A DNA stretch of 64,000 bases from Promicromonospora thailandica. GTDB lineage: Bacteria; Actinomycetota; Actinomycetes; Actinomycetales; Cellulomonadaceae. The stretch lies in assembly GCF_024171955.1 (NCBI RefSeq), contig NZ_JAMTCS010000015.1, positions 124,001 through 188,000 of the forward strand, given 5' to 3'. Positions 1-64,000 of this stretch are shown here, piece by piece. Each line of letters starts with the position of its first letter. Positions within the stretch are counted from its first letter, which is position 1. The translations under genes and the position numbers were made by a program. The notes under the pieces are model-generated. The model was not told where the DNA came from. It did not search any database and saw nothing but the letters and a program-made list of their open reading frames with translations.

Positions 1-1
1 C

Positions 2-331
2 GTCGTGCGGCTCGCGCGGCGCGAGCGGCTCACGGTGCGGGAGCTCATCGGGCGGCTCGGGGGCGGGCGCGGGCACCGCACGTTCGCGGGCACCCCGGAG
101 CAGGTCGCCGACACGCTCCAGGAGTGGTACGACGCCGGGGCCGCCGACGGCTTCAACATCATGCCCGCGGCCCTGCCGTCCGGGCTGGAGCAGTTCACCG
201 AGCACGTGCTGCCGGTGCTGCGGGAGCGCGGGCTGTTCCGCACGGAGTACGAGGGCACCACGCTGCGCGAGCACTACGGGCTGGCCCGCCCGGCCAACCG
301 GTACGCGACCGCCGAGCAGGTCGGAGCCTGA
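2..331 (+). CDS. LLM-class flavin-dependent monooxygenase, C-terminal part (NtaA/SnaA/DszA type)
   Basis: The gene enters from the left edge, so only about the last 109 residues are visible and the true start is outside the window. The visible part has the tail typical of the NtaA/SnaA/DszA subgroup of bacterial luciferase-like monooxygenases: a TPEQVAD helix, the GFNIMPAALP strand, and the ERGLFRTEYEGTTLREHYGL end. These enzymes use FMNH2 supplied by a separate reductase to oxygenate organosulfur or amine compounds in the cytoplasm. It ends one base before the next luciferase-like gene, so the two are probably co-transcribed. The substrate cannot be told from this fragment. Confidence 0.85.
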   Translation, partial: VVRLARRERLTVRELIGRLGGGRGHRTFAGTPEQVADTLQEWYDAGAADGFNIMPAALPSGLEQFTEHVLPVLRERGLFRTEYEGTTLREHYGLARPANRYATAEQVGA

Positions 332-332
332 C

Positions 333-1484
333 ATGGCCGACGACATCCTCTGGTACATCCCCAACCAGACGCACCCCGGCCACCGCGGGGACGACGCCGG
401 CGCCGGGCACAACAGCCTGGACACGCTGACGGCGCACGCCACGGCTCTCGAGGAGCACGGCTGGGACGGCGCGCTGCTCGGCACGAGCTGGGGCCGGCCC
501 GACACGTTCACCGTGGCCACCGCGCTGGCCGCGCGGACCACGACGTTCGAGCCGCTGATCGCCGTCCGCCCCGGGTACTGGCGGCCCGCGCACCTGGCGT
601 CGGCGGCGGCCACGCTCGACCACCTGTCGGGCGGGCGCGTGCGGATCAACATCGTCTCGGGCCAGGACGACCTGGCCGCGTACGGCGACACCGAGGGCGA
701 CCAGGCCCACCGGTACGCCCGCACGAAGGAGTTCCTGCAGGTCGTGCGGCGGCTGTGGACGCAGGAGTCGGTCACCTACGCGGGCGAGCACTTCCAGGTC
801 ACGGACTCGACGCTGGACCTGCACCCCGTGGCCCGGCCGGGCCGGCCGCACCCCCGCCTGTACTTCGGCGGGGCGTCGGCGGCGGCCGAGCGCGTGGCCG
901 CCACCGAGGCGGACGTGCAGCTCTTCTGGGGCGAGCCCCTGGACGGTGTCGCGGAGCGGATCGCGTGCCTGCGCGCCCTGGAGTCCTCGCTCGGGCGCGA
1001 CCTGCCGCCGCTGGAGTTCGGGCTGCGGATCACGACGTTCGTCCGCGACACGACCGAGCAGGCGTGGGCCGACGCCGAGGCGAAGGTCGCCGAGCTCGCC
1101 GCCCGCGCCGACCACGAGCACCCGGGGGTGCGCCGGTGGGGCCGGTCGTCCGCCGTCGGGCAGCAGCGCCTGCTGGAGCTCGCCGGACGGGGCGACGTGC
1201 TGGACGACATCCTCTACACCGCGCCCGGCCGCGCCGGGGGCGGGGGCGCGGGGACCACGTGGCTGGTCGGCACCGCGCGCGAGGTCGCGGCGGCGCTGCG
1301 CCGGTACGAGGCGCTGGGGGTGACCCACTTCGTGCTCTCCGACACGCCGTACCTGCCGGAGATCGAGCGTCAGGGCCGGGACCTGGTCCCGCTGCTGCGC
1401 GGCCCGTCCACCCGGGGTCGTCAGCCCGCGAGCTGGGCGCCGTCGGGGAAGTCGGTCGAGCGCGACAGCTCCGCCCAGGCCTGA
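333..1484 (+). CDS. LLM-class flavin-dependent oxidoreductase (SsuD-like alkanesulfonate monooxygenase family)
   Basis: This 383-residue protein has the luciferase-like TIM-barrel pattern of the alkanesulfonate monooxygenase group: LWYIPNQTHPGH at the N-terminus, LIAVRPGYWRPAHLAS, LSGGRVRINIVSGQD near residue 105, and YFGGASAAAERVA. Family members cleave C-S bonds of sulfonates with FMNH2 and O2 to release sulfite. The ATG follows the preceding monooxygenase stop by one base, which suggests an operon with paired oxygenases for scavenging sulfur. The last 64 bp overlap the 3' end of the convergent SDR gene. The final 20 or so residues (from TRGRQ) look like read-through tail rather than conserved domain, so a small 3' rearrangement is possible. 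Confidence 0.87.
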   Translation: MADDILWYIPNQTHPGHRGDDAGAGHNSLDTLTAHATALEEHGWDGALLGTSWGRPDTFTVATALAARTTTFEPLIAVRPGYWRPAHLASAAATLDHLSGGRVRINIVSGQDDLAAYGDTEGDQAHRYARTKEFLQVVRRLWTQESVTYAGEHFQVTDSTLDLHPVARPGRPHPRLYFGGASAAAERVAATEADVQLFWGEPLDGVAERIACLRALESSLGRDLPPLEFGLRITTFVRDTTEQAWADAEAKVAELAARADHEHPGVRRWGRSSAVGQQRLLELAGRGDVLDDILYTAPGRAGGGGAGTTWLVGTAREVAAALRRYEALGVTHFVLSDTPYLPEIERQGRDLVPLLRGPSTRGRQPASWAPSGKSVERDSSAQA

Positions 1485-2284
1485 ATCTCCCGGTCGACGG
1501 CGGCGCGGCCGTTCGTGACCAGCCGCAGCGCGTCGGACCCGAGCACGAGGTGGGCGGGCGGGTCCGGCGTGCCGACGATCGTCAGGACGGCCTCCGCGGC
1601 CTTCTGCGGGTTGCCGAGCTGCCGCCCGTCGGCGGCCAGCCGGTGCTCCCGGACGGGTGTCATGACCTCGTCGTAGTCGGGGATCGAGCGCTCCGTCCGG
1701 ATCATCGAGCGGCCGGCCCAGTCCGTGCGGAACGATCCTGGCGCGACGGCGGTCACATGGACGCCGAAGGGGGCGACCTCCTTGCCCACCGTCTCCAGGA
1801 TGCCCTCCACCGCGTACTTGCTGCCCTGGTAGAACGACGTTCCCGGCACGGTGATGAGCCCCGCCATGGACGTGATGCCGAGGATGTGCCCGCGGCGTCG
1901 GCGGCGCATGTGCGGCAGCACGGCCTTGACCGTGGCGACCGTGCCGTACACGTTCACCTCGAACTGCCGCCGCAGGTCGGCCATCGAGGACTCCTCGAAC
2001 ACGCCCTCGTGGCCGTACCCGGCGTTCGCGACGAGGACGTCGATCGGCCCGACGACCTCCTCGACGCCGTCGACGACGCGCACGACCGCGTCGTCGTCGG
2101 TGACGTCGAGGAGACGGGCGACCGCCCGCCCGGGCGACCGGGCCTCGAAGGTGTCGGCGTCGGCCTGCGTGCGGACGGTCCCGACGACGGTGTGGCCGGC
2201 GTCGAGCGCGGCCCCGGCGATCGCCCGGCCGAGCCCGGAGCTCACGCCGGTGACGAGAAAGGTCAGGTGCTTCGTGGTGGTCAT
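1421..2284 (-). CDS. SDR family NAD(P)-dependent oxidoreductase
   Basis: This 287-residue classical short-chain dehydrogenase has the cofactor motif TGVSSGLG (residues 12-19), the NAG motif at 87-89, catalytic Ser139, and the YxxxK pair Tyr152/Lys156 in FYQGSKYA. It should reduce or oxidise a small carbonyl/alcohol in the cytoplasm with NAD(P)(H); the substrate is unknown. It diverges from a TetR regulator whose likely operators (two tandem palindromes) lie just upstream of this ATG, so induction by the regulator's ligand is likely. Its 3' end overlaps the convergent monooxygenase gene by 64 bp. Confidence 0.9.
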   Translation of the reverse strand: MTTTKHLTFLVTGVSSGLGRAIAGAALDAGHTVVGTVRTQADADTFEARSPGRAVARLLDVTDDDAVVRVVDGVEEVVGPIDVLVANAGYGHEGVFEESSMADLRRQFEVNVYGTVATVKAVLPHMRRRRRGHILGITSMAGLITVPGTSFYQGSKYAVEGILETVGKEVAPFGVHVTAVAPGSFRTDWAGRSMIRTERSIPDYDEVMTPVREHRLAADGRQLGNPQKAAEAVLTIVGTPDPPAHLVLGSDALRLVTNGRAAVDREIQAWAELSRSTDFPDGAQLAG

Positions 2285-2301
2285 GCCACCAAATCTACAC
2301 C

Positions 2302-2341
2302 GTGTCGATTTTCAACGACACCGCGTCGATTTTATTCGACG
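2302..2341. promoter_or_regulatory. Tandem palindromic operators between SDR and TetR genes
   Basis: Two palindromes sit in the 74-bp divergent gap. The first has arms GTGTCG/CGACAC (2302-2321) and the second arms CGTCGA/TCGACG (2324-2341). Both have an AT-rich ATTTT-like centre that stands out in this GC-rich DNA. Their centres are 21 bp apart, two helical turns, as expected for a pair of TetR dimers on one face. Assignment to the adjacent TetR gene is inferred from position. Confidence 0.65.
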
Positions 2342-2358
2342 GCGGGTAGACTCGCGGT

Positions 2359-3000
2359 GTGAGCGACACGACGCAGGACGCGGGGACCGACGGCCGGCGG
2401 CGGCGCACCGCCCCGACGAAGGGCGACCTGCGGGAACGCGCGATCCTCGACGCCGCGGAGCAGCAGCTCGCGAGCGCCGGGTACGAGGGCATGACCGTGG
2501 CCACCATCGCGCAGGCCGCCGGCATCACCCGCGCGGCCCTGTACTTCTACTTCGGCTCGAAGCACGACGTGGTCGCGGCACTGGTCGAACGGACGGTGAC
2601 GGCGTTGCGCGCCGAGATCGACGCGGCCGGCGACGGCGCCACTCCCGGGCAGGCCGTGCGCGACGGCGTCGAACGGACCGCCCGCATGTGGCGCGAGCAC
2701 GGCACCGTCATGCGCGCCGCCGTCGAGCTGTCCCCCGCGGTTCCCGCGATCGACCGGGCCTGGCGGTCGGCGGTGGTCGCACTGGCCGACACGATGCGCG
2801 GCGTGGCCGAGCGCGCCGGGGTCCCGGCCGGGCCCGGGCCGCGGGACGCGGCCGCCGTCACCGCCGCGCTGGTCTGGATGACGGAGCGGGTCTTCTACCA
2901 GGCGGTGGTCGCGGGGGCGGGTCCCGCTCTCGACGACGCGGCGGCGACGCTCACCCACGTCTGGTCGAGCGCTCTCGGGCCGGACGGCCGGGAGCCCTGA
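2359..3000 (+). CDS. TetR/AcrR family transcriptional regulator
   Basis: A 213-residue regulator starting at GTG. The N-terminal helix-turn-helix is clear (AILDAAEQQLASAGYEGMTV, then TIAQAAGITRAALYFYFGSK, about residues 28-70), followed by a variable ligand-binding C-terminal half ending in a TetR_C-like DERVFYQAVV-type helix. It diverges from the SDR at 1421-2284, with two palindromes between, so it probably represses that gene and itself until a small ligand binds. It might also act on the secreted hydrolase downstream, but that gene's palindrome has a different sequence. The ligand is unknown. Confidence 0.9.
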   Translation: MSDTTQDAGTDGRRRRTAPTKGDLRERAILDAAEQQLASAGYEGMTVATIAQAAGITRAALYFYFGSKHDVVAALVERTVTALRAEIDAAGDGATPGQAVRDGVERTARMWREHGTVMRAAVELSPAVPAIDRAWRSAVVALADTMRGVAERAGVPAGPGPRDAAAVTAALVWMTERVFYQAVVAGAGPALDDAAATLTHVWSSALGPDGREP

Positions 3001-3060
3001 GGGCGCGACGCGATCTATGTCACATCGGGTGGCTTGTCCTGGAGCGATCTTCGTGTCACG

Positions 3061-3082
3061 GTAGACGTACTAGTTCGTCTAC
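3061..3082. promoter_or_regulatory. 22-bp palindrome upstream of the secreted hydrolase
   Basis: Arms GTAGACG and CGTCTAC flank an ACTAGT core; 20 of 22 positions are symmetric. It ends 29 bp before the ATG of the hydrolase at 3112, a natural place for a repressor site at the promoter. The sequence resembles TetR-type operators but does not match the palindromes upstream of the neighbouring TetR gene, so a regulator encoded elsewhere may bind here. Confidence 0.55.
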
Positions 3083-3111
3083 ATGACGAGCTCTCGTCGG
3101 AAGGAACCCCC

Positions 3112-3954
3112 ATGAAGTCCATGTCCTCGGCGCGCCGGTCGCTCGGCGCCGTCGCCGGTGTCGCGGTCAGCGCGGCCCTCGCCCTCGGTGTCGGCGCGAG
3201 CGTGGCGCAGGCCGACAGCGGCCGCCACCCCGCTCACGACAGCTCCGAGAAGCCCACGGTCGTGCTGGTGCACGGCGCCTTCGCCGACGCGAGCGGCTGG
3301 GGCGGCGTGATCGAGAAGCTCGAGCGCGACGGCTACCCCGTGCTCGCCGTCGCCAACCCCCTGCGTGGCCTGGCGTCCGACTCGGCGTACGTGCGCAGCG
3401 TCGTCGACGCGATCGACGGCGACGTGGTGCTGGTCGGCCACTCCTACGGCGGCGGCGTGATCACCAACGCGGCCTCCGGTGCCGACAACGTCGACGCCCT
3501 GGTCTACGTCGCGGCGTTCGCGCCCGACAAGGGCGAGACCGTCGGCCAGTTCAACGACCCGTCGCAGTACCCGGGCAGCGAGCTGGAGCCGGAGTCCCTG
3601 GTGCTGCGGCCGTACCCGGGCGGCGTCGACGCGACGATCGACCCCGCCGACTTCCGCCAGATCTTCGCCGCCGACCTGCCGCAGCGGCAGACCCGCATCA
3701 TGGCCGCGACCCAGCGGCCCGCGAACGTGGCGGTCCTCGAGGAGGAGTCGACGAGCGAGCCCGCCTGGAAGACCATCCCCAGCTGGTACCAGGTCTCCAC
3801 GCAGGACCACGCCCTGTCCCCCGTCGCCCAGCGGTTCTTCGCCGAGCGGATGGGCGCGCACACCAGCGCGATCAAGGCCTCGCACGCCGGCTACGTCTCC
3901 CACCCGAACGAGACGGCACAGGTGATCGAGCAGGCGGCCCGCGCCACCAGCTGA
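3112..3954 (+). CDS. Secreted alpha/beta hydrolase
   Basis: A 280-residue protein. I chose ATG 3112 over upstream in-frame starts because it follows a GGAAGGA ribosome-binding site and begins a clean Sec signal peptide (basic MKSMSSARRS, hydrophobic stretch, cleavage near AQA-D, residues about 32-34). The mature domain has VVLVHGAFADASGWG (oxyanion loop), the nucleophile elbow GHSYGG, an acid loop around QDHALSP, and a C-terminal catalytic His in KASHAGYVSHP. It belongs to the group of small alpha/beta hydrolases common in soil bacteria, acting outside the membrane on an ester or amide. The substrate is unknown. It is followed by a large palindromic repeat array. Confidence 0.88.
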   Translation: MKSMSSARRSLGAVAGVAVSAALALGVGASVAQADSGRHPAHDSSEKPTVVLVHGAFADASGWGGVIEKLERDGYPVLAVANPLRGLASDSAYVRSVVDAIDGDVVLVGHSYGGGVITNAASGADNVDALVYVAAFAPDKGETVGQFNDPSQYPGSELEPESLVLRPYPGGVDATIDPADFRQIFAADLPQRQTRIMAATQRPANVAVLEEESTSEPAWKTIPSWYQVSTQDHALSPVAQRFFAERMGAHTSAIKASHAGYVSHPNETAQVIEQAARATS

Positions 3955-3970
3955 CACACGCCCGCTGGGC

Positions 3971-4084
3971 GCCGAGATCTGGCGTCCAGCTGCCGAGATC
4001 TGGTGTCTGCGCCGAGATCTGGTGGTGCACCGCCAGATCTCGGCGCGGGCACCAGATCTCGGCGCGGCAGTACCAGATCTCGGC
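3971..4084. repeat. Symmetric six-copy AGATCT palindromic array (REP-like element A)
   Basis: Three direct copies of GCCGAGATCTGG start at 3971, 3992 and 4011. Three inverted copies, CCAGATCTCGGC, start at 4033, 4052 and 4073. Every pair is exactly symmetric about position 4027.5, with repeat steps of 21, 19, 19 and 21 bp, and the centre is GGTGCACC. The whole can fold into one imperfect hairpin with arms of 57 bases whose mismatches fall only between the conserved blocks. It fills most of the 251-bp gap between the hydrolase and the DUF4383 gene. A terminator or REP-type element is likely; the function is not known. Confidence 0.85.
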
Positions 4085-4205
4085 GAGGTCCGCGCCGGCC
4101 GCGGCGGCCGGCAGAACATGTCGCCGCACGCAGATGCGAGTGGTCCGCCGCGGGCCGACGGTGGTGGGACCGGTCAGTCCCAGCTCTCCCGAGAGGAGAA
4201 GTGCC

Positions 4206-4652
4206 ATGACGCAGTCCCTGTCCACGACGCAGACGCGGGCGCCTCACCAGTGGTTGGCCCTCACGATCGGCGTCGTCTACCTCCTGGTCGGTGTCGCGGG
4301 CTTCCTCGTGACCGGGTTCGACGGCTTCGCCGAGCACGATCACGACCAGACGCTCCTCGGCTTCGCGGTCAACCCGCTGCACAACATCGTGCACCTGCTC
4401 ATCGGGCTCCTCGGCGTGGCCCTGTGGTCCTCGCCGGGCCGGGCCCGGACGTTCGGCTGGCTGCTCGTCGTCGGTTACGGCGCGGCCTTCGTCTACGGCC
4501 TGATCGCCGTGAACAACCCGGACATCAACATCCTGAACATCAACGCGGCCGACAACTGGCTCCACATCCTGAGCGTCCTCGCCGGTCTGGTCATCGCCCT
4601 GTGGCCCCGCCGCCGGGCGGGCACGACCTCGCCGGGACCGCGCCAGGTCTGA
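4206..4652 (+). CDS. DUF4383 domain membrane protein
   Basis: A 148-residue integral membrane protein. ATG 4206 follows a good GAGAGGAGAA ribosome-binding site; longer upstream starts would read into the repeat region. Four membrane segments are visible: WLALTIGVVYLLVGVAGFL (about 16-34), NIVHLLIGLLGVALW (about 60-75), FGWLLVVGYGAAFVYGLIAV (about 83-102), and LHILSVLAGLVIALW (about 118-132). The NPLHNIVHLLIG pattern between segments one and two is typical of DUF4383, a family of unknown function in actinobacteria. No partner is evident; it stands alone behind the repeat array. Confidence 0.85.
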   Translation: MTQSLSTTQTRAPHQWLALTIGVVYLLVGVAGFLVTGFDGFAEHDHDQTLLGFAVNPLHNIVHLLIGLLGVALWSSPGRARTFGWLLVVGYGAAFVYGLIAVNNPDINILNINAADNWLHILSVLAGLVIALWPRRRAGTTSPGPRQV

Positions 4653-4674
4653 GCGAACACCTCTGAGCGAACAG

Positions 4675-4724
4675 GTCTGAGCGGGCCGGACCCCGAACCA
4701 CCAGGGGCCCGCGCCCGCTCAGAC
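4675..4724. terminator. Bidirectional hairpin terminator
   Basis: Perfect 12-bp arms GTCTGAGCGGGC (4675-4686) and GCCCGCTCAGAC (4713-4724) flank a 26-base loop. The hairpin lies between the convergent DUF4383 gene and the leftward gene ending at 4719, so it can serve both. The right arm includes that gene's stop codon. Three short direct copies of TCTGAGCG precede it (from about 4648). Confidence 0.7.
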
Positions 4725-5363
4725 GTGCCCCGTGCGGGCCGCCCGGTAGGCGGGTGCGCGCAGCGCGGCTGCCCAGGCATAGGTGCCCAGGTCGCCGGGA
4801 GCGTGGAGCACGGGGTCCACGCGCGGCGCGTCCGTCCCGAGCTCCGGCCCGCAGCGCAGCAGGCCGAGCCGGTGCCAGCGTCCGCCCGGGTGCGCCGACA
4901 GCAGCACCAGCTCGGTGCCCGCGAGCGCCGCCAGGTCCGTGCCGGGGCGGCGGGGGCGGGGCGCGGCCGCCAGCAGCACGGGACGGCCGTCGGTGTCCCG
5001 GAACGGCATGAGCGTGCCGAACGCGCCCCCGAGCGGACGGCGGCGGGGCGCGAGCAGGAACCGGGTGACGCGGCCGGTGCCGGTCGCCGAGAGCAGGAGG
5101 TCCTGCGCCCGGTCGTCCTGGGTCCAGTGCACCGCGAGCCCGAACAGGTCGGGCCAGGGGGCGGGCAGGCCGCCGCCGCGTGAGGCACGGACCACGACGG
5201 GGTGGTCGGCGGGTGGGCCGAGCGCCGCGGCGCCGGGCGCCGTGCCGGCCTCGAGGTGCAGGGTTCCGCCGACCACCACGCCGTCCGGGTGCAGGGGGCG
5301 GGGGCGCCACCGGCGCACTGTCCCGATCGCGGCGCCCAGCACCCGCCCGACGGCGCGCGGCAC
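4719..5363 (-). CDS. Conserved hypothetical protein (214 aa)
   Basis: I do not recognise a characterised family with certainty. The 214-residue sequence has no signal peptide or membrane segment. It is beta-rich with repeated hydrophobic strands (DGVVVGGTLHLEAG, HPVVVRASRGGG, LFGLAVHWT, DLLLSATGTGRVTRFLL, ELVLLSAHPGG) and a conserved-looking AFGTLMPFRDTDGRPVLL segment. It resembles actinobacterial proteins sometimes annotated as phosphodiesterase, but I see no metal-binding motif to support that. It is the last gene of the leftward catalase/ADH run, 41 bp after the preceding stop. The GTG start is provisional; its GGAGG lies inside a small hairpin. Confidence 0.6.
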   Translation of the reverse strand: MPRAVGRVLGAAIGTVRRWRPRPLHPDGVVVGGTLHLEAGTAPGAAALGPPADHPVVVRASRGGGLPAPWPDLFGLAVHWTQDDRAQDLLLSATGTGRVTRFLLAPRRRPLGGAFGTLMPFRDTDGRPVLLAAAPRPRRPGTDLAALAGTELVLLSAHPGGRWHRLGLLRCGPELGTDAPRVDPVLHAPGDLGTYAWAAALRAPAYRAARTGHV

Positions 5364-5404
5364 CGCGGAGGCGCGTGCCTCCGGCGTCGTGCGCGGTACG
5401 GCGC

Positions 5405-5971
5405 TCAGGTCCGCACCCGCCGCACGAGTGCGCGGCCCAGGCGGTAGACGACCAGGCCTGCGAGCACCCAGGGGCCGACGACGAGCACCGGGTCGAGCAC
5501 CTGGTGGCGCACGTCGGTGCGGCCGGCGCGCGACCGCACCGGGTGGTTCCCGGCCTCCGCGAGCACGCCGGACTGCGTGACGGGGTCGTCCGGCCGCCGG
5601 GTGGCGAGGGAGGCGAGGTGGGACTCGACGGCGTCGACCCGGTCGGCCGCGACGAGCAGCAGCCAGTGCGCGGCGCGCGCCTCGCTGAACCGCCGGTACG
5701 CGTACCGGCGGACCACGCCGGACAGCCCCTTGAGCGGCACCGAGGTGCCGAACACGGGGGTGAGCCGCGCGTGCTCGACCGACCGTTCGCGCGGCTGGTG
5801 CTCGGGCTGCTGCTCGGGCAGCTCCCAGTGGGCTCCGGTCTCCAGGCCGCGTACCTCGCGCGGGACGGCGGGCCGGTCGGCCGGGTCCAGGTCGGCGCCC
5901 CAGCCGGGGATCCGGGCCCGGAGCTGGTCCGGGGTCTCGGGCAGGGGCGGTTTGTCGGCGGTGTACGGCAC
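5405..5971 (-). CDS. Hypothetical protein with C-terminal membrane segment (188 aa)
   Basis: Start GTG 5971 was chosen because GAGAGGGG lies 8 bases upstream. The protein begins with a proline-rich tail (PPLPETPDQLRARIPGWGAD), then a basic central domain (RRYAYRRFSEARAAHWLLLVAADRVDAVESHLASL), and ends with one membrane helix (VLVVGPWVLAGLVVYRLG) and a basic cytoplasmic end. The central part looks conserved but I cannot name the family. It lies 38 bp downstream of the Zn alcohol dehydrogenase, probably in the same operon, so a link to that redox or stress pathway is plausible but unproven. Confidence 0.65.
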   Translation of the reverse strand: MPYTADKPPLPETPDQLRARIPGWGADLDPADRPAVPREVRGLETGAHWELPEQQPEHQPRERSVEHARLTPVFGTSVPLKGLSGVVRRYAYRRFSEARAAHWLLLVAADRVDAVESHLASLATRRPDDPVTQSGVLAEAGNHPVRSRAGRTDVRHQVLDPVLVVGPWVLAGLVVYRLGRALVRRVRT

Positions 5972-6009
5972 GGTGGTACCCCTCTCGGTCGGGCGGTCGT
6001 CCGGCACGG

Positions 6010-7158
6010 TCAGTCCCCGCCAGGCACGACGAGCGGCTTGACGCAGCCGTCGAGCTTGGCGGAGAACATGTGGTACCCCTCGGCGATGTGCTCCAGGGGG
6101 ATGCGGTGGGTGACGATGTCGTTCGGCTTGAGGTAGCCGCTGCGCATGTGCTCGAACAGCCGGGGCCACTGCCGCTTCACCGGCGCCTGGTTGGCGCGCA
6201 GCGTGAGGCCCTTGTTCATGGCGTCGCCGAACTTCACGGCGCTGAAGATGGGCCCGTAGGCGCCCATGACCGACACGGTGCCGCCCTTGCGGACGCCGTC
6301 GATGGCCCAGTTCAGCGCGACGGGCGAGCCGCCCTGGAGCTTGAGCTTCGCGCTGGTCACGTGCTGCACGAGGTTGCCGTCGGCCTCGGCGCCCACGGCG
6401 TCGATCACACGGTCGGCGCCCAGCCAGCCGGTGGTGCGCTTGAGCTCCACGACGACGTCCTTGTGCTGCGTGTAGTTGATCGTCTCCGCGTAGGCGAAGG
6501 TGCGCGCCAGCTCCAGCCGCTCCTCGATCTGGTCGACGACGATGACGCGCCCGGCGCCCATCAGCCACGCCGACCGGGCGGCGAACAGCCCGACGGGGCC
6601 GGCCCCGAGCACGACGACGACGTCCCCCTCCGCGATGTCGGCGAGCTGCGCCCCGAAGTACCCGGTGGCGAGCGCGTCCGTGCAGAGCACGGCGTCCTCC
6701 TCGTCCATCCAGTCGGGCACCTTCGCCGGGCCGACGTCGGCGAAGGGCACGCGCACGAACTCGGCCTGCCCGCCGTCGTACCCGCCCGTGGTGTGCGAGT
6801 AGCCGTAGATGCCGCCGACGGCCGTCGCGTTGGGGTTGACGTTGTGGCAGTTGGAGTAGAGGCCACGGGCGCAGAAGAAGCACGTGCCGCAGTAGATGTT
6901 AAACGGCACCATGACCCGGTCGCCGACGGCGAGGTGCTGCACGGACGGGCCGACCTCGTGCACGACGCCGACGAACTCGTGCCCGAACGTCGACCCGACG
7001 CGGGTGTCGGGCATCATGCCGTGGTAGAGGTGCAGGTCGGAGCCGCAGATGGCCGCCGTCGTGACCCGGACGATCGCGTCGTTCGGGTGCTCGACGCGCG
7101 GCATCGGCTTGTCCTCGACGCGGATCTTGTACGGGCCGCGGTAGGTCATCGCTCTCAT
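6010..7158 (-). CDS. Zinc-dependent alcohol dehydrogenase (formaldehyde dehydrogenase-like MDR)
   Basis: A 382-residue medium-chain dehydrogenase. Catalytic zinc ligands Cys38 and His60-Glu61 (TFGHEFVG) and the four structural-zinc cysteines (Cys90, 93, 96, 104 in YCGTCFFC...SNC) are all present. The Rossmann motif is VVVLGAGPVGLFA. The pattern and length match the glutathione-independent formaldehyde dehydrogenase/threonine dehydrogenase-like group that oxidises alcohols or aldehydes with NAD+. Its ATG overlaps the stop of the upstream DUF2231 gene (ATGA), so translation is coupled. With the Mn catalase upstream this suggests a detoxification operon. The substrate is not determined. Confidence 0.9.
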   Translation of the reverse strand: MRAMTYRGPYKIRVEDKPMPRVEHPNDAIVRVTTAAICGSDLHLYHGMMPDTRVGSTFGHEFVGVVHEVGPSVQHLAVGDRVMVPFNIYCGTCFFCARGLYSNCHNVNPNATAVGGIYGYSHTTGGYDGGQAEFVRVPFADVGPAKVPDWMDEEDAVLCTDALATGYFGAQLADIAEGDVVVVLGAGPVGLFAARSAWLMGAGRVIVVDQIEERLELARTFAYAETINYTQHKDVVVELKRTTGWLGADRVIDAVGAEADGNLVQHVTSAKLKLQGGSPVALNWAIDGVRKGGTVSVMGAYGPIFSAVKFGDAMNKGLTLRANQAPVKRQWPRLFEHMRSGYLKPNDIVTHRIPLEHIAEGYHMFSAKLDGCVKPLVVPGGD

Positions 7159-7679
7159 GGGGTCTCCCGTGACGTCGGGTGGGGTGCCTGGCCGGGCAGC
7201 GCGATCCCGGTCGTGAGCCGGGCCGGGGCGTCGAGGCCCGCGTCGTCGTCCACGCCGACGCCCAGCCGCCCCACCAGCTCGCCGCCGAGCCAGCCGGTGG
7301 CGCCCGCGAGGAGCAGGGCGACCAGGCCGAGCAGGAACGCGGGCGTGCCGGGCACGGCCTCGGGGTCACCGGTGCGCAGCAGCGAGCTCCCCGCGAACAG
7401 CACGAGCACGGCCACGTTGCCGGCGCCGTGCAGGAACGCCACCCGCTTGGCGCGCGTGCCGCGCGGTACGGCGAGGTAGTCGATCAGGCCGAACACCGAC
7501 GCGACCAGGCCCGCGACCACGCCGACGGCGATCATCAGGTACGCCGCGAACGCCAGGCGCGCGTCACCGGTCACCAGACCGACCACGTCGAACGCGACCG
7601 CCAGGGCGAGGATCCCCAGCGGCAGCACCACGAGCTGCTGGTGCACCGCGTGCCCGGCAGCCTTTGCTCTGCTCTCCAT
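7155..7679 (-). CDS. DUF2231 domain membrane protein
   Basis: A 174-residue protein with four hydrophobic segments (LVVLPLGILALAVAFDVVGLV, FAAYLMIAVGVVAGLVASVFG, GAGNVAVLVLFAG, FLLGLVALLLAGATGWLGG). The early GHAVHQQLVVLPLG motif is the DUF2231 signature, in which His residues at the membrane face may bind a ligand or haem. The C-terminal tail is acidic, then proline-rich. It lies between the metallo-beta-lactamase-fold hydrolase (51 bp gap) and the alcohol dehydrogenase (4-bp overlap). The family has no settled function. Confidence 0.87.
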   Translation of the reverse strand: MESRAKAAGHAVHQQLVVLPLGILALAVAFDVVGLVTGDARLAFAAYLMIAVGVVAGLVASVFGLIDYLAVPRGTRAKRVAFLHGAGNVAVLVLFAGSSLLRTGDPEAVPGTPAFLLGLVALLLAGATGWLGGELVGRLGVGVDDDAGLDAPARLTTGIALPGQAPHPTSRETP

Positions 7680-7730
7680 GTGCGACCTCTCGTACCTCGG
7701 TGTCGTACTGCTCTGTCTCGTCCAGCACTC

Positions 7731-8480
7731 TCAGTGGGCGCCCACGGCACGCGCCCGCTCGACGGCGTCCGCCACGCCACCGGACCACGGGTCACCGTGG
7801 CCCGGCAGCAGCAGCGTCGAGCCCGAGTCGTACGCGACCAGGCGGTCGAGCGAGACCAGCGCCTGCGCGCTGTCCGCCGTGGCCGCGCCCGCGACGATCT
7901 GCGGTCCCCTGCGGCCCGTGTACGGGTCGAGGGTGACGAGGGCGTCACCGCAGATCAGAACGTCGTGGTGGGGCAGGTGCAGCGCGCAGTGACCGAAGGT
8001 GTGGCCCGGGGTGAAGACGACCCGCGGGTTCCCCGGCACCGGGAGCGTGTCGCCCGGTGCCAGGGGACGCAGCCCCTCCACGCCCCGCACCCGCAGCGCC
8101 CCTGCCGCCGTCATCGACCCCAGGACCCGCAGCGACCGCGGGTACCGCAGGGGGTACACCGCCCGGACGTTCTCGTGCGCGTACCGGTACGGGTGCGCGG
8201 CGATCGTGAAGTCCTCCGGGTGGAGCCAGACCGGCACCCCCAGCCGCTCCTGGAACGCCGCGGCCGACCCCGTGTGGTCGAAGTGGGCGTGCGTGAGCAC
8301 GACCGCCGCCACGTCGGCCGGCCGGCGACCCAGCCGGCGCAGGGCGTCGCCCAGCTCCCGCCAGGTCCCCGGCAGCCCCGTGTCGACCACGAGCAGCCGA
8401 CCCTCGTGCTCCACCAGGTACACGTTGACGTAGGCGTGCTCCAGGCGGTGCACCCCGTCGGCGACCTCGGTCAGCGGCAC
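7731..8480 (-). CDS. MBL-fold metallo-hydrolase
   Basis: A 249-residue metallo-beta-lactamase-fold enzyme. The metal motif THAHFDH is at residues 63-69 (His64, His66, Asp68, His69), with later ligands in FTPGHTFGHC, LICGDAL and LLPGHGDP. The fold is that of glyoxalase-II/quorum-lactonase-like hydrolases, usually with two zinc or iron ions. Only 3 bp separate its ATG from the stop of the Mn catalase, so the two are co-transcribed. The substrate is not evident; a thioester, lactone or persulfide are all possible within this fold. Confidence 0.9.
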   Translation of the reverse strand: MPLTEVADGVHRLEHAYVNVYLVEHEGRLLVVDTGLPGTWRELGDALRRLGRRPADVAAVVLTHAHFDHTGSAAAFQERLGVPVWLHPEDFTIAAHPYRYAHENVRAVYPLRYPRSLRVLGSMTAAGALRVRGVEGLRPLAPGDTLPVPGNPRVVFTPGHTFGHCALHLPHHDVLICGDALVTLDPYTGRRGPQIVAGAATADSAQALVSLDRLVAYDSGSTLLLPGHGDPWSGGVADAVERARAVGAH

Positions 8481-8483
8481 GCG

Positions 8484-9365
8484 TCACTCCTTGTGGAGCG
8501 CGTCCTGCGCGGCACCCATGACCTTCTCCACCGACTCGGGCCGGCCGGTGGTGCCGTGCAGGCGCACGTCGGGCTTGGTGGGCGGTGGGGCGGGCACGCC
8601 CTCGGGCGGCTCCGCGACGTACTCGAACTCGCCCTTGCCGTCCGGCGTCGGGCCGCTGGCCCACGAGCCCTCGGCCGCGGCCTGCCCGTTCGAGAAGTTG
8701 ATGTACTGGTAGGACACGTCGCGGTTCTCCTTGCCGATCGGGAACGTGCTCGGCACCGGCAGGTCCTCCACGCCCTCCTCGCGCAGCTCCTGCGCCGCCG
8801 CGATCCACTGGTTCTGGTGCATGGTGTCGCGCGCCAGCAGGAACGCGAGCAGGTCGCGCACACCGGCGTCGTCGGTCATGTGGTAGAGCCGGGCCACCTG
8901 CACCCGGCCCTGCATCTCCGCGTTCGCGTTGGCCGTGAAGTCGGCGAGCATGTTGCCGCTCGCCGTGACGTACCCGGCGGTCCACGGGTTGCCGTTGGAG
9001 TCCACCGGCCGCGCGCCCGCGCCCGCCACGATCGCGTGCTGCGGGTCCGTGCCGCCGATGATGGCGGCCACGGTCGGGTCGGCCTGCATGGCACCCTCGG
9101 TGACCCCGAGCGGCGCCTTCTCGAGGAGCTGGGCGATCATCGTCGCCAGCATCTCGACGTGGCCCATCTCCTCGGCCCCGATGCCGTAGAGCAGGTCGCG
9201 GTACTTGCCGGGCATGTGCGCGTTCCAGGACTGGAACCCGTACTGCATGGCCACGGTGATCTCGCCGTACTGGCCGCCGAGCACCTCCTGAAGCTTGCGG
9301 GCGTAGACCGCGTCGGGTCGCTCGGGCTTGACGGTGTGCTGCAGCTCCTGACGGTGGAAGAACAT
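8484..9365 (-). CDS. Manganese catalase
   Basis: A 293-residue ferritin-like catalase that splits hydrogen peroxide at a dinuclear Mn centre. I took ATG 9365 (AAGGAG 8 bases upstream); an in-frame upstream GTG would add 11 residues. The metal ligands of the characterised lactobacillal enzyme appear at nearly the same numbers: Glu35 (YGEITVAMQY), Glu66 and His69 (AEEMGHVEM), Glu149 (NAEMQGR), and His182 (TMHQNQW). The C-terminal proline-rich tail (APPPTKPDVRLHG) is common in the long form. It heads the leftward run ending near 4719. A short palindrome, CGCAT-CTCG-ATGCG, at 9461-9474 lies upstream and could be regulatory. Confidence 0.93.
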   Translation of the reverse strand: MFFHRQELQHTVKPERPDAVYARKLQEVLGGQYGEITVAMQYGFQSWNAHMPGKYRDLLYGIGAEEMGHVEMLATMIAQLLEKAPLGVTEGAMQADPTVAAIIGGTDPQHAIVAGAGARPVDSNGNPWTAGYVTASGNMLADFTANANAEMQGRVQVARLYHMTDDAGVRDLLAFLLARDTMHQNQWIAAAQELREEGVEDLPVPSTFPIGKENRDVSYQYINFSNGQAAAEGSWASGPTPDGKGEFEYVAEPPEGVPAPPPTKPDVRLHGTTGRPESVEKVMGAAQDALHKE

Positions 9366-9509
9366 GTCGGCGCTCCTTCTGACGGTTCGGTCCGGCACCT
9401 GCCGCGCCGGGTCCGGTCCGACCCGGGCGCCCGTCCACCGTCACCACCGCCGCACCCACTCGCATCTCGATGCGCGTGCATCCTCCGCCCGCCGCGGAGC
9501 CGCGGGGCG

Positions 9510-10628
9510 TCAGCGCGCCAGGCGCTCCACCACGGCCCCGTAGAGCCACGGCGCGCCCGCCGCGGCGGGCACGATCGCGCCCCGCGCCGGGCTCGACGCC
9601 CAGGTCAGGAGCCCCGTGGTGAGCGCGCGGTAGTCGCGCGTCGCGGCCCGCCACGCGCGCTCGTACGCGGCGGCGTCGTCCAGGTGGGCGACGGCGGCCT
9701 CCGCCTGCGCCAGCCCCACCCGGATGCCCTCCCCCGTGAGGGCGTCGACGTACCCCGACGCGTCCCCCACCAGCCGCACCCGCCCCGCGGTGCGACGCCG
9801 GGACCTGCGGCGCAACGGTCCCGCGCCGAGCAGCGGGCCCGCGTCGGACGCGGCCGCCAGCCGCTCGGCCAGCTCCGGCAGCTCGCCGCGCAGCAGGGCG
9901 TCGAACCCCGCGCCCTCCCGGAGCACCGGGCCCGGGCCGAGCAGCGCGACGCCCACGCGGTCCGGGCCCACCGGGGTCACGTACGCCTCGGCACGCGGCG
10001 ACCAGTGCACCTCGACCAGGTCGCTCCACGGCGCGACCTCGAAGTGCCGCCGCAGCCCGTAGCGGCGGCCGGCCGCGCCGCCGCGGGAGCGGCCCGCGGG
10101 GCGGCCCGGCTCGAGCCCGGCGAGCCGGCGCACCGTGGAGTGCAGGCCGTCGCACCCCAGCACCCAGGCGGCGCGCAGCGTCGTCGCCCGGGCCCCGTCG
10201 CCGGGGTCGCCCGGCAGCACGTCGACCTCGACGCCCGCGGCGTCCTGCCGCAGCGCCGTCGTCCGCGCGTGCAGCACGGGCGCGCCCGCGTCCGCGGCGC
10301 GCACGGCCAGGGCCGCGTGCAGGGCCGTGCGCCGCACACCCCGGCCCGGACCCGCGGCGAACCGGTGGTCCGCGTGCCGCCCGCCGCCCCGGTAGCTGAT
10401 GCCGGCCAGCGGGTGGCCCGGCGGGTCCGCGCCCAGCTCCCGGACGGCCCTCAGCGCCCCCGGCAGCAGGCCCTCGCCGCACGCCTTGTCCAGCGTGCCC
10501 GACCGTCGCTCCACGACCAGCACCCGCAGGCCCGCCTGCCGTGCGCGCACCGCCGCCGCGAGCCCCACTGGTCCCGCACCCACCACCACGACGTCCGCGT
10601 CGAGGTCACCGGGGTGCGCAGGCGTCAT
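9510..10628 (-). CDS. FAD-dependent monooxygenase/hydroxylase of the phenolic-lipid locus
   Basis: A 372-residue flavoprotein with the dinucleotide motif VVVGAGPVGLAAAVRARQAG near residue 15, the GCDGLHS motif of aromatic hydroxylases, and VRLVGDASGYVDALTGEGI for FAD binding. It resembles geranylgeranyl-reductase/PHBH-type enzymes. In the SrsABC and Agq systems the equivalent flavoprotein hydroxylates an alkylresorcinol towards a hydroquinone or quinone; that role is inferred here from the neighbours. The ATG overlaps the upstream methyltransferase stop by 4 bases, so PKS, methyltransferase and this gene form one translationally coupled operon. Confidence 0.88.
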   Translation of the reverse strand: MTPAHPGDLDADVVVVGAGPVGLAAAVRARQAGLRVLVVERRSGTLDKACGEGLLPGALRAVRELGADPPGHPLAGISYRGGGRHADHRFAAGPGRGVRRTALHAALAVRAADAGAPVLHARTTALRQDAAGVEVDVLPGDPGDGARATTLRAAWVLGCDGLHSTVRRLAGLEPGRPAGRSRGGAAGRRYGLRRHFEVAPWSDLVEVHWSPRAEAYVTPVGPDRVGVALLGPGPVLREGAGFDALLRGELPELAERLAAASDAGPLLGAGPLRRRSRRRTAGRVRLVGDASGYVDALTGEGIRVGLAQAEAAVAHLDDAAAYERAWRAATRDYRALTTGLLTWASSPARGAIVPAAAGAPWLYGAVVERLAR

Positions 10629-11152
10629 CGCACCCCGTCCACGGCCGCCCGCAGCGCCCGCTCCTCCGCCGGGACGCGGAACCGCGCCAGGAGCACCGCG
10701 TTCAGCACCGTGAACACCAGGGCCGTGACCCAGCTCGTGTGCACCAGCGGGAGCGCGACCCCCTCGACCACGACGGCCACGTAGTTGGGGTGCCGCATCC
10801 ACCGGTACGGTCCGGACGTGACGAGCGGCAGGTCCGGCACCACGATGACGCGGGTGTTCCACCGCGGCCCCAGCGTGGTCACGCACCACCAGCGCAGCGC
10901 CTGGCTCGCGAGCACGAGCACCAGCATCGGCCAGCCGAGCCAGGGCAGGAACGGCCGCCCGGCGACGACCGCCTCGACGACGCACGCGACCAGCAGGCCC
11001 GTGTGCAGCGCGACCATCGCCGGGAAGTGCCCGCGGCCGGACTCCACGCCGCCGCGGGCGAACGACCAGCGGGCGTTGCGTGCCGACACGACCAGCTCGG
11101 CCAGCCGCTCCAGCGCGGTGGCCCCCACGAGGGCGACGTACAACCCGAGCAT
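10625..11152 (-). CDS. Isoprenylcysteine carboxyl methyltransferase-like membrane methyltransferase
   Basis: A 175-residue integral membrane protein with four or five hydrophobic segments. Its C-terminal signature SGPYRWMRHPNYVAVVVEG is shared by ICMT/PEMT-like S-adenosylmethionine methyltransferases. In alkylresorcinol loci (srsB, agqB) such a protein O-methylates the resorcinol ring in the membrane; I infer the same here because it sits between a type III PKS (1-base TGATG overlap) and a flavin hydroxylase (4-base overlap). Length and topology are normal for the family. Confidence 0.87.
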   Translation of the reverse strand: MLGLYVALVGATALERLAELVVSARNARWSFARGGVESGRGHFPAMVALHTGLLVACVVEAVVAGRPFLPWLGWPMLVLVLASQALRWWCVTTLGPRWNTRVIVVPDLPLVTSGPYRWMRHPNYVAVVVEGVALPLVHTSWVTALVFTVLNAVLLARFRVPAEERALRAAVDGVR

Positions 11153-12246
11153 CAGCGACCTCCCAGACGCAGCAGCACCAGCTCGCACGCGACACCCGGG
11201 CCGAACGCCATGAGCACGGCGGGCGACCCCGGCGGCGCCTCCGAGCGTGCCAGGGTGCGGGCGAGCACGTCCAGCACCGACGACGACGAGAGGTTGCCCG
11301 CGCAGGCCAGGCTCGCGCGGCTCTCGGCCACGGCCGCCTCGGACAGCTCCAGCGCGTCCCGCACCGCGTCGATCACGCGCGGGCCGCCCGCGTGCACCAC
11401 CCAGGTCGGCACGTCGGCCGTCGTCAGGTCGTGGTCCGCGAGCAGGCCCTTGACGTCGGCCGGCAGGTGCGCGCCCAGGAGGGCCGGCAGCTCCGCGGAG
11501 AGCACGATCGCGAACCCCGTGTCCCGCACCTCCCAGCCCAGCGCGTCCGTGGTGCCCGGGTACAGCCGGGACCGCGTGTCGACCAGCGTCGCGGTGCGCC
11601 GCCCGCCGTCGGCCCGCGGGGCGTCCGCGGCCAGCGGGTGCCGCTCGCCGACGACGACCACCGCCGCCGCCCCGTCGCCGAACAGGCCGGAGGCCACCAT
11701 GTTCGCCCCCGAGTCGTCGCCGTGCTGCAGGGTCAGGGAGCACAGCTCGACCGAGACGAGCAGTGCGACGTCGTCCGGGCGGCCCAGCAGGTGGTCGTGC
11801 ACGCGGGCCAGGCCCGCCGCGCCGCCCGCGCAACCCAGGCCGAACGACGGCGTGCGCCGCACGTCGCCCCGCAGGCCGAGCCGCTCGGCCAGCAGCACGT
11901 CGAGCGACGGTGCCGCCACGCCCGTGACCGACGTCGCGAACACGTGGTCGACGTCCTGCGCCGTCAGGCCCGCGCGGGCCAGCGCCGCGCGGCACGCCCG
12001 CTCCGCCAGCGCGGCGGCCTCCCGCACGAAGATCGCGTTCGTCGCGCCCAGCGAGTGCAGGTCCGCGTACTGCTCCAGCGGCAGGACGAGGTGACGGTGG
12101 TCCACCCCGCACCCGGCGTGCAGGCGGCGCAGCACCGCCGTGCGGACCGGGTCGGGCGCGACCAGCGGGCCCACCGCCGCGGTGATCTCCTCCTGGGGGT
12201 ACACGTGCTCGGGCAGAACCGGCTCGACCGCCACGACGCAGGACAT
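11152..12246 (-). CDS. Type III polyketide synthase (alkylresorcinol/alkylpyrone synthase-like)
   Basis: A 364-residue chalcone-synthase-fold enzyme. The Cys-His-Asn triad is visible as Cys139 (SFGLGCAGG), His285 (WVVHAGGP) and Asn318 (CAGNLSSSS). The C-terminal FGPGVACELVLL loop is also standard. Enzymes of this branch extend a long-chain acyl-CoA with malonyl-CoA and cyclise it to an alkylresorcinol or alkylpyrone. It leads a tight leftward operon with a methyltransferase and a flavin hydroxylase, the gene order of srsABC and agqABC. A UbiA prenyltransferase diverges 66 bp upstream; the gap holds a GGTACCGGTAACC sequence that may be part of the shared promoter. Confidence 0.94.
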   Translation of the reverse strand: MSCVVAVEPVLPEHVYPQEEITAAVGPLVAPDPVRTAVLRRLHAGCGVDHRHLVLPLEQYADLHSLGATNAIFVREAAALAERACRAALARAGLTAQDVDHVFATSVTGVAAPSLDVLLAERLGLRGDVRRTPSFGLGCAGGAAGLARVHDHLLGRPDDVALLVSVELCSLTLQHGDDSGANMVASGLFGDGAAAVVVVGERHPLAADAPRADGGRRTATLVDTRSRLYPGTTDALGWEVRDTGFAIVLSAELPALLGAHLPADVKGLLADHDLTTADVPTWVVHAGGPRVIDAVRDALELSEAAVAESRASLACAGNLSSSSVLDVLARTLARSEAPPGSPAVLMAFGPGVACELVLLRLGGR

Positions 12247-12312
12247 CTCAGCATCGTGACCCAGGTACCGGTAACCCGCGACCTCGCGCGCGGAGCGCTA
12301 GCGTGTCCGGGC

Positions 12313-13164
12313 ATGGGGTCCCAGCCGGCACGCGTCGCCCGCGGGCTGGTGCGCGCGAGCCACGCCGCACCGGCCGTCGTCGTGACCGGGCTCGCGACGG
12401 CGCTCGCCGCCGCGCTCGGGTCGCCCGCCGGCACGGTCGCCCTGGTCGCGCTCGCCGTCGGCACGGGGCAGCTCTCCGTCGGCTGGTCCAACGACTGGAT
12501 CGACGCCGCGCGCGACGTCGCCGTCGGCCGCCGCGACAAGCCGGTGGTCGCGGGCCTGGTGACCGCGGGCACTCTGCGCGGCTGCGCGTTCGGCGCTCTC
12601 ACGGTGTGCGTGGCGGCCTCCCTGGCCCTGGGGGTCGCCGCCGGGGCCACCCACCTCGTCGCCGTGGCGGGTGCCTGGGCGTACAACGCGCGCCTCAAGG
12701 CGACCGTGTGGTCGTGGCTGCCATACGCGGCCTCGTTCGGCCTGCTCGCGGTGTGCGTGGTGCTCGCCGCACCCGGTCCGCGCGTCCCGGCCCCGTGGGC
12801 CGTCGCGGCCGCCGCGCTGCTCGGCGTGGGGGCGCACGTCGCCAACACGCTGCCCGACCTGGAGGACGACGCCGCCACCGGCGTGCGCGGACTGCCCCAC
12901 GTTCTGGGCCGCCGGGCGTCCGGGGTGCTCGCGCCCGCCCTTCTGCTGGCCGCGGCCGCCGTGGTCGTCACCGGGCCCGCCGGGCCGCCGACGGTGGTGG
13001 CCTGGGCGGGCGGCGCGCTGGCCGCCGTCCTCGCGCTCGCCGCGGGCGGCACCGCGCTGACCCGGCCCCGCAGCCGGGCGCCGTTCGGGCTCGGCATGGC
13101 CGTCGCCGTGGTCTGCGTCGTGCTGCTGGCCCAAGCCACCGCGGACATCGCGGTCGCCCCCTGA
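12313..13164 (+). CDS. UbiA family prenyltransferase
   Basis: A 283-residue polytopic membrane protein with about eight helices. The two prenyl-diphosphate/Mg2+ motifs are present: SNDWIDAARD at residues 59-68 (Asp61, Asp64, Asp68) and PDLEDDAATG around 181-190. Such enzymes move a prenyl group onto an aromatic or quinol acceptor. Beside an alkylresorcinol-type PKS, the likely acceptor is the methoxylated alkylhydroquinone, as with AgqD in Actinoplanes; this is inference. The start is ATG 12313; the ribosome-binding site is weak. It diverges from the PKS operon and is followed closely by the CrtI-like oxidoreductase. Confidence 0.9.
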   Translation: MGSQPARVARGLVRASHAAPAVVVTGLATALAAALGSPAGTVALVALAVGTGQLSVGWSNDWIDAARDVAVGRRDKPVVAGLVTAGTLRGCAFGALTVCVAASLALGVAAGATHLVAVAGAWAYNARLKATVWSWLPYAASFGLLAVCVVLAAPGPRVPAPWAVAAAALLGVGAHVANTLPDLEDDAATGVRGLPHVLGRRASGVLAPALLLAAAAVVVTGPAGPPTVVAWAGGALAAVLALAAGGTALTRPRSRAPFGLGMAVAVVCVVLLAQATADIAVAP

Positions 13165-13260
13165 CCGGGACGACGGCGCCCCCGCGCTGGCGACCTCGGC
13201 GGTTCCCGGTCAGGCTGGACGGTGCCCGGCAGCCGGGCACACCGACACGGGAGGTCGCAC

Positions 13261-14856
13261 GTGGTGAGGACCGTCGACGCCGTCGTCGTCGGCGCCGGAC
13301 CCAACGGCCTGGTCGCCGCGAACGCGCTCGTGGACGCGGGCTGGGACGTGCTCGTGCTCGAGGAGCAGCACGACGTCGGCGGCGCCGTGCGCACGGCCGA
13401 GGTCGCGGCCCCCGGGTACCGTACCGACCTGTTCAGCGCGTTCTACCCGCTCGCCGCCGGCTCCCCCGTGATTCGGGACCTGCACCTGGAGCGGCACGGG
13501 CTGGCGTGGTCGCACGCGCCGTCCGTGCTGGCCCACGTGCTCGACGACGGGCCCGCGGCCGTGCTGCGCACCGACCCCGAGGACACCGCCGCCGGCCTGG
13601 AGGAGCACGCCCCGGGCGACGGCGACGCGTGGCTGCGGATGTTCGCCGGCTGGTCCCGCGTGCGCGACCCCCTGCTCGACGCGCTCTTCAGCCCGCTGCC
13701 CGCGGCCGGGCCCGTGCTGCGCGTGCTGCGCCGCCTCCGGGTGGGCGGCACCCTGGACCTCGCCCGGCTCGCGGTGCTGCCCGTGCGGCGGCTGGCCGAC
13801 GAGACCTTCCGCGGCGAGAGCGGCGGGCTCCTGCTCACGGGCAACGCCATGCACGCCGACGTGCCCCCGGACGCCGCGGGTTCCGGCGTGTTCGGCTGGC
13901 TGCTGGCGATGCTGGGCCAGGACGTCGGCTTCCCGGTGCCCGTGGGCGGCGCCGGGGCGCTGGCCACGGCGCTCGCGGCACGCGTGCGGGCCGGCGGCGG
14001 CGAGATCGTCACGGGCACCCGCGTCGAGCGGGTGCTGGTCGCGGGCGGCCGCGCCGTCGGCGTCCGGACGGCGGACGGCGAGCGGGTCCGGGCCCGCCGC
14101 GCGGTGCTCGCCGACGTGAGCGCCCCCGCGCTGTACCGGGACCTGGTCGGCACCGAGCATCTGCCCGCCCGCCTCGTGCGCGACCTGGACCGGTTCCAGT
14201 GGGACCACCCGACGTTCAAGGTCAACTGGGCGCTCGGCCGGCCCCTGGCCTGGACCGACCCGGGGGCGCACGGCGCCGGGACGGTCCACCTCGGCGTGGA
14301 CCGGATGGGCTTCGTCGACGTCGCCGCCGCGCTGTCCAAGGGGCGCGCCCCCGAGCGCCCGTTCCTGGTGCTGGGCCAGATGACGACGGCCGACCCCACC
14401 CGCTCCCCGGCCGGCACCGAGTCGGCCTGGGCGTACACGCACGTGCCGCACGGCATCACGTGGACGGCCGACGCCGTGGCCGCCCAGGTGCGCCGCGTCG
14501 AGGACGCCCTGGACCGGGCCGCGCCGGGCTTCCGGGACACGGTGGTGGGGCGGACCGTGCAGAGCCCCGCCGACCTCCAGGGCGCCGACGCGAACCTCGC
14601 CGGCGGCGCGGTCAACGGCGGCACCTCGGCGGTGCACCAGCAGATCTTCCTGCGGCCGACGCCGGGCCTCGGCCGGCCCGCGACCCCGGTCGAGGGGCTG
14701 TACCTCGCGAGCGCGTCGGCGCACCCCGGCGGCGGCGTGCACGGCGCGTGCGGCTGGAACGCGGCGCGGGTCGCGCTCGCCGCGGCACACCCGTGGGGCG
14801 CCCTCCCCCGCCGGCTGGCCCGCAGCGCGTGGGGCCGCCTGCTGCGCGACGGGTGA
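13261..14856 (+). CDS. CrtI/phytoene dehydrogenase-like FAD oxidoreductase
   Basis: A 531-residue flavoprotein. GTG 13261 was preferred because GGGAGG lies 6 bases upstream; a longer ATG start would add a non-conserved leader. The FAD motif VVVGAGPNGLVAANALVDAG starts at about residue 8, followed by DVGGAVRTAE, and the C-terminal YLASASAHPGGGVHGACGWNAA flavin-contact motif is intact. It belongs to the CrtI/PYROXD2-like group that desaturates or reduces isoprenoid chains. Next to a UbiA prenyltransferase it could saturate or desaturate the transferred prenyl chain, for example to a dihydrogeranyl group; this is inferred from context. Confidence 0.88.
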   Translation: MVRTVDAVVVGAGPNGLVAANALVDAGWDVLVLEEQHDVGGAVRTAEVAAPGYRTDLFSAFYPLAAGSPVIRDLHLERHGLAWSHAPSVLAHVLDDGPAAVLRTDPEDTAAGLEEHAPGDGDAWLRMFAGWSRVRDPLLDALFSPLPAAGPVLRVLRRLRVGGTLDLARLAVLPVRRLADETFRGESGGLLLTGNAMHADVPPDAAGSGVFGWLLAMLGQDVGFPVPVGGAGALATALAARVRAGGGEIVTGTRVERVLVAGGRAVGVRTADGERVRARRAVLADVSAPALYRDLVGTEHLPARLVRDLDRFQWDHPTFKVNWALGRPLAWTDPGAHGAGTVHLGVDRMGFVDVAAALSKGRAPERPFLVLGQMTTADPTRSPAGTESAWAYTHVPHGITWTADAVAAQVRRVEDALDRAAPGFRDTVVGRTVQSPADLQGADANLAGGAVNGGTSAVHQQIFLRPTPGLGRPATPVEGLYLASASAHPGGGVHGACGWNAARVALAAAHPWGALPRRLARSAWGRLLRDG

Positions 14857-14887
14857 GCGGGCGGGGCCGGAGTCAGCGGGGCCGGTG

Positions 14888-15340
14888 TCAGCCGGGGAGC
14901 TGCTCGGGCGAGCGGCGCTCCGCGAGCAGCGCGAGCCGGCGCAGCGTCTCGACGTTGCGGGGGCCGATCGCGGCGTCCCGCAGCGGACGCGGGATCAGCG
15001 CCCCCGGGCCCTTGTTCGCGTCCTCCGAGATCCGGATCCGGCAGCCCGACGGCGCCGCGTCGACCTCGATGCGCACGCGCGCCTCGCCCGCGGGCCAGCC
15101 CCGGGCCTGCAGCGTGAGCGAACGTTCCGGGTCCCGCTCGAGCACCACGGTCTCGTCGTTGATCAGCACGGGCCACAGGCCCACCGAGTGCAGGATGCGC
15201 GTGCCGGGCTCCGGCCACGCGGGGTCGACGGCCCGGATGCGGGCGGCGCCCACGACCCAGGTCGAGTACAACCAGCCGTCCGCGAGAACGCCCAGGACGT
15301 CCTCGGGGGTGCAGCGCGCGGCCCGCGCGACGGTGACCAT
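14888..15340 (-). CDS. SRPBCC family protein
   Basis: A 150-residue START/Bet v1-like protein: N-terminal strand MVTVARAARCTPEDVLGVLADG, the WLYSTWVVGAARIRAVD segment, central beta-strands with SVGLWPVLINDETVVLERD, and the long C-terminal helix RNVETLRRLALLAERR. This fold binds hydrophobic ligands or helps cyclise polyketides. Its place within the lipid-quinone locus fits a carrier or cyclase role, but that is inference. It is convergent with the CrtI-like gene and diverges from the SDR at 15418, sharing a 77-bp promoter gap that contains GTACGGTAACCGG, similar to the GGTACCGGTAACC before the PKS. Confidence 0.85.
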   Translation of the reverse strand: MVTVARAARCTPEDVLGVLADGWLYSTWVVGAARIRAVDPAWPEPGTRILHSVGLWPVLINDETVVLERDPERSLTLQARGWPAGEARVRIEVDAAPSGCRIRISEDANKGPGALIPRPLRDAAIGPRNVETLRRLALLAERRSPEQLPG

Positions 15341-15417
15341 GCCTCGTACGGTAACCGGGTCCCGGCTACTGGCAACCGGCGCGTGCGGGTGGGGCGGGCC
15401 GTGCCTAGTCTCGGCCC

Positions 15418-16206
15418 ATGACCGTCCACCAGCCCCCCGCCCCCGCCCTGGTCACCGGAGCGACCAGCGGCATCGGCCTGGAGATCGCGCGCGAGCTCGT
15501 CCGGCGTGGCCACGAGGTGCTGGTCGTGGCCGACCGCGGGGTGGACGACACCGTGCGCGCCCTGGGCGCGCACCGGGGCGCGCTCGTGTCCGGCCTCGAG
15601 GTCGACCTGACCCGGCCGTCGGGCGTCGAGGCCGCGGTGGACCGGGCGCGCGAGCTCGGCGTGCGCACCTACGTGCTGAACGCGGGCGTCGGTGTGCACG
15701 GGCCGTTCCGGCGCACGCCGCTGGAGGACGAGCTGCGGCTCGTGGACCTCAACGTCCGCTCGGTGGTGCACCTGGCGCACCGCGTCGTGCCCGACCTCGT
15801 GGCGGCGGGCGAGGGCCGCATCCTCGTCACGTCGTCGATCGCCGCGACCATGCCCGCACCGCTGTTCAGCACCTACGCCGCGTCGAAGGCGTTCCTGCGC
15901 TCGTTCGCCTGGTCCCTGCGCGGCGAGCTGGCCGGCAGCGGCGTCTCCGTGACCGCGCTCCTGCCGTCGGCCACGCGCACGCCGTTCTTCCGGGAAGCGG
16001 AGATGGAGCACACCCACATCGGCCGCGCCCCCAAGGCGCGGGCTCGGGCGGTGGGGCGCAAGGCCGTCGACGCGCTCCTGGCCGGGCGGGCCGAGGTGCT
16101 GCCCGGCCTGCAGGCCAAGGCGATGGTCGCGATCGCGGCGGTGCTGCCGCAGCCCGTGCGCTCGGCCTTCCACGGCTGGTTCTACGCGCCGGGCGCCCGC
16201 ATGTGA
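15418..16206 (+). CDS. SDR family oxidoreductase of the lipid-quinone locus
   Basis: A 262-residue short-chain dehydrogenase: cofactor motif TGATSGIG near residue 15, LNAGVGVHG in place of NAG, catalytic Ser in LVTSSIAATM, and the YxxxK pair in FSTYAASKAFL. The C-terminal 50 residues (GRKAVDALLAGRAEVLPGLQAK...GWFYAPGARM) match the membrane-associated SDRs that act on lipid substrates. It probably carries out a ketone/alcohol step in the lipid-quinone pathway or handles its fatty precursors; the substrate is not shown. Its stop overlaps the GTG of the truncated RNase reading frame. Confidence 0.9.
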   Translation: MTVHQPPAPALVTGATSGIGLEIARELVRRGHEVLVVADRGVDDTVRALGAHRGALVSGLEVDLTRPSGVEAAVDRARELGVRTYVLNAGVGVHGPFRRTPLEDELRLVDLNVRSVVHLAHRVVPDLVAAGEGRILVTSSIAATMPAPLFSTYAASKAFLRSFAWSLRGELAGSGVSVTALLPSATRTPFFREAEMEHTHIGRAPKARARAVGRKAVDALLAGRAEVLPGLQAKAMVAIAAVLPQPVRSAFHGWFYAPGARM

Positions 16207-16373
16207 CGGTCAGGTTGATCTCACCCGCTCCGTCCGGGCACTCCTACCGCGAGTTCGACGTCACGCCGCGGGCCTGCGGGGCGGCGCGGCAGTCCTACCG
16301 GCTCGTCCTGGACCGCACCACCGGCGTGGTCTACTTCTCGCCCAACCACTACGACGACTTCTACCGGATGTGA
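16203..16373 (+). pseudogene. Truncated guanyl-specific ribonuclease (RNase Sa/barnase family), C-terminal half
   Basis: This 56-residue frame (GTG, overlapping the SDR stop as GTGA) aligns by eye with the last half of secreted RNase Sa: GHSYREFDVTPRACGAAR matches the strand carrying the catalytic Glu, YRLVLDRTTGVVYFSPNHY carries the Arg and the catalytic His before a final DDF. The Glu, Arg and His positions are retained. The N-terminal half, which holds the signal peptide, the helix and the guanine-recognition loop (NREG..LP region), is absent; upstream codons in this frame are a shadow of the SDR. The barstar-like inhibitor gene follows 39 bp later, which strongly supports RNase ancestry. 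Read as a remnant; a working short RNase is unlikely. Confidence 0.65.
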
Positions 16374-16412
16374 CACCGTCCGGCACCCACGTCCGGCACC
16401 GGGAGGCCACCG

Positions 16413-16823
16413 ATGACGCGTGACCTCCCGGTGCTGGTCGTCGACGGCACCTGGTTCGACGACCTCGACGGCTTCGCCCGCGAGGTGTCCCGCCTGCTGA
16501 CCGGGTACACCTGGCGGGGCAACCTCGACGCGCTCAACGACGTGCTGCGCGGGGGCTACGGCACCCCCGACGGCGGCTGGGTGCTGCGGTGGGTCGCGTC
16601 CGACCGGTCCCGGGCCACGCTCGGGCACGCGGCGGCGGCCCGGCGGCTCGAACGGCTCCTGCTGTCGGTCCATGCGTCCAACCGCGCGGCGGTCGAGGCC
16701 CGGCTCGCGGCCGCACGCCGCGGCGAGGGGCCCACGCTGTTCGACGAGATCGTCGCCGTCGTGCGCGAGCACGGCCCGGGCGGCCGCGAGGCGGCGGACG
16801 GCGTCGTGCTCGAGCTGGCCTGA
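16413..16823 (+). CDS. Barstar family RNase inhibitor
   Basis: A 136-residue protein starting at ATG after ACCGGGAGG. The barstar core is clear: strand LVVDGTWFDDLDGFAREVSR (helix facing the RNase), RLLTGYTWRGNLDALNDVL, and YGTPDGGWVLRWV. The C-terminal 60 residues are a helical extension not present in classic barstar. Barstar-like proteins plug the active site of barnase/RNase Sa enzymes in the cytoplasm to protect the producer. Directly upstream is the truncated RNase frame, so this immunity gene appears to have outlived its toxin, or it protects against related toxins from neighbours. Confidence 0.85.
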   Translation: MTRDLPVLVVDGTWFDDLDGFAREVSRLLTGYTWRGNLDALNDVLRGGYGTPDGGWVLRWVASDRSRATLGHAAAARRLERLLLSVHASNRAAVEARLAAARRGEGPTLFDEIVAVVREHGPGGREAADGVVLELA

Positions 16824-16844
16824 CGTCTGCCCGCCGCCCGGCTG

Positions 16845-17846
16845 TCAGGCCGTGGGGGCGGCTGCCGGAGCGGCGGCCGGCGGCCGGGAACCCGGCGGGA
16901 GCAGGCCGTGGTCGGCGGTCAGCAGGTCCGCGTCGATCGCCATGGCCGTGTTCTTGCCCGCCGCGGCCGCCGCGACCACCGACGAGAGCGGCACCGGCGT
17001 GGCGGGGGTGTGGGCCACGTCCCCCGCCGCGTAGACGCCGGGGGCGCTCGTGCGGCCCAGCGCGTCCACCTCGATGCACCCCGATCCGAGCAGGCGCAGG
17101 CCGAGCTGCCCGGCGAACGGGGCCCGCTGCACCGGCGTGGTGCCGACCAGGACGCCACCCACCTCCTCGTCGGGCCCCTGGGCGAACGTCACGACGACGC
17201 CCGAGCCGTCGCCGGCGCGGCGCAGGCCGGTGACGGGCTCGGGCCGCACCGCCACGCGGGCCGCCTCCAGGATCTCTCGGTGCGCAGGCTCCAGCTCCCC
17301 GCCGTCGGTGGCGACCACGAGTCGGCTCGCCACCCGCTCCATGAGCAGCGCGAGCCGCGGCACCTGGGGGCCGCTGCCCAGGATCGCGACGGGCGTGTCG
17401 GCGTACTCGAACCCGTGGCAGTACGGGCAGTGCGCCACGAGCGTGCCGAACAGCTCGGCCAGCCCGGGGGTGGGCGGGAGCTCGTCCCGCAGGCCGGTGG
17501 CCAGCACGAGGGCACGCCCGGCGACGGTCGTGTCGTCGGCCAGGTGCACCGTGGCGCCGTCGTCCGGCGTCCGGTGCACGCGTGTGGCGCGCACGTCGCG
17601 GACCTCCACCGTGGCGTAGGCCGCCAGCTCGGCCCGCGCCTGTGCCCGGAACTGCGCCGGCGGGGTGCCGTCGCGGGTGATGACGTTGTGCACCGCGTCC
17701 GTCGAGCCGTTGCGGTACTCGCCCGAGTCGAGCAGCAGCACGCGGCGGCGCAGCCGGCCGAGCGTCATCGCGGCCTGCAGCCCGGCCGGGCCGCCGCCGA
17801 TCACGACCACGTCGTACGGCACGGTAGGTGCGGGAGTGTCGGACAC
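16845..17846 (-). CDS. Thioredoxin reductase-like NAD(P)/FAD oxidoreductase
   Basis: A 333-residue flavoprotein from GTG 17846 (AGGAGG upstream; ATG 17867 would add 7 residues). FAD motif VVVIGGGPAGLQAAMTLGR near residue 13, ATGLRD, the redox pair Cys140-Cys143 in AHCPYCHG, a second dinucleotide motif VAILGSGPQ, and GVYAAGDVAHTPATP at the FAD end. This is the low-molecular-weight thioredoxin reductase layout. It diverges from a MerR regulator, so it is probably induced by that regulator's signal, and may act as a disulfide reductase with thioredoxin or as a small-molecule dithiol oxidase. No thioredoxin gene is adjacent. Confidence 0.9.
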   Translation of the reverse strand: MSDTPAPTVPYDVVVIGGGPAGLQAAMTLGRLRRRVLLLDSGEYRNGSTDAVHNVITRDGTPPAQFRAQARAELAAYATVEVRDVRATRVHRTPDDGATVHLADDTTVAGRALVLATGLRDELPPTPGLAELFGTLVAHCPYCHGFEYADTPVAILGSGPQVPRLALLMERVASRLVVATDGGELEPAHREILEAARVAVRPEPVTGLRRAGDGSGVVVTFAQGPDEEVGGVLVGTTPVQRAPFAGQLGLRLLGSGCIEVDALGRTSAPGVYAAGDVAHTPATPVPLSSVVAAAAAGKNTAMAIDADLLTADHGLLPPGSRPPAAAPAAAPTA

Positions 17847-17902
17847 GGTTCCTCCTGGGGGCGTCATGAGATGAGATGCCGTTGCCGGCAGCCAGGAGCA
17901 TG

Positions 17903-17926
17903 TGCCTTCATGTGGGCATGAAGGCA
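17903..17926. promoter_or_regulatory. Palindrome spanning the MerR gene start codon
   Basis: Perfect 10-bp arms TGCCTTCATG and CATGAAGGCA flank a TGGG loop. The right arm contains the ATG at 17918. It could be an autoregulatory operator of the MerR protein, an mRNA hairpin hiding the start codon, or both. Confidence 0.6.
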
Positions 17927-18472
17927 AGCATCGGCGAGACCGCCGCCCGGTTCGGGCTGGACACCCACGTGCTGCGGCACTGGGAGGAGATGGGCCTCCT
18001 GGAGCCCGAGCGCGACGAGTCCGGCTACCGGCGGTACGGCGAGCGGGAGGCGGTGCGGATCGGCCTCATCCTGTGCAACAAGGTCGCGGGCCTGAGCCTG
18101 GAGCAGGTCCGCACCGTGCTCGACTCCGACGTCCCCGACCGGCGACGGGAGCTCACCGCCCACGTGGCCGACCTCGACCGGCGCATCGCCGCGATGCTGC
18201 GCGCACGGTCCATGACCCTGCACGCCCTGGAGTGCGACGAGCACGACGTCGCCGCCTGCCCCCGGTTCCAGGAGCACCTGCAGGAGGTGCTGGACGGCGT
18301 CGCCGCCCGGTTCCGGCCGCTCGCACCGCCCGAGCACGTGCTGCCGGCCGACGCGGCCGCCGACCCGCTGCGCGTCGTCCCCGGCGCGCGCCAGGACGGC
18401 GACGCCGACCTGGACGCGTGGCTCGCGCTGCAGGCGGACGCCCACCTCGCGGAGGTCCCCCCGCCGCACTGA
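17918..18472 (+). CDS. MerR family transcriptional regulator
   Basis: A 184-residue regulator with the N-terminal winged helix: MKASIGETAARFGLDTHVLRHWEEMGLLEPERDESGYRRYG (residues 1-41), then the coiled-coil dimer helix. The effector part contains His/Cys residues (LHALECDEHDVAACPRFQEH, about residues 98-118), which could bind a metal or react with thiol agents. I take ATG 17918 because the helix-turn-helix begins there; ATG 17900 is in frame but only one base from its AGGAG. It diverges from the thioredoxin-reductase-like gene, its probable target. Confidence 0.88.
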   Translation: MKASIGETAARFGLDTHVLRHWEEMGLLEPERDESGYRRYGEREAVRIGLILCNKVAGLSLEQVRTVLDSDVPDRRRELTAHVADLDRRIAAMLRARSMTLHALECDEHDVAACPRFQEHLQEVLDGVAARFRPLAPPEHVLPADAAADPLRVVPGARQDGDADLDAWLALQADAHLAEVPPPH

Positions 18473-18496
18473 CGTCGCAGCCCGAGGCGGCTCCGG

Positions 18497-18943
18497 TCAC
18501 GGCTCGTACGGCGGCACCCCGGCGAGGATCCGCTCGTCGAGCGCTGTGTCGTACCGCTGCCTGGCCTCCAGCACCTGCTCGACGTACGACTCGGCCCAGG
18601 CCTGCAGGGCCAGCAGCGGCTCGTGCAGCGTGCGGCCCAGGGCGGTCAGCCGGTAGCGCGCGTGCCCGTCCGGCTCGCGCGCGTGCTCGACCATGCCGTC
18701 ACGCTCCAGGGCGCGCAGCGTGTCGACCAGCACCTTCTTGGAGATCCCGCCCACGCCGTCGTGCAGCTGGGAGAACCGCAGCGGGGACTCGTGCAGCAGG
18801 ATGACGATCATCGCCGTCCACTTGTTCGCGATGCGCGCGAGCGACTCGCGCGACGGGCAGCTCGGGGAGAAGACGGTCCACTCCCGCGGCGCCACGGCCC
18901 GGTCCTGGGTCACCTGGTCCTGGGTCACCTGCTCCTCGGTCAC
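18497..18943 (-). CDS. HxlR family transcriptional regulator
   Basis: A 148-residue winged-helix regulator from GTG 18943. The HxlR core is plain: RIANKWTAMIVILLHESPLRFSQL, GGISKKVLVDTLRALERDGMVEH, YRLTALGRTLHEPLLALQAWAESYV. An N-terminal run of two VTQDQ-type repeats comes from a direct 15-bp DNA duplication (about 18901-18930). It diverges from an NTF2-like protein gene, and the gap contains CGAAC-A-GTTCG (19000-19010) as a possible site. HxlR proteins often sense aldehydes or quinones through a Cys; one Cys is present here (SPSCPSRESL). Confidence 0.87.
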   Translation of the reverse strand: MTEEQVTQDQVTQDRAVAPREWTVFSPSCPSRESLARIANKWTAMIVILLHESPLRFSQLHDGVGGISKKVLVDTLRALERDGMVEHAREPDGHARYRLTALGRTLHEPLLALQAWAESYVEQVLEARQRYDTALDERILAGVPPYEP

Positions 18944-19025
18944 GTTGAGGTAACCGCCCTCTCTTCCGGATGCTGGGGCACACGCAGTCAACAGCTCGAC
19001 GAACAGTTCGACGACAGGAGCAATG

Positions 19026-19418
19026 ATGTCGGCACGTGACGTGATCGCGCGATACGGCGCGGCGATGGAGACGGGCGACCTGGCCGCCCTGCGGGCGGTG
19101 CTCGACGAGCGGGTGGTCTGGCACCAGCCCGGAGCCAACCAGCTCGCGGGCGACCATGTGGGACCGGACGCGGTCCTCGCCCACCTGGGACGGTTCATGG
19201 AGCTCAGCGGCGGCACGTTCGCCCTGCGCACCGAGTCGGTGGCGGACGCCGGGGCCCTCGTGGCCACGACCGTGCGCTTCACCGCGCGCCGGCCGGGCGC
19301 CACGGACCTGGACCAGCACGGCGTCGACGTGTTCCGGGTCGACGGCGACCGGATCGCGGAGGTGTGGCTCGTCAGCGAGGACCAGGCCGCCGAGGACCGG
19401 TTCTGGGGAGCCGCCTGA
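19026..19418 (+). CDS. NTF2-like/SnoaL-like protein
   Basis: A 130-residue cone-shaped alpha+beta barrel protein: helix DVIARYGAAMETGDLAALRAVL, WHQPGANQLAG, and C-terminal strands ALVATTVRFTARRPG and HGVDVFRVDGDRIAEVWLVSEDQ. The last motif is typical of ketosteroid-isomerase-like proteins that bind or isomerise small hydrophobic ligands. ATG 19026 has AGGAG at 5 bases; the adjacent ATG 19023 is too close. It is presumably controlled by the divergent HxlR regulator. No catalytic role can be assigned. Confidence 0.87.
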   Translation: MSARDVIARYGAAMETGDLAALRAVLDERVVWHQPGANQLAGDHVGPDAVLAHLGRFMELSGGTFALRTESVADAGALVATTVRFTARRPGATDLDQHGVDVFRVDGDRIAEVWLVSEDQAAEDRFWGAA

Positions 19419-19531
19419 TCCGGACGTCGTAGCAGGCCAGGGCGACACGCTCCGGGCGTGGGGTAGCGCCGGCACCCGGGGTAAACGCTAGGGTGCGGCC
19501 GGTATCCCCACGATTTCACCCTGGAGCATCG

Positions 19532-21079
19532 ATGACCTTCGCCGATCGCATCACAGCCGCGAACGAGCTGATCTGGTCGATCCCCCTGATCGCCCTGTGC
19601 CTGCTCGCCGGCCTCTACTTCTCGTTCCGCACCGGATTCCTCCAGGTGCGGCACATCCCCGACATGCTGAACCAGCTCAAGAAGGGCGAGAAGTCGCAGG
19701 ACGGCACGTCGTCCTTCCAGTCGCTCATGATGTCGCTGGCCGGGCGCGTGGGCATGGGCAACATCGGCGGCGTCGCCACGGCGATCGCCTTCGGCGGCCC
19801 CGGCGCGGTCTTCTGGATGTGGACGTCCGCGTTCCTCGGGGCCGCCACGTCGTTCGTCGAGTGCACCCTCGGCCAGATCTACAAGGAGAAGGACCCGGAC
19901 ACCGGTGAGTACCGCGGCGGCCCGGCGTACTACTTCGAGAAGGCGTACCGGCACAAGGCCAAGGGCCTGTCGCTGGGCTACGGCATCCTCTTCGCGTTCG
20001 TGACCATCCTCGCGATGAGCTTCTTCCTGCCCGGCGTGCAGGCCAACGGCATGGCCTCCGCGATCGACACCGCCTGGGGCGTGCCCACCTGGGTCACCGC
20101 GATCGGCCTGGTGATCCTGCTGGGCTTCATCGTCATCGGCGGCGTCAAGCGCATCGCGAACTTCGCCGTCGTGGTGGTGCCCGCGATGGCCCTGATCTAC
20201 ATCGCCATCGCGCTCGTCGTCCTCTTCCTCAACTTCAGCGACATCCCCCGCGTGTTCTCGCTGATCTTCGGCAGCGCCTTCGGCGCCCAGCCGGTGTTCG
20301 GCGCGATCCTGGGCCTCGCCGTGAAGTGGGGCGTGCAGCGCGGCATCTACTCCAACGAGGCGGGCCAGGGCACCGGGCCCCACGCCGCGGCCGCCGCCGA
20401 GGTCTCGCACCCGGCGAAGCAGGGCTTCGCCCAGTCGTTCGCGGTCTACGTCGACACGCTGTTCGTCTGCTCCGCGACGGCGTTCATCATCCTGTCGACC
20501 GGCATGTTCAACACCTTCGCGGGCGAGGCCTGGCCGGGTGAGCTGATCCACGCGGGCGAGGGCGGCCTGAGCACCGACGTCGAGCCCGGCCCGGGCTTCG
20601 TGCAGCAGGGCCTCGACTCGGTGTTCCCCGGCGCGGGCCCGTCGTTCATCGCCGTGGCGCTCGCGTTCTTCGCGTTCACCACGATCGTGGCGTACTACTA
20701 CATGGCCGAGACGAACCTGAACTACCTCACGCGCAAGATGACCAACCGGCTCGCGGCGCGGGCCATCCAGCGGGCGCTGCAGGCGCTCGTGCTCGTCTCG
20801 GTGGCGTACGGCGCCGTCACCACCGCGGGTGCGGCGTGGGGCCTCGGCGACATCGGCGTCGGCTCGATGGCCTGGCTCAACATCGTCGGCATCCTGTTCC
20901 TCCAGGGCCCGGCCCTGAAGGCGCTCAAGGACTACCGCGCCCAGAAGAAGGCGGGCCTGGACCCGCAGTTCGACCCGCGCGCGCTCGGCATCGAGAACGC
21001 GACCTTCTGGGAGCTGCGCGCCGACAAGCAGCTCCAGTCCGGGCACGCCGGGCCCGCGGCGCAGGGCGAGCGCGGCTAG
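19532..21079 (+). CDS. Alanine/glycine:cation symporter (AGCS family)
   Basis: A 515-residue polytopic transporter with about eleven membrane helices. Family signatures are present: SFQSLMMSLAGRVGMGNIGGVATAIAFGGPGAVFWMW-type segment (about residues 67-102), FVECTLGQIYKEKD, the GIYSNEAGQGTGPHAAAAAE motif (about 276-295), and YYYMAETNLNYL. It imports alanine or glycine with Na+ or H+. It stands alone, with GGAGC before the ATG, and is followed by a strong hairpin. Length and motifs are normal. Confidence 0.94.
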   Translation: MTFADRITAANELIWSIPLIALCLLAGLYFSFRTGFLQVRHIPDMLNQLKKGEKSQDGTSSFQSLMMSLAGRVGMGNIGGVATAIAFGGPGAVFWMWTSAFLGAATSFVECTLGQIYKEKDPDTGEYRGGPAYYFEKAYRHKAKGLSLGYGILFAFVTILAMSFFLPGVQANGMASAIDTAWGVPTWVTAIGLVILLGFIVIGGVKRIANFAVVVVPAMALIYIAIALVVLFLNFSDIPRVFSLIFGSAFGAQPVFGAILGLAVKWGVQRGIYSNEAGQGTGPHAAAAAEVSHPAKQGFAQSFAVYVDTLFVCSATAFIILSTGMFNTFAGEAWPGELIHAGEGGLSTDVEPGPGFVQQGLDSVFPGAGPSFIAVALAFFAFTTIVAYYYMAETNLNYLTRKMTNRLAARAIQRALQALVLVSVAYGAVTTAGAAWGLGDIGVGSMAWLNIVGILFLQGPALKALKDYRAQKKAGLDPQFDPRALGIENATFWELRADKQLQSGHAGPAAQGERG

Positions 21080-21213
21080 CGCACGCGCTCCCCGCCCACC
21101 CACACCCCCGCGACGCGCCGCGTCGCGGGGGTGTCCACGGCCGGGTCGCCGTCGACCAGGAGGAGGTCGGCACGGCGGCCCGGCTCGACGGCCCCGGTGG
21201 ACAGTGCCGTCAC
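21076..21213 (-). pseudogene. Amidohydrolase C-terminal remnant
   Basis: The 45 codons read VTALSTGAVEPGRRADLLL then VDGDPAVDTPATRRVAGVW, ending in GGERVR. This is the standard tail of imidazolonepropionase-like amidohydrolases, where the composite beta-domain returns after the TIM barrel. The whole catalytic barrel is missing; the VOC gene stop abuts it as GTGA at 21210-21213. This marks a deletion or replacement junction. It is unlikely to be functional on its own. Confidence 0.7.
21102..21134. terminator. Strong GC hairpin after the alanine symporter
   Basis: Perfect 14-bp arms ACACCCCCGCGACG and CGTCGCGGGGGTGT flank a 5-base loop, 22 bp after the symporter stop. It lies inside the amidohydrolase remnant. 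It may act as a terminator for the symporter, although the same bases also encode TPATRRVAGV of the remnant, so the symmetry may be partly inherited coding sequence. Confidence 0.5.
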
Positions 21214-21596
21214 ACGCGGGAGTGGATCGTGACCACGTACCCGTCGGGGTCGCGGAACGAGAACTGCAGGCCGAACGGTCCCTCGAACGGCTCCTGGACG
21301 ATCGGCACGCCCTGCGCCGCGAGCCGCGCGTGGACGCCCGCGGCGTCGGCGCTGTGGAACCACACCCCGATGCCGGCACCCGGGGCGGGGACGGCGTCGA
21401 GGTCGGTCCCGGGGAACGGGTCGCGGACGGCGAACGCTGCTCCCCCGGGCCCGGAGCTGAACACGGTCGCGGCGGGACCGGCGTCCGGCAGGCGCGTGAG
21501 CCCGACGCTCTCCTCGTAGAACCGTGCGGACGCCGCGCGGTCGCGGACCTGGAACGAGACGAAGTCCGGCCCGCTCGTCGTCGTCGTGGATGTCAT
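21210..21596 (-). CDS. VOC family protein (glyoxalase/bleomycin-resistance fold)
   Basis: A 128-residue protein from ATG 21596, preceded by GGAGGAGC. The vicinal-oxygen-chelate pattern is clear: FVSFQVRDRAASARFYEESVGL, a central GIGVWFHSADAAGVHARLAAQG and the C-terminal GLQFSFRDPDGYVVTIH. Metal-ligand positions are partly kept (the terminal Asp/His region). It may bind or modify a small electrophile or antibiotic. It diverges from a MarR regulator with two palindromes between, a common arrangement for ligand-induced resistance proteins. Confidence 0.88.
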   Translation of the reverse strand: MTSTTTTSGPDFVSFQVRDRAASARFYEESVGLTRLPDAGPAATVFSSGPGGAAFAVRDPFPGTDLDAVPAPGAGIGVWFHSADAAGVHARLAAQGVPIVQEPFEGPFGLQFSFRDPDGYVVTIHSRV

Positions 21597-21625
21597 GGGT
21601 GCTCCTCCGGTGCTCGCCTGCTTCA

Positions 21626-21673
21626 GTGTCAACAGCCTGACACTCAGCTCGGACCTGTGTCAAACTATTGACA
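21626..21673. promoter_or_regulatory. Two palindromes in the VOC/MarR divergent promoter
   Basis: Palindrome one, GTGTCA-ACAGCC-TGACAC, spans 21626-21643. Palindrome two, TGTCAA-ACTA-TTGACA, spans 21658-21673 and its last base is the A of the MarR start codon. Both share the TGTCA half-site, which suggests two MarR dimers controlling both directions, the second also blocking translation initiation or a leaderless start. Confidence 0.65.
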
Positions 21674-22158
21674 TGAGCGACGACGGCCCCACGCCCGCCG
21701 AGGGTCTGGCCCTGCTGATCAAGGAGACCCAGGCGGTGCTGCACCAGCGGATGGACGAGCGGCTGCGGCCGCTCGGGCTGAGCGTGCCGCAGTACGCCTG
21801 CCTCCAGACCCTGCGGACCCGGCCCGGCATCACGGGCTCGGAGCTGGCCCGCCGCGTGTTCGTGTCGCGGCAGTCGATGAACGTGCTGATCCAGGGCCTG
21901 GAGAAGCGCGGGCTCATCGAGCGCTCGGACCAGCCGGGGCCGCGGCGCGAGCGGGCGACCGTGCTCACGAGCGCCGCGCGCGACCTCCTCGACCAGGCCC
22001 AGGTGCGGGTGGGCGGGCTCGCGGAGTCGATGACCGGGGACCTCGCGACGGACGACGTCGCGCACCTGTCGGCGCTGCTCACGGCCTGCCGCGACGCGCT
22101 CCTGGCCGCGGCGCCGTCGAGCACACCGTCCGGCACATCGACCGGCACCGCCCGCTGA
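21673..22158 (+). CDS. MarR family transcriptional regulator
   Basis: A 161-residue winged-helix regulator: LGLSVPQYACLQTLRTRPGITGSELARRVFVSRQSMNVLIQGLEKRGLIERS (about residues 35-86) and the wing DQPGPRRERATVLTSAARDLL. MarR dimers respond to phenolics or oxidants and usually repress a divergent gene, here the VOC protein. I chose ATG 21673; there is no ribosome-binding site and the operator reaches the start codon, so the mRNA may be leaderless. Confidence 0.9.
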   Translation: MSDDGPTPAEGLALLIKETQAVLHQRMDERLRPLGLSVPQYACLQTLRTRPGITGSELARRVFVSRQSMNVLIQGLEKRGLIERSDQPGPRRERATVLTSAARDLLDQAQVRVGGLAESMTGDLATDDVAHLSALLTACRDALLAAAPSSTPSGTSTGTAR

Positions 22159-22176
22159 CCGCAGCAGGTCCGAAGG

Positions 22177-22806
22177 TCAGGACCAGTCGCCCGCCGACGT
22201 CTCGAGGGCGTCCCGCCCGCGGTCGGTGAGCGGGATCGCCGCGAGCGACGTGAGGCCGATCGTCGTGAGGCTCGCCCGGGACACGCCCGCTCCGCCGAGC
22301 GCCGCCATGCCCTCGATCAGGGCCAGGAAGAAGGCGCCGAGGGCGTCGGCGTCCGCGGTGGCGTCGACCTCGCCGGCCCCCTGCGCGTCGGCGACGCACG
22401 CGGCGTAGTGCGCGGACATGTCGTCGAACGCCTTGAGCGCCGACGCCTGGACCTCGGCGTCGCGCGCGGACAGCTCCATGGCCGCCTTCACGAACAGCGG
22501 AGGCTGCGCCTGTGCCGAGCCGTAGGTGACGGCGACCTTCACGAGCTGCGCGCGGATGCGGCCGATCGGGCTGTCGGTGCCGTGGCGCACGGCCTCCACC
22601 GCGGCGACGGCGTCCTCGGTGTCGCTCAGGAAGGCGCGCATGAACAGCTCCTTCTTGCCGCCGAAGGCGTTGTAGAGGCTCTGCCGGCCGAGCCCTGTCG
22701 CGGCGACCAGGTCGTCCACCGAGGTGCCGGCATAGCCCGACTCGGCGAACACGCGGCCGGCCGAGGCGATGACCTCGGCCTCCTCGAACTTCCGCGGACG
22801 TGGCAT
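22177..22806 (-). CDS. TetR/AcrR family transcriptional regulator
   Basis: A 209-residue regulator. ATG 22806 has GGGAG at 5 bases; ATG 22818 is in frame but lacks a site. Helix-turn-helix: ASAGRVFAESGYAGTSVDDLVAATGLGRQSLYNAFGGKKELF (about residues 14-55). The C-terminal half resembles the AcrR/TetR_C group that senses lipophilic compounds. It has no divergent partner: the nearest upstream gene is on the same strand, so its target may be the CPBP/exporter pair upstream or lie elsewhere. A 13-bp palindrome precedes it. Confidence 0.88.
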   Translation of the reverse strand: MPRPRKFEEAEVIASAGRVFAESGYAGTSVDDLVAATGLGRQSLYNAFGGKKELFMRAFLSDTEDAVAAVEAVRHGTDSPIGRIRAQLVKVAVTYGSAQAQPPLFVKAAMELSARDAEVQASALKAFDDMSAHYAACVADAQGAGEVDATADADALGAFFLALIEGMAALGGAGVSRASLTTIGLTSLAAIPLTDRGRDALETSAGDWS

Positions 22807-22849
22807 CCCGGCTCCCACTCTCGTTCTACGACAGGTTTTTGACCGCAGA

Positions 22850-22862
22850 GTCCATAATGGAC
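22850..22862. promoter_or_regulatory. GTCCAT-A-ATGGAC palindrome upstream of TetR gene
   Basis: A perfect 13-bp palindrome 44 bp before the TetR start, in the only AT-richer part of the 186-bp gap. TTGACC and TTGACT sequences flank it and could be -35 elements. Probable autoregulatory operator. The rest of the gap (22863-22992) shows no other feature. Confidence 0.5.
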
Positions 22863-22992
22863 CAGGGTTCTTGACTGTTCAATCCATCACCGACCGGGCA
22901 CGCCGCTCGTCGCGCCCCCGCCGCGCGCTGGGCGGCGGTCTGACGACGGCGGCCCCGGTCCCCTCCGCACGGGGGCCGGGGGCGTGCCGGTG

Positions 22993-23895
22993 TCAGGCGG
23001 CCGGCCGGGTCCGGCGCCAGATCACCGCGGTGACGACCGCCAGCAGCACGACGGGGATCACGTAGACGACCGAGCCGACACCCGCACTGCGGTCCGCGGA
23101 CGCCCCGAGGTCCGTGTGCAGCACCGCCAGCAGCAGCAGCGCGAACACGTTGTTCGCCGCGTGCAGCACCACGGTCGTCTCGAGGCCCCCGGTGCGCCAC
23201 GTGATGAGCGCGAACGCCGCGCCGACCGCCAGGTACTGGACGTTGATCCAGACGTCCGTGGACAGGTGGATCGCCGCGAACAGCACCGTCGAGACCACGA
23301 CGCCCAGGACGAGCGCCGAACGGCGCCCGCGTCCCCAGCTCGCGGCGACGCGGAAGACGAGCCCGCGGTAGCCGTACTCCTCCCCCGCGCTCTGCAGCGG
23401 CACGACGAGCACCGAGACCAGGAACATGAGCAGCAGGTCGGCGGTGGACCAGGTGCCGACCGCGGACGGCTCCAGCACGGCGAGCACCGTCATCCAGACC
23501 GCCCACAGCGGGCCCAGGAAGAGCACCGCCCGGCCGAGCACGGCGGGCCGGAAGGCCGCGGCCACCGAGTGGAGGCTGCTGCCGCGCACGCCGTACAGCC
23601 AGCGCTGGATGAGCATGCTCCAGGGGATGAGCAGCGCCGAGGAGGCGTACGCGAAGGCCATCACGGTCGGCGTCAGCTGCCGGTCGCCGGAGCCGGCGCC
23701 CTCGCGGCCGACCAGGACGTCGACCTGGGCGCCGAGCTGGGCCGCGGCGGCGCCGAACCCCAGCAGGCCGGCGTTCAGCAGCACGATCGCGAGGATGCCC
23801 CGGCCGATGCGCCGCTTCTCGCCCGCGAGCGCCAGGTGGTACGGGGTGTCCGCGCCGGGCAGGGCGGGCGCGGTCCGCGCGGCTGCGGCGCTCAT
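22993..23895 (-). CDS. CPBP family intramembrane metalloprotease
   Basis: A 300-residue membrane protein with eight or so helices. The Abi/CaaX-protease motifs are present: PLQSAGEEYGYRGLVFR (the EExxxR motif), FAAIHLSTD (second His), and LHAANNVFALLLL (third motif). Such proteins resemble eukaryotic type II CAAX proteases, and in bacteria some mature or degrade peptides or give bacteriocin immunity. The ATG overlaps the stop of the upstream small exporter gene (ATGA), so the two are translated together. A DesK/DesR-like pair diverges upstream. Confidence 0.88.
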   Translation of the reverse strand: MSAAAARTAPALPGADTPYHLALAGEKRRIGRGILAIVLLNAGLLGFGAAAAQLGAQVDVLVGREGAGSGDRQLTPTVMAFAYASSALLIPWSMLIQRWLYGVRGSSLHSVAAAFRPAVLGRAVLFLGPLWAVWMTVLAVLEPSAVGTWSTADLLLMFLVSVLVVPLQSAGEEYGYRGLVFRVAASWGRGRRSALVLGVVVSTVLFAAIHLSTDVWINVQYLAVGAAFALITWRTGGLETTVVLHAANNVFALLLLAVLHTDLGASADRSAGVGSVVYVIPVVLLAVVTAVIWRRTRPAA

Positions 23896-24407
23896 CGCAC
23901 GACGCCGATCACGCCGGTCACGATCAGGGCGGTGAGGGTGGTCCAGGCGACGATCGCGACGGCCTGCCAGACGAGGATCCGGGCCTTGCCGACGCCGGAC
24001 GCGGCGAGCATGGTGGCCGTGAAGTGGGTGGGGAGCAGGAGCGGGCCGAGCAGGCTCACCCCGGGGACGCCGTAGCGCTCGTACGCGCGCTGGAACTTGG
24101 CACGGCGCACCGCGGTGCGGTCGTCCGGCACGTCGGTGCGGCCGGACGCGCCGGTCCGGCCGTTCGCCCGGCTGACGACGGCGGCGCGGGCGCCGGAGCC
24201 GAGCAGCACGAGCCCCGCGACGACGAGGAAGTTGCCGGCCATCGCGGCGACGGCGGCGACGACGGGGTGGATGCCGGCGATGATGCCGATCGCCACGCCG
24301 CCCTCGCCCTCGACGAAGGGGATGGCGCCGGCGACGGCGACGATCAGCGGCTGGACGATCTCGGGTACGCGGCCGACGAGGTCCTGGAGAAGTTCGACGA
24401 GGTCCAT
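23892..24407 (-). CDS. Putative small multidrug export/YqaA-COG2426-type membrane protein
   Basis: A 171-residue membrane protein. ATG 24407 follows AGGAG. Features are LIVAVAGAIPFVEGEGGVAIGIIAGI (about residues 20-45, with the family's acidic FVEGEGG loop), VAAMAGNFLVVAGLVLLG, a basic cytoplasmic stretch, RYGVPGVSLLGPLLLP, and a final helix. The pattern fits COG2426, annotated as putative small multidrug export protein, whose true substrate is not settled. It is coupled to the CPBP protease and divergent from the two-component system. Confidence 0.8.
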   Translation of the reverse strand: MDLVELLQDLVGRVPEIVQPLIVAVAGAIPFVEGEGGVAIGIIAGIHPVVAAVAAMAGNFLVVAGLVLLGSGARAAVVSRANGRTGASGRTDVPDDRTAVRRAKFQRAYERYGVPGVSLLGPLLLPTHFTATMLAASGVGKARILVWQAVAIVAWTTLTALIVTGVIGVVR

Positions 24408-24560
24408 GGTGTGCTCCTGGGGTGGGTGTGCCGGGGTTGTTCTCGGCGCTGACCCCAGTCCACTCCGCGGGCGGGCCGCCCAGAAGTGCCGTCCTGTCAC
24501 CGGCGCACGGGTCGTTCGCATCCCGGGCCGTGACATCTGTCATGCCCGTAACCTGGGCGG

Positions 24561-25796
24561 ATGAGCAGCAGGCGCCCGTCCGCAGCCGCCGAGCCGGCGG
24601 CGACCGACCGTGGCGCGCTGCGGCTGAGCCGGAGCATCAGCGCGACCTGGTGGTACGTCGTGCTGGCGGTCGTGAGCTTCCAGCTCTTCGTCGTGCTGCT
24701 CGTGGTGGACATCCTCGTCCGCGCCGGCGCGGGGACGGGCGCGGTCGCCGTCGTCGGCCTGACGGGGCTGCTGTGGTGGCTCGCGACGATGCCGGCGCTG
24801 CGCGAGTACCGCCGTCGGCCGGCGGACGCGCCGCTGCTGGTGCGGCGCCACCTCCTCGTGCCGCTGCTGGTGTCGGTGGCGTACGGCGTGGTGGCCGGGC
24901 TGGAGACGTGGACGTGGGTGCTGGCGGTGCTGCCCCTGATGCAGTCACTGATGCTCCTGAACTGGCCGCCGGGGGTGCGGCTCCGGCTGGTGCTGCTGGT
25001 GACCGGCCTGCTCGTGGCGCTGGCGGTCATCGATCTGAACACCACGCTCGCGGGCTCGCGCGAGGACGCCTGGTACCAGCTCACGTTCCTCGGCGCGTCC
25101 CTGCCGGCCATCACCGTGTCGTCGCTGTGGTGGTGGGACGTGCTCGTCACGCTGGACCGAGCCCGCGCGTCGGAGGCGCGGCTCGCGGCCACGCAGGAGC
25201 GGCTGCGGCTCGCCACCGACGTGCACGACCTGCAGGGCCACCACCTGCAGGTGGTCGCGCTGCAGCTCGAGCTCGCCGAGCGGCTCATGCCGCGGGACCC
25301 GGCGGCCGGCATGGAGCAGCTGCGGGCGGCACGGGCCAGCGTGGACGACGCACGCCAGGGCACGCGGGACCTGGCGACCCGGTTCCGTTCGGTACCGCTG
25401 CGGGACGAGCTCGCCAACGCGGTGGACCTGCTGCGCGCGGCCGGCACCCGGGTCGAGTCGGTGGTGGACCCGGACGCGTCGCTGGCGCCCGCGCAGGCGC
25501 TCGGCCCCGTCATCCGGGAGACCACGACGAACGTGCTGCGGCACGGCGGCGGTCGGTGGGCCCGGCTCTCGCTGACACGGTCGGGCGGCTCGTGGCGGTA
25601 CGAGATCGCGAACGACGTCGCGGGGGCCGCCGGCCCGGTGACGGCCGGGGGCGGCGCCGGGCTCGAGGGCCTCGCGCGGCGCGCGGAGGAGGCCGGCGGG
25701 GACCTGGTCTCCCGGCGTGAGGGTGAGACGTTCACAGTGGTGGTCACGGTGCCGGACCGGCCGGACGCGGTGGCTGAGGAAGGGAAGGTCGGATGA
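24561..25796 (+). CDS. Sensor histidine kinase (NarL/DesK type)
   Basis: A 411-residue membrane kinase: five or six N-terminal helices (about 27-195) with little extracytoplasmic loop, then the HisKA_3 domain with phospho-acceptor His222 in LATDVHDLQGHHLQ, and an HATPase domain with ETTTNVLRHGGG (N box) and GAGLEGLARRAEEAGG (G box). This matches DesK-like sensors that read membrane state or lipophilic drugs. It overlaps the response regulator by 4 bases. The divergent exporter/CPBP operon is the nearest candidate target. Confidence 0.92.
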   Translation: MSSRRPSAAAEPAATDRGALRLSRSISATWWYVVLAVVSFQLFVVLLVVDILVRAGAGTGAVAVVGLTGLLWWLATMPALREYRRRPADAPLLVRRHLLVPLLVSVAYGVVAGLETWTWVLAVLPLMQSLMLLNWPPGVRLRLVLLVTGLLVALAVIDLNTTLAGSREDAWYQLTFLGASLPAITVSSLWWWDVLVTLDRARASEARLAATQERLRLATDVHDLQGHHLQVVALQLELAERLMPRDPAAGMEQLRAARASVDDARQGTRDLATRFRSVPLRDELANAVDLLRAAGTRVESVVDPDASLAPAQALGPVIRETTTNVLRHGGGRWARLSLTRSGGSWRYEIANDVAGAAGPVTAGGGAGLEGLARRAEEAGGDLVSRREGETFTVVVTVPDRPDAVAEEGKVG

Positions 25797-26395
25797 TCCG
25801 GGTGCTGCTGGCCGACGACGAGGGGATGATCCGGTCGGCGCTGGCCGCGCTCCTGCGGCTCGAGCCGGACATCGAGGTCGTCGCGGAGTGCGCGGACGGG
25901 ACGGAGGCCGTGGCCGTGGCGCAGCGTCTGACGCCGGACGTGTGCGTGCTGGACCTCGAGATGCCGGGGCTCGACGGGGTGCAGGTCACCGAGCGGCTGA
26001 ACCGCACCGTGGCCACGCGGTGCGTGATCGTCACCCGGCACGCGCGGCCGGGGGTGCTGCGGCGCGCGCTCGCGTCGGGTGCGGCGGGCTTCCTGCCCAA
26101 GTCACGCTCGGCCGACGAGGTCGCGGCCGTGATCCGCCGCGTCGCGAGCGGCGGGCGGTACGTCGACCCGGAGGTCGCGGCCGACGCCCTGAGCGACGAG
26201 CGCCCCCCGCTGACCGACCGTGAGCTCGACGTGCTGCGCGCGGGCCGGCACGGCGAGACCACGGGCCAGATCGCCCGCACGCTGTCGCTGGCCCCCGGCA
26301 CGGTGCGCAACCACGTGTCGGCGGTGCTGGGCAAGCTCCAGGTCGGCACGCGCCAGCAGGCGGTGCTGCTGGCGGAGGAGCGCGGCTGGATCTAG
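25793..26395 (+). CDS. Response regulator, NarL/DesR type with LuxR helix-turn-helix
   Basis: A 200-residue regulator: receiver domain with acidic pocket (ADDE), phosphorylation site Asp54 in VCVLDLEMPG, and Lys103 (FLPKS), then the LuxR-type DNA-binding domain PLTDRELDVLRAGRHGETTGQIARTLSLAPGTVRNHVSAVLGKLQVG (about 147-190). Translationally coupled to the kinase. A likely target is the divergent CPBP/exporter operon, but no clear operator was identified in the 153-bp gap. It is convergent with the ketoacyl synthase gene. Confidence 0.93.
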   Translation: MIRVLLADDEGMIRSALAALLRLEPDIEVVAECADGTEAVAVAQRLTPDVCVLDLEMPGLDGVQVTERLNRTVATRCVIVTRHARPGVLRRALASGAAGFLPKSRSADEVAAVIRRVASGGRYVDPEVAADALSDERPPLTDRELDVLRAGRHGETTGQIARTLSLAPGTVRNHVSAVLGKLQVGTRQQAVLLAEERGWI

Positions 26396-26448
26396 GTCCC
26401 ACCGGCCTCGCGGGCTCTCCGCACGGCGGCGTTCTTCGGCGGTGCCCG

Positions 26449-27681
26449 TCACGGGCGGCTGAGCACGAGCGACACGTTCTGGCCGCCGAACCCGAACGAG
26501 TTGCTCAGCACCGCCCCCTGCAGCTCGTCGCGCCGCTCGACGACGACGTCCAGGCCGATCTCCGGGTCCAGCTGCGTCCCGGCGAGGTTGCGCGTGGGCG
26601 GGACCACGCCGTGCGCGACCGAGAGGATCGCGACCACCGCCTCGATCGCCCCCGCCGCGCCGAACAGGTGGCCCAGGCTCGCCTTGGGCGCCGTCACGGT
26701 GGCCCGCCCGAAGAGCTCCCGGATCGCGCGCGCCTCGCCGGCGTCACCCACCGGGGTGCCCGTGGCGTGCGCGTTCACGTGGGCGACGCTGCCGGGCGCC
26801 AGGCCCGCCTGCGCCAGCGCCTTGCGCATGGCCGAGATCTGGCCTACCCCGTCGGGCGCGGGCGCGGTGATGTGGTGCGCGTCCGAGCTGATCCCCGCGC
26901 CGGCCAGCACGGCGTGGACGCGCGCGCCGCGCGCCCGGGCGTGCTCCGCGCTCTCCAGGACGACGACGGCCGCCCCCTCCGCCAGGACGAAGCCGCTGCG
27001 GTCGGCCGCGAACGGGCGTGAGGCCGACTCCGGGTCGCCGTCGTGGTGCGACAGGGCGCGCGCCTGGGCGAACCCGGCCACGGTGATCGGCGTGATCGCG
27101 GCGTCCGTGCCGCCCGCGATGACGACGTCGGCCTCGCCCGACCGGATCAGGCGCGCCCCGAGGGCCAGGGCCTCCGCGCCGGACGAGCAGGCCGACACGG
27201 GCGTGAACACGCCGCCCCGCGCCCCGTACTCGATGCTGACCACGGCCGCGGCGGCGTTCGGCATGAGCATGGGGACGGTCCGCGGGGAGACCCGCCGCAG
27301 ACCGGCCGCCTCGAGCGCGTCGTCCTCCCCCAGCAGGGTCTGCACGCCGCCGATGCCCGTACCGATCGAGGTCACGAGCCGTTCCGGGTCGACCTCTGGC
27401 GAACCGGCATCGGCCCACGCCTCGTGCGCGGCCACCAAGGCCGCCTGCTGGGACCGGTCGAGCCGCTTGGCCTGAACCGTCGGCAGCCTGGTCGCCGGGT
27501 CCACCGCCATGACGCCGGCCGTCACGGGCGGCAGGTCCACCTCCGTCCGCCCGCCCAGCGCGTCCGCGCGCAGCCCCGACCGGCCGGCCAGCAGCGCCTC
27601 CCACGTCGTGGCGACGTCGCCGCCCAGCGGCGTGACCGCGCCGAGCCCGGTGACGACGACCTCGGTCCGCTCGCGCTCCAT
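26449..27681 (-). CDS. Beta-ketoacyl-ACP synthase II-like (FabF/KAS) enzyme
   Basis: A 410-residue thiolase-fold condensing enzyme. ATG 27681 has GGGAGG upstream. Catalytic Cys165 (PVSACSSGAEAL), His305 (NAHATGTPVGD) and His338 (KASLGHLFGAAGA) are intact, as is the terminal SNSFGFGGQNVSLVL. It condenses malonyl-ACP with acyl-ACP. No acyl carrier protein, FabD or FabH is adjacent; its only partner is the divergent TetR regulator, with two palindromes between. It is therefore an accessory, inducible KAS rather than the housekeeping fab operon copy, perhaps tuning acyl-chain length. Confidence 0.92.
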   Translation of the reverse strand: MERERTEVVVTGLGAVTPLGGDVATTWEALLAGRSGLRADALGGRTEVDLPPVTAGVMAVDPATRLPTVQAKRLDRSQQAALVAAHEAWADAGSPEVDPERLVTSIGTGIGGVQTLLGEDDALEAAGLRRVSPRTVPMLMPNAAAAVVSIEYGARGGVFTPVSACSSGAEALALGARLIRSGEADVVIAGGTDAAITPITVAGFAQARALSHHDGDPESASRPFAADRSGFVLAEGAAVVVLESAEHARARGARVHAVLAGAGISSDAHHITAPAPDGVGQISAMRKALAQAGLAPGSVAHVNAHATGTPVGDAGEARAIRELFGRATVTAPKASLGHLFGAAGAIEAVVAILSVAHGVVPPTRNLAGTQLDPEIGLDVVVERRDELQGAVLSNSFGFGGQNVSLVLSRP

Positions 27682-27696
27682 GGTGAACCTCCCGAC

Positions 27697-27739
27697 TTGT
27701 ATGTCATACAACGACGAGGTCCATTTGTATCACATACAA
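27697..27739. promoter_or_regulatory. Two TTGTATG-type palindromes between FabF-like and TetR genes
   Basis: TTGTATG-T-CATACAA (27697-27711) is perfect. TTGTATC-A-CATACAA (27725-27739) has one mismatch. Centres are 28 bp apart. These AT-rich sites are very distinct from surrounding DNA. The half-site TTGTATG marks the likely recognition sequence of the adjacent TetR protein. Confidence 0.75.
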
Positions 27740-27747
27740 TTTGCGTC

Positions 27748-28338
27748 ATGGAGAACCGCCAGGCCGGCACGCGGACCACGCAGGGACGCGGGGACGCCAC
27801 GCGCCACCGCATCCTGGAGGCGACCGCCCGGCTCTGCGTCGAGCGGCAGGGCGGCGACCTCAGCGTGGCCGAGATCGCGCGCACCGCCGGCGTCTTCCCG
27901 AACCAGGTCACATACCACTTCGGGTCCAAGGACTCGCTACTCGTGCACGCGGCCTTCCTCGCGCTGCTGCACGACGCCGAGCGCCTGGAGAAGCTCGGCG
28001 CCCAGGCGACCGACGCCGCGGCCTTCCGGCGCGGCATCGCCCGGGTGGTGCTGACGCTCCCGTCCCTGCCCGCCGTCGCGCGGGCGCTCGCCGCGGGGAT
28101 CTCCCGGCCGGACCTCGCCCCGGTCGTCGACCGGCACCTGCAGCTGCTGTTCCGCCAGTCGGAGCGCTACGTCCGGCGCCTCGCGGACGGCCGGGGCTGG
28201 GCCACGGGCCGTCCGCCCCACGTCGAGGTGCGCACCTTCTGGAGCACCGCCCTGGGTGCGATGCTGCTCGCCCGGGCAGGCGTCGGCGGCACACCGGCGG
28301 ACCTCGACCTGGCGAGCACGCTCACCCTGCACGAGTGA
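27748..28338 (+). CDS. TetR/AcrR family transcriptional regulator
   Basis: A 196-residue regulator from ATG 27748. Helix-turn-helix: RHRILEATARLCVERQGGDLSVAEIARTAGVFPNQVTYHFGSKDSLL (about residues 18-64). The PNQVTYHFGSK recognition helix differs from the usual YYHF type. The C-terminal half (RHLQLLFRQSERYVRRL) is of the AefR/TetR_C kind. It probably represses the divergent ketoacyl synthase and itself through the two TTGTATG palindromes; an acyl-CoA or fatty acid would be a natural ligand, but that is speculation. Confidence 0.9.
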   Translation: MENRQAGTRTTQGRGDATRHRILEATARLCVERQGGDLSVAEIARTAGVFPNQVTYHFGSKDSLLVHAAFLALLHDAERLEKLGAQATDAAAFRRGIARVVLTLPSLPAVARALAAGISRPDLAPVVDRHLQLLFRQSERYVRRLADGRGWATGRPPHVEVRTFWSTALGAMLLARAGVGGTPADLDLASTLTLHE

Positions 28339-28351
28339 GGCGCGGACCCCG

Positions 28352-29242
28352 TTACAGCGGGCGTCCGCCCGTCACCCCGATGCGGTCGCCGGTGATGTAG
28401 CTCGACTCCTGCGACGCGAAGAACACGTACGCCGGTGCCAGCTCCGCCGGCTGGCCGGGCCGGCCCAGCGGCGTGTCGCCGCCGAACTGCTCGACCTTCT
28501 CCTCCGGCATGGTCGCCGGGATCAGCGGCGTCCAGATCGGGCCCGGCGCCACGGCGTTGACGCGGATGCCCTCCGGCGCCAGCTGCTGCGCGAGGCCCTT
28601 GGTGAAGTTGAGGATCGCGGCCTTGGTCGTGGCGTAGTCGAGCAGCTGCGGGCTCGGCTCGAACGCCTGCACCGAGGTGGTGTTGATGACGGCGCCGCCC
28701 CGGGGCAGGTGGCCGAGCGCGGCCTTCGTGATCCAGAACAGCGCGTACACGTTGGTCCTCAGCACCCGGTCGAGCTGCTCCGTGCTGATCCCGCGCAGCC
28801 CGTCGTCCTGCGACATCTGGTAGGCGGCGTTGTTCACGAGGATGTCCAGGCCGCCGAGCCCGTCCACCGCGTCGGCGACGAGCCGGCGGCAGAACTCCTC
28901 GTCGCGGATGTCGCCCGGCAGCAGCACCGCGGTGCGGCCGGCCTTCTCGACCCAGTCCGCCGTCGTCCGGGCGTCCGGCTCCTCCTCCGGGAGGTAGGAG
29001 ATCGCGACGTCCGCGCCCTCGCGCGCGAACGCGATCGCGACGGCGCGCCCGATGCCGGAGTCACCGCCCGTGATCAGGGCCCGCTTCCCGTCGAGACGGC
29101 CCGAGCCGCGGTAGCTCTCCTCCCCGTGGTCCGGCTCCTGCGACATCTGACCGGTGCGCCCGGGCGGCTGCAGGTCGTCCGCCGGCTGCTCCGGGCGGGG
29201 GTGCTGGGTGGTGGGGTCCTGCGGGGTGGTCTGGTCCGACAT
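28352..29242 (-). CDS. SDR family oxidoreductase (YghA/YhxC-type, stress-associated)
   Basis: A 296-residue SDR with the extended hydrophilic N-terminus typical of the YghA/YhxC group (about 45 residues rich in Pro/Gln: QPADDLQPPGRTGQMSQEPD). Core motifs follow: ALITGGDSGIGRA, VNNAAYQM, NTTSVQAF, and the YxxxK pair in LLDYATTKAAILN, then RVNAVAPGPIWTPLIP. It reduces aldehydes/ketones with NADPH. In related bacteria such genes belong to general stress regulons. It is convergent with the TetR at 27748 and 13 bp from it. Confidence 0.92.
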   Translation of the reverse strand: MSDQTTPQDPTTQHPRPEQPADDLQPPGRTGQMSQEPDHGEESYRGSGRLDGKRALITGGDSGIGRAVAIAFAREGADVAISYLPEEEPDARTTADWVEKAGRTAVLLPGDIRDEEFCRRLVADAVDGLGGLDILVNNAAYQMSQDDGLRGISTEQLDRVLRTNVYALFWITKAALGHLPRGGAVINTTSVQAFEPSPQLLDYATTKAAILNFTKGLAQQLAPEGIRVNAVAPGPIWTPLIPATMPEEKVEQFGGDTPLGRPGQPAELAPAYVFFASQESSYITGDRIGVTGGRPL

Positions 29243-29351
29243 GTGCGCTCCCGGGTCGTCGATTCAGCGGCACGTCCAGCATGGGCAGGCCGCCGCCCAC
29301 TCGCACCGGCTGACCGGCCTGTGGCGAGCGCCACGTCGTCCAGGGGATGCA

Positions 29352-29381
29352 TTTAGCATAGCATTGCGTTGTCATGCTAAA
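29352..29381. promoter_or_regulatory. TTTAGCAT...ATGCTAAA inverted repeat before the RidA-like gene
   Basis: Perfect 8-bp arms TTTAGCAT (29352-29359) and ATGCTAAA (29374-29381) are separated by 14 bp, and an ATAGCAT copy lies between them. It ends 25 bp before the ATG at 29407. An AT-rich island in GC-rich DNA; likely operator, possibly for the TetR protein encoded convergently at 29775-30428. Confidence 0.6.
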
Positions 29382-29406
29382 CGGATCCACCGAAAGGAAC
29401 ACCCCG

Positions 29407-29814
29407 ATGTCCGTCACACTGGTCCACCCCGAGCAGGTCCACCGCGTCGACGTCCACCACCAGGTGGCCGACACCCAGGGCTCCCGCACCGTCTACCTGG
29501 CCGGTCAGGTCTCCTGGGACACCGAGGGCAACCTCGTCGGCGCGGGCGACCTCGCCGCCCAGGCCGAGAAGGCCTACCTGAACATCGCCGCCGCGCTCGA
29601 CGCGGTCGGCGCCACGATGGCCGACCTCGCCAAGGTCACGGTCTACGTCGTCGACCTCGACGCCGAGAAGGCCGAGCAGTTCGTCGTCGGCCGGGAGCGG
29701 GCGGCGGCAAAGCTGGGCGTCGAGCTCCAGCAGCCCAGCACGTGGATCGGCGTCACGGCGCTCGCCGCGCCGGGCTACCTCGTGGAGGTCGATGCCGTGG
29801 CGGTGCTGCCCTGA
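29407..29814 (+). CDS. RidA family (YjgF/YER057c/UK114) protein
   Basis: A 135-residue protein from ATG 29407 with AAAGGAA upstream. RidA pattern: RTVYLAGQVSWDTEGNLVGAGDLAAQAEKAYLNIAAALDAVGATMADL, VVDLDAEK, and the C-terminal PSTWIGVTALAAPGYLVEVDAVAVLP with the pocket Thr/Glu; the usual catalytic Arg of RidA proper is replaced in the PSTWIGVTAL segment. Thus it belongs to the wider superfamily rather than being a certain enamine deaminase. Its last 40 bp overlap the convergent TetR gene. Confidence 0.88.
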   Translation: MSVTLVHPEQVHRVDVHHQVADTQGSRTVYLAGQVSWDTEGNLVGAGDLAAQAEKAYLNIAAALDAVGATMADLAKVTVYVVDLDAEKAEQFVVGRERAAAKLGVELQQPSTWIGVTALAAPGYLVEVDAVAVLP

Positions 29815-30428
29815 GGCGGGCGCAGCGCCACCCAGCCGGCCTCGACCGAGCGCCGGCACACCGCGGGGTCGTCGCCGGCGGCGACGATCACCGCGGTGAG
29901 CAGGGGGATGCCCGAGGCGAGCGTGCGCCGCGAGGCCACCCGGCTCACCACCAGCGAGACGATGCCGTGGCAGACCGTCCAGACCTCGCGCGCGAGGCGG
30001 TCCGGGTCCACGTCCTGCGCGACCCGGCCCCGGTCCCGGCACCGCCCCGCGGCCCGCACCATGTAGTCCAGGGTCGCCTCGGCGGCGTCGACGTCCTCGA
30101 GGTCGACCGTGCCGTCGAACATGACGCGGTAGAGGTCGGGATGCTCGAGCGCGTTGACCGCGTAGGCGGCGGCCACGGCCACGAGCTCCTCGACGGGGTC
30201 GTCCGGGACGTCGAGGGCCGCCAGCCGCGCGGCGAGCCGGGTGAAGCCCTCCTGGCGCAGCGCGCGCCACACGCCGTCCATGCCGCCGAAATAGGTGTAG
30301 ACCGCCATGGTCGACACCCCGGTGCCCTCGACGAGCGACCGCAGCGTGATGGGCTCGCGCTCGCGGAGCATGCGTGCCGCCCGTTCCAGCAGCTGCGTGC
30401 GCACCGCAGGATCCTTCTGCCTCGCCAT
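29775..30428 (-). CDS. TetR/AcrR family transcriptional regulator (WHG-domain type)
   Basis: A 217-residue regulator from ATG 30428. Helix-turn-helix: RTQLLERAARMLREREPITLRSLVEGTGVSTMAVYTYFGGMDGVWRAL (about residues 9-56). The C-terminal domain has LAREVWTVCHGIVSLVVS, the WHG pattern of the TetR_C_33-type family. It is convergent with the RidA-like gene with a 40-bp overlap, and divergent from the secreted hydrolase at 30571. Its target could be either; the RidA promoter holds the clearer palindrome. Confidence 0.88.
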   Translation of the reverse strand: MARQKDPAVRTQLLERAARMLREREPITLRSLVEGTGVSTMAVYTYFGGMDGVWRALRQEGFTRLAARLAALDVPDDPVEELVAVAAAYAVNALEHPDLYRVMFDGTVDLEDVDAAEATLDYMVRAAGRCRDRGRVAQDVDPDRLAREVWTVCHGIVSLVVSRVASRRTLASGIPLLTAVIVAAGDDPAVCRRSVEAGWVALRPPQGSTATASTSTR

Positions 30429-30570
30429 GGCCCGCATTCTATAGCGTCGCCATGAAAACCCGCGCACCGCTGCGGTTGACCGTGTCCTTGGCACACGGGG
30501 TGGAGTGAGGGCCTCGGAACCGGGAGACCCACGACCGAGCCACCCACGACCCCACGACGAGGAGCACGAC

Positions 30571-32100
30571 ATGGACGGACGCACGAGAGCCAGGATCGGA
30601 CTGGCCCTGACCACGGCGGTCGGCGTCGCCGCGGCCCTGCTCGCCACGCCGGCGGCCGGGGACGACGCCGGGCCCACGCCAGACCCCACCGGTGTCGCCT
30701 GGGCGCCGTGCCCGCCCGACCTGCTGGTCACGACACCGCTGGAGTGCGGCACGGTCACGGTGCCGCTGGACTACGACGAGCCCGCCGGCGCCCAGATCGA
30801 GATCTGGGTCTCCCGCCTGGCCGCCGCCGACCCCGAGGAACGGCAGGGCGTGCTGCTGACCAACCCTGGCGGCCCGGGTCACTCCGGCCTGAGCCAGCCC
30901 GCCGACCTCGCCACGCGTGGCATCGCCACCAGCGTCCTGGACGCCTACGACGTGATCGGCATGGACCCCCGCGGCGTGGGCCGCTCCGCGCCCGTGAGCT
31001 GCGGCTTCACGTCCGACCAGGAGTACTGGGGCAACGTGCCGCCCTTCGCGCCGGACGCGGCGGCCGTCGCGCGGCACGCCGAGGTCTCGAAGGGGGTCGC
31101 CGCCCAGTGCGCCGACCAGGACGACGAAGGCCACCTGGCGCACATCAGCACGGCGAACGCCGCGCGTGACATGGACCGGATCCGCGTGGCGCTCGGCGAG
31201 GAGAAGATCAGCTACTTCGGCGCGTCCTACGGCACCGCCCTCGGGGCCGCGTACGCCACCCTGTTCCCCGAGCGCACCGACCGCGTCGTCCTGGACAGCA
31301 ACCTGGGCGGCCCCGCGCTGGACCGTGACGCGCAGCGCCGCTTCGCCCCGGGCCTGGAGGACCGGTTCGGCGACTTCGCACGCTGGGCCGCGCAACGGCA
31401 CCCGACCTACGGGCTGGGCCGCACACCCCGCGAGGTCCGCGCCAACTTCGTCGCGCTCGCCGAGCGGCTCGACCGCAGCCCGGTCGCCGGGATCGACGGC
31501 GCCACCTTCCGGTTCTTCATGTTCTCCGCGACCTACGCGGACAGCTCCTTCACCATGATCGCGCCGCTGTGGCAGTCCCTGGCCGACGGCGACGCACGGG
31601 CCGCCGCCCGCAACGCCGCCACCCTGGAGACGGCCCGGCCGGAGCAGGCCCGCGCGGGCAGCCCCGTGCCCCACGACAACACCCTGTCGGCCTACCTCGC
31701 CTACGTGTGCAACGACACCGACTGGCCGGAGGACGTCGCGACCTACCAGCGCGACGTGGCCGCGGACCGCGCGCGGTACCCCCTGTACGGCGGAGCGGCC
31801 GCGAACATCAACCCGTGCGCCTTCTGGGCCGACCCCGCCGAGGCTCCCCTGGTGATCGACGACGAGGGCCCGCGCAACGTGCTCGTCCTGCAGAACCTGC
31901 GGGACCCGGGCACCCCGCACCGGGGCGGCGAGCTCGCCCGGGCGGCCTTCGGCGACCGCGCGCGGCTGGTCAGCGTGGACGCCGGCGGGCACGGCGTCTA
32001 CGTCTACGGGGGTAACGCGTGCGCCCAGAACACGGCCACGACGTTCCTCCTGACCGGCGCGCTCCCCCGTACCGACGTCCGGTGCCGCGCCGACGCTTGA
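30571..32100 (+). CDS. Secreted alpha/beta hydrolase (tripeptidyl aminopeptidase/SlpD-like)
   Basis: A 509-residue exported peptidase-like hydrolase from ATG 30571 (GAGGAG 7 bases upstream). N-terminal signal peptide: basic DGRTRARIG, hydrophobic LALTTAVGVAAALLATPAAG, cleavage near residue 30. Motifs: VTVPLDYDEP, LLTNPGGPGHSG (oxyanion loop), DVIGMDPRGVGRS, nucleophile Ser in FGASYGTALG, a C-terminal TAP-like domain with NVLVLQNLRDPGTPHRG (Asp) and VDAGGHGVYVYGGNAC (His). Streptomyces relatives trim N-terminal tripeptides outside the cell. Followed by a hairpin terminator. Confidence 0.92.
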   Translation: MDGRTRARIGLALTTAVGVAAALLATPAAGDDAGPTPDPTGVAWAPCPPDLLVTTPLECGTVTVPLDYDEPAGAQIEIWVSRLAAADPEERQGVLLTNPGGPGHSGLSQPADLATRGIATSVLDAYDVIGMDPRGVGRSAPVSCGFTSDQEYWGNVPPFAPDAAAVARHAEVSKGVAAQCADQDDEGHLAHISTANAARDMDRIRVALGEEKISYFGASYGTALGAAYATLFPERTDRVVLDSNLGGPALDRDAQRRFAPGLEDRFGDFARWAAQRHPTYGLGRTPREVRANFVALAERLDRSPVAGIDGATFRFFMFSATYADSSFTMIAPLWQSLADGDARAAARNAATLETARPEQARAGSPVPHDNTLSAYLAYVCNDTDWPEDVATYQRDVAADRARYPLYGGAAANINPCAFWADPAEAPLVIDDEGPRNVLVLQNLRDPGTPHRGGELARAAFGDRARLVSVDAGGHGVYVYGGNACAQNTATTFLLTGALPRTDVRCRADA

Positions 32101-32101
32101 G

Positions 32102-32118
32102 CCTGCCCCGGGGGCAGG
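32102..32118. terminator. CCTGCCCC/GGGGCAGG hairpin
   Basis: A compact GC stem directly after the peptidase stop codon at 32098-32100. It probably ends that transcript before the CPBP gene at 32166. No T-run follows, as is usual in high-GC actinobacteria. Confidence 0.5.
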
Positions 32119-32165
32119 GTGTCTGCTGCTGAGAGCACCATCGAACTGCCCTGAGAGGACATGTC

Positions 32166-33161
32166 ATGCACGCACCGGGTTCTGACGACGCGGCCGAGAC
32201 CACCTGGCACCCGACCCAGCCACCGACCCAGACGCCGGCACAGCAGGCGGCGGCGCAGCCGGAGCACGTCCGGCCGCGTCGTGGGCCGGGGGTGTCCGTC
32301 GACGACACCCGGCCCTTCGGCGCGCACCTGCGGATGAGCTGGTGGAAGCCGCTCGTCGTCATCCTGGTGCCGCCGCTGGTGATGGTCGTGCTGCAGTTCC
32401 TGCTGTACCAGCTCGTCGCCGTCCTCGAGGGGAGCGACGACCCGCTGGCGCCGACGTTCACGCCCCTGAAGCTCCTGGCCGTGAACGTGAGCATCGGGAC
32501 GTCGGGCCTGGTGGCCGTGCTGCTCGTGGTCTGGCTCGCGCGGGCGCCCTGGCGCAGCCTGATGAGCAACCCGCGCGCGCTGGACCGGCGGCGGCTCGGC
32601 GGCTACCTGCTCGGCGCCGCCGTGCTGGTGGCCGCCGGCATCGGCGTCGTCGCGCTGGTCGCGCCCGAGGCGCCCGGCTGGACCTCGTTCGGGGTCACCG
32701 GCACGACGGTGGTCTTCCTGCTGATCGTGCTGGTCAGCACCCCCGTCCAGTCCGCGGGCGAGGAGCTCATGTTCCGCGCCACCGCGCTGCCCGCCGCCGC
32801 CTCGTGGGTCCGGGGCAGCACCCGGGCCGCGCTGGTGGTGGGGCTCGTGGTCTCGAGCCTCGCCTTCGCCGCAGTCCACGGTTCCACCGACCCGTGGCTG
32901 TTCGGCTACTACACCTTCATCGCGGTCTCCACCGGCCTGATGGCGGTCGTCAGCGGCGGCATCGAGGCCCCGGTCGCGTTCCACGTGGCCAACAACGTGC
33001 TGTTCTCCGTCGTCAACACCGTCATGACGGGCGGCGACGGCTTCACCATCGACCGGGCCAACGACACCGGCGACGCGTCCCTGCTGATCCTCGCCGCGGT
33101 CAACGTCGCGATGATCGTCCTCGTGTGGCTCCGCGAGCGGCGCGTCCGCGCCGTTCGCTAG
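32166..33161 (+). CDS. CPBP family intramembrane metalloprotease (second copy)
   Basis: A 331-residue membrane protein with a Pro/Gln-rich cytoplasmic N-terminus (about 1-55) then eight or so helices. The CPBP motifs are QSAGEELMFRATALP (EExxxR), FAAVHGSTDPW, and VAFHVANNVLFSVVN. It is distinct in sequence from the CPBP protein at 22993-23895. The substrate is unknown; bacterial relatives process peptides or confer bacteriocin self-immunity. It lies 37 bp upstream of a MerR regulator on the same strand, so the two may be co-transcribed. Confidence 0.88.
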   Translation: MHAPGSDDAAETTWHPTQPPTQTPAQQAAAQPEHVRPRRGPGVSVDDTRPFGAHLRMSWWKPLVVILVPPLVMVVLQFLLYQLVAVLEGSDDPLAPTFTPLKLLAVNVSIGTSGLVAVLLVVWLARAPWRSLMSNPRALDRRRLGGYLLGAAVLVAAGIGVVALVAPEAPGWTSFGVTGTTVVFLLIVLVSTPVQSAGEELMFRATALPAAASWVRGSTRAALVVGLVVSSLAFAAVHGSTDPWLFGYYTFIAVSTGLMAVVSGGIEAPVAFHVANNVLFSVVNTVMTGGDGFTIDRANDTGDASLLILAAVNVAMIVLVWLRERRVRAVR

Positions 33162-33197
33162 CGTGGACGCGCGGCACCGTACGAGACGAGGAACCCG

Positions 33198-33971
33198 ATG
33201 TCCTGGAGCACCCGCGAGATCGCCGAGCTCGCCGGCACCACGGTGAAGTCCGTGCGCTACTACCACGCGATCGGCCTGCTGGAGGAGCCCGACCGGTCGC
33301 TCAACGGGTACAAGCACTACGAGGTCGAGCACCTGACGCGGCTGCTGCAGATCCGGCGGCTCGTCGGGCTCGGCGTACCGCTCGCGCAGATCGCGCGGCT
33401 CGGTGACCAGGACGGCGACGGCGTGGCCGCGATCTTCCGGAGGGTCGACGCCGAGCTGGAGGCGACCGTCGAGCGCCTGCAGGACATCCGGCGCGAGCTG
33501 GCCGTGCTGTCCCGGCCGGGCGCGCCGACTGACGTCCCGGCGGGCTTCAGCGCCGTCGCCGACGCGCTGCGCGGCAACGACCGCAAGCTCCTGACCATCT
33601 ACGCCCAGCTCTTCTCGGACGAGTCGATGGAGGCTGTGCGCGAGCTCCTGGAGTCCGACCCGAACCCCGAGCTCGACGAGGCGTTCCGGGACCTGCCCGA
33701 GGACGCCGACGAGGCGACCCGGGCGGCGCTCGCCGAGCGCCTGTCCCGCGTCGTGTCCCTGCCGGGGACGGGCCAGGGCGTCGAGCTGGTGCCCAAGGCG
33801 GGCAGCCCGCGCCAGACCGCGGCGGCCCGGAGCACGGTCGCGCACGCGCTCGAGGCGCTCTACAACCCGGCGCAGCTCGACGTGCTGCGCCGGGCCCGCC
33901 AGGTGGCCGCCGCACGCGCCGGGGCCGACGGGCCCGGCGCCGGGCCGGACCCGGAGCCGCCGGGTCAGTAG
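33198..33971 (+). CDS. MerR family transcriptional regulator, long form
   Basis: A 257-residue regulator. Winged helix: MSWSTREIAELAGTTVKSVRYYHAIGLLEEPDRSLNGYKHYEVEHLTRLLQIRRLVGLGVPLAQI (residues 1-66), coiled-coil ELEATVERLQDIRRELAVL, then a 150-residue effector domain with acidic (LESDPNPELDEAFRDLPEDADEATR) and helical parts, much longer than metal-sensing MerR proteins. This form is common in actinobacteria and likely senses a larger organic ligand. Its stop overlaps the convergent PPOX gene by 7 bp. Confidence 0.9.
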   Translation: MSWSTREIAELAGTTVKSVRYYHAIGLLEEPDRSLNGYKHYEVEHLTRLLQIRRLVGLGVPLAQIARLGDQDGDGVAAIFRRVDAELEATVERLQDIRRELAVLSRPGAPTDVPAGFSAVADALRGNDRKLLTIYAQLFSDESMEAVRELLESDPNPELDEAFRDLPEDADEATRAALAERLSRVVSLPGTGQGVELVPKAGSPRQTAAARSTVAHALEALYNPAQLDVLRRARQVAAARAGADGPGAGPDPEPPGQ

Positions 33972-34393
33972 GCGTACCGGCGCACGCGCTCCGGGCGGAC
34001 GACGACGCGCAGCAGCTCGCCGGACAGGATCTCGGCGAGGTCGGCGGCCCGTGCGGGGTCGCTCAGGTCCCAGTACCGTGCCGCCAGGCGGGACGCGAGG
34101 TCGTGCGCGCCGTCGTCCTCCACCGTGACCGGGCCGGACACGGAGACCCAGCGTTCCCGCTCCCCCACCGGCGCCGCGACCACGAGCGAGGCCCGCGGGT
34201 CGCGCTCGAGGCGCCGCACCTTGAGGGAGCCCGCCTCCGTGAAGAGCTGGACGGTGCCCTCGGGGGTGACCTCGAACCAGACGGGCCGGGGCTCGGGCGG
34301 CTGCGTCGCGCCGGCCACGGTGAGGAACCCGTACAGCGGCCGGGCCAGGAGCTCGAGGTCGTCAGGTGTCAGCAGGCCGGTGTCGGTGCTCAT
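33965..34393 (-). CDS. PPOX-class pyridoxamine 5'-phosphate oxidase-like flavin protein
   Basis: A 142-residue split-barrel protein from ATG 34393. Pattern: GFLTVAGATQPPEPRPVWFEVTPEGTVQLFTEAGSLKVRRLERDPRASLVVAAP, then RWVSVSGPVTVED and a C-terminal helix-strand. This is the PPOX/F420-binding split barrel; many actinobacterial members use F420 or FMN to reduce small substrates or bind them. It diverges from a MarR regulator (89 bp) and is a likely target of it. Confidence 0.87.
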   Translation of the reverse strand: MSTDTGLLTPDDLELLARPLYGFLTVAGATQPPEPRPVWFEVTPEGTVQLFTEAGSLKVRRLERDPRASLVVAAPVGERERWVSVSGPVTVEDDGAHDLASRLAARYWDLSDPARAADLAEILSGELLRVVVRPERVRRYAY

Positions 34394-34482
34394 GCGTCGA
34401 TTCAACGGCACGCCGAGGGCGGGTTCAACCGTGGGGTGAACCTGCGCCGCTGCCGCGGCTCGCGCCCGCATAGGATCCAGAG

Positions 34483-34962
34483 GTGACCGAGCACCCCGCG
34501 CCGAGGGCCGCGCCCCCGGGGCGGCACGAGGAGACCGCCCTGGTCCTGCGCGACCTCGCCTGGACGGTGCACCGCCGCGGCCTGTACCCGCCCGGCCGCC
34601 CGGGGCTGCCGGTCACCGAGCTCGCGGTGCTCACGCTGGTCCGCGAGCACCCCGGGCTGTCGGTCGGCGAGGTCACGCGCCGGCTCGGGCTGCAGCAGCC
34701 GAACACCAGCGCGGCCGTGCGCACCCTCGTCGAGCGCGGCCTGGTACGCCGCGAGGCCGGCACGGTCGACCGCCGCGTGACGCTGCTGCACCCGACCGAC
34801 GCCGCGCAGGCCGAGCACGAGGCGCTCGCCGAGGTCTGGGCCGGTCCGGTGCGCGACGCGCTGCGGGCCCTCGACCCGGAGCAGGCCGCCGCGATCGCCG
34901 CGGCGGCCGACGCCCTGCGCGCCCTGGAGCAGCACATCCGGACCGACACGGGCCCGGCCTGA
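34483..34962 (+). CDS. MarR family transcriptional regulator
   Basis: A 159-residue winged-helix protein from GTG 34483. DNA-binding region: PVTELAVLTLVREHPGLSVGEVTRRLGLQQPNTSAAVRTLVERGLVRREAGTVDRRVTLLHPTDAAQ (about residues 42-108). It lies downstream of, and divergent from, the PPOX protein gene and followed at 44 bp by the first 62-bp palindrome. The ligand is unknown. Confidence 0.88.
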   Translation: MTEHPAPRAAPPGRHEETALVLRDLAWTVHRRGLYPPGRPGLPVTELAVLTLVREHPGLSVGEVTRRLGLQQPNTSAAVRTLVERGLVRREAGTVDRRVTLLHPTDAAQAEHEALAEVWAGPVRDALRALDPEQAAAIAAAADALRALEQHIRTDTGPA

Positions 34963-35005
34963 CCCACGAGTCGGCGCCGCGGCGCCGCGGTGCCCCGCCG
35001 ATCCT

Positions 35006-35067
35006 CTTCGAGACCGAGGTTGCTTCGCTCTGAGGCGCTCCACAGCGAAGCAACCTCGGTCTCGAAG
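35006..35067. repeat. 62-bp palindromic element B, copy 1
   Basis: Perfect 24-bp arms beginning CTTCGAGACCGAGGTTGCTT (35006-35029) and their complement (35044-35067) flank a 14-base loop CTGAGGCGCTCCAC. The same arms recur identically at 41152-41213 with a slightly different loop. It lies between the convergent MarR and LacI genes and could terminate both. The two copies frame the arabinoside locus exactly. Confidence 0.9.
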
Positions 35068-35146
35068 GTGAACTTCGGCGGCCGACGGCCCGTCGCTCAC
35101 CTGCGTCGTTGACAGCGCCCCTGCTGGCGCCTACTTTATCGATCCA

Positions 35147-35168
35147 ACAACTTTATCGATAAAGTTGT
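35147..35168 (+). promoter_or_regulatory. LacI-type operator (ACAACTTTATCGATAAAGTTGT core palindrome, 22 bp)
   Basis: A perfect 22-bp palindrome with arms ACAACTTTATC and GATAAAGTTGT and the central CG step typical of LacI-family operators. A partial copy, ACTTTATCGAT, lies just upstream at 35133-35143. It sits 43 bp beyond the 3' end of the lacI gene, not between lacI and the transporter genes. Assignment to this LacI protein is by proximity. Confidence 0.7.
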
Positions 35169-35210
35169 CACGGACAGGGAACTCGAGGAAGAGCAGCTGT
35201 GAACGACCGA
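35169..35210 (+). other. Orphan leader with ribosome-binding site and start codon
   Basis: Directly after the operator comes a rightward leader ending CTCGAGGAAGAGCAGCT then GTGAACGACC at 35199. It looks like the 5' end of a LacI-controlled gene, but the reading frame that follows (start 35199) is merely the antisense of lacI. Either the gene was lost and lacI placed against its leader, or transcription from here runs antisense through lacI into the permease genes. Confidence 0.45.
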
Positions 35211-36257
35211 CTAGCGGCCGGACGCGTGTGCGAGCGTGGACTCGCGCACCACGACCCGCGCCGACATGACCGACTCCACCGCGTCAGCGACCGGGCCACC
35301 GGCGTCACGCTCCTCGACGCGCCGCAGCAGCAGGTCCATGATGCGCTCGGCCATCGTGTCGTTGTCGGGGTCGACGGTGGTCAGGCGCGGCACCAGGTAC
35401 TCGCTCTCCGCGTCGTTGTCGAAGCCGACCACCTGCACGTCGTCCGGCACGCGCAGGCCGATGTCGGCGAGCGCCCGCAGCGCGCCCATCGCCGCGGCGT
35501 CGGTCAGGGCGAACGCGCCGTCGAACGCGACGCCCGCGCCGTGCAGGCGCATCACCGCCTCGTAGCCGTCCTTCGTGGTGAAGCTCGCGGCGTCCACGAC
35601 GAGGCGCTCGTCGACCGGCACGCCGGCCACCGCGTGCGCGTTCCGATAGCCGCGGGTGCGCAGCGTGGCCATGGAGTCGACGCCGCCGTCGGGGCGTCCG
35701 CCGATGAGCGCGATGCGCCGGGCGCCACGCTCCAGCAGGTGGGTCGTGGCGAGCGCCGCGCCGCCCACGTTGTCCATCATCACGTGGTCGAACTCGCCGG
35801 CCAGCCGCCGCTCCCCCAGCAGCACGGCGGGCACCTCCAGCCCGGCACGGTGCAGGTCCTGGGTACCGATCTGCACGGGGCTGAACACCAGCCCGGCGTA
35901 GGGCCGCACCCGCTGCGGCGTGACGGCGGCGAGCTCCCCCTCCCGGCTCGCGCCGGTGCGCTCGATGATCACGTGGTAGCCGTGCGTGCGGGCGAGCGTG
36001 TCGAGCCGGGCGGCGAGGTGCGCGTAGTACGGCCCGTCCAGGTGCGGCACCAGCAGGCCGATCGCCTCGCTGCGCCCGGCCCGCAGCTGCCGTGCCGTCG
36101 GGTTCACGCGGTAGCCCAGCCGGGCCACCGCCTCGAGCACACGGGCCCGCGTGTCCTCGCTCGCCCCCGGCCGTCCGTTGATGACGTTCGACACGGTCAT
36201 CTTCGAGACGCCGGCCTCGAGGGCCACGTCGCTCATCTTCACCACGCCCAACATCAT
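35211..36257 (-). CDS. LacI family transcriptional regulator of the arabinoside locus
   Basis: A 348-residue repressor. Helix-turn-helix: VKMSDVALEAGVSKMTVSNVINGRPGASEDTRARVLEAVARLGYRVN (about residues 6-52), then the hinge ARQLRAGRSEAIGLLVPHL and a periplasmic-binding-protein-like sugar domain (IGGRPDGGVDS, DGAFALTDAAAMGALRAL, VVGFDNDAESEY). It likely releases DNA when arabinose or an arabino-oligosaccharide binds. It diverges from the permease genes, but the clear LacI palindrome is at its own 3' side. ATG 36257 or 36254 could be the start; both lack a strong ribosome-binding site. Confidence 0.92.
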   Translation of the reverse strand: MMLGVVKMSDVALEAGVSKMTVSNVINGRPGASEDTRARVLEAVARLGYRVNPTARQLRAGRSEAIGLLVPHLDGPYYAHLAARLDTLARTHGYHVIIERTGASREGELAAVTPQRVRPYAGLVFSPVQIGTQDLHRAGLEVPAVLLGERRLAGEFDHVMMDNVGGAALATTHLLERGARRIALIGGRPDGGVDSMATLRTRGYRNAHAVAGVPVDERLVVDAASFTTKDGYEAVMRLHGAGVAFDGAFALTDAAAMGALRALADIGLRVPDDVQVVGFDNDAESEYLVPRLTTVDPDNDTMAERIMDLLLRRVEERDAGGPVADAVESVMSARVVVRESTLAHASGR

Positions 36258-36335
36258 GACACCCCGCGCGCGGCCGCCCCGTCGGCCGGGCCCGTGGCCA
36301 ACCCCTGGCTCTGATCGAGGAGGATCCGGACCGCC

Positions 36336-37232
36336 GTGAGACAGCTGCTGTATTCCAAGAGGCTCGCGCCCTATCTGTTCATCCTGCCCTTCCTGGTGAC
36401 CCTGGCGGTCTTCTGGGTCGTGCCGCTGAGCCGCTCGTTCGTGATGAGCACCCAGGAGGTGCTCTACGGTCAGGCGACCTTCATCGGGCTGGCCAACTAC
36501 GAGCGCCTGTGGGGGGACCGCATCTTCTGGCAGGCGCTGTTCAACAGCGTCCGCTACATGGTCCTCACGCTGGTGCTGCTCATCCCGATCCCGCTCGCGC
36601 TCGCCGCGCTGGTCAACTCGAGCATCGGCAGCGCCCGGATCAAGGGCTTCTTCAAGGCGTCGATGTTCGTGCCCGCGCTGACGTCCGTCGTCGTGGCGGG
36701 CATCGTGTTCCGGCTCATCTTCGCGGAGTCCGACTCCGCGATGATGAACCAGGTCGCCGAGTTCTTCGGCTTCGGCCCGGTGCGCTGGCTGCGCGGCGAC
36801 CTCACCGGCCTGGCCGCGCTGCTCGCCATCGCGCTGTGGCGGTGGACGGGCGTCAACATGATGTACTTCCTGGCCGGCATGCAGGCCATCCCCTCGGAGT
36901 ACTACGAGGCGGCGTCGATCGACGGCGCGGGCAAGGTCCGCCAGTTCTTCCACATCACGCTGCCCAACCTGCGGCCGACGATCGTCTACGTCGTCACCAT
37001 CAGCGTGTACGGCGGCCTGGCGATGTTCCTCGAGAGCTTCATGCTCTACGCCGGCAACAACTCCCCCAACAACCAGGGCCTGACGGTCGTCGGCTACCTC
37101 TACCGCAAGGGCATCGAGGAGAACGACCTCGGCTTCGCGTCCGCCGTCGGTGTGGTGCTGCTCGTCCTGGTCATGGCGATCAACGTCTCCTACCTGACCG
37201 CCAGCGGCACGTTCAAGAAGGAGGCCGCGTGA
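36336..37232 (+). CDS. Sugar ABC transporter permease (MalF/AraP-like)
   Basis: A 298-residue inner-membrane subunit with six helices from GTG 36336 (GGAGGATCC upstream). Segments include LAPYLFILPFLVTLAVFWVVPL and a long periplasmic loop. The EAA motif contacting the ATPase is EYYEAASIDGAGKVRQFFHI (about residues 188-207). It pairs with the next gene to form the channel for an arabinoside or oligosaccharide. No ATPase gene is present; a shared MsmX-type ATPase elsewhere must energise it, as with Bacillus araNPQ. Confidence 0.93.
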   Translation: MRQLLYSKRLAPYLFILPFLVTLAVFWVVPLSRSFVMSTQEVLYGQATFIGLANYERLWGDRIFWQALFNSVRYMVLTLVLLIPIPLALAALVNSSIGSARIKGFFKASMFVPALTSVVVAGIVFRLIFAESDSAMMNQVAEFFGFGPVRWLRGDLTGLAALLAIALWRWTGVNMMYFLAGMQAIPSEYYEAASIDGAGKVRQFFHITLPNLRPTIVYVVTISVYGGLAMFLESFMLYAGNNSPNNQGLTVVGYLYRKGIEENDLGFASAVGVVLLVLVMAINVSYLTASGTFKKEAA

Positions 37233-38137
37233 TGGCTGTCCAGCAGACCACGACCCCGCAGCCCGCAGCCCCCACGGCAGCCACCCGGCAGGCGGCCCGC
37301 CGCCGCGTCGGGCCGTCCACGGCGGCCTGGGTCCAGAGCGGCTTCCTCGTCGTCATCGCGCTCATCTCGCTCGTGCCGCTCCTGGCGATCTTCGTGGGCA
37401 CGTTCCAGGACGGCAACGAGCTGATCCGCCGGGGCATGACGTTCGACGTCGACCCCACGTCCCTGAGCCTCGACAACTACGTGCTGCTGTTCACGGACTC
37501 CGGACCGTACTTCCGGTGGTTCCTCAACACGCTGCTGCTCACGGTCGCCCAGGTGGCGGGCACGCTCCTGGTGAGCGCGTTCGTGGCCTACGGGTTCGCG
37601 ATGTACGAGTTCCGCACCAAGACGCTGTGGTTCATCGTCGTGCTGCTCGTCATGACCGTGCCCTTCGAGATGCTCATGCTGCCCCTGTACGTGCAGGTCA
37701 ACGACATGGGCCTGGCCGACACGTACGCGGTGATCGTGCTGCCGTTCCTCGCGGCGCCGGTGACCATCTTCTTCTTCCGGCAGTACTTCCTCGGCATCCC
37801 CAAGGAGATCCTCGAGGCGGGGCGGGTCGACGGCGTCAGCGAGTTCGGCATCTTCTTCCGGCTCGTGCTGCCGATCGCCAAGCCCGCGCTGGCGGCCATG
37901 GCGATCCTCAACGGGATGCTCTGCTGGAACAACTTCCTGTGGCCGCTGCTGGTGCTGCGCAGCCCCGAGAAGTTCACGCTCCCGATCGGCCTGAACACGC
38001 TGCTCACGCCGTACGGCAACAACTACGAGCTGCTCATCATCGGGGCGTTCTTCTCCCTGATCCCGGTGCTCATCCTCTTCCTTGCCTTCCAGCGGTTCTT
38101 CATCGAGGGAATCACCGCCGGAGCGGTCAAGGGCTGA
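37232..38137 (+). CDS. Sugar ABC transporter permease (MalG/AraQ-like)
   Basis: A 301-residue six-helix permease. ATG 37232 overlaps the previous stop (TGATG) and AAGGAGG lies 7 bases upstream. The N-terminal 30 residues are a cytoplasmic Thr/Ala/Pro-rich tail, unusual in length. The EAA motif is EILEAGRVDGVSEFGIFFRL. The C-terminal ending EGITAGAVKG is typical of CUT1 permeases. It forms a heterodimer with the preceding permease and receives sugar from the binding lipoprotein encoded next. Confidence 0.93.
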   Translation: MAVQQTTTPQPAAPTAATRQAARRRVGPSTAAWVQSGFLVVIALISLVPLLAIFVGTFQDGNELIRRGMTFDVDPTSLSLDNYVLLFTDSGPYFRWFLNTLLLTVAQVAGTLLVSAFVAYGFAMYEFRTKTLWFIVVLLVMTVPFEMLMLPLYVQVNDMGLADTYAVIVLPFLAAPVTIFFFRQYFLGIPKEILEAGRVDGVSEFGIFFRLVLPIAKPALAAMAILNGMLCWNNFLWPLLVLRSPEKFTLPIGLNTLLTPYGNNYELLIIGAFFSLIPVLILFLAFQRFFIEGITAGAVKG

Positions 38138-38177
38138 AGTCCCCCACACACCCGAAAAAACACGAACGGAGAAACAG

Positions 38178-39506
38178 ATGACCAGGCTACGGACAGTGAC
38201 GTCCACCCTCGTCGCCGCCCTCGCGGTGACGGCGCTCACCGCCTGCGGCGGCGGCGAGCCGGAGGCGCCGGCCAAGAACGCCGACGGCTCGACCACGCTC
38301 GACATGTGGACGTTCGCCGACGTGCACGCGGCGTACTACGAGGAGATGGCCGAGAAGTGGAACGAGGCCAACCCCGACCAGGAGATCAAGCTCGAGGTCA
38401 CGGTCTACCCGTACCAGGACATGCACAACAAGCTGCAGCTCGCCGTGAACTCCGGCGAGGGCCTGCCGGACGTCGTGGACATCGAGGTCAACAAGTTCGC
38501 CAACTTCGTCAAGGGTGAGAACCCGCCGCTGATGGACCTCACCGAGGCCGCGGCGCCGTACGCCGACGACGTCGTCCAGGCCCGCCTGGACCTGTACAGC
38601 AAGGACGGCACGGTCTACGGGTTCCCGACCCACGTCGGCGCGTTCACCAGCTTCTACAACACCGAGCTGCTCGAGGACGCGGGCATCGACTACACGACCA
38701 TCAAGACCTGGGACGACTTCCAGGAGGCCGGCGAGAAGTACAACAAGGAGACCGGCAAGGCGTTCGGTGTGGCCAGCACCGGCGTCTTCTTCCTCGAGCC
38801 GCTCATCACGGCCCAGCTCGGCGGCCAGTACATCGGCGACGACGGCACCGTGCAGGTGAACAGCCCCGAGGTCGTCGAGACGCTCACGATGCTGCAGGAG
38901 ATGCAGGACGCGGGCGCCATCTCGACGATCCCCGGCGGCAGCCCCGACTCCGAGGAGGCGTACGGCGCGATCAACGACGGCGACTACGCCGCCATCGTCT
39001 ACCCCGCCTGGTACACCTCCCGGTTCGTGGACTACATGCCCGACCTGGAGGGCAAGGTCGCGATCGCGCCCGCGCCCGTCGTCGAGGGCGCCGAGGTGCA
39101 GACCATCGGCGGTGGCGGCACCGGCGCGGCCGTGCCCGTCGTCTCCCCGAACAAGGAGCTGGCGGCCGACTGGCTGGCGTTCGCCAAGCTCTCGCCGGAG
39201 GCGAACGTCGCCGTCTGGGAGGTGCTCGGCTTCGACCCGGTGAACATGGCCGTGTGGGAGGACGAGGAGGTCACCAAGAACCCGGAGAACAAGTTCAACA
39301 AGTACTTCCAGACGAACATGTTCGACGTGCTCAACGAGGTCAAGGACGGCATCGGGCACCTCGACTCGTTCACCGACCCGAGCTGGCCGACCGTCGACGA
39401 CACGTTCCGCACCGTCACCCTCAACGAGATCTACGAGAACGGCACGCCGGCCCAGGAGGCGCTCGACCAGGCGCAGGCCGACCTGCAGAACCAGCTGGGT
39501 CAGTAA
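38178..39506 (+). CDS. Extracellular sugar-binding lipoprotein (CUT1 type)
   Basis: A 442-residue solute-binding protein from ATG 38178 (GGAG upstream). Lipoprotein signal: VTSTLVAALAVTALTACGGG with the lipobox LTAC, Cys about residue 19-20, after which the protein is lipid-anchored outside the membrane. The mature part has DMWTFADVHAAYYEEMAEKW, DVVDIEVNKFANFV, and YGFPTHVGAFTSFYNTELLEDAG, as in AraN/MalE-type proteins. It delivers sugar to the two permeases upstream. A 19-bp perfect hairpin follows its stop codon and probably raises its level relative to the distal gene. Confidence 0.94.
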   Translation: MTRLRTVTSTLVAALAVTALTACGGGEPEAPAKNADGSTTLDMWTFADVHAAYYEEMAEKWNEANPDQEIKLEVTVYPYQDMHNKLQLAVNSGEGLPDVVDIEVNKFANFVKGENPPLMDLTEAAAPYADDVVQARLDLYSKDGTVYGFPTHVGAFTSFYNTELLEDAGIDYTTIKTWDDFQEAGEKYNKETGKAFGVASTGVFFLEPLITAQLGGQYIGDDGTVQVNSPEVVETLTMLQEMQDAGAISTIPGGSPDSEEAYGAINDGDYAAIVYPAWYTSRFVDYMPDLEGKVAIAPAPVVEGAEVQTIGGGGTGAAVPVVSPNKELAADWLAFAKLSPEANVAVWEVLGFDPVNMAVWEDEEVTKNPENKFNKYFQTNMFDVLNEVKDGIGHLDSFTDPSWPTVDDTFRTVTLNEIYENGTPAQEALDQAQADLQNQLGQ

Positions 39507-39521
39507 GGCCCGCACCACCGA

Positions 39522-39576
39522 GCGCGCAGGCGGGCCGGCCGCCGCGGCACCCCCCACGGCCGGCCCGCCTGCGCGC
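39522..39576. terminator. Strong 19-bp hairpin between binding-protein and GH51 genes
   Basis: Perfect arms GCGCGCAGGCGGGCCGGCC (39522-39540) and the complement (39558-39576) with a 17-base loop, 16 bp after the binding-protein stop. In transporter operons such structures partly end transcription and protect the upstream mRNA, giving more binding protein than downstream product. Whether read-through reaches the GH51 gene is unknown. Confidence 0.75.
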
Positions 39577-39616
39577 GCCCTGCCTCACGAACCACCAACC
39601 GAGGAGCACACCACCC

Positions 39617-41128
39617 ATGCTGTCCGCATCCGTCACCATCGACCCGGCGTTCGTCGTCGGGCCGGTACGCCCCCGCACCTTCGGCTCCTTCGTCGAGCAC
39701 CTGGGCCGCAGCGTCTACACGGGGCTGCACGACCCCGGCCACCCGACCGCCGACGCCGACGGCTTCCGGGGCGACGTCGTCGAGCTCACGCGCGAGCTCG
39801 GCGTCACGACGGTGCGGTACCCCGGCGGCAACTTCGTCTCCGGGTACCGCTGGGAGGACGGCATCGGCCCGGTCGAGCAGCGGCCCCGCCGGCTGGACCT
39901 GGCGTGGCACTCGACCGAGCCGAACCTCGTGGGTGTCGACGAGTTCGTGCGCTGGTGCGCCCGGGCCGGCGTCGAGCCCATGATGGCCGTCAACCTCGGC
40001 ACGCGCGGGGTCCAGGAGGCCCTGGACCTGCTGGAATACTGCAACGTGGCGGGTGGCACCGAGTGGAGCGACCGTCGCCGGGCCAACGGCGCCGAGGAGC
40101 CGTACCGCATCCGGATGTGGTGCCTGGGCAACGAGATGGACGGCCCGTGGCAGATCGGGCACAAGACCGCCGAGGAGTACGGGCGGCTCGCGGCCGAGAC
40201 GGCCCGCGCCATGCGCATGGTCGACCCGGACCTCGAGCTGGTCGTGTGCGGCTCGTCCGGCTCGCAGATGCCCACCTTCGGCGCCTGGGAGCACACCGTG
40301 CTCACCGAGTCGTACGAGCACGTGGACCACATCTCCGCGCACGCGTACTACTGGGAGGAGGACGGCGACCTCGCCTCCTTCCTCGCGTCCGCGGTGAACA
40401 TGGACCACTTCGTCGACGACGTCGCGGCCACCGCCGACGCCGTCCGCGCGGCAGGCCGCCACGACAAGCGGATCAACATCTCGTTCGACGAGTGGAACGT
40501 CTGGTACCAGCAGCGCGCCGAGTCGCGGCCGCCGTCGGGCGACGACTGGCCCGTGGCCCCGGTGCTGCTGGAGGACCGCTACAACGTGGCCGACGCGGTG
40601 GTGGTCGGCAACCTGCTCATCTCCCTGCTGCGGCACACCGACCGCGTCCACGCGGCCTCGCTCGCGCAGCTCGTCAACGTGATCGCGCCGATCATGACCG
40701 AGCCGGGCGGCCGGTCGTGGCGGCAGACGACGTTCCACCCGTTCGCGCTCACCGCCCGGCACGCGGCCGGCGAGGTGCTGCGCCTGGCCGTGGACGCGCC
40801 CGTGCAGGAGACGGCGAAGTTCGGTGACGTGCCGGCGCTCGACGCCGTCGCGACGCACGACCCGGAGACGGGCGGCGTCGTGATCTTCGCAGTGAACCGG
40901 TCGCTCACCGACGACCTGGCGCTCGAGGTGGACCTGCGTGGCTTCCCGGGCCTGCGCGTGGCCGAGGCGGTCACGCTCTCCAACCCGGACCACACGTGGT
41001 CGGCGACGGCGGACGACGCCACCTCGGTGCTGCCGCGGACCAACACGACGGCGAAGGTGGCCGACGACCACGCCCGCGCGGAGCTGCCCCCGGTGTCGTG
41101 GTCGATGATCCGCCTGGAGCGGGTCTGA
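39617..41128 (+). CDS. abfA: Alpha-N-arabinofuranosidase, GH51
   Basis: A 503-residue retaining glycosidase from ATG 39617. Acid/base Glu173 (RMWCLGNEMDGPW) and nucleophile Glu292 (NISFDEWNVWY) are in place, with the family motifs RYPGGNFVSGYRWEDGIGP, HAYYW, and a C-terminal beta-domain ending SWSMIRLERV. No signal peptide, so it works in the cytoplasm on arabino-oligosaccharides brought in by the adjacent transporter. Gene order (LacI regulator, permeases, binding protein, AbfA) parallels Bacillus araNPQ-abfA. The second 62-bp palindrome follows the stop by 23 bp. Confidence 0.95.
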   Translation: MLSASVTIDPAFVVGPVRPRTFGSFVEHLGRSVYTGLHDPGHPTADADGFRGDVVELTRELGVTTVRYPGGNFVSGYRWEDGIGPVEQRPRRLDLAWHSTEPNLVGVDEFVRWCARAGVEPMMAVNLGTRGVQEALDLLEYCNVAGGTEWSDRRRANGAEEPYRIRMWCLGNEMDGPWQIGHKTAEEYGRLAAETARAMRMVDPDLELVVCGSSGSQMPTFGAWEHTVLTESYEHVDHISAHAYYWEEDGDLASFLASAVNMDHFVDDVAATADAVRAAGRHDKRINISFDEWNVWYQQRAESRPPSGDDWPVAPVLLEDRYNVADAVVVGNLLISLLRHTDRVHAASLAQLVNVIAPIMTEPGGRSWRQTTFHPFALTARHAAGEVLRLAVDAPVQETAKFGDVPALDAVATHDPETGGVVIFAVNRSLTDDLALEVDLRGFPGLRVAEAVTLSNPDHTWSATADDATSVLPRTNTTAKVADDHARAELPPVSWSMIRLERV

Positions 41129-41151
41129 CGCGGTAGCCGTCCCGCCATCAC

Positions 41152-41213
41152 CTTCGAGACCGAGGTTGCTTCGCTCTGCGGCACGCCACAGCGAAGCAAC
41201 CTCGGTCTCGAAG
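41152..41213. repeat. 62-bp palindromic element B, copy 2
   Basis: Arms are identical to those of copy 1 (24 bp, CTTCGAGACCGAGGTTGCTT start, 41152-41175 and 41190-41213). The loop CTGCGGCACGCCAC differs from copy 1 at four of 14 bases. It lies between the convergent GH51 and SDR genes, and may terminate both. Confidence 0.9.
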
Positions 41214-41228
41214 ATGAGCGGTGGCGGC

Positions 41229-41957
41229 TCAGGCCGTCGCCGTCGCCACGTCGAGCGGGGCGGGCGGGCCGGCCAGCGCCGCCTTGGCGGCCACCGCGAA
41301 CCCGTGCACCACCTCCGGCTCGCCGGCCTCCAGCCCGTCGAGCCCTGCGGCGACGACGTTCGCCGGGTCGTCGAGCGCCCCCTCGGGCAGGTCGTACCCG
41401 TGCACCCGCGCGAACTCCCGCATCGGCTCGGTGTCGATCATGCCCGGCACCAGCGCCGTGACCTGCGTGCCCTGGCCCGCCAGCTCCATGCGCGCGGCAT
41501 TGGTCAGGCTCCACTGCGCCGCCTTGGCCGCCGCGTACGCGGAGTTGCCGTCGACCGTCTGCCACGCCGCCCCGGACAGGACGTTCAGCACGGCGCCGCC
41601 GCCGTTGCGGGCGAGCACCGGGGCGAACGCCCGGATCATCGCGAGGGTGCCGAAGTAGCTCGACTCCATCGCGAGCCGGATCCGCTCGAGATCGCCGGCC
41701 ACGAGGTTGCCGCCGTCCATGAAGGCCGCGTTGTTCACCAGCACGTCCACGTCCCCGGCCGCCGCCGCGGCCGCCTCGACCGACGTCGGGTCGGTGATGT
41801 CCAACGGGAGCACCTCCGCCCCCGGCACGTCGACGAGCTCGGGCCGGCGTGCGGTGGCGTACACCCTCGCGCCGCGCCGGAGCAGCTCGACGGCGAAGAC
41901 CCTCCCCAGGCCTCGGTTGCTCCCGGTGACCAGTGCTGTGGCGCCCTGCAGATCCAT
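41229..41957 (-). CDS. SDR family NAD(P)-dependent oxidoreductase
   Basis: A 242-residue SDR from ATG 41957 (GGGAGGAAG upstream). Motifs: TGSNRGLG cofactor loop, LVNNAAFMDGG, NVLSGAAWQ (Ser), and the active-site pair in NSAYAAAKAAQWS. The C-terminus is Ala-rich (AVAAKAALAGPPAPLDVATATA). It diverges from a TetR regulator, with two TGACCGnnCGGTCA palindromes between, so it is ligand-induced. Substrate not known. Confidence 0.9.
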   Translation of the reverse strand: MDLQGATALVTGSNRGLGRVFAVELLRRGARVYATARRPELVDVPGAEVLPLDITDPTSVEAAAAAAGDVDVLVNNAAFMDGGNLVAGDLERIRLAMESSYFGTLAMIRAFAPVLARNGGGAVLNVLSGAAWQTVDGNSAYAAAKAAQWSLTNAARMELAGQGTQVTALVPGMIDTEPMREFARVHGYDLPEGALDDPANVVAAGLDGLEAGEPEVVHGFAVAAKAALAGPPAPLDVATATA

Positions 41958-41974
41958 ACGCTTCCTCCCGTAAG

Positions 41975-42032
41975 ATGACCGCTCGGTCATGTTGGCGAAC
42001 GGGACTGTAGGCAGAACATGACCGCTCGGTCA
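41975..42032. promoter_or_regulatory. Two TGACCG-CT-CGGTCA operators
   Basis: ATGACCG-CT-CGGTCAT at 41975-41990 and TGACCG-CT-CGGTCA at 42019-42032; both perfect and identical in core, centres 43 bp apart. One lies close to the SDR start and one just before the TetR GTG at 42052, the classic layout for repression in both directions. The motif TGACCGnnCGGTCA is a known TetR-family operator type. Confidence 0.85.
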
Positions 42033-42051
42033 ACTTGCTAGGATCTGCGAC

Positions 42052-42708
42052 GTGAGCCCCGCCGCCTCCACCACCCCCACGGCCCCTGCCGACACCGACG
42101 CCGTCCTGCCCGGCGCCGGCCGACCCCTGCGCGCCGATGCCGCGCGCAACCGCGAGGCGGTGCTGACCGCGGCCGAGGAGGAGTTCGCCGAGCACGGGCT
42201 CGAGGCCTCGATCTCCGCCATCGCGCGGCGGGCTGGAGTCGCCAAGGGCACGGTGTTCCGCCACTTCGCGACCAAGGAGGAGCTCGCCACGGCCATCGCC
42301 GCGCGGCACGCGCAGGAGCTGACGTCGCTCGCCCGGCGGCTGCGCGGGGCGGCGGACGCGGAGGCGGCGCTCCTGGAGTTCCTCACCGAGGCCGCGGGCC
42401 GGCTGCAGCGCCGCCGGGTGGCCGTGCTCATGACGGTGCCGGCCCCCGGCTCCGAGCTGGCGCACCTCCAGCGCGAGGTGCACGACGAGGTGGTCCTGCT
42501 GGTCGACGAGGCGCGGGCGGCGGGCGTCGTGCGGCCCGACGTCACCGGGACGGACGTCTTCCTGCTCATGTGCGCGCCGGTGCACGCCGTCGACTACCTC
42601 GCCGACCCGCCCCCTGAGCTCTGGCGGCGCTATGTCGGCGTCATCCTCGACGGCTTGCGGCCCGACGGCGCGAGCCCGCTGCCGCACCCGGCCCCGACCT
42701 GGCCCTGA
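42052..42708 (+). CDS. TetR/AcrR family transcriptional regulator
   Basis: A 218-residue regulator from GTG 42052. It has a Thr/Ala/Pro-rich N-terminal arm (about 1-25), helix-turn-helix [47 protein letters not shown] (about 30-76), and a SCO1712-like C-terminal domain ([35 protein letters not shown]). It should bind the two adjacent palindromes and control the divergent SDR. The mRNA start must lie very near the second operator. Confidence 0.92.
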
Positions 42709-42767
42709 GCCGGCACCGAGTTGGCCCTGCCCCGGGCCGGTCGTGGCGGGCCGCCCCCGACGACGCG

Positions 42768-43460
42768 CTACGCGCCGACGAGCTGTGCGTGCAGGTCCGT
42801 CAGGTCCGTCGCGTAGAGGTCGAAGGCGTCGTCCGCCCGCGGCTCGTCGCCGCCCGGGCGCGGCACGTAGGCGGTGCGCATCCCCGCCGCCGCGGCGGCC
42901 CGCAGGTCCCAGGCGTGGGCTGCCACCAGGTACGGCGTCGGCGCCCCGGACGGCGCGCAGGCCAGCGCCCGCTCGTACACGGCGCGGGCCGGCTTGTACG
43001 TGCCGACGTCCTGCGCCGACACCGTCTGGTGCCACCGCAGGCCGGCACGGGTGCTGAGGCCGGTCAGGTCGCGGCGGCTCGCGTTCGACACCGCCACCAC
43101 GGTGCACTCGGCGGCGAGCAGGTCCAGCCCCGCGAGGGCGTCCGGCCACGGCCACTGCCACCGGGACGCGTCGGCCAGCCCGGCCACCGCCTCCGGCGGC
43201 AGGAGACCTTCCCGCACCAGCTCGTCCAGCGCCGCGCGGTCGAGCTCGTCGCTCGGGGCGAACGGACGGCGACCCGCGGCGACCGCCTCCTCCTGCTCGC
43301 CCACCTGGCCCAGCCACCGGTCCGCCAGGCCCGCGGCCACGGCGCCGTCGACCCCGGTCACCTCCGTGATCCGCCGGCGCAGGCTTCCCGCCTGGTCGAC
43401 GAGGGTGCCGAGGACATCGAACATGACGACGGGGCGAGAGCTCGACGGGGTCTGCGACAT
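42768..43460 (-). CDS. Haloacid dehalogenase type II-like HAD hydrolase
   Basis: A 230-residue HAD enzyme from ATG 43460. HAD motif I is MFDVLGTLVDQ (nucleophile Asp; the usual +2 Asp is replaced by Leu, as in haloacid dehalogenases), motif II VVAVSNASRRD, motif III Lys in DVGTYKPARAVYERA, and motif IV AAHAWDLRAAAAAGMRTAYV. The pattern is that of L-2-haloacid dehalogenases, which replace a halide by hydroxyl; the physiological substrate is uncertain. Convergent with the TetR at 42052. Confidence 0.88.
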   Translation of the reverse strand: MSQTPSSSRPVVMFDVLGTLVDQAGSLRRRITEVTGVDGAVAAGLADRWLGQVGEQEEAVAAGRRPFAPSDELDRAALDELVREGLLPPEAVAGLADASRWQWPWPDALAGLDLLAAECTVVAVSNASRRDLTGLSTRAGLRWHQTVSAQDVGTYKPARAVYERALACAPSGAPTPYLVAAHAWDLRAAAAAGMRTAYVPRPGGDEPRADDAFDLYATDLTDLHAQLVGA

Positions 43461-43585
43461 GCGGTCCACCGTAACGAGGTCCGTACCCGCCTGCCGGACG
43501 GCGGGCCGGCGGGCGCCCCGCACGGCGGGCACCGCCGCGGGGCGCGTCCTCGCGTTCTGCGGGGTGCCGGCCGCGGCGCAGTGCG

Positions 43586-43640
43586 TTCGGCTCAGCCGTG
43601 CCCGATCTCGCTGAGCCGAATAGTTCGGGTCAGCCGAACT
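43586..43640. repeat. Nested palindromic element D
   Basis: Hairpin one: arms TTCGGCTCAGC (43586-43596) and GCTGAGCCGAA (43610-43620), with a 13-base loop containing CCCGATCTCG. Hairpin two: AGTTCGG-GTCAG-CCGAACT (43622-43640). Both use a TTCGG/CCGAA end. It resembles a REP-type element and may terminate the HAD gene's upstream neighbour. The CGAGATCGG sequence in its loop also occurs in the recD element. Confidence 0.6.
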
Positions 43641-43796
43641 CGACGAGGCCACGCTGAACGGAATCCGGCACAGCCGGCACCCGTCGATCTACCGAGCCGC
43701 TCCGCGCGTCGCACCGACGCTTCCGCCGGCGACGGCGCCGCCTCGCCGGCCGGCTCGGCCCAGGAGCGTGCACCCCTGTGCCACGCAGCAGAACGC

Positions 43797-43970
43797 AAGC
43801 CCGCCCGGTGGGCCGATGTCGTTCTCGCGGCCGAGCCCGCTGTCGTCGAAGCCGCCGAAGGGCATCCCGGGGCCGACCACGCGGTGGTCGTCGATCCCGA
43901 CCGTCCCCGCGCACACCCGCGCGGCGACGTGGTACCCCCGGTGGATGAGCACCAGGGCGGTGAGGTCCCA
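43797..43970 (-). pseudogene. Aldehyde dehydrogenase C-terminal relic
   Basis: This frame reads HVAARVCAGTVGIDDHRV, then VVGPGMPFGGFDDSGLGREN and PPGG. That is the ALDH C-terminal signature (AGTVWxN...PFGGFKxSGxGRE...GPEG) with changes such as TVGIDD for TVWIND. Upstream and downstream, recognisable ALDH sequence stops within about 10 codons, and no catalytic Cys/Glu region exists nearby. It is a decayed fragment of a former ALDH gene. Confidence 0.65.
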
Positions 43971-44073
43971 CAGCCCGGCGGCCGCGGTCCTGCTCTCCGT
44001 ACGGACCTGCTCAACCCGCCGGCGGGACGCGCTCCTGGCCGAACTGATCACCGACGGTGACTACCATGGCAGC

Positions 44074-44490
44074 ATGGAGACCGATCTGCCGAAGGCCGCC
44101 GGACGCCTCTTCCTGCGCCTGCAGCGCGAGATGTTCCGGCAGGTCGCCGAGGCCGGCTTCGACGACGTCCGGCCGCGCCACGGCGCCGTGCTCGCCTACC
44201 TCGTCCCGGAGGGGCGGCGGCTCTCGGAGTTCGCCGAGCTGTCCGGCCAGCACAAGCAGGTCATCGGCACGATCGCGGACGAGCTCGAGGCACTGGGCTA
44301 CGTCGCGCGCGTGCCCGACCCCACCGACGGCCGGGCGAAGCTGCTCGTGCCGACCGAACGCGGTCGGGCCGAGGTCGCGGCGTCGACCCGGATCATCGCG
44401 GGGCTCGAGGCGGGCATCGCCGAGGCGATCGGCGCGGACCGGCTCGCCGAGCTGCGGCGCGACCTGATGCGGGCGTCGACGGCGTTCTGA
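44074..44490 (+). CDS. MarR family transcriptional regulator
   Basis: A 138-residue regulator from ATG 44074. Winged helix: VRPRHGAVLAYLVPEGRRLSEFAELSGQHKQVIGTIADELEALGYVARVPDPTDGRAKLLVPTERGRAE (about residues 34-102). Next to the ALDH relic and a gene-free stretch, it may be the surviving regulator of a lost gene pair. A Cys-free sequence argues against direct thiol sensing. The ribosome-binding site is weak. Confidence 0.87.
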   Translation: METDLPKAAGRLFLRLQREMFRQVAEAGFDDVRPRHGAVLAYLVPEGRRLSEFAELSGQHKQVIGTIADELEALGYVARVPDPTDGRAKLLVPTERGRAEVAASTRIIAGLEAGIAEAIGADRLAELRRDLMRASTAF

Positions 44491-44499
44491 CCTGGCGGG

Positions 44500-44751
44500 T
44501 CACCGGTCCCGTGGCCCCCTGCCGCGGGACCCCCGCCCGCGCAGGGCCCGCCCCAGCGCGAGCACGACGACGACGGTGCCGGCGACGATCCGCACCCAGG
44601 CACCGGCCCAGCCGCCGACGGGCTCGCTCACACAGCCCTCCACCGAGCCGCTCGGGCAACCGCCGCCCTGGACCAGCAGGGACGCGCCGACCGCGAGCGC
44701 CACCACCAGGGCGGCGACGAGCCACCCCCAGCGGATCCGAGTACGTCTCAT
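44500..44751 (-). CDS. Small two-helix membrane protein
   Basis: An 83-residue protein with two membrane helices, WGWLVAALVVALAVGASLLVQ (about 8-28) and VRIVAGTVVVVLALGRAL (about 53-70), separated by a Gly/Cys-containing loop (GGCPSGSVEGCVSEPVGG; two Cys could form an external disulfide) and followed by a basic tail. No family recognised. It is 9 bp downstream of the TetR gene at 44761-45354 and likely co-transcribed with it. Confidence 0.6.
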   Translation of the reverse strand: MRRTRIRWGWLVAALVVALAVGASLLVQGGGCPSGSVEGCVSEPVGGWAGAWVRIVAGTVVVVLALGRALRGRGSRGRGPRDR

Positions 44752-44760
44752 CCGCCCACG

Positions 44761-45354
44761 CTAGCGCGGGCGCAGGCCGCTCAGCGCGGCGTCGAGGGTG
44801 GCGTCGGCGTAGTCGTCCGTGAGGGGGCCGCCGTGCTGCAGCCAGCGGTTGAGCAAGGGCCCCCAGATCAGGTCCACCGCGACGTCGAGGTCGACGTCGC
44901 GGGCGAGGTGGCCGGCGTCCTGCGCGCTCCGCAGCCGGCGCTTCTTCGCGTCCCGCAACGGGCCGTCGAGTCGTTCGTGGTAGGTCCGCGCGAGGGCGGG
45001 GTCCTGGGCGATCTCGACGGCGAGCGCGCGCATCGGCGCGTCGGTCCGGGGGTCGGTCAGCTCGGCGACGGTCGCGTGCAGCACCGCCGCCAGGTCGCGC
45101 CGCAGGTCCCCGGTGTCGGGCAGCTCGGGGGTGGCGCCGTCGTCGGACCTGCTGAGCAGCAGGAAGGCGTCGAACAGGATGGCGGCCTTCGAGGGCCACC
45201 ACCGGTAGATGGTCTGCTTGCCCACGCCGGCGCGCCCCGCGATGCCCTCGATGGTGAGCTGGGCGTAAGGCACCTCCTGCACCAGCTCGAACGCGGCGGT
45301 CAGCACGGCCCGGCGGGACTTCTCGCTCCGGCGGGAGGGGTCGGGGTTCGGCAT
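44761..45354 (-). CDS. TetR/AcrR family transcriptional regulator
   Basis: A 197-residue regulator. Helix-turn-helix: SRRAVLTAAFELVQEVPYAQLTIEGIAGRAGVGKQTIYRWWPSKAAIL (about residues 13-60); the IYRWWPSK recognition helix marks a known TetR subgroup, with the TetR_C_11-like C-terminal domain (RTYHERLDGPLRDAKKRRLRSAQDAGHLARDVD). It diverges from the SDR at 45466; the gap has a perfect GAGACG palindrome, so it probably represses that gene. Confidence 0.91.
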   Translation of the reverse strand: MPNPDPSRRSEKSRRAVLTAAFELVQEVPYAQLTIEGIAGRAGVGKQTIYRWWPSKAAILFDAFLLLSRSDDGATPELPDTGDLRRDLAAVLHATVAELTDPRTDAPMRALAVEIAQDPALARTYHERLDGPLRDAKKRRLRSAQDAGHLARDVDLDVAVDLIWGPLLNRWLQHGGPLTDDYADATLDAALSGLRPR

Positions 45355-45428
45355 GCGTCCACTCTAGCCGAACGAGACGAGACGTTGCGTATTGCGCTAC
45401 CACCTATCGAGCGTCTACGGTGAACCCA

Positions 45429-45447
45429 ACGAGACGGATCGTCTCGT
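45429..45447. promoter_or_regulatory. ACGAGACG-GAT-CGTCTCGT operator
   Basis: A perfect 19-bp palindrome 18 bp before the SDR ATG at 45466. Further GAGACG half-sites occur at 45374-45385 (AACGAGACGAGACGTT), close to the TetR start. Both gene directions could be repressed by the adjacent TetR protein. Confidence 0.75.
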
Positions 45448-45465
45448 CTTACCAAGGGAGCACGC

Positions 45466-46311
45466 ATGCACCAGACCTCCGGCACCGACCGCACCTGGTT
45501 CGTCACGGGCGCCAGCAGCGGCCTCGGCCGGGCGCTCGCCACCGCGGCCCTCGAGCGCGGGGACCGCGTGGTCACCGCGGCCAGGACGGCGTCCGTCGAC
45601 GCGTTCGACGCACACCACCACGACCGGCTGCTCGCCCTGACCCTCGACGTCACCGACCGGGGCGCGGTCCACCAGGCGGTCGACGCCGCCGTCGCCCACT
45701 TCGGGCGGCTGGACGTGGTGGTCAACAATGCCGGCACCATGTCCATGGGCATGGTCGAGGAGTTCACCGAGGAGCAGGCCCGCGCCCAGCTCGAGGTCAA
45801 CTTCTTCGGGGCGCTCTGGGTCAGCCAGGCCGCGCTGCCCCACCTGCGGCGCCAGGAGTCCGGGCACATCCTGCAGATCTCGAGCATCGCCGGGCTCGGC
45901 GGGTTCCCGGCCACGGGCCTGTACAGCGCGAGCAAGTTCGCGCTCGAGGGCCTGAGCGAGGCGCTCGCGCACGAGGCCGGAGCCTTCGGGGTCGACGTCA
46001 CCATCGTGCAGCCCGGCGGGTACTGGACCAACCTCTACACCGCCATGGTCTCCACCACTCCCCTGGCCGCCTACGGGCCGCTGCGGGCGGAGCTCGAGCG
46101 TCAGTTCGCCGAGGGTTCGGTGGACAGCGACCCGCGGCTCGCCGCCGAGGCCATGCTCGCCGTCGTCGACGCCGACGAACCGCCCCTGCGGCTCGCGCTG
46201 GGGAGCATGACGTACGACCTCGCCCACGAGGTGTCGCGGCAACGCGTCGCGACGTGGGCCGCGTGGGAGCAGGTCAGCCGTGCGGCGGAGCACGCCGTCG
46301 CGCAGCCCTGA
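45466..46311 (+). CDS. SDR family NAD(P)-dependent oxidoreductase
   Basis: A 281-residue SDR. Motifs: WFVTGASSGLGRALA (residues 11-25), DVVVNNAGTMSMG, QISSIAGLGGFP (Ser), and GLYSASKFALEGLSEAL (YxxxK). The QPGGYWTNLYT loop and the long C-terminal SAEAML-type region place it among the extended classical SDRs common in actinobacteria, similar to the enzyme at 1421-2284. Regulated by the divergent TetR protein through the GAGACG palindrome. Confidence 0.91.
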   Translation: MHQTSGTDRTWFVTGASSGLGRALATAALERGDRVVTAARTASVDAFDAHHHDRLLALTLDVTDRGAVHQAVDAAVAHFGRLDVVVNNAGTMSMGMVEEFTEEQARAQLEVNFFGALWVSQAALPHLRRQESGHILQISSIAGLGGFPATGLYSASKFALEGLSEALAHEAGAFGVDVTIVQPGGYWTNLYTAMVSTTPLAAYGPLRAELERQFAEGSVDSDPRLAAEAMLAVVDADEPPLRLALGSMTYDLAHEVSRQRVATWAAWEQVSRAAEHAVAQP

Positions 46312-46342
46312 ACCGGCCGGAGCGCCGCCCCCGGAACCCGGG

Positions 46343-46960
46343 TCAGCCCGCGCGCAGCGCCAGGAGCTCGTCGAACGCGGCGTGCGCCTCGCGCACGAGG
46401 TCGCCGCCCGAGCGTGAGCGGATCCGGGCCGTCTCGTAGCACCCGAGGGCGACCTGCGCGGCCAGCACGGCGGTAGCCTCCGCCGTGCCGCGCTCCCCCA
46501 GCAGCTCGCCGAGCCGGGTCGCGATCTGCCGGCTCTTCAACGCGTCCCGGGCGCGCAGCTCGACGTGCTGGTCGAGCAGGGCGGCCCGGCGGTCGTAGGC
46601 GGCGAGATCCTCCGCCGCTCGCTCGCACAGGTCGACGACGATCGGCCGGAGCTGCTCGATCGCCTCGCGGACGCCTTGCGCGGCGGCGACCGCGGTGTCG
46701 CGGCCGGCCGCCTCGATCGCGTCGAGCATGGCCCGCTCCTTGGCGAACACGACCTCCGTCTTGTCGCCGAAGTAGCGGAAGAACGTGGTGCGGCCCACCT
46801 CGGCCCGGGCCGCGATGTCGGTCACCGACACGTCGTCGAAGCCGCGCTGCGCGAACAGCTCGTCCGCGGCCTCGACGATGCGCTGCCGCGCGCGGCGCTG
46901 CTTGCGTTCGACCAGGGAGTCGGACGGAGGGGTTGCCGGAGGGGTCGTCACGTCACCCAT
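46343..46960 (-). CDS. TetR/AcrR family transcriptional regulator
   Basis: A 205-residue regulator from ATG 46960. Helix-turn-helix: RQRIVEAADELFAQRGFDDVSVTDIAARAEVGRTTFFRYFGDKTEVVF (about residues 25-72). The C-terminal half is of the common actinobacterial MftR-like/TetR_C_17 type. It diverges from a three-gene set (SnoaL-like, membrane protein, quinone-oxidoreductase-like) and the gap holds two palindromes. Confidence 0.9.
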   Translation of the reverse strand: MGDVTTPPATPPSDSLVERKQRRARQRIVEAADELFAQRGFDDVSVTDIAARAEVGRTTFFRYFGDKTEVVFAKERAMLDAIEAAGRDTAVAAAQGVREAIEQLRPIVVDLCERAAEDLAAYDRRAALLDQHVELRARDALKSRQIATRLGELLGERGTAEATAVLAAQVALGCYETARIRSRSGGDLVREAHAAFDELLALRAG

Positions 46961-46970
46961 CCTACCCGCT

Positions 46971-47019
46971 TCGGACCTCAGGTCCGATTGGTACGCAGTG
47001 TGGTACGGTACTGAGTACC
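46971..47019. promoter_or_regulatory. Two palindromes between TetR and SnoaL-like genes
   Basis: TCGGACCT-C-AGGTCCGA (46971-46987) is a perfect 17-bp palindrome near the TetR start. GGTAC-TGA-GTACC (47007-47019), set in a repeated TGGTAC context, lies 26 bp before the SnoaL-like ATG. The sequences differ, so only one may be the site of the adjacent TetR protein. Confidence 0.6.
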
Positions 47020-47044
47020 AGTTCATCGGTATACGGGAGCACGC

Positions 47045-47329
47045 ATGCTGACCATCGAGGACCGTCACGACATCGCCGAGACCCTGGCGCACCACGCCTT
47101 CGTCTTCGACGAGAACCAGCTGGACCGCCTGGGCGAGCTCTTCGTGCCTGACGCGGTCTACGACATGAGCGCCGCCGGGATGGGCACGTACCAGGGCATC
47201 GCGGCGATCGGGGCCGCCGCCGCCGCGCTGAGCGAGAACGGGCACGCGCCGCGCACCCACCTCGCCCTCCGTCACCAGGACGGCCGCTGGCTCATCAGCC
47301 GCCGCGTGATCACGCCCGTCGAGGCGTGA
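47045..47329 (+). CDS. SnoaL-like protein with an apparent internal deletion (94 aa)
   Basis: The N-terminal helices match SnoaL_4-type NTF2-like proteins (IEDRHDIAETLAHHAFVFDENQLDRLGELFVPDAVYDMSAAGMGTYQG) and so does the C-terminal strand (LRHQDGRWLISRRVITP). Family members are about 130-140 residues; here the two or three central strands are missing, with THLA joined directly to LRHQ near 47267. The result is in frame and still opens a three-gene operon. It may no longer fold as a barrel; dimer function or a sequencing-level deletion are alternatives. Confidence 0.75.
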   Translation: MLTIEDRHDIAETLAHHAFVFDENQLDRLGELFVPDAVYDMSAAGMGTYQGIAAIGAAAAALSENGHAPRTHLALRHQDGRWLISRRVITPVEA

Positions 47330-47343
47330 GAGAGGAACCGACC

Positions 47344-47823
47344 ATGACCACCACCACGAGCACGACCGCCCGGAGCTTCCCGGTGGGCCGGGTGCTGCTG
47401 TCCGTCGCCGGGCTCGGCCTGATCATCGGACCGTTCGCCGCCGACTTCAACGACACCCACCTCTTCAACGACGCGTGGATGCCGCACGCCAAGTTCCACA
47501 CCGCGCAGACCATGAGCATGGGTGTCGCGCTCGGGCTCGCCACCCTCTACAACCTCTGGGTGCGGCGGCACTCCCGCATCGCTCTCGACAGCGCCGCGAT
47601 CACCGCGAGCATCTACCACGTCAGCCAGCTCACCGCCGGGCTCTACCCCGGCACCGCCACCGTCGACCCTCCCGGGGCGGACAACTGGCCCCAGCTCTGG
47701 ACCACCGTGCCGCTCCTCGTGGTGGTCGCGACGGGCTACGCGCTGGAACGGCGCCGGATGGCGGGCAGCGCCCGGTCCCCGGAACCGCGGCCCACCGGCG
47801 CGCAGCCGGGGCGGGCACGGTGA
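47344..47823 (+). CDS. Four-helix membrane protein, DUF6640-like
   Basis: A 159-residue protein with four hydrophobic segments: VGRVLLSVAGLGLIIGPFAAD, MSMGVALGLATLYNLWV, SAAITASIYHVSQLTAGLYPG, and WTTVPLLVVVATGYALE. The NDTHLFNDAWMPHAKFHTAQTM stretch after helix one resembles DUF6640-type proteins; function unknown. It is 14 bp behind the SnoaL-like gene and overlaps the next gene's GTG by 4 bases, so it belongs to a tightly coupled three-gene operon. Confidence 0.75.
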   Translation: MTTTTSTTARSFPVGRVLLSVAGLGLIIGPFAADFNDTHLFNDAWMPHAKFHTAQTMSMGVALGLATLYNLWVRRHSRIALDSAAITASIYHVSQLTAGLYPGTATVDPPGADNWPQLWTTVPLLVVVATGYALERRRMAGSARSPEPRPTGAQPGRAR

Positions 47824-48752
47824 AGCGCATCCAGTACCACCGCTACGGCGGCCCCGACGTGCTGCGGCTGGAGGAGTTCCAGCCGCAGGCGCCGGGCCGG
47901 GGGCAGGTGCTGGTCCGGGTGCGCGCCGCCGCGGCCAACGCGCTCGACTGGAAGATCCGGAGCGGCCAGCTGCGCCTGATGACCGGGCGGGGCTTCCCCC
48001 GCGGCGTCGGCCACGACTTCGCCGGGGTGGTCGAGGCCGTCGGCCCCGACGTGACCCGCCTGCAGGTGGGCGACAGCGTGCTCGGCGCGGCGGGCGCGCG
48101 GCAACCGGGGGCGTTCGCCGAGATGGTGGTCGCCGACGAGAGGTCGGTGGCGCTCAAGCCCCCCGCCCTGACGTTCGAGCAGGCCGCGACCCTCCCGATC
48201 GTCGGGGTCACCGCCTACCAGGCGGTCGGCGAGGCCAGCAGGCTGCGCCCCGGGCAGTCCGTGTTCGTCAACGGCTGCCTCGGCGGCGTCGGGCGGGCCG
48301 CCGTACAGCTCGCGACGCGGCGCGGTGCCGTCGTGGCCGGCAGCTGCCGGCCGGGTCTGGCCCACCTCGCGGCCGAGCTGGGCGTCGACCCCGTCGTCGG
48401 GTTCGACGTCGACCCCGCGCCCCTGGCCGGCCGGTTCGACCTCGTGCTGGACACCGCGGGAACCCTTCCCGGCCGCACGGCACGCACCCTCCTCGCACCG
48501 CACGGCCGCATCCTCGACCTCGTCCCCTCGATGCCGAAGCTGGTGCGCAGCCTCCTGCCCGGCCCGTACTCGCTCTTCGGCGGGCGGGCGGTCACGGCCG
48601 ACCTCCAGGCCGTGGCCGACGCGGCCGCGCGCGGCGACCTGCACGTACCGGTCGCCCGCACGGTGCCGCTGGAGAAGGCGATCCCCGCGCTCGCCGAGCT
48701 CGAGACGGCAGCGACCCCCAGGAACGGGAAGCTGGTCGTCGTCCCCGCGTGA
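47820..48752 (+). CDS. NAD(P)-dependent quinone oxidoreductase-like MDR enzyme
   Basis: A 310-residue zinc-free medium-chain dehydrogenase from GTG 47820 (GTGA overlap). Motifs: YGGPDVLRLEEFQPQAPGRGQVLVRV, RGVGHDFAGVVEAVG, and FVNGCLGGVGRAAVQLA at the nucleotide site. The zinc ligands of alcohol dehydrogenases are absent, as in quinone oxidoreductases/enoyl reductases (QOR family). Together with the DUF6640-like protein and the TetR, this looks like a quinone or electrophile response. A perfect hairpin terminator follows. Confidence 0.9.
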   Translation: MKRIQYHRYGGPDVLRLEEFQPQAPGRGQVLVRVRAAAANALDWKIRSGQLRLMTGRGFPRGVGHDFAGVVEAVGPDVTRLQVGDSVLGAAGARQPGAFAEMVVADERSVALKPPALTFEQAATLPIVGVTAYQAVGEASRLRPGQSVFVNGCLGGVGRAAVQLATRRGAVVAGSCRPGLAHLAAELGVDPVVGFDVDPAPLAGRFDLVLDTAGTLPGRTARTLLAPHGRILDLVPSMPKLVRSLLPGPYSLFGGRAVTADLQAVADAAARGDLHVPVARTVPLEKAIPALAELETAATPRNGKLVVVPA

Positions 48753-48763
48753 CGGTCCGGGCC

Positions 48764-48792
48764 GTGGGCCGCGCCACACCGGCGCGGCCCAC
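48764..48792. terminator. Bidirectional terminator hairpin
   Basis: Perfect 12-bp arms GTGGGCCGCGCC (48764-48775) and GGCGCGGCCCAC (48781-48792) around ACACC. It lies midway between the convergent quinone-oxidoreductase-like and SDR genes, and can end both transcripts. Confidence 0.8.
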
Positions 48793-48803
48793 CGCACGCA
48801 CCG

Positions 48804-49553
48804 TCAGTCCTGGGCCGTCGGCCGCACGATGATCTCGCCGACGTCGACACCCGCCGGCTGCTCGACGGCGTATGCCACCGCCCGCGCCACGGCGTCCGCA
48901 GGCTGCGCGACGGCGTCGACCCACGCCGCCATCTCCTCGCCCGCGGAGAGCGTCCCCTCGGTACGGGTCAGCCCCGGCGAGACGACCGTGACCCGGAGGT
49001 CCGGCCCCGCCTCCTGCCGCAGCGCCTCCGACAGCACGCGGACCGCCGTCTTCGTGGCGGCGTACACGCCCTGCGTGGGCACGATCCGGTGCGCCGAGGT
49101 GGACGCCAGGTGCACGAAGTGCCCGGAACCCTGCGCGCGGAACACGGGCAGCGCTGCGGCGACGCCATTGAGCACCCCCGTCAGGTTCGTCGCCACGACG
49201 TCGTCCCAGTCGTCCTGCCTGAGCTCGTCGAACCGCGAGGTCGCCATCGAACCGGCGTTGGCGACCAGCACGTCGAGGCGGCCGTGCTCCTCCTGGGCCG
49301 CCGCCACCAGGCGGACGAGGTCGGCACGCCGCCGCACGTCGACCGGCACCGCCGTCGCCGTGCCGCCCGCGGACCGGATGCGCCCCACCACGTCCTGGAG
49401 CCGCTCGACCCGCCGCGCGCCGAGGAGGAGCGTCGCGCCGCCCGCAGCGAGGCGTTCGGCGATCGCCGCCCCGATGCCGCCGCTCGCACCGGTCACGGCG
49501 ATGACCTTGCCCGCGATCCCGCCGCCTGTGTCACTGGTCGCACTGTCCTGCAT
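48804..49553 (-). CDS. SDR family NAD(P)-dependent oxidoreductase
   Basis: A 249-residue SDR from ATG 49553 (GGAGA upstream; an upstream in-frame start would cross the operator). Motifs: IAVTGASGGIGAAIAERL, DVLVANAGSMATS (ANAG for NNAG), HLASTSAHRI (Ser), GVYAATKTAVRVLSEAL (YxxxK), and SPGLTRTEGTLS. It resembles the YdfG/serine dehydrogenase-like actinobacterial SDRs. It diverges from a TetR regulator with two clear palindromes. Confidence 0.91.
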   Translation of the reverse strand: MQDSATSDTGGGIAGKVIAVTGASGGIGAAIAERLAAGGATLLLGARRVERLQDVVGRIRSAGGTATAVPVDVRRRADLVRLVAAAQEEHGRLDVLVANAGSMATSRFDELRQDDWDDVVATNLTGVLNGVAAALPVFRAQGSGHFVHLASTSAHRIVPTQGVYAATKTAVRVLSEALRQEAGPDLRVTVVSPGLTRTEGTLSAGEEMAAWVDAVAQPADAVARAVAYAVEQPAGVDVGEIIVRPTAQD

Positions 49554-49573
49554 GAGGTCTCCTGTACGCTGAA

Positions 49574-49613
49574 ACGGACACGTGTCCGTCACGCTAACGG
49601 ACAGTTGTCCGTT
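49574..49613. promoter_or_regulatory. Tandem ACGGACA/TGTCCGT operators
   Basis: ACGGACAC-GTGTCCGT (49574-49589) and AACGGACA-GT-TGTCCGTT (49596-49613) are both perfect, centres 23 bp apart. The sites fill the core of the 98-bp gap. ACGGACA is a recurrent half-site of TetR regulators paired with SDR genes in actinobacteria. Confidence 0.85.
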
Positions 49614-49651
49614 TCCGCAACCGAGGTCCTCGCCCGAGAAGGAGCACCCCT

Positions 49652-50212
49652 GTGCCCACCCAGCCCGCAGCCGGTACCCGGCGAGACTCCGCCCGCAACC
49701 GGGAGCTCATCCTCGACACCGCGCGCGCAGCCCTGGCCGAGGACGGCGACGCGACCATGCACGCGGTCGCGAAGGCCGCGGGCGTCGGGCAGGCCACGCT
49801 GTATCGCCACTTCCCCACGCGGGAGGCGCTCGTCCTGGCGGTGCACCGCCACGACGTCGACGAGCTGGTCCGCGCGGCGCCGCAGCTGCTGGGACAGCAC
49901 CCGCCCGTCGAGGCGCTGCGCGCATGGCTCGACCTGCTCGCGCGCTACGGGCGCATCAAGCACGGGCTGTCCGGCGCCTTCCACGCGGCGACGCACGCCC
50001 AGCTCGCCGAGGAGGGCTACCAGCCGGTGGTCGGCGCCATCGCGACGCTCCTGGCGGCCGGCGTCGCCGAGGGCTCGCTCCGGGACGACGTCGGCGCCGA
50101 GGAGCTGCTGCTGCTCGTCGGCTTCCTCTGGCGCCTCGAGGTCGACGCGGAGCGGGACCGACGCGTCGCCGCCCTGCTCGACGTCGTGCTGAGCGGGCTC
50201 GCCCGCCGCTGA
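49652..50212 (+). CDS. TetR/AcrR family transcriptional regulator
   Basis: A 186-residue regulator from GTG 49652 (AGAAGGAG upstream). Helix-turn-helix: RNRELILDTARAALAEDGDATMHAVAKAAGVGQATLYRHFPTREALV (about residues 16-62), with an SbtR-like C-terminal domain (LRAWLDLLARYGRIKHGLSGAFHAATHAQ). It presumably binds the two adjacent ACGGACA palindromes and represses the divergent SDR. Confidence 0.92.
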   Translation: MPTQPAAGTRRDSARNRELILDTARAALAEDGDATMHAVAKAAGVGQATLYRHFPTREALVLAVHRHDVDELVRAAPQLLGQHPPVEALRAWLDLLARYGRIKHGLSGAFHAATHAQLAEEGYQPVVGAIATLLAAGVAEGSLRDDVGAEELLLLVGFLWRLEVDAERDRRVAALLDVVLSGLARR

Positions 50213-50312
50213 GCAGCAGCAGCGCGCCCGTCATAGTGCGTGGCATGGTGCGCGGCATGGTGCGCACCTGGCGTGGTGTCCGCCGCGCGTGACTGCCGAC
50301 CAATGGGTACTA

Positions 50313-50325
50313 TGACCGCTGGTCA
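50313..50325. promoter_or_regulatory. TGACC-GCT-GGTCA palindrome
   Basis: A perfect 13-bp palindrome in the 255-bp gap before the unknown acidic gene, one base shorter in the centre than the TGACCGCTCGGTCA operators at 41975-42032. A tandem GGCATGGTGCGC repeat lies just upstream (about 50242-50265). The rest of the gap up to 50467 shows nothing else. Confidence 0.4.
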
Positions 50326-50467
50326 AGCAGACGGCCCGCCTCTGCGACCCCTCGCCCAGCGTCCACGCTGCCCGGCCGAGGGGACGAGGCGACAGGTATC
50401 TCGCGTCACACGCCGTCTGCCGGCCCTCGTCGGCACCGGCGGTGACGCCTCCCCCAGAGGTGCGACG

Positions 50468-51478
50468 ATGACGACGAACGACGCAGGGCAGCTCGGTGAC
50501 GAGTCCGCCGTCAAGGATCCCGCCCCCGCTCCCGTGGCGGTGCCGAACGGGGCCGGATCGGTGACGAGCCCGGTGCTGCCCACGACGGCCCCCAGCACGA
50601 CACCGGTGGCACCGCTCACCCTCGACGGGCCCGCGGTGACCACCGAGCTGGAGCTCGCGGTCGAGCTCGCCGACGAGCTGGCCCTGACCCTGGACCTGCA
50701 CGGCGTGGGCGAGCCCGCGGAGCCGGCCGCGCGCACGGACGACGACCCGCGGGACGCCGCCGAGAATGCCACGGCGAACGCCACGGAGAGCGGCACGGAG
50801 AGCAGCACGGCGGGCGACGACGTCGCCTGGCACCAGCCGGTCCAGGTCTGGGTCGACGCGGGCGACGTCCTGGCCCGGTTCGGCGTGGACGGCTGGACCG
50901 AGTTCGACCACCTCGACCGGCAGGTGCGGGCGCTGCACGACGAGCTTGGACCCGAGCACGAGCGGACCCGGGCCGCGACGGACGACCGCGACGCCGTCGA
51001 CGCCCTGGCCCGCCAGGACGAGAAGACGTACCAGGACGCCCTCACGGACACGCTGCACGAGATCGCCCACGAGCGGGGTATCGAGGTGGAGGTGCTGCCG
51101 GTCCGGATGGCGAGGCCGGGCGCGGGCGACGCCGGCTCGCCGCTCGAGGCGGCGGAGCTGCTCGCGACGGCGATCCGCCGGACGGTGCTGCCGCAGCTCG
51201 GCAGGCCGCCCCTGGACCTGGTGGACGACGCGGTGGCGGCGGCCGTCGCGGCGGCGGGCCGCACCTACCGGGAGCGCATCCGGACCGGGGAGCGCCCCGC
51301 GCCCGTGGTGCCGCACGACGAGCTGGAGGAGCAGCTGCGCACCGAGCTGCAGGCCGAGGAGCTCATCCCCGACGACCGCGTGCCGCCGCTGACCGCGGGC
51401 GGTGTGGTCATCGTGCGTCTGGCCCGGCGGGACGCGGGCGCACCGCCCGACGAGAGTCGCGACCTGCGCGCCGGGTGA
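50468..51478 (+). CDS. Unknown acidic two-part protein (336 aa)
   Basis: I do not recognise the family. Residues 1-120 are low-complexity, rich in Ala, Pro, Thr, Asp and Glu, with repeats such as AENATANATESGTESSTAG, likely disordered. Residues about 120-320 are helical and charged (VQVWVDAGDVLARFGVDGWTEFDHLDRQVRALHDELG, YQDALTDTLHEIAHERGIEVEVLPV, LLATAIRRTVLPQLGRPPLDLVDDAVAAAVAAAG). No signal peptide or membrane helix. ATG 50468 is chosen because codons before it look non-coding, but GTG/ATG starts further up (for example 50312) are open. Two small unknown genes follow on the same strand. Confidence 0.55.
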   Translation: MTTNDAGQLGDESAVKDPAPAPVAVPNGAGSVTSPVLPTTAPSTTPVAPLTLDGPAVTTELELAVELADELALTLDLHGVGEPAEPAARTDDDPRDAAENATANATESGTESSTAGDDVAWHQPVQVWVDAGDVLARFGVDGWTEFDHLDRQVRALHDELGPEHERTRAATDDRDAVDALARQDEKTYQDALTDTLHEIAHERGIEVEVLPVRMARPGAGDAGSPLEAAELLATAIRRTVLPQLGRPPLDLVDDAVAAAVAAAGRTYRERIRTGERPAPVVPHDELEEQLRTELQAEELIPDDRVPPLTAGGVVIVRLARRDAGAPPDESRDLRAG

Positions 51479-51509
51479 CCGGGGCGGGCGCACCAGGCAT
51501 GCTGTACCC

Positions 51510-51752
51510 ATGAAGACCTTGCCCACGGGACCCACGGTGATCAGCGACGACAGCGAGGTGCGCTTCGTCGCCGGTGCCGACCAGTTCGCGATCCGCCTCA
51601 AGGACGGGCACCTGCACGTGCGCGCCATCGACACGGGCGGCAGCGAGGCGCAGCTCGCCGTGATCCCCACGTCGCGCAGCACCGTCAACCTGCAGATCGA
51701 GCACCGGGTCGCGCCCGGTCCGGTCGAGGTCGCGGGCCCGACGCTGCGCTGA
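51510..51752 (+). CDS. Hypothetical 80-aa beta-rich protein
   Basis: The 80-residue sequence alternates strands: GPTVISDDSEVRFVAGAD, FAIRLKDGHLHVRAIDT, EAQLAVIPTSRSTVNLQIEHRV. It reads like a small beta-barrel or sandwich with no signal or catalytic motif. No family recognised. It begins 31 bp after the acidic gene's stop and could be in the same transcript; a hairpin terminator follows. Confidence 0.6.
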   Translation: MKTLPTGPTVISDDSEVRFVAGADQFAIRLKDGHLHVRAIDTGGSEAQLAVIPTSRSTVNLQIEHRVAPGPVEVAGPTLR

Positions 51753-51789
51753 CCGCGGGTCCCTCCCCAGCACGACGGACGGGCCGTCT

Positions 51790-51809
51790 CCGCCTCCGGG
51801 CGGAGGCGG
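51790..51809. terminator. CCGCCTCCG/CGGAGGCGG hairpin
   Basis: Perfect 9-bp arms with a GG centre (effective loop a few bases larger), 38 bp after the 80-aa gene. Likely terminator for the preceding unknown genes. Confidence 0.65.
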
Positions 51810-51839
51810 CCCGCCGTCCTGCCACGGACAATCGAGGGT

Positions 51840-52031
51840 ATGAGCGAGAGCATCTTCACACCGGGCGCCGCCGTCCTGACCACGCGCGGGCGCGGGTCGG
51901 TCGTCGACGTGCGGTCCACCGCCTCCGGCAAGTTCGTCTTCGGGGTCGAGGACGCCGCAGGCGAGGTGGGCTACTTCACCGAGAAGGCCCTCCGGCTCGC
52001 CGGGGACGATCCTGCCGGGTCCGGACGCTGA
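51840..52031 (+). CDS. Small hypothetical protein (63 aa), SH3-like barrel
   Basis: The 63-residue sequence FTPGAAVLTTRGRGSVVDVRSTASGKFVFGVEDAAGEVGYFTEKALRLA has the strand-turn pattern of a small SH3/KOW-like barrel: a GxGxV turn, a central strand, and a terminal helix-like end. No motif identifies a role. It is convergent with recD (27 bp between stops). Confidence 0.6.
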   Translation: MSESIFTPGAAVLTTRGRGSVVDVRSTASGKFVFGVEDAAGEVGYFTEKALRLAGDDPAGSGR

Positions 52032-52058
52032 GGCACCGGGCACTCACGCACCGGGCGC

Positions 52059-53933
52059 TCACCCGCCCAGCCGCCGCGCGAGCCCGGTCGCGCGCCGCGC
52101 CCGCCGCCCCACGGCCGCCCGCACCGCCTCCGGCGTGCCGACCACGCGCACGCGCCGCCGGGCGCGGGTCACCGCGGTGTAGAAGAGCTCGCGCGTGAGC
52201 AGCGGCGACGACTCGTCCGGCAGCAGCACGGTCACGACGTCGGCCTGGCTGCCCTGGCTCTTGTGCACGGTCATGGCGTGCAGCGTCTCTACGTCGCCGA
52301 GGCGGGACACCGCGAACGACCTGCCGCTGCCGAGGTGCGCGCGCAGGGTCTCGCCGTCGGCCACCACCACGCCGGTGTCGCCGTTGTGCAGGCCCAGGCT
52401 GTAGTCGTTGGCCGTGACCAGCACCGGGCGCCCGGCGTACCACTCCGTGCCGCCGGCGCCGAGGTAGGTGCCGGAGGCCTCGCCGAGCCGGCGCTCGACC
52501 AGCCGGTTCCAGTGCGCGGCACCCCACGGCCCGTCCCGGTGCGCGCACAGCAGCCGGTGCTGCTCGGCCAGGTCGACGGCGCCGTCCGCGTCGCCCGCCA
52601 GGGCTCGGCGCCGCACGTCGAGCGCGTGTCGGGCCAGCTCGTCCTGGAGGGCCGCCGTCGCGGCGGCGTCGTCGGGGTGGACCAGCTCGACCACGCCGTC
52701 GGCGCCGGTCAGCGCCCCGAGGACGGCGTCGGGGTCGCCGGCCTGGACGGCGGCGGCCAGTCGCGTGATCCCGGCGCTCTCGGACCGGTGGTCGGTCACC
52801 AGCGCGGCCACGACGCCGTCGTCCCGCTGCCCCAGGCCGGCCACGAGGTCGGCGAGCACCGCGCCCGCCTCGACCGACGCGAGCTGGTCGGGGTCGCCCA
52901 CGAGCACGAGGCGGGCGTCGGGGCGCACCGCCTCCAGCAGCCGGGCCATGAGGGTGAGGGAGACCATCGAGGTCTCGTCCACCACGACCACGTCGTGCGG
53001 CAGGCGGTTGGAGCGGTCGTGCCGGAACCGGGTGCTGGACCCGGGCCGCCACCCCAGCAGCCGGTGCAGCGTGCTCGCCTGGACCCCCGCGAGCCGCCGC
53101 CGGTCGAGGTCGGTGAACCGACCCCCCGCCAGATCGGTCGCCTGCCCCGAGATCGGTCGGTCGAGCGACCGATCTCGGGGCAGCGGACCGATCTCGCTCG
53201 CGACCGCCTCCTGCAGGCGCGCGGCCGCCTTGCCGGTCGGGGCGGCGAGCGCGATGCGCAGGCGGCGCCCGGCGTGCTCGGCCTGCTCGGCCAGGAGCGC
53301 CAGCACGCCGGCCACCGTCGTCGTCTTGCCGCGGCCGGGACCGCCCGTGAGCACGGTGGTCAGGTGGCGCGCGACGGCGGTCGCGGCCGCCCGCTGCTCG
53401 GCGTACGCGTCACCCGGGAACAGCCGCGCCGCGCTGTCCCGGAGCAGGGCGTCGTCGACCGCGGGGGCCGGGGCCGCGAGCCGGGCCGCGAGGTCCTCGT
53501 GCACCTGCCTCTCCTCGCGCCAGTACCGGTCGAGGTAGAGCAGCCCGAGGTCGGCCCGCACCACCGAGCGCCGTGCCAGCGGGCTCGCGGCGACACGGTC
53601 GAGCCACCCGCCCGCGGCGGGCCAGGGCAGGGGCGGGGCGTCGTCGGCGGCGGTGCTGCCGGCCGCGCCGTCTCCGGCCACCGCGCCCAGGTCCACGCAC
53701 ACCGACCCCTGCCGCACCGCGCGCACCGCGAGCGCGACGGCGAGCCGCACGCTCTCGTCGTCCTCGCCGGCGACGTCGGCCGTGCGGCGGGCGACGTGGA
53801 CGTCGGCGGCGGTGAGCACGCCCGCGTCGTTGAAGGCGCGCAGCAGCCCCGTCGCGCCGAGCGCACGGCGGGCGTCGTGCGGGTCGTCGCCGGCCCAGCG
53901 CTCGATACCTGACCCCGTGCCGGACCTCGTCAT
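52059..53933 (-). CDS. recD: Exodeoxyribonuclease V subunit alpha, RecD helicase
   Basis: A 624-residue SF1B helicase. ATG 53933 overlaps the recB stop (ATGA). Motifs: Walker A LTGGPGRGKTTTVAG (about 196-210), Ia ALAAPTGKAAARLQEA, Walker B VVVDETSMVSL, LVGDPDQLASVEAG, and motif VI region TVHKSQGSQADVVTVLLP. RecD is the fast 5'-3' motor of RecBCD that processes double-strand breaks. Residues 247-268 are unusual: they are encoded by a symmetric palindromic element (53131-53194), giving PLPRDRSLDRPISGQATD between helicase motifs Ia and the next conserved block. Otherwise normal in length. Confidence 0.95.
   Translation of the reverse strand: MTRSGTGSGIERWAGDDPHDARRALGATGLLRAFNDAGVLTAADVHVARRTADVAGEDDESVRLAVALAVRAVRQGSVCVDLGAVAGDGAAGSTAADDAPPLPWPAAGGWLDRVAASPLARRSVVRADLGLLYLDRYWREERQVHEDLAARLAAPAPAVDDALLRDSAARLFPGDAYAEQRAAATAVARHLTTVLTGGPGRGKTTTVAGVLALLAEQAEHAGRRLRIALAAPTGKAAARLQEAVASEIGPLPRDRSLDRPISGQATDLAGGRFTDLDRRRLAGVQASTLHRLLGWRPGSSTRFRHDRSNRLPHDVVVVDETSMVSLTLMARLLEAVRPDARLVLVGDPDQLASVEAGAVLADLVAGLGQRDDGVVAALVTDHRSESAGITRLAAAVQAGDPDAVLGALTGADGVVELVHPDDAAATAALQDELARHALDVRRRALAGDADGAVDLAEQHRLLCAHRDGPWGAAHWNRLVERRLGEASGTYLGAGGTEWYAGRPVLVTANDYSLGLHNGDTGVVVADGETLRAHLGSGRSFAVSRLGDVETLHAMTVHKSQGSQADVVTVLLPDESSPLLTRELFYTAVTRARRRVRVVGTPEAVRAAVGRRARRATGLARRLGG
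53131..53194. repeat. Palindromic element C inside recD
   Basis: Inner perfect arms CTGCCCCGAGATCGGTCG (53142-53159) and its complement (53166-53183) with loop GTCGAG; outer half-sites AGATCGGTC (53131-53139) and GACCGATCT (53186-53194) are placed symmetrically about 53162.5. The half-site step is 19 bp, like the AGATCT array at 3971-4084. It is in frame within recD. Confidence 0.85.
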
Positions 53934-56900
53934 GCCGCCACCTCCCCCGCGGTGCCCGCCAGCAGGTCCGACAGCGCCACCAGGAGCGCGGCCGGCGGCT
54001 GCCACGACAGCACGCCCGCCGGGCTGCCGCCGGCGTCCGGGGTGTCCGGCCCGGCCATACCGCGCACGAACAGGTAGAGCACGCCGCCCAAGTGGGTCCC
54101 CGGGTCGTAGCCCGGCAGCCGCCAGCGCAGGTAGCGGTGCAGCACCACCCCGTACAGCAGGGCCTGCAGCGGGTAGTGGGAGTGCAGCATGGCCTCCGCC
54201 ATCCGCTCGTGGGAGTAGTCGGCCACGGCGGGGCCCAGGAAGTTCGTCTTGTAGTCGACGACGACGAACCGCCCGCCCGGCAGACGGAGCACCACGTCGA
54301 CCGAGCCGGTGAGGTAGCCGCGCAGGGGCTGGTCCCCCAGGTCGGGCTGCTCGAGGCGCTCGGCGTAGGCGGCGAGCGGGTCACCGGCGGGCAGGTGGGC
54401 GCGCAGCAGGGGCGCGAGGTCGCGCAGCCGCGCCTCCGTACCGCCGTCGCCCGTCAGGTCGCCGCCGGACAGCGGCAGCTCGAAGGTCAGCTCGCGCAGC
54501 CGGTCCGGCAGCCCGATCTCGCCCAGCGTCAGACCGTTCGCCAGCGGGCCGAGCGGGGTGCGGTGCAGCGGCAGCAGGCCGTCGGCGACCGCCTCGGGGT
54601 CGGCGGGCACGGGCCACCAGCGCAGCTGCTCGGTGACGTGCGCCAGCAGCTCGGCGCGCAGGTCGGGCGCGAAGGGGTCGGCGTGCTCGAGCACCGCGTG
54701 CACGAGCGAGCCGAATGCGGCGCCCGTGGGCAGGTCGGCCATCGGCGAGGCCGCCTCCGGCCGACCAGGCGCACCGGCGGCGGCCTCGGGGGCATCCGGC
54801 TCGTCGTCGGTGCCCGTGGTCTCGGGCTCGCTGCCCACGTGCGGGGCGTCGTCCGCCGCCGCGATCAGGCCGCTGTAGGAGGTGCGGCGCCAGGCGGTGT
54901 CGACGGCGCGCCCGAAGGCACGCACCTCGAACGGGGCGTGCCGGTCCGCGGGCAGGGGCGCCGAGGCCTCGACGGGCACGGCGAGCTCGGCCGCGGGGCC
55001 GCCCAGCTCCTGGAGCAGGCCGAGCACGCGCGTCGCGTACTCGTCGTCCTTGAGCGGCTGTGTGCCGGGCACCTCGCGCGTGCCGGGCGTGCGGCCGAAC
55101 AGGAGCCGGTGCAGCCCGCTGGTCGGGGTGCTGGACGTGGGCGCCCACCACGCCACGACCTGCGACTGGGCACGCGTCAGAGCCACGTAGAGCTTGCGGA
55201 GCTCCTCGCCGTCCTCCTCGGCGCGGTGCGCGGCGCAGCGGGCGTCCCACTGCGCGCCGGAGCCGGAGACGTCGATCGTCCGGGCGCCGTGCTCGTCGTG
55301 GTAGAGCGCGATGTCGACCGGCCGCGCGTAGTTGTCGTAGCCGAACGGCAGGTACACGACGGGGTACTGCAGCCCCTTGCTGCCGTGCACCGTGACGATC
55401 TGCACGGCAGCGGCGTCGGAGTCCAGGCGCCGGGGCCGCTCGGCGGTGCCCGCCCGGCGCCGCTCGTCGCGGAACCAGGCCAGCAGGGCGGTCAGGCCGA
55501 GCGACTCGGCCACGCTCACCTCGTGCAGCAGCTGACCCAGGTGGCGCAGGTCGGTCAGCAGCCGCTCGCCCTCGGCGCCGGCCAGCACCCGGCCGCTCAG
55601 CCCCCGCTCCTCCGCGGCCTCCAGCAGCGCGGCCACGCCGCGGTGCCGCAGCAGCAGCGCCCAGCCGCGCAGGGTGTCGGCGTCGCGGGCGGTCAGGTCC
55701 TCCCCGCCGGCGTCCAGGTCGGCCGCGGTGCGCCCGAGGAACGGCGTGAGGGCCGCCGCGCGCACGAGGCCCGCGCGGTGCGGGGACTCCAGGGCCTCGA
55801 GCAGCGTGAGCCAGTCGTCGGCGGCGGGGGTCTCGAACACGTCGCCGCCCGGCATGACGGCCGCGACGCCGCGCTCGGCGAGCGCGTCCTGCACCAGCCG
55901 GCCGTGGGCCCGCGCCGACACGAGCACGGCGACGTCGCCGGGCAGCAGCGGGCGTCCGTCCCAGGTGGCGCCCGAGGCGAGCAGGTTCGCGACGTCGGCG
56001 GCCAGGTCCCCCGCGACGTGCCGGCGGGCGGCGCCCACCTGGATCGCGCCGCTGCGGACCGTGGGCAGCCCCTCGCGCAGCACCTGGCGCAGCCGGAACG
56101 GCTCCGGGTGCGGCGCACCGGTCAGCCGGCTCGTGCGGCCCTCCGCCCCGCCCTCCGCGACCACCGGGTGCACCACGATCTCGGCGTGGCCGAGCGCCGC
56201 GTTGCCCAGCAGCACCGCGAGGGTCTCGACCAGGGGCGCGTCCGAGCGCCAGTTGCTGCCCAGCGTGGCACGCGTGCCGGCGTGCCGGGCGGCGTCGAGG
56301 TAGGCCACGACGTCGCCGCCGCGAAACGCGTAGATGGCCTGCTTGGGGTCGCCGACCAGCACCATGGCACCCGCGGTGCGCCCCTGGGCACCCCCGAAGG
56401 CGCGCTCCAGCACCTGCCACTGCACGGGATCGGTGTCCTGGAACTCGTCGACCAGCACCACCGCCCAGCGGTCCCGCATCCGCGCCCCGACGGCGGCCCC
56501 GCCGTCGCCCGACGCCGGGTCGAGGGCGTCCGCGAGCCGCCCGAGCAGGTCGTCGTACGAGAGGATGCCGAGGCGCCGCTTGCGCCGCTCCATCTCGTCC
56601 CGCACCTCGCGGGCGAACGCGACCCGCGCGGAGCCGACGGCGTCCTCCGGGTCGGCGTCGGCCAGGGCCGCGCGCGGGTCCTCGACGGCGGCCGTGGCGA
56701 CCTTGAGGGCGCACGCCCGGTCGAAGGGCGGCGGCTCGGGCGCGTTGCCGTACCGCCGCAGGTAGAGGTCGTCGACCACCTCGACGGTGAGCTCGGTCAG
56801 CGACTCGACCAGCTCGGCGCCCGGCTCGGTGTCGCCTGCCACGCCCAGGGAGCGCAGCACAAGCTGGCAGAACTGGTGGATCGTGGCGATGGTGGCGTGG

Positions 56901-57250
56901 TCGAACGAGGCCAGGGCGTCGGACAGGCGACGGTGCCGGGCGGCCCGCTCGGCGTCGTCCACGTCGAGCAGCGCCGCCAGGACGGCGTCCACGGGGCCGG
57001 TGTCCCGCCCGGCCAGCGCGGCGGCGAACGTCCGCTCGGCCCGCAGCAGGGCGCCCCGGACCCGGTCGCGCAGCTCCTGCGTGGCGGCGCGGCCGAAGGT
57101 GACCACGAGCATCTGGTCCAGGGGCACCACGCCCTCGGCGACGTACCGGGTCACCAGGGCGCCGATCGCGAAGGTCTTGCCGGTGCCCGCGCTGGCCTCC
57201 AGCAGCGCGGTACCGCGGGGCAGGGGCCCGGCGAGGTCGAAGACGTCCAT
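53930..57250 (-). CDS. recB: Exodeoxyribonuclease V subunit beta, RecB helicase-nuclease
   Basis: A 1106-residue SF1A helicase with C-terminal nuclease. Walker A ASAGTGKT at residues 19-26, Walker B VVLVDEFQDTDPVQW, GDPKQAIYAFRGGD, TVHGSKGLQYPVVYLPFG, and the RecB nuclease motif FVVVDYKTNFLG with its Asp and Lys. It has the 3'-5' motor and the nuclease that generate the 3' tail for RecA. Gene order recC-recB-recD with a 27-bp recC/recB gap and a 4-base recB/recD overlap indicates one operon. Confidence 0.96.
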   Translation of the reverse strand: MDVFDLAGPLPRGTALLEASAGTGKTFAIGALVTRYVAEGVVPLDQMLVVTFGRAATQELRDRVRGALLRAERTFAAALAGRDTGPVDAVLAALLDVDDAERAARHRRLSDALASFDHATIATIHQFCQLVLRSLGVAGDTEPGAELVESLTELTVEVVDDLYLRRYGNAPEPPPFDRACALKVATAAVEDPRAALADADPEDAVGSARVAFAREVRDEMERRKRRLGILSYDDLLGRLADALDPASGDGGAAVGARMRDRWAVVLVDEFQDTDPVQWQVLERAFGGAQGRTAGAMVLVGDPKQAIYAFRGGDVVAYLDAARHAGTRATLGSNWRSDAPLVETLAVLLGNAALGHAEIVVHPVVAEGGAEGRTSRLTGAPHPEPFRLRQVLREGLPTVRSGAIQVGAARRHVAGDLAADVANLLASGATWDGRPLLPGDVAVLVSARAHGRLVQDALAERGVAAVMPGGDVFETPAADDWLTLLEALESPHRAGLVRAAALTPFLGRTAADLDAGGEDLTARDADTLRGWALLLRHRGVAALLEAAEERGLSGRVLAGAEGERLLTDLRHLGQLLHEVSVAESLGLTALLAWFRDERRRAGTAERPRRLDSDAAAVQIVTVHGSKGLQYPVVYLPFGYDNYARPVDIALYHDEHGARTIDVSGSGAQWDARCAAHRAEEDGEELRKLYVALTRAQSQVVAWWAPTSSTPTSGLHRLLFGRTPGTREVPGTQPLKDDEYATRVLGLLQELGGPAAELAVPVEASAPLPADRHAPFEVRAFGRAVDTAWRRTSYSGLIAAADDAPHVGSEPETTGTDDEPDAPEAAAGAPGRPEAASPMADLPTGAAFGSLVHAVLEHADPFAPDLRAELLAHVTEQLRWWPVPADPEAVADGLLPLHRTPLGPLANGLTLGEIGLPDRLRELTFELPLSGGDLTGDGGTEARLRDLAPLLRAHLPAGDPLAAYAERLEQPDLGDQPLRGYLTGSVDVVLRLPGGRFVVVDYKTNFLGPAVADYSHERMAEAMLHSHYPLQALLYGVVLHRYLRWRLPGYDPGTHLGGVLYLFVRGMAGPDTPDAGGSPAGVLSWQPPAALLVALSDLLAGTAGEVAA

Positions 57251-57277
57251 CAGCAGGTGCCCATCAGTCGGTGCCCA

Positions 57278-60200
57278 TCAGTCGTTGAACCTCTCGTTCT
57301 CCAGCAGCGGCGTCCACACGCGCATCGCGAGCGCACCGAACCGGGTGGTCTCGCCGTGGTGCTCCTCGCCGGGCCGCGGCTCCTGGTCGACGCCGGGCAG
57401 CGGGGCGCCGGCACCGTGGACCCGCACGTGCTCGGGCTCCGCGGCCTCGCCGTCGGGCTGCTGCCCGCCCCAGCTCTGCCCGGCCCAGACCTGTCCGGCG
57501 CGGTAGCGCGCGTCGGCCGCGTCGGACCGGTTCCGGCGCGCCTCCGCGTAGGCCGCCGATGCCTTGACGGGCAGCGGCAGCGGCTCGGTGAGGCCCCGGT
57601 CGCGCAGCGCGACCAGGTCGCGCAGCAGGTCGGCGGCCGTGTGGTCGAGCGGCCCGACCCGGGACCCCTGCCACGTCCTGCGCGAGCGCGACCCGGTCGG
57701 CCGGCCGAGCGTGTAGCCCACCCAGGGGCGGTCGTCGTCGGACGCCGCGAGCGCCAGCAGCCGGACCCAGGTCCGCAGGCGCTGCCTGGCGCCGAGCCGG
57801 GCGTAGGACACGGTCACGAGGCGGTCGCCGTGCACGCCCGGCACGCTGCCGCGCAGGCTGCGCCCGTCGCCGAGGTCGACATCGACGTCCACGACGCGCG
57901 CGGGGCTGCGCCGCAGGTCGGCCGCGGCGTCGGCGAGCGGCTCGATCTCCCGCGCCACGCCGGTCAGGGGGCGCCAGCCGAGCCGGCCGGGCGGCAGCTG
58001 ACCGCGGCGCCACTCCTTCTGCACGGCGTCGTCGAGCGTGGCGCCCCGCAGCACGTCACGCAGCACCCGTTCGCCCACGGCCCAGCGACCCAGCCCGTCG
58101 AGCTCGACCGGCAGGCCGTCGTCGAGCGGTGGTTCGTCCCAGGGCCGGCCGACGTCGAGGCGCTGGGCCAGGAACCCGCGCGCGGGCGAGCGGTAGAACG
58201 CCAGCAGGTCGTCGAGCGGCACGACGTCGTCCTGCGGCGCGGGCGCGAGCGGCGCGGTGAGGAACGGGGCGGCCGGGGTGCGCGGGCCGGCCGCGGCGCG
58301 GGCGCCGGCCAGGGCGGCGCGGTCGAACGTGAAGGCGGTCCCCGGCACGAGGGCGCCGGGCTCGACGGTGCGGCGGTCGAAGGGCTGCAGGGGATGGCGC
58401 ACGGTCACCGCGCGCGACACGGGGCGGCCGTCCGGGGTGCGGGCGGTCTCGTCGAGGGCGTCGAGCAGCTCGCCCAGCGGCACGGCGGGCGGCCGGTCCT
58501 GGCCCGAGTACTCGTCCGCGCCGCTGTAGGTCACCACGAGGTGCTCGGTGGCGGCGAGGACCGCGTCCAGGAACAGCTGCCGGTCCTCGGACCGCGGGTC
58601 GCGCTCGCCCGTGCGGGGTTCGCGGGCCAGCACGTCGTCGCCGTCGGTGACACCGACGCGGGGGAAGACGCCGTCGTCCAGCCCGAGCAGCGCGATGACG
58701 CGGTGCGGTACGGACCGCATGGGCACGAGCGTGGCGACCGTCAGGGTCCCGGTGCGGAAGTTGGCCCGGGTGGGGCGGCCGGAGACGCGGTCGGCGAGCA
58801 GGGCGCGCACGTCCGGCAGCCGGAGGGGCACGCCGTGGTCGGGGGCGTCGGCGCGCACGCGGGCCAGCTCGCGGCGCACCTGGGCGAGCTGCCAGGAGTC
58901 CGCCGTGGGCACGGTGGTGAGGGCCGCGACGCCGTCCTCGAGCGCGGTGAGCCAGTGCTCCAGGGGGTGCTCGCCGGTGAGCGCGTCGGTGACGTCGCGG
59001 AGCCGCTCGACCAGCTCGGCCAGGCGCCCGGCGAGGTCGACCTGCCCGCTGCCGACGTCGTCCAGGGGCAGGGTGCGCTCGAGCCAGGTACCGGTGTCGT
59101 CCGACATGGCGACGCCCGCCAGCAGCCGGTCCACGCCCTCGCGCCACGTGCCGGTGCCGTAGTCGGCCAGTCCGACGCCGGCCCGGTGCGCGGCGTCGAA
59201 CCCCCACCGCACGCCCGTCTCGCGCGCCCAGCCGGCGAGCTGCTCCAGGTCGTCGTCGCGGAACCCGAACCGGCGGCGCACGGGCCCGGCGTGCGCCAGG
59301 TCCAGGACGTCGCCGACGCCCGCCCGGCCGCCCGCCAGGTCCAGGAGGCGCACCACCACGGCGAGCAGCGGGTTGGTCCGGTCCAGCGCCCGGTCGGCGA
59401 GCCGCACGCGCAGGCCGTGGGCGGGGTGCCCACCCGGCCCGACGACGTCCGCCAGGCCGAAGGCCGCCGTGACCAGGGGCGCGTACGTCTCGATGTCGGG
59501 GCACATGACGAGCACGTCGCGCGGTTCGAGGGTCGGGTCGTCGGCGAGCAGGCCGAGCAGCACGTCCCGCAGCACCTCGACCTGCCGCGCCGGGCCGTGG
59601 CACGCGTGCACCTGGACGGACCGGTCGCCGGGATCCAGGACCCGCGCGCCCGCGTCGCCGACGGCGTCGGCCCGCAGGTCGTGCTGCAGCATGCCCAGGA
59701 GGGTCGACGGCGGGGCGTCGTCCCTGGCCGCGACCGGCTCGTCGCGCAGGTCGATCGCGGACAGGGTGCGCTGCAGCTCCCGCGTGTCCCGGCCGAGCGT
59801 CGCCAGGAGCCGGTGCCCCACGCGCTCGTGGGAGCGGTCCTCGGCACGGTCCACGGGTCCGCCCAGGCCCGCGAGCGCCGACCACAGCGCCCGTGACGGG
59901 TGCGGCAGCCACAGGTGCACGTCGCGGTGCGCGCCGAGCGCGCCCACGAGCTCGACCTCGCTCGCCGCCAGGCGCGTGTGACCGAACAGGGACAGGCGCG
60001 GCGGCAGGTCGAAGGCGTCCGGCGCGGCGTGCAGCCGCTCGACGACGGTGGCCTGCCGCACGTGCGGCGGGTCGGCGTCGACGCGCTCGGCCAGCGCCCG
60101 CCACAGGGGCGGCTGCCACGCCAGGTCGGCCGGGACCGGCCGCCCGCACCCGTCGGTGTCGCGCCCGGCCGCCCAGTCCGCGAGCAGCGCCGGGCGCTGG

Positions 60201-60649
60201 CCGGCGTACGCCGCCATGAGCCGCCCGAGCCGCCGCGCGACGGACAGCCGGCGGCCCCTGCGCAGGTCGCCCTCCTCCCCCGGCATGCCGTGGCCCAGGT
60301 GCCGGGCGAGCAGCGCCGCCCACGGCTCGTCCAGGTGGGCGTCGACCACGGACAGCAGCGGCCAGGTCAGGGCGTCGGGCGCCCAGGGGTCGTCGTCGCG
60401 CGTGCCGGTGACCTCGGCGAACAGCGACCCCGGCGAGCGCAGGTCCACGCCCGCGCACACGCCGTCGTCTCCTCCCGGGGCCGCGCCGAGGCGATGGCTG
60501 AGGCGTTGCGCGAGCCACCGCTCCACGCCGCGCGCGGGCACCACCACGACCTCCGTCGCGAACGGGTCCTCCAGGGGTACGGCCAGCAGGTCGCCGAGCG
60601 CCCCCGCGAGCAGGTCCGTGCGCGGGGCCCGGTGGAGCACGACTGCCAT
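57278..60649 (-). CDS. recC: Exodeoxyribonuclease V subunit gamma, RecC
   Basis: A 1123-residue protein from ATG 60649. N-terminal region HRAPRTDLLAGALGDLL...EVVVVPARGVERWLAQRLSHRLG, then WQPPLWRAL, SLFGHTRL, CPDIETYAPLV, the DLAGGRAGVGDVLDLAHAGPVRRRFGF stretch, and VIALLGLDDGVFPR are typical of RecC. RecC has helicase-like folds without ATPase motifs and reads Chi in the 3' strand. It is the first gene of the recCBD operon; no LexA box was found in the 82-bp gap upstream. Confidence 0.95.
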   Translation of the reverse strand: MAVVLHRAPRTDLLAGALGDLLAVPLEDPFATEVVVVPARGVERWLAQRLSHRLGAAPGGDDGVCAGVDLRSPGSLFAEVTGTRDDDPWAPDALTWPLLSVVDAHLDEPWAALLARHLGHGMPGEEGDLRRGRRLSVARRLGRLMAAYAGQRPALLADWAAGRDTDGCGRPVPADLAWQPPLWRALAERVDADPPHVRQATVVERLHAAPDAFDLPPRLSLFGHTRLAASEVELVGALGAHRDVHLWLPHPSRALWSALAGLGGPVDRAEDRSHERVGHRLLATLGRDTRELQRTLSAIDLRDEPVAARDDAPPSTLLGMLQHDLRADAVGDAGARVLDPGDRSVQVHACHGPARQVEVLRDVLLGLLADDPTLEPRDVLVMCPDIETYAPLVTAAFGLADVVGPGGHPAHGLRVRLADRALDRTNPLLAVVVRLLDLAGGRAGVGDVLDLAHAGPVRRRFGFRDDDLEQLAGWARETGVRWGFDAAHRAGVGLADYGTGTWREGVDRLLAGVAMSDDTGTWLERTLPLDDVGSGQVDLAGRLAELVERLRDVTDALTGEHPLEHWLTALEDGVAALTTVPTADSWQLAQVRRELARVRADAPDHGVPLRLPDVRALLADRVSGRPTRANFRTGTLTVATLVPMRSVPHRVIALLGLDDGVFPRVGVTDGDDVLAREPRTGERDPRSEDRQLFLDAVLAATEHLVVTYSGADEYSGQDRPPAVPLGELLDALDETARTPDGRPVSRAVTVRHPLQPFDRRTVEPGALVPGTAFTFDRAALAGARAAAGPRTPAAPFLTAPLAPAPQDDVVPLDDLLAFYRSPARGFLAQRLDVGRPWDEPPLDDGLPVELDGLGRWAVGERVLRDVLRGATLDDAVQKEWRRGQLPPGRLGWRPLTGVAREIEPLADAAADLRRSPARVVDVDVDLGDGRSLRGSVPGVHGDRLVTVSYARLGARQRLRTWVRLLALAASDDDRPWVGYTLGRPTGSRSRRTWQGSRVGPLDHTAADLLRDLVALRDRGLTEPLPLPVKASAAYAEARRNRSDAADARYRAGQVWAGQSWGGQQPDGEAAEPEHVRVHGAGAPLPGVDQEPRPGEEHHGETTRFGALAMRVWTPLLENERFND

Positions 60650-60731
60650 CGCGCCAACGTATCGCGGTCGGCGACGCCCCGTAGGACGAAGGGAGGACGA
60701 AGGGCCGACCGGCGGAGGGTTGAATAGGGGC

Positions 60732-61118
60732 ATGACGAACCGGAACCCCTCGTTCATCGCGCTCGGCACGTTCACGCTCGCGGCGCTCGCGGTCGCCACG
60801 TGGTGGGCGCTCGGCCAGGACACGTCCCGGACGGTCGACCCGGCCACCGGCGACGTCAGCGGCCCCTACGGGCCGGTCCAGGTGATCGCCTGCGTGGTGG
60901 CGCTCGTCGGCCTGGTGGTCATCGGTTCCGTGCTGCTCCCGGCGTGGCTCGCGGTGCTCGGCGTCGCCCTGCCGTTCACGGCCGCCTGGACGGTCGAGGC
61001 CGCGTCCTCCGACGACTCCGGGCTGTGGGCGGTCGGCGCGATCCTCGTGCTGGTCGGCACGCTGGGGGGCGGCACGATCGTGGCGGCGATCACGCGCCGG
61101 CTGATGCGCCCCCGGTAG
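60732..61118 (+). CDS. Small membrane protein (128 aa)
   Basis: Four membrane segments: FIALGTFTLAALAVATWWALG, VQVIACVVALVGLVVIGSVLL, WLAVLGVALPFTAAWTV, and LWAVGAILVLVGTLGGGTIVAAI, with a polar loop between the first two (QDTSRTVDPATGDVSGPYG) on the outside. No family recognised. It diverges from recC with an 82-bp gap and is followed 59 bp later by the gene behind the LexA box. Confidence 0.7.
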   Translation: MTNRNPSFIALGTFTLAALAVATWWALGQDTSRTVDPATGDVSGPYGPVQVIACVVALVGLVVIGSVLLPAWLAVLGVALPFTAAWTVEAASSDDSGLWAVGAILVLVGTLGGGTIVAAITRRLMRPR

Positions 61119-61142
61119 CCGCGTCGCTCCAGCCACGGAGTA

Positions 61143-61154
61143 GAACATGTGTTC
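61143..61154 (+). promoter_or_regulatory. Consensus LexA (SOS) box GAAC-ATGT-GTTC
   Basis: The sequence GAACATGTGTTCG matches the actinobacterial/Bacillus-type SOS box CGAACNNNNGTTCG in all eight arm positions (the first outer C is A here). It lies 22 bp before the ATG at 61177 with no other gene start nearby, so LexA binding would block that promoter. Confidence 0.75.
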
Positions 61155-61176
61155 GCATGTGGGTCACACTGCGTGC

Positions 61177-61485
61177 ATGCACCACCGCACCACCGCACCC
61201 GGCTTCCACGACCCCGCCCGGCACAGCTGGGACTCCCACCACGACCAGTGGCAGCGGATCCTCAACGAGCACCCCATCCCCCGCCGCCGGCTGCAGCACG
61301 ACTGCTGGGTGCCGGTCCAGGCCCGCCTGGTGTGGGAGGTGAGCGGCGTGGAGTACCGCGACACGATCGCCTACGCCTGGGCCCCGCGCCGGCTCGTGCT
61401 CGTCGAGGTGCTCGACCCGCGGCGCTGGACCCACGGCGTGTGGCTGCACGTCACGGACGCACCCCGGCGCACCGGACGGCGGTGA
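61177..61485 (+). CDS. Probable SOS-regulated hypothetical protein (102 aa)
   Basis: A 102-residue His/Trp-rich protein: WDSHHDQWQRILNEHPIPRRRLQHDCWVPVQARLVWEVSGVEYRDTIAYAWAPRRLVLVEVLDPRRWTHGVWLHV. No signal or membrane segment. I recall similar small proteins in actinobacteria but cannot name a family. The key evidence is the consensus LexA box 22 bp upstream. ATG 61177 is preferred; ATG 61147 lies inside the box. A hairpin terminator follows. Confidence 0.7.
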   Translation: MHHRTTAPGFHDPARHSWDSHHDQWQRILNEHPIPRRRLQHDCWVPVQARLVWEVSGVEYRDTIAYAWAPRRLVLVEVLDPRRWTHGVWLHVTDAPRRTGRR

Positions 61486-61500
61486 GCCGGCAGGAAGGGA

Positions 61501-61534
61501 CAGCGGCCGGACCCCGCGAGGGATCCGGCCGCTG
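61501..61534. terminator. CAGCGGCCGGA/TCCGGCCGCTG hairpin terminator
   Basis: Perfect 11-bp arms (61501-61511 and 61524-61534) with a 12-base loop between the convergent SOS-type gene and the NTF2-like gene. Probably bidirectional. Confidence 0.8.
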
Positions 61535-61550
61535 GTGGTGCGCGGGGGCG

Positions 61551-61994
61551 TTACGCCCGGGCCGCCTGCGAGACGGCGTAGCTGTCCTCGAGCATGTGGT
61601 AGCGCGTGAACAGCCCGGCGTCGTCGACCGCGACGTCGAAGGCGTACTCGCTGTCGATGAGCTTGCCGGTGGCGGCCACCCTGGTGCGGAACGTGCCCAG
61701 CACCACGGCGCGGTTGCCGTCCGACAGGACGGTGTCGATCTCGAAGCCCTCGGGCCGCACGCCCTCACCGAGCTGGGTGAAGTGCTCGGCCACCCCGGCC
61801 CGGCCCTTCTTGCGGCCGATCCAGGGCACCGTCTCGGTGTCGCCCTGGATGTACCAGTCGACGTCCTCGTGGAAACGTTCCGCCAGCTCCAGGGGCGAGT
61901 CCCCGGCGAGTCGCGCGTCGAAGAACCCGGTCACGGCGGTGCGGACGAGCGAGCCGTGGGGGTCGCCCGAAGGAAGTACGGAATCGGTGGTCAT
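61551..61994 (-). CDS. NTF2-like/SnoaL-like protein
   Basis: A 147-residue protein: LVRTAVTGFFDARLAGDSPLELAERFHEDVDWYIQGDTETVPWIGRKKGRAGVAEHFTQLGEGV and C-terminal strands VVLGTFRTRVAATGKLIDSEYAFDVAVDDAGLFTRYHMLEDSYAV. The DWYIQGDTxxVPWIG motif is typical of a broad ketosteroid-isomerase-like family of unknown substrate. It follows the MFS transporter by 48 bp on the same strand, so both are probably induced together. Confidence 0.9.
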   Translation of the reverse strand: MTTDSVLPSGDPHGSLVRTAVTGFFDARLAGDSPLELAERFHEDVDWYIQGDTETVPWIGRKKGRAGVAEHFTQLGEGVRPEGFEIDTVLSDGNRAVVLGTFRTRVAATGKLIDSEYAFDVAVDDAGLFTRYHMLEDSYAVSQAARA

Positions 61995-62042
61995 CTCTGT
62001 CTCCTTGGTTGGAATCTATCGGGTGGGATCTGGGGGACGGGT

Positions 62043-63254
62043 CTAGCGGGCGCGGACCGCGTTCCTGCGCAGGCCGGCCCAGCCGAGCCCCGCGGGCAGC
62101 AGCAGCACGCCGGCCGCGATCATGAGGACGGGCCAGCCACCGAGACCCCAGGGGCGCAGGCCCCACAGGGCGCTCGCGACGGCGGACCCGATCGTGCCGC
62201 CGACGAAGTTGCCGACGACGAACACGGTGTTGAGGCGGCTGCGCGCGGACGGGTCGACGGCCATCACCCGGGCCTGCACCAGCACCAGCACCGACTGCAC
62301 GCCGGCGGAGTACAGCGCGATCGAGACCACGACGGCGACGATCGAGCCCGGCGCGACGCCGGCGACCACGAACGCCGCGAGCGCCACCGCGAGGCCGACG
62401 CCGATCGCCGGCACCGCCAGGCCGCGGTCGTGCAGCCGCCCGACGTACTGCGCCGCGAGCGCCCCGCTGATGCCGACGAGGTTGAGCAGTCCGATCTGGG
62501 CGCCCGAGAGGCCGAACGGCTCGTCCGACAGCGTGAAGGTGAGCCCGGTCCAGTACAGCGTGAACGTGGCCATCGCGGCGGCGCCCACGAGCCCGAGCCG
62601 CCGGACGTCCGCGTTCGCCGTGGTGCGCAGCACCGAGGCGAGCAGAGCGCCGTAGCCGACACGGGCCCGCGGCTCCAGCCGGGGCAGCACCCGGTACAGG
62701 GTGAGCGCGAGCAGCAGCATGACGACGGCGACGGTCGCGTAGAGCGCACGCCAGCCGACGAGGTCGGTGACGACGCCGCTGACGGCACGCGCGACCATGA
62801 TGCCGAGCAGCACGCCGGAGGCGACCACACCGAGCACCCGCCCGCGCTGCTCCTCGGTCGCGAGGTCGCCCGCCAGGGGCGCGAGCAGCTGGCCCGAGAC
62901 GGTGCTCGCGCCGACCAGCGCGAGCAGCACCAGCAGCGCCGGGAAGGTCGGTGCGAGGGCGGCCGCGCCGAGCAGCACGGCGGCGAGCAGCATGAACGCG
63001 GGCGCCAGGATCCTGCGGTCGACGACGTCGCCGAGCGGCACGAGGAAGAAGACGCCGACGGCGTACCCCACCTGCGTCAGGGTGATGAGCAGCCCGGCCG
63101 TGTCGGTGGTGGTGCCGAGCTCGTCGCCGATGGTGCCGAGCACGGGCTGCGCCCAGTAGAGGTTGCCGACGGCGGCACCGGCGGCGAGGGCGAAGAGGAA
63201 GGCCGCGCCGCGGGTCATGCCGGGCCGTCGGCGAACCTCTGCGAGTGATGTCAT
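62043..63254 (-). CDS. MFS transporter (Bcr/CmlA/YnfM-like drug exporter type)
   Basis: A 403-residue transporter with twelve helices from ATG 63254 (AGGAGC upstream). Motif A is GVFFLVPLGDVVDRR (about residues 54-68), and AAGAAVGNLYWAQPVLGTIGDELG at helix 1 is typical of the YnfM/arabinose-efflux-like group. It probably exports a lipophilic compound. It diverges from a TetR regulator, and a perfect 24-bp palindrome lies between them. The NTF2-like gene downstream may act on the same compound. Confidence 0.93.
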   Translation of the reverse strand: MTSLAEVRRRPGMTRGAAFLFALAAGAAVGNLYWAQPVLGTIGDELGTTTDTAGLLITLTQVGYAVGVFFLVPLGDVVDRRILAPAFMLLAAVLLGAAALAPTFPALLVLLALVGASTVSGQLLAPLAGDLATEEQRGRVLGVVASGVLLGIMVARAVSGVVTDLVGWRALYATVAVVMLLLALTLYRVLPRLEPRARVGYGALLASVLRTTANADVRRLGLVGAAAMATFTLYWTGLTFTLSDEPFGLSGAQIGLLNLVGISGALAAQYVGRLHDRGLAVPAIGVGLAVALAAFVVAGVAPGSIVAVVVSIALYSAGVQSVLVLVQARVMAVDPSARSRLNTVFVVGNFVGGTIGSAVASALWGLRPWGLGGWPVLMIAAGVLLLPAGLGWAGLRRNAVRAR

Positions 63255-63304
63255 CGCTGCTCCTGCGGGAAGGTCGTGCGGGCGGGTGCCCTCACGGCGA
63301 TAGT

Positions 63305-63328
63305 AACAACGCCAACGTTGGCGTTGTT
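63305..63328. promoter_or_regulatory. 24-bp perfect palindrome between MFS and TetR genes
   Basis: Arms AACAACGCCAAC and GTTGGCGTTGTT with no spacer. It is the longest perfect operator-like palindrome in the window and nearly certainly the TetR site. It lies 51 bp from the MFS start and 75 bp from the TetR GTG. Confidence 0.85.
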
Positions 63329-63402
63329 CCCGGCGTACCGTAGGCCTCCGGAGGTAGCGTCTGCGCCAGTCGAGGTGGTCGGTCGAGAGGAAGGACCCGC
63401 CG

Positions 63403-63996
63403 GTGGTCAGGGATGTCGAGGGAACGCGCCGCAAGATCGTGGAGGCGGCGACCGAGGAGTTCGTCGCGCACGGCCCGGACGGCACCACCGTCGAGCGGAT
63501 CGCCCGGCGCGCCGGCGTCAACAAGGAACGCATCTACCACTACTACGGCGGCAGGGCCGAGCTCTTCGCCGTCGTGCTGCGCGAGCAGTTCGCCACGACG
63601 GCAGGGGCCGTGCCGCTCGACGCGACGGAACCCGACGCCGTCGGCGAGTTCGCCGGGCGCATGTACGACTACAGCCGCGACCACCCGCAGTTCGTGCGGC
63701 TGCTCATGTGGGAGGCGCTGACGCACACCGGCGAGGTGCCGGACGAGGACCAGCGGCGCGCCACCTACGAGGGGCGCACGGCCTCCCTCGCGCAGGGCCA
63801 GGCGGCGGGCCGCCTGACCTCGACGCTCGCCCCGGCCGAGCTGCACCTCGTGCTGCTCGCGGTCGCCGCCTACTGGACGGTGCTGCCGCAGGTCGCGCGC
63901 ATGGTCACGGGCACCTCGACGGACGACGCCGCGGACGCGGCCCGGCAGCGCGCGGCGGTCGTCGCGGCGGCCCGGCGCCTCGCCGCGCCGGACTGA
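63403..63996 (+). CDS. TetR/AcrR family transcriptional regulator
   Basis: A 197-residue regulator from GTG 63403. Helix-turn-helix: TRRKIVEAATEEFVAHGPDGTTVERIARRAGVNKERIYHYYGGRAELF (about residues 8-55) with an unusual IYHYYGGR recognition helix. C-terminal: RDHPQFVRLLMWEALTH and a final Ala-rich helix. It probably represses the divergent MFS exporter. It ends four bases before the window edge. Confidence 0.92.
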   Translation: MVRDVEGTRRKIVEAATEEFVAHGPDGTTVERIARRAGVNKERIYHYYGGRAELFAVVLREQFATTAGAVPLDATEPDAVGEFAGRMYDYSRDHPQFVRLLMWEALTHTGEVPDEDQRRATYEGRTASLAQGQAAGRLTSTLAPAELHLVLLAVAAYWTVLPQVARMVTGTSTDDAADAARQRAAVVAAARRLAAPD

Positions 63997-64000
63997 CGCG

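Follow-up and report, generated by a model that had tools for sequence, protein, structure and literature searches.

A palindromic repeat element within recD of Promicromonospora thailandica as one copy of a dispersed repeat family

How does a palindrome with perfect 18-bp arms come to be translated in frame as part of RecD? The question is raised by a short segment of Promicromonospora thailandica DNA, and our analysis of the 64,000-nucleotide stretch that contains it (contig NZ_JAMTCS010000015.1, positions 124,001 to 188,000; the window in what follows) and of related genomes indicates that the recD palindrome belongs to a family of palindromic repeats scattered over the genome. The host open reading frame is RecD, scoring 475.8 bits against TIGR01447, for which the cut-off is 310.15. 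An initial annotation, made from the sequence alone, had described perfect arms, a 6-base loop and symmetric outer half-sites, and direct reading and folding bear out all of this: the two arms are perfectly complementary over 18 bp, the loop between them is GTCGAG (53160-53165), and the half-sites AGATCGGTC and GACCGATCT share the arms' centre of symmetry (Table 1). The predicted fold of the 66-mer consists of two helices of 18 and 9 pairs, matching the arms and the half-sites, and has an energy of -57.4 kcal/mol as compared to a mean of -26.57 (sd 3.49) for shuffled sequences, none of the 200 shuffles being as good. On the coding strand the element runs from window position 53195 to 53130 as 22 codons reading EIGPLPRDRSLDRPISGQATDL; the residue numbers 247-268 previously assigned to the segment are correct counting from the start at 53933, and correspond to 271-292 of the 648-residue frame that opens at 54005.

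Table 1. Features of the window discussed in the text, with the basis for each.
Feature	Position	Strand	Basis
recD (exodeoxyribonuclease V alpha), host gene; alternative in-frame upstream start 54005	52059..53933	-	ORF, TIGR01447, coding score
recB-like gene, immediately upstream of recD with a 4-bp overlap; name recB from sequence reading	53930..57250	-	ORF, coding score
Palindromic repeat element, 66 bp, 22 codons (EIGPLPRDRSLDRPISGQATDL), within recD	53130..53195	-	sequence, alignment, covariation, folding
30-bp core CGAGATCGGTC-8-GACCGATCTCG	53148..53177	.	genome-wide core pattern matched exactly
Left perfect 18-bp arm	53142..53159	+	sequence reading and folding
Right perfect 18-bp arm	53166..53183	+	sequence reading and folding
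Outer half-site AGATCGGTC	53131..53139	+	sequence reading and folding
Outer half-site GACCGATCT	53186..53194	+	sequence reading and folding
Array between genes, made of six mirror-ordered GAGATCTGG units (sister family B)	3971..4084	.	sequence, genome-wide cores

The unit GAGATCGGTC occurs 127 times (64 + 63) in the 5.38-Mb genome, while its reversed control occurs once (1 + 0), and the core CGAGATCGGTC-8-GACCGATCTCG is found 58 times at up to 3 mismatches with no match for its control. The arm therefore recurs genome-wide, and the possibility that it might be found nowhere else is refuted. We read 53 of the 58 cores and 118 of the 127 units in their context; we excluded five further hits (L413, L417, L033, L039, L060), each a lone match in coding sequence that lacks the element peptide. 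Cores are present in all 13 genus genomes, from 3 to 51 each at up to 2 mismatches, with none for the controls. Among genomes of named species the exact core was found in 47 stretches, 44 of them from Promicromonospora, two from Cellulosimicrobium sp. Marseille-Q4280 and one from Isoptericola sp. QY 916. Extended elements also form tandem arrays at two loci, at 3065, 3282 and 3499 in L168 (a spacing of 217 bp) and at 2853 and 3037 in L172 (184 bp), both in long gaps without called genes.

Where does the repeat unit end? Across the 53 copies of the genome itself (own copies), the two sides pair at a high rate out to position -18 and at a partly raised rate at -19; from -20 outwards the rate is that of the background, except for a second, weak increase around -40 to -45, where outer half-sites are present in some copies. 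Since pairing falls to background beyond position 19, we take the unit to be about 66 bp long, a multiple of three. The palindrome originally placed at 53131-53194 stands as such, but pairing across the own copies makes the 66 bp from 53130 to 53195 the better unit. The consensus of these 66 bp begins with GAG and ends with CTC, and bears neither a GTAG nor a CGTC tag. Moreover, the arms covary. Positions -1 to -18, which lie outside the searched pattern, pair in 68-100% of the own copies and in 56-97% of 103 copies from relatives, which behave like the own ones. At variable positions the pairing of own copies exceeds column expectation (0.70 against 0.40 at -8, 0.70 against 0.34 at -15), and at position -2 the relatives' copies pair at 0.85 with 0.31 expected, using four pair types. 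In outline, the element is a stem of at most 29 bp, imperfectly paired, around an 8-base centre, with further outer half-sites in some copies. Its arms may stay complementary because other copies renew them through repeated insertion or gene conversion, because the hairpin acts as a template for correction, or because the hairpin itself is under selection.

A likeness between the recD palindrome and the array at the beginning of the window had been pointed out, and it holds for the geometry though not for the family. The array belongs to a sister family, B, whose core GAGATCTGGYN8RCCAGATCTC occurs 20 times in the genome, the array included; as in the family of the recD element (family A), a 28-bp core of two inverted 10-mers is followed by the next unit about 19 bp further out. 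None of the 19 family B cores that were examined, out of the 20, lies inside a gene.

Within RecD the element occupies the variable linker that joins motif Ia to the conserved block following it, and appears as an insert inside the AAA_19 match. The claim that other RecD proteins lack such a segment was confirmed by alignment: none of 21 other RecD-like proteins, seven of them from the genus (one truncated), contains the palindromic peptide. The linker measures 27 residues here versus 13 in three genomes of the genus (G002, G005, G009) and 19 in a fourth (G007), a net gain of 14 or 8 residues respectively, and alignment to E. coli RecD (1w36_D) leaves a 20-residue gap at the element. Because the 21 proteins lack the segment, the linkers of the four genus genomes are shorter and the E. 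coli protein shows this gap, the segment looks new in its own RecD lineage, with about 8 residues of the former linker apparently gone or unalignable. Absence in relatives thus stands, while the clean insertion of 20-22 residues that had been anticipated agrees with the E. coli gap but not with the net gains within the genus. As a separate matter, no RecD match beyond the element peptide turned up in five of the 13 genus genomes (G001, G003, G006, G010, G011) among the at most 20 candidates scored, and the G010 assembly is 83% complete; either the distribution of recD over Promicromonospora is patchy or a first-pass search of this depth missed the gene.

RecD is one of six own hosts, the others being an Ada-AlkA fusion, an MrfA-like helicase, a HemG-like oxidase, an MpaB/Lcp-like protein and an ATPase-like protein. 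In the Ada-AlkA fusion the element forms residues 217-238, between HTH_18 (133-212) and AlkA_N (246-367), and in the helicase residues 670-691, between DEAD (433-618) and Helicase_C (732-843). It lies at 638-659 of the HemG-like protein (amine oxidase by its Pfam name), beyond the matched part 364-626, and at 236-257 of the MpaB/Lcp-like protein, ahead of the matched part 317-529; the sixth host has no Pfam match and is ATPase-like by eye. The element peptide is alike in these unrelated proteins, the own in-gene copies sharing the polar sequence E[IV]GxLxRDRSxxxPxSxQx[TA][DE]x. Three of the six host genes are repair genes (RecD, Ada-AlkA and the MrfA-like helicase, MrfA being a protein that we take to act in DNA repair). 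Outside the genome, a TilS-like protein of Promicromonospora umidemergens (L235:5887-7401) carries a copy between two Pfam domains, in phase 2.

All six own in-gene copies use one reading frame, phase 0. Over 125 distinct sites there are nine in-gene copies, eight in phase 0 and one, that of TilS, in phase 2; three of the eight occupy the same Ada-AlkA position in three species, and counted by gene position the ratio is 6 to 1, for which a simple binomial on seven positions gives about 0.007 for the named phase and 0.02 for any phase. Of the 125 sites, 18 are in loci retrieved by a profile of the phase-0 peptide and 4 in loci from the RecD search; all nine copies stem from other loci, and the test does not include the further in-gene copies that profile or orthologue loci yielded. 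The in-gene counts use a relaxed flank threshold, the stricter one giving three in-gene copies (one of them L047). Could the bias simply reflect avoidance of stop codons? Phase 0 is free of stops in 79 of 106 own strand-copies, the other phases in 95 and 94, and among 144 strand-copies of relatives the corresponding numbers are 100, 133 and 119; the variant TGAGATC, for instance, places TGA in phase 0. Phase 0 thus carries the most stops, and stop avoidance is ruled out.

One might also imagine that the segment never reaches the protein, the 66 nt being left out by the ribosome or by RNA processing, as in translational bypassing. The message would contain a strong hairpin and the sequence is compatible with skipping, but an element that is stop-free and a multiple of three needs no skipping, and a single frame in all six own copies would be unnecessary if the element were skipped. 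We give this explanation next to no credence. We suppose that the segment is translated. Because its length is a multiple of three and it is mostly free of stops, the 66-bp element can be tolerated in an open reading frame where the insertion falls into a loop or between domains. For recD, the insertion would probably have added an exposed loop without abolishing function.

What was the history of these in-gene copies across the genus? The Ada-AlkA fusion has a copy at the same linker in seven genomes and none in five (one fragmentary), HemG has a copy in seven and none in four (two fragmentary), and for MpaB, with orthology judged by eye, a copy was found in each of the four genomes covered. 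In eight of the 13 genomes the MrfA-like helicase has the element complete, with all 22 residues, at one shared position; three more (L318, L321, L322) have decayed remnants, and L323 and L324 lack the element. Cells changed on both sides of a pair number 26 of 231 in Ada-AlkA, 15 of 231 in HemG, 13 of 132 in MpaB and 5 of 264 in the helicase, and unpaired cells 32, 34, 19 and 69 in the same order. The median numbers of differences to own versus orthologous copies are 12 and 16 for Ada-AlkA, 15 and 19 for HemG, 22 and 20 for MpaB, and 18 and 12 for the helicase. After correction for set size (about 50 own against 3-7 orthologous copies), random samples of own copies, drawn at equal size, come closer than the nearest orthologous copy in 77%, 81%, 63% and 26% of the draws, respectively. 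Since the Ada-AlkA and HemG copies are nearer to own than to orthologous copies, we lean towards recurrent insertion or within-genome copying for these two; the helicase copy, being nearer to its orthologues and showing so few double changes, looks like one old insertion, ancestral in the genus and now decaying. A single old insertion behind all in-gene copies is accordingly disfavoured for Ada-AlkA and HemG by the distances, and kept for the helicase; for MpaB the distances lean neither way. In one genome (G003, L288) three consecutive EVGTSLTSGA stretches precede the element in the Ada-AlkA linker and look like a tandem duplication of half-units.

These histories bear on two further explanations. 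It could be argued that these proteins have long had the palindromic segment as a working part and that nothing was inserted at all, for which the helicase, with its widely kept full form, additional remnants and seemingly ancestral copy, offers an argument. However, the same peptide occurs in unrelated proteins and its DNA is a repeat that resides mostly between genes; the helicase copy, decayed or lacking in five genomes, is dispensable there; and for recD the explanation is disfavoured by the 21 proteins that lack the segment. We therefore find it very improbable. Alternatively, the element might re-colonise or be re-copied into the same linkers in different species and then be kept palindromic by within-genome homogenisation or hairpin-templated correction, with the coding segment evolving by copying from intergenic repeats. 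Its presence in repair genes, which unrelated REP families share with recBCD, uvrA and others as hosts, would then mark a real link, for example control of repair-gene expression through the hairpin, or capture of the element while DNA is repaired. Copy distances support re-colonisation of the same linkers for Ada-AlkA and HemG, but not for the helicase, and this combination of claims seems to us unlikely.

Most copies lie outside genes. The gene caller was a purpose-written codon-score program trained on 27 long open reading frames of the window, and one of the 53 rows, the first copy of L150, which is cut by the locus end and is the same site as L178, was dropped from gene-context scoring. 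In addition to the six own copies inside open reading frames, 47 are intergenic, with 26 between tandem, 17 between convergent and 4 between divergent genes, where comparison gaps of at least 20 bp within the window number 19, 13 and 18. Relatives' copies divide into 53 tandem, 25 convergent, 14 divergent, 7 in-gene by position alone, and 4 at a locus edge. Where an own copy is flanked by a gene's 3' end, it lies within 50 bp of that end in 30 of 43 cases, compared with 2 of 30 for 5' ends. Near position 2990 of L177 (contig 5 of the same genome) the TGA of a TGAGATCGG variant appears to serve as the stop codon of a gene, giving the C-terminus DVGQLP.

With this usual seat near gene 3' ends, transcripts there would bear a strong hairpin. 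Could the repeats then be primarily functional 3' RNA hairpins, that is, bidirectional terminators or stabilisers of mRNA 3' ends under selection, with the in-gene copies being accidents or fusions over former 3' ends? The closeness to 3' rather than 5' ends, the shortage of divergent placements relative to the window's gaps, the very stable hairpin with covarying arms, and the gene that ends on the element's own stop codon all speak for such a role. Against this, the consensus lacks the T-rich stretch after the stem that the pattern of an intrinsic terminator (stem, then T run) calls for; long coding stretches, necessarily transcribed, follow the in-gene copies in recD and the other hosts; the number of cores varies from 3 to 51 between species; and five loci compared with Rfam gave no hit at or above a family's gathering score. 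The 12 sub-gathering Rfam hits on these loci are, where they fall on elements, to microRNA precursor models, and a known RNA family was set aside as an identity for the element. We regard a primary 3'-hairpin function as a tentative possibility, and as partly compatible, for the intergenic copies, with a mobile repeat.

Which brings us to how the repeat might have spread. Transposition by a RAYT enzyme was rejected, as Y1_Tnp (PF01797) is absent from all 13 genus genomes, the control search being positive in 5 of 14 named genomes. The neighbourhoods of 45 loci comprise 257 proteins, and by eye no shared family among these was transposase-like; the families shared by three or four loci are, again by eye, oxidoreductases, LacI-type regulators and similar proteins. 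No clear target-site duplication is seen in 188 copies, where there is a small excess of matches at 2-4 bases for some boundaries (at 3 bases, 9 with 4.6 expected) and isolated longer matches, and old copies can lose their duplications. A phage or plasmid origin was rejected, the exact core pattern being absent from viral contigs and a 70-base query of the recD copy finding no match in a plasmid collection. Taking the evidence together, we are rather confident that the element is a dispersed non-autonomous repeat that has multiplied in the genus and resides in frame in open reading frames, recD among them. We infer further that it would have moved as DNA through an enzyme acting in trans, that the segment is translated, and that its peptide is tolerated or mildly useful.

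Is there a known class to which such a non-autonomous repeat could belong? The initial annotation drew a parallel to the palindromic elements of Rickettsia, for which PMC10969869 describes 44 insertions in ten families. As in that description, the present element is a dispersed palindrome with in-frame copies in unrelated protein genes, a peptide conserved within the family and homologues in several species; likened by description in this way, the two nevertheless differ in host phylum, in length (66 bp here, about 150 bp there) and in the share of copies in genes (6 of 53 here, nearly half there, according to the same paper). In-frame residence in recD and five further own genes sustains the parallel, while the mostly intergenic placement makes the element resemble intragenic REPs at least as much. 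GTAG- and CGTC-tagged REPs, as described in PMC3733652, lie mostly between convergent or tandem genes near 3' ends, where they provide stop codons. According to the same paper, copies inside genes often code for 20-30 residues and are frequent in repair genes, recBCD among them, and two Xanthomonas species have one at about the same site of recB. For the GTAG class a RAYT (Y1_Tnp) transposase is hypothesised. Tandem and convergent placement near 3' ends, a supplied stop codon and repair-gene hosts are common to both systems, and the repair-gene share of hosts found here is in line with the published pattern. Unlike the REPs so described, our element has no end tag, consists of one 66-bp hairpin where theirs is a 20-40-bp unit, and comes from a genus in which no Y1 transposase was found in 13 genomes.

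Miniature inverted-repeat transposable elements are likewise short, dispersed inverted repeats without a transposase gene, but the present element is GC-rich, shows no clear target-site duplication and has no parent insertion sequence that we could find. PARCELs, as described in PMC2996958, are also palindromic DNA coding for protein; they are tandem repeats mainly in membrane proteins, however, while the Promicromonospora element is found as single insertions in enzymes. The paper cites Ogata 2000, 2002 and 2005, Claverie and Ogata 2003, and Suyama 2005, and mentions one plasmid PARCEL in Arthrobacter. Apart from this plasmid case, a literature search that covered subscription journals only a little turned up nothing on elements of this sort in Promicromonospora, nor on palindromic insertions that code for protein in Actinobacteria.

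More generally, a protein-coding palindromic repeat of the Rickettsia kind occurs both between and inside genes, sits in frame in unrelated proteins and is absent from orthologues. Each of these was found here, the last from recD (none of 21 others, with a length change that is not clean), from the helicase of L323 and L324, and from Ada-AlkA in five genomes. With our analysis, protein-coding palindromic repeats are now seen in an actinobacterial genus that is free-living and high in GC, and in a family without the known REP tags. Moreover, the 13 genomes provide a graded series of near-perfect, decayed and absent copies at the same protein positions, a comparison of which can address whether such insertions are tolerated junk or turn into useful parts of a protein.
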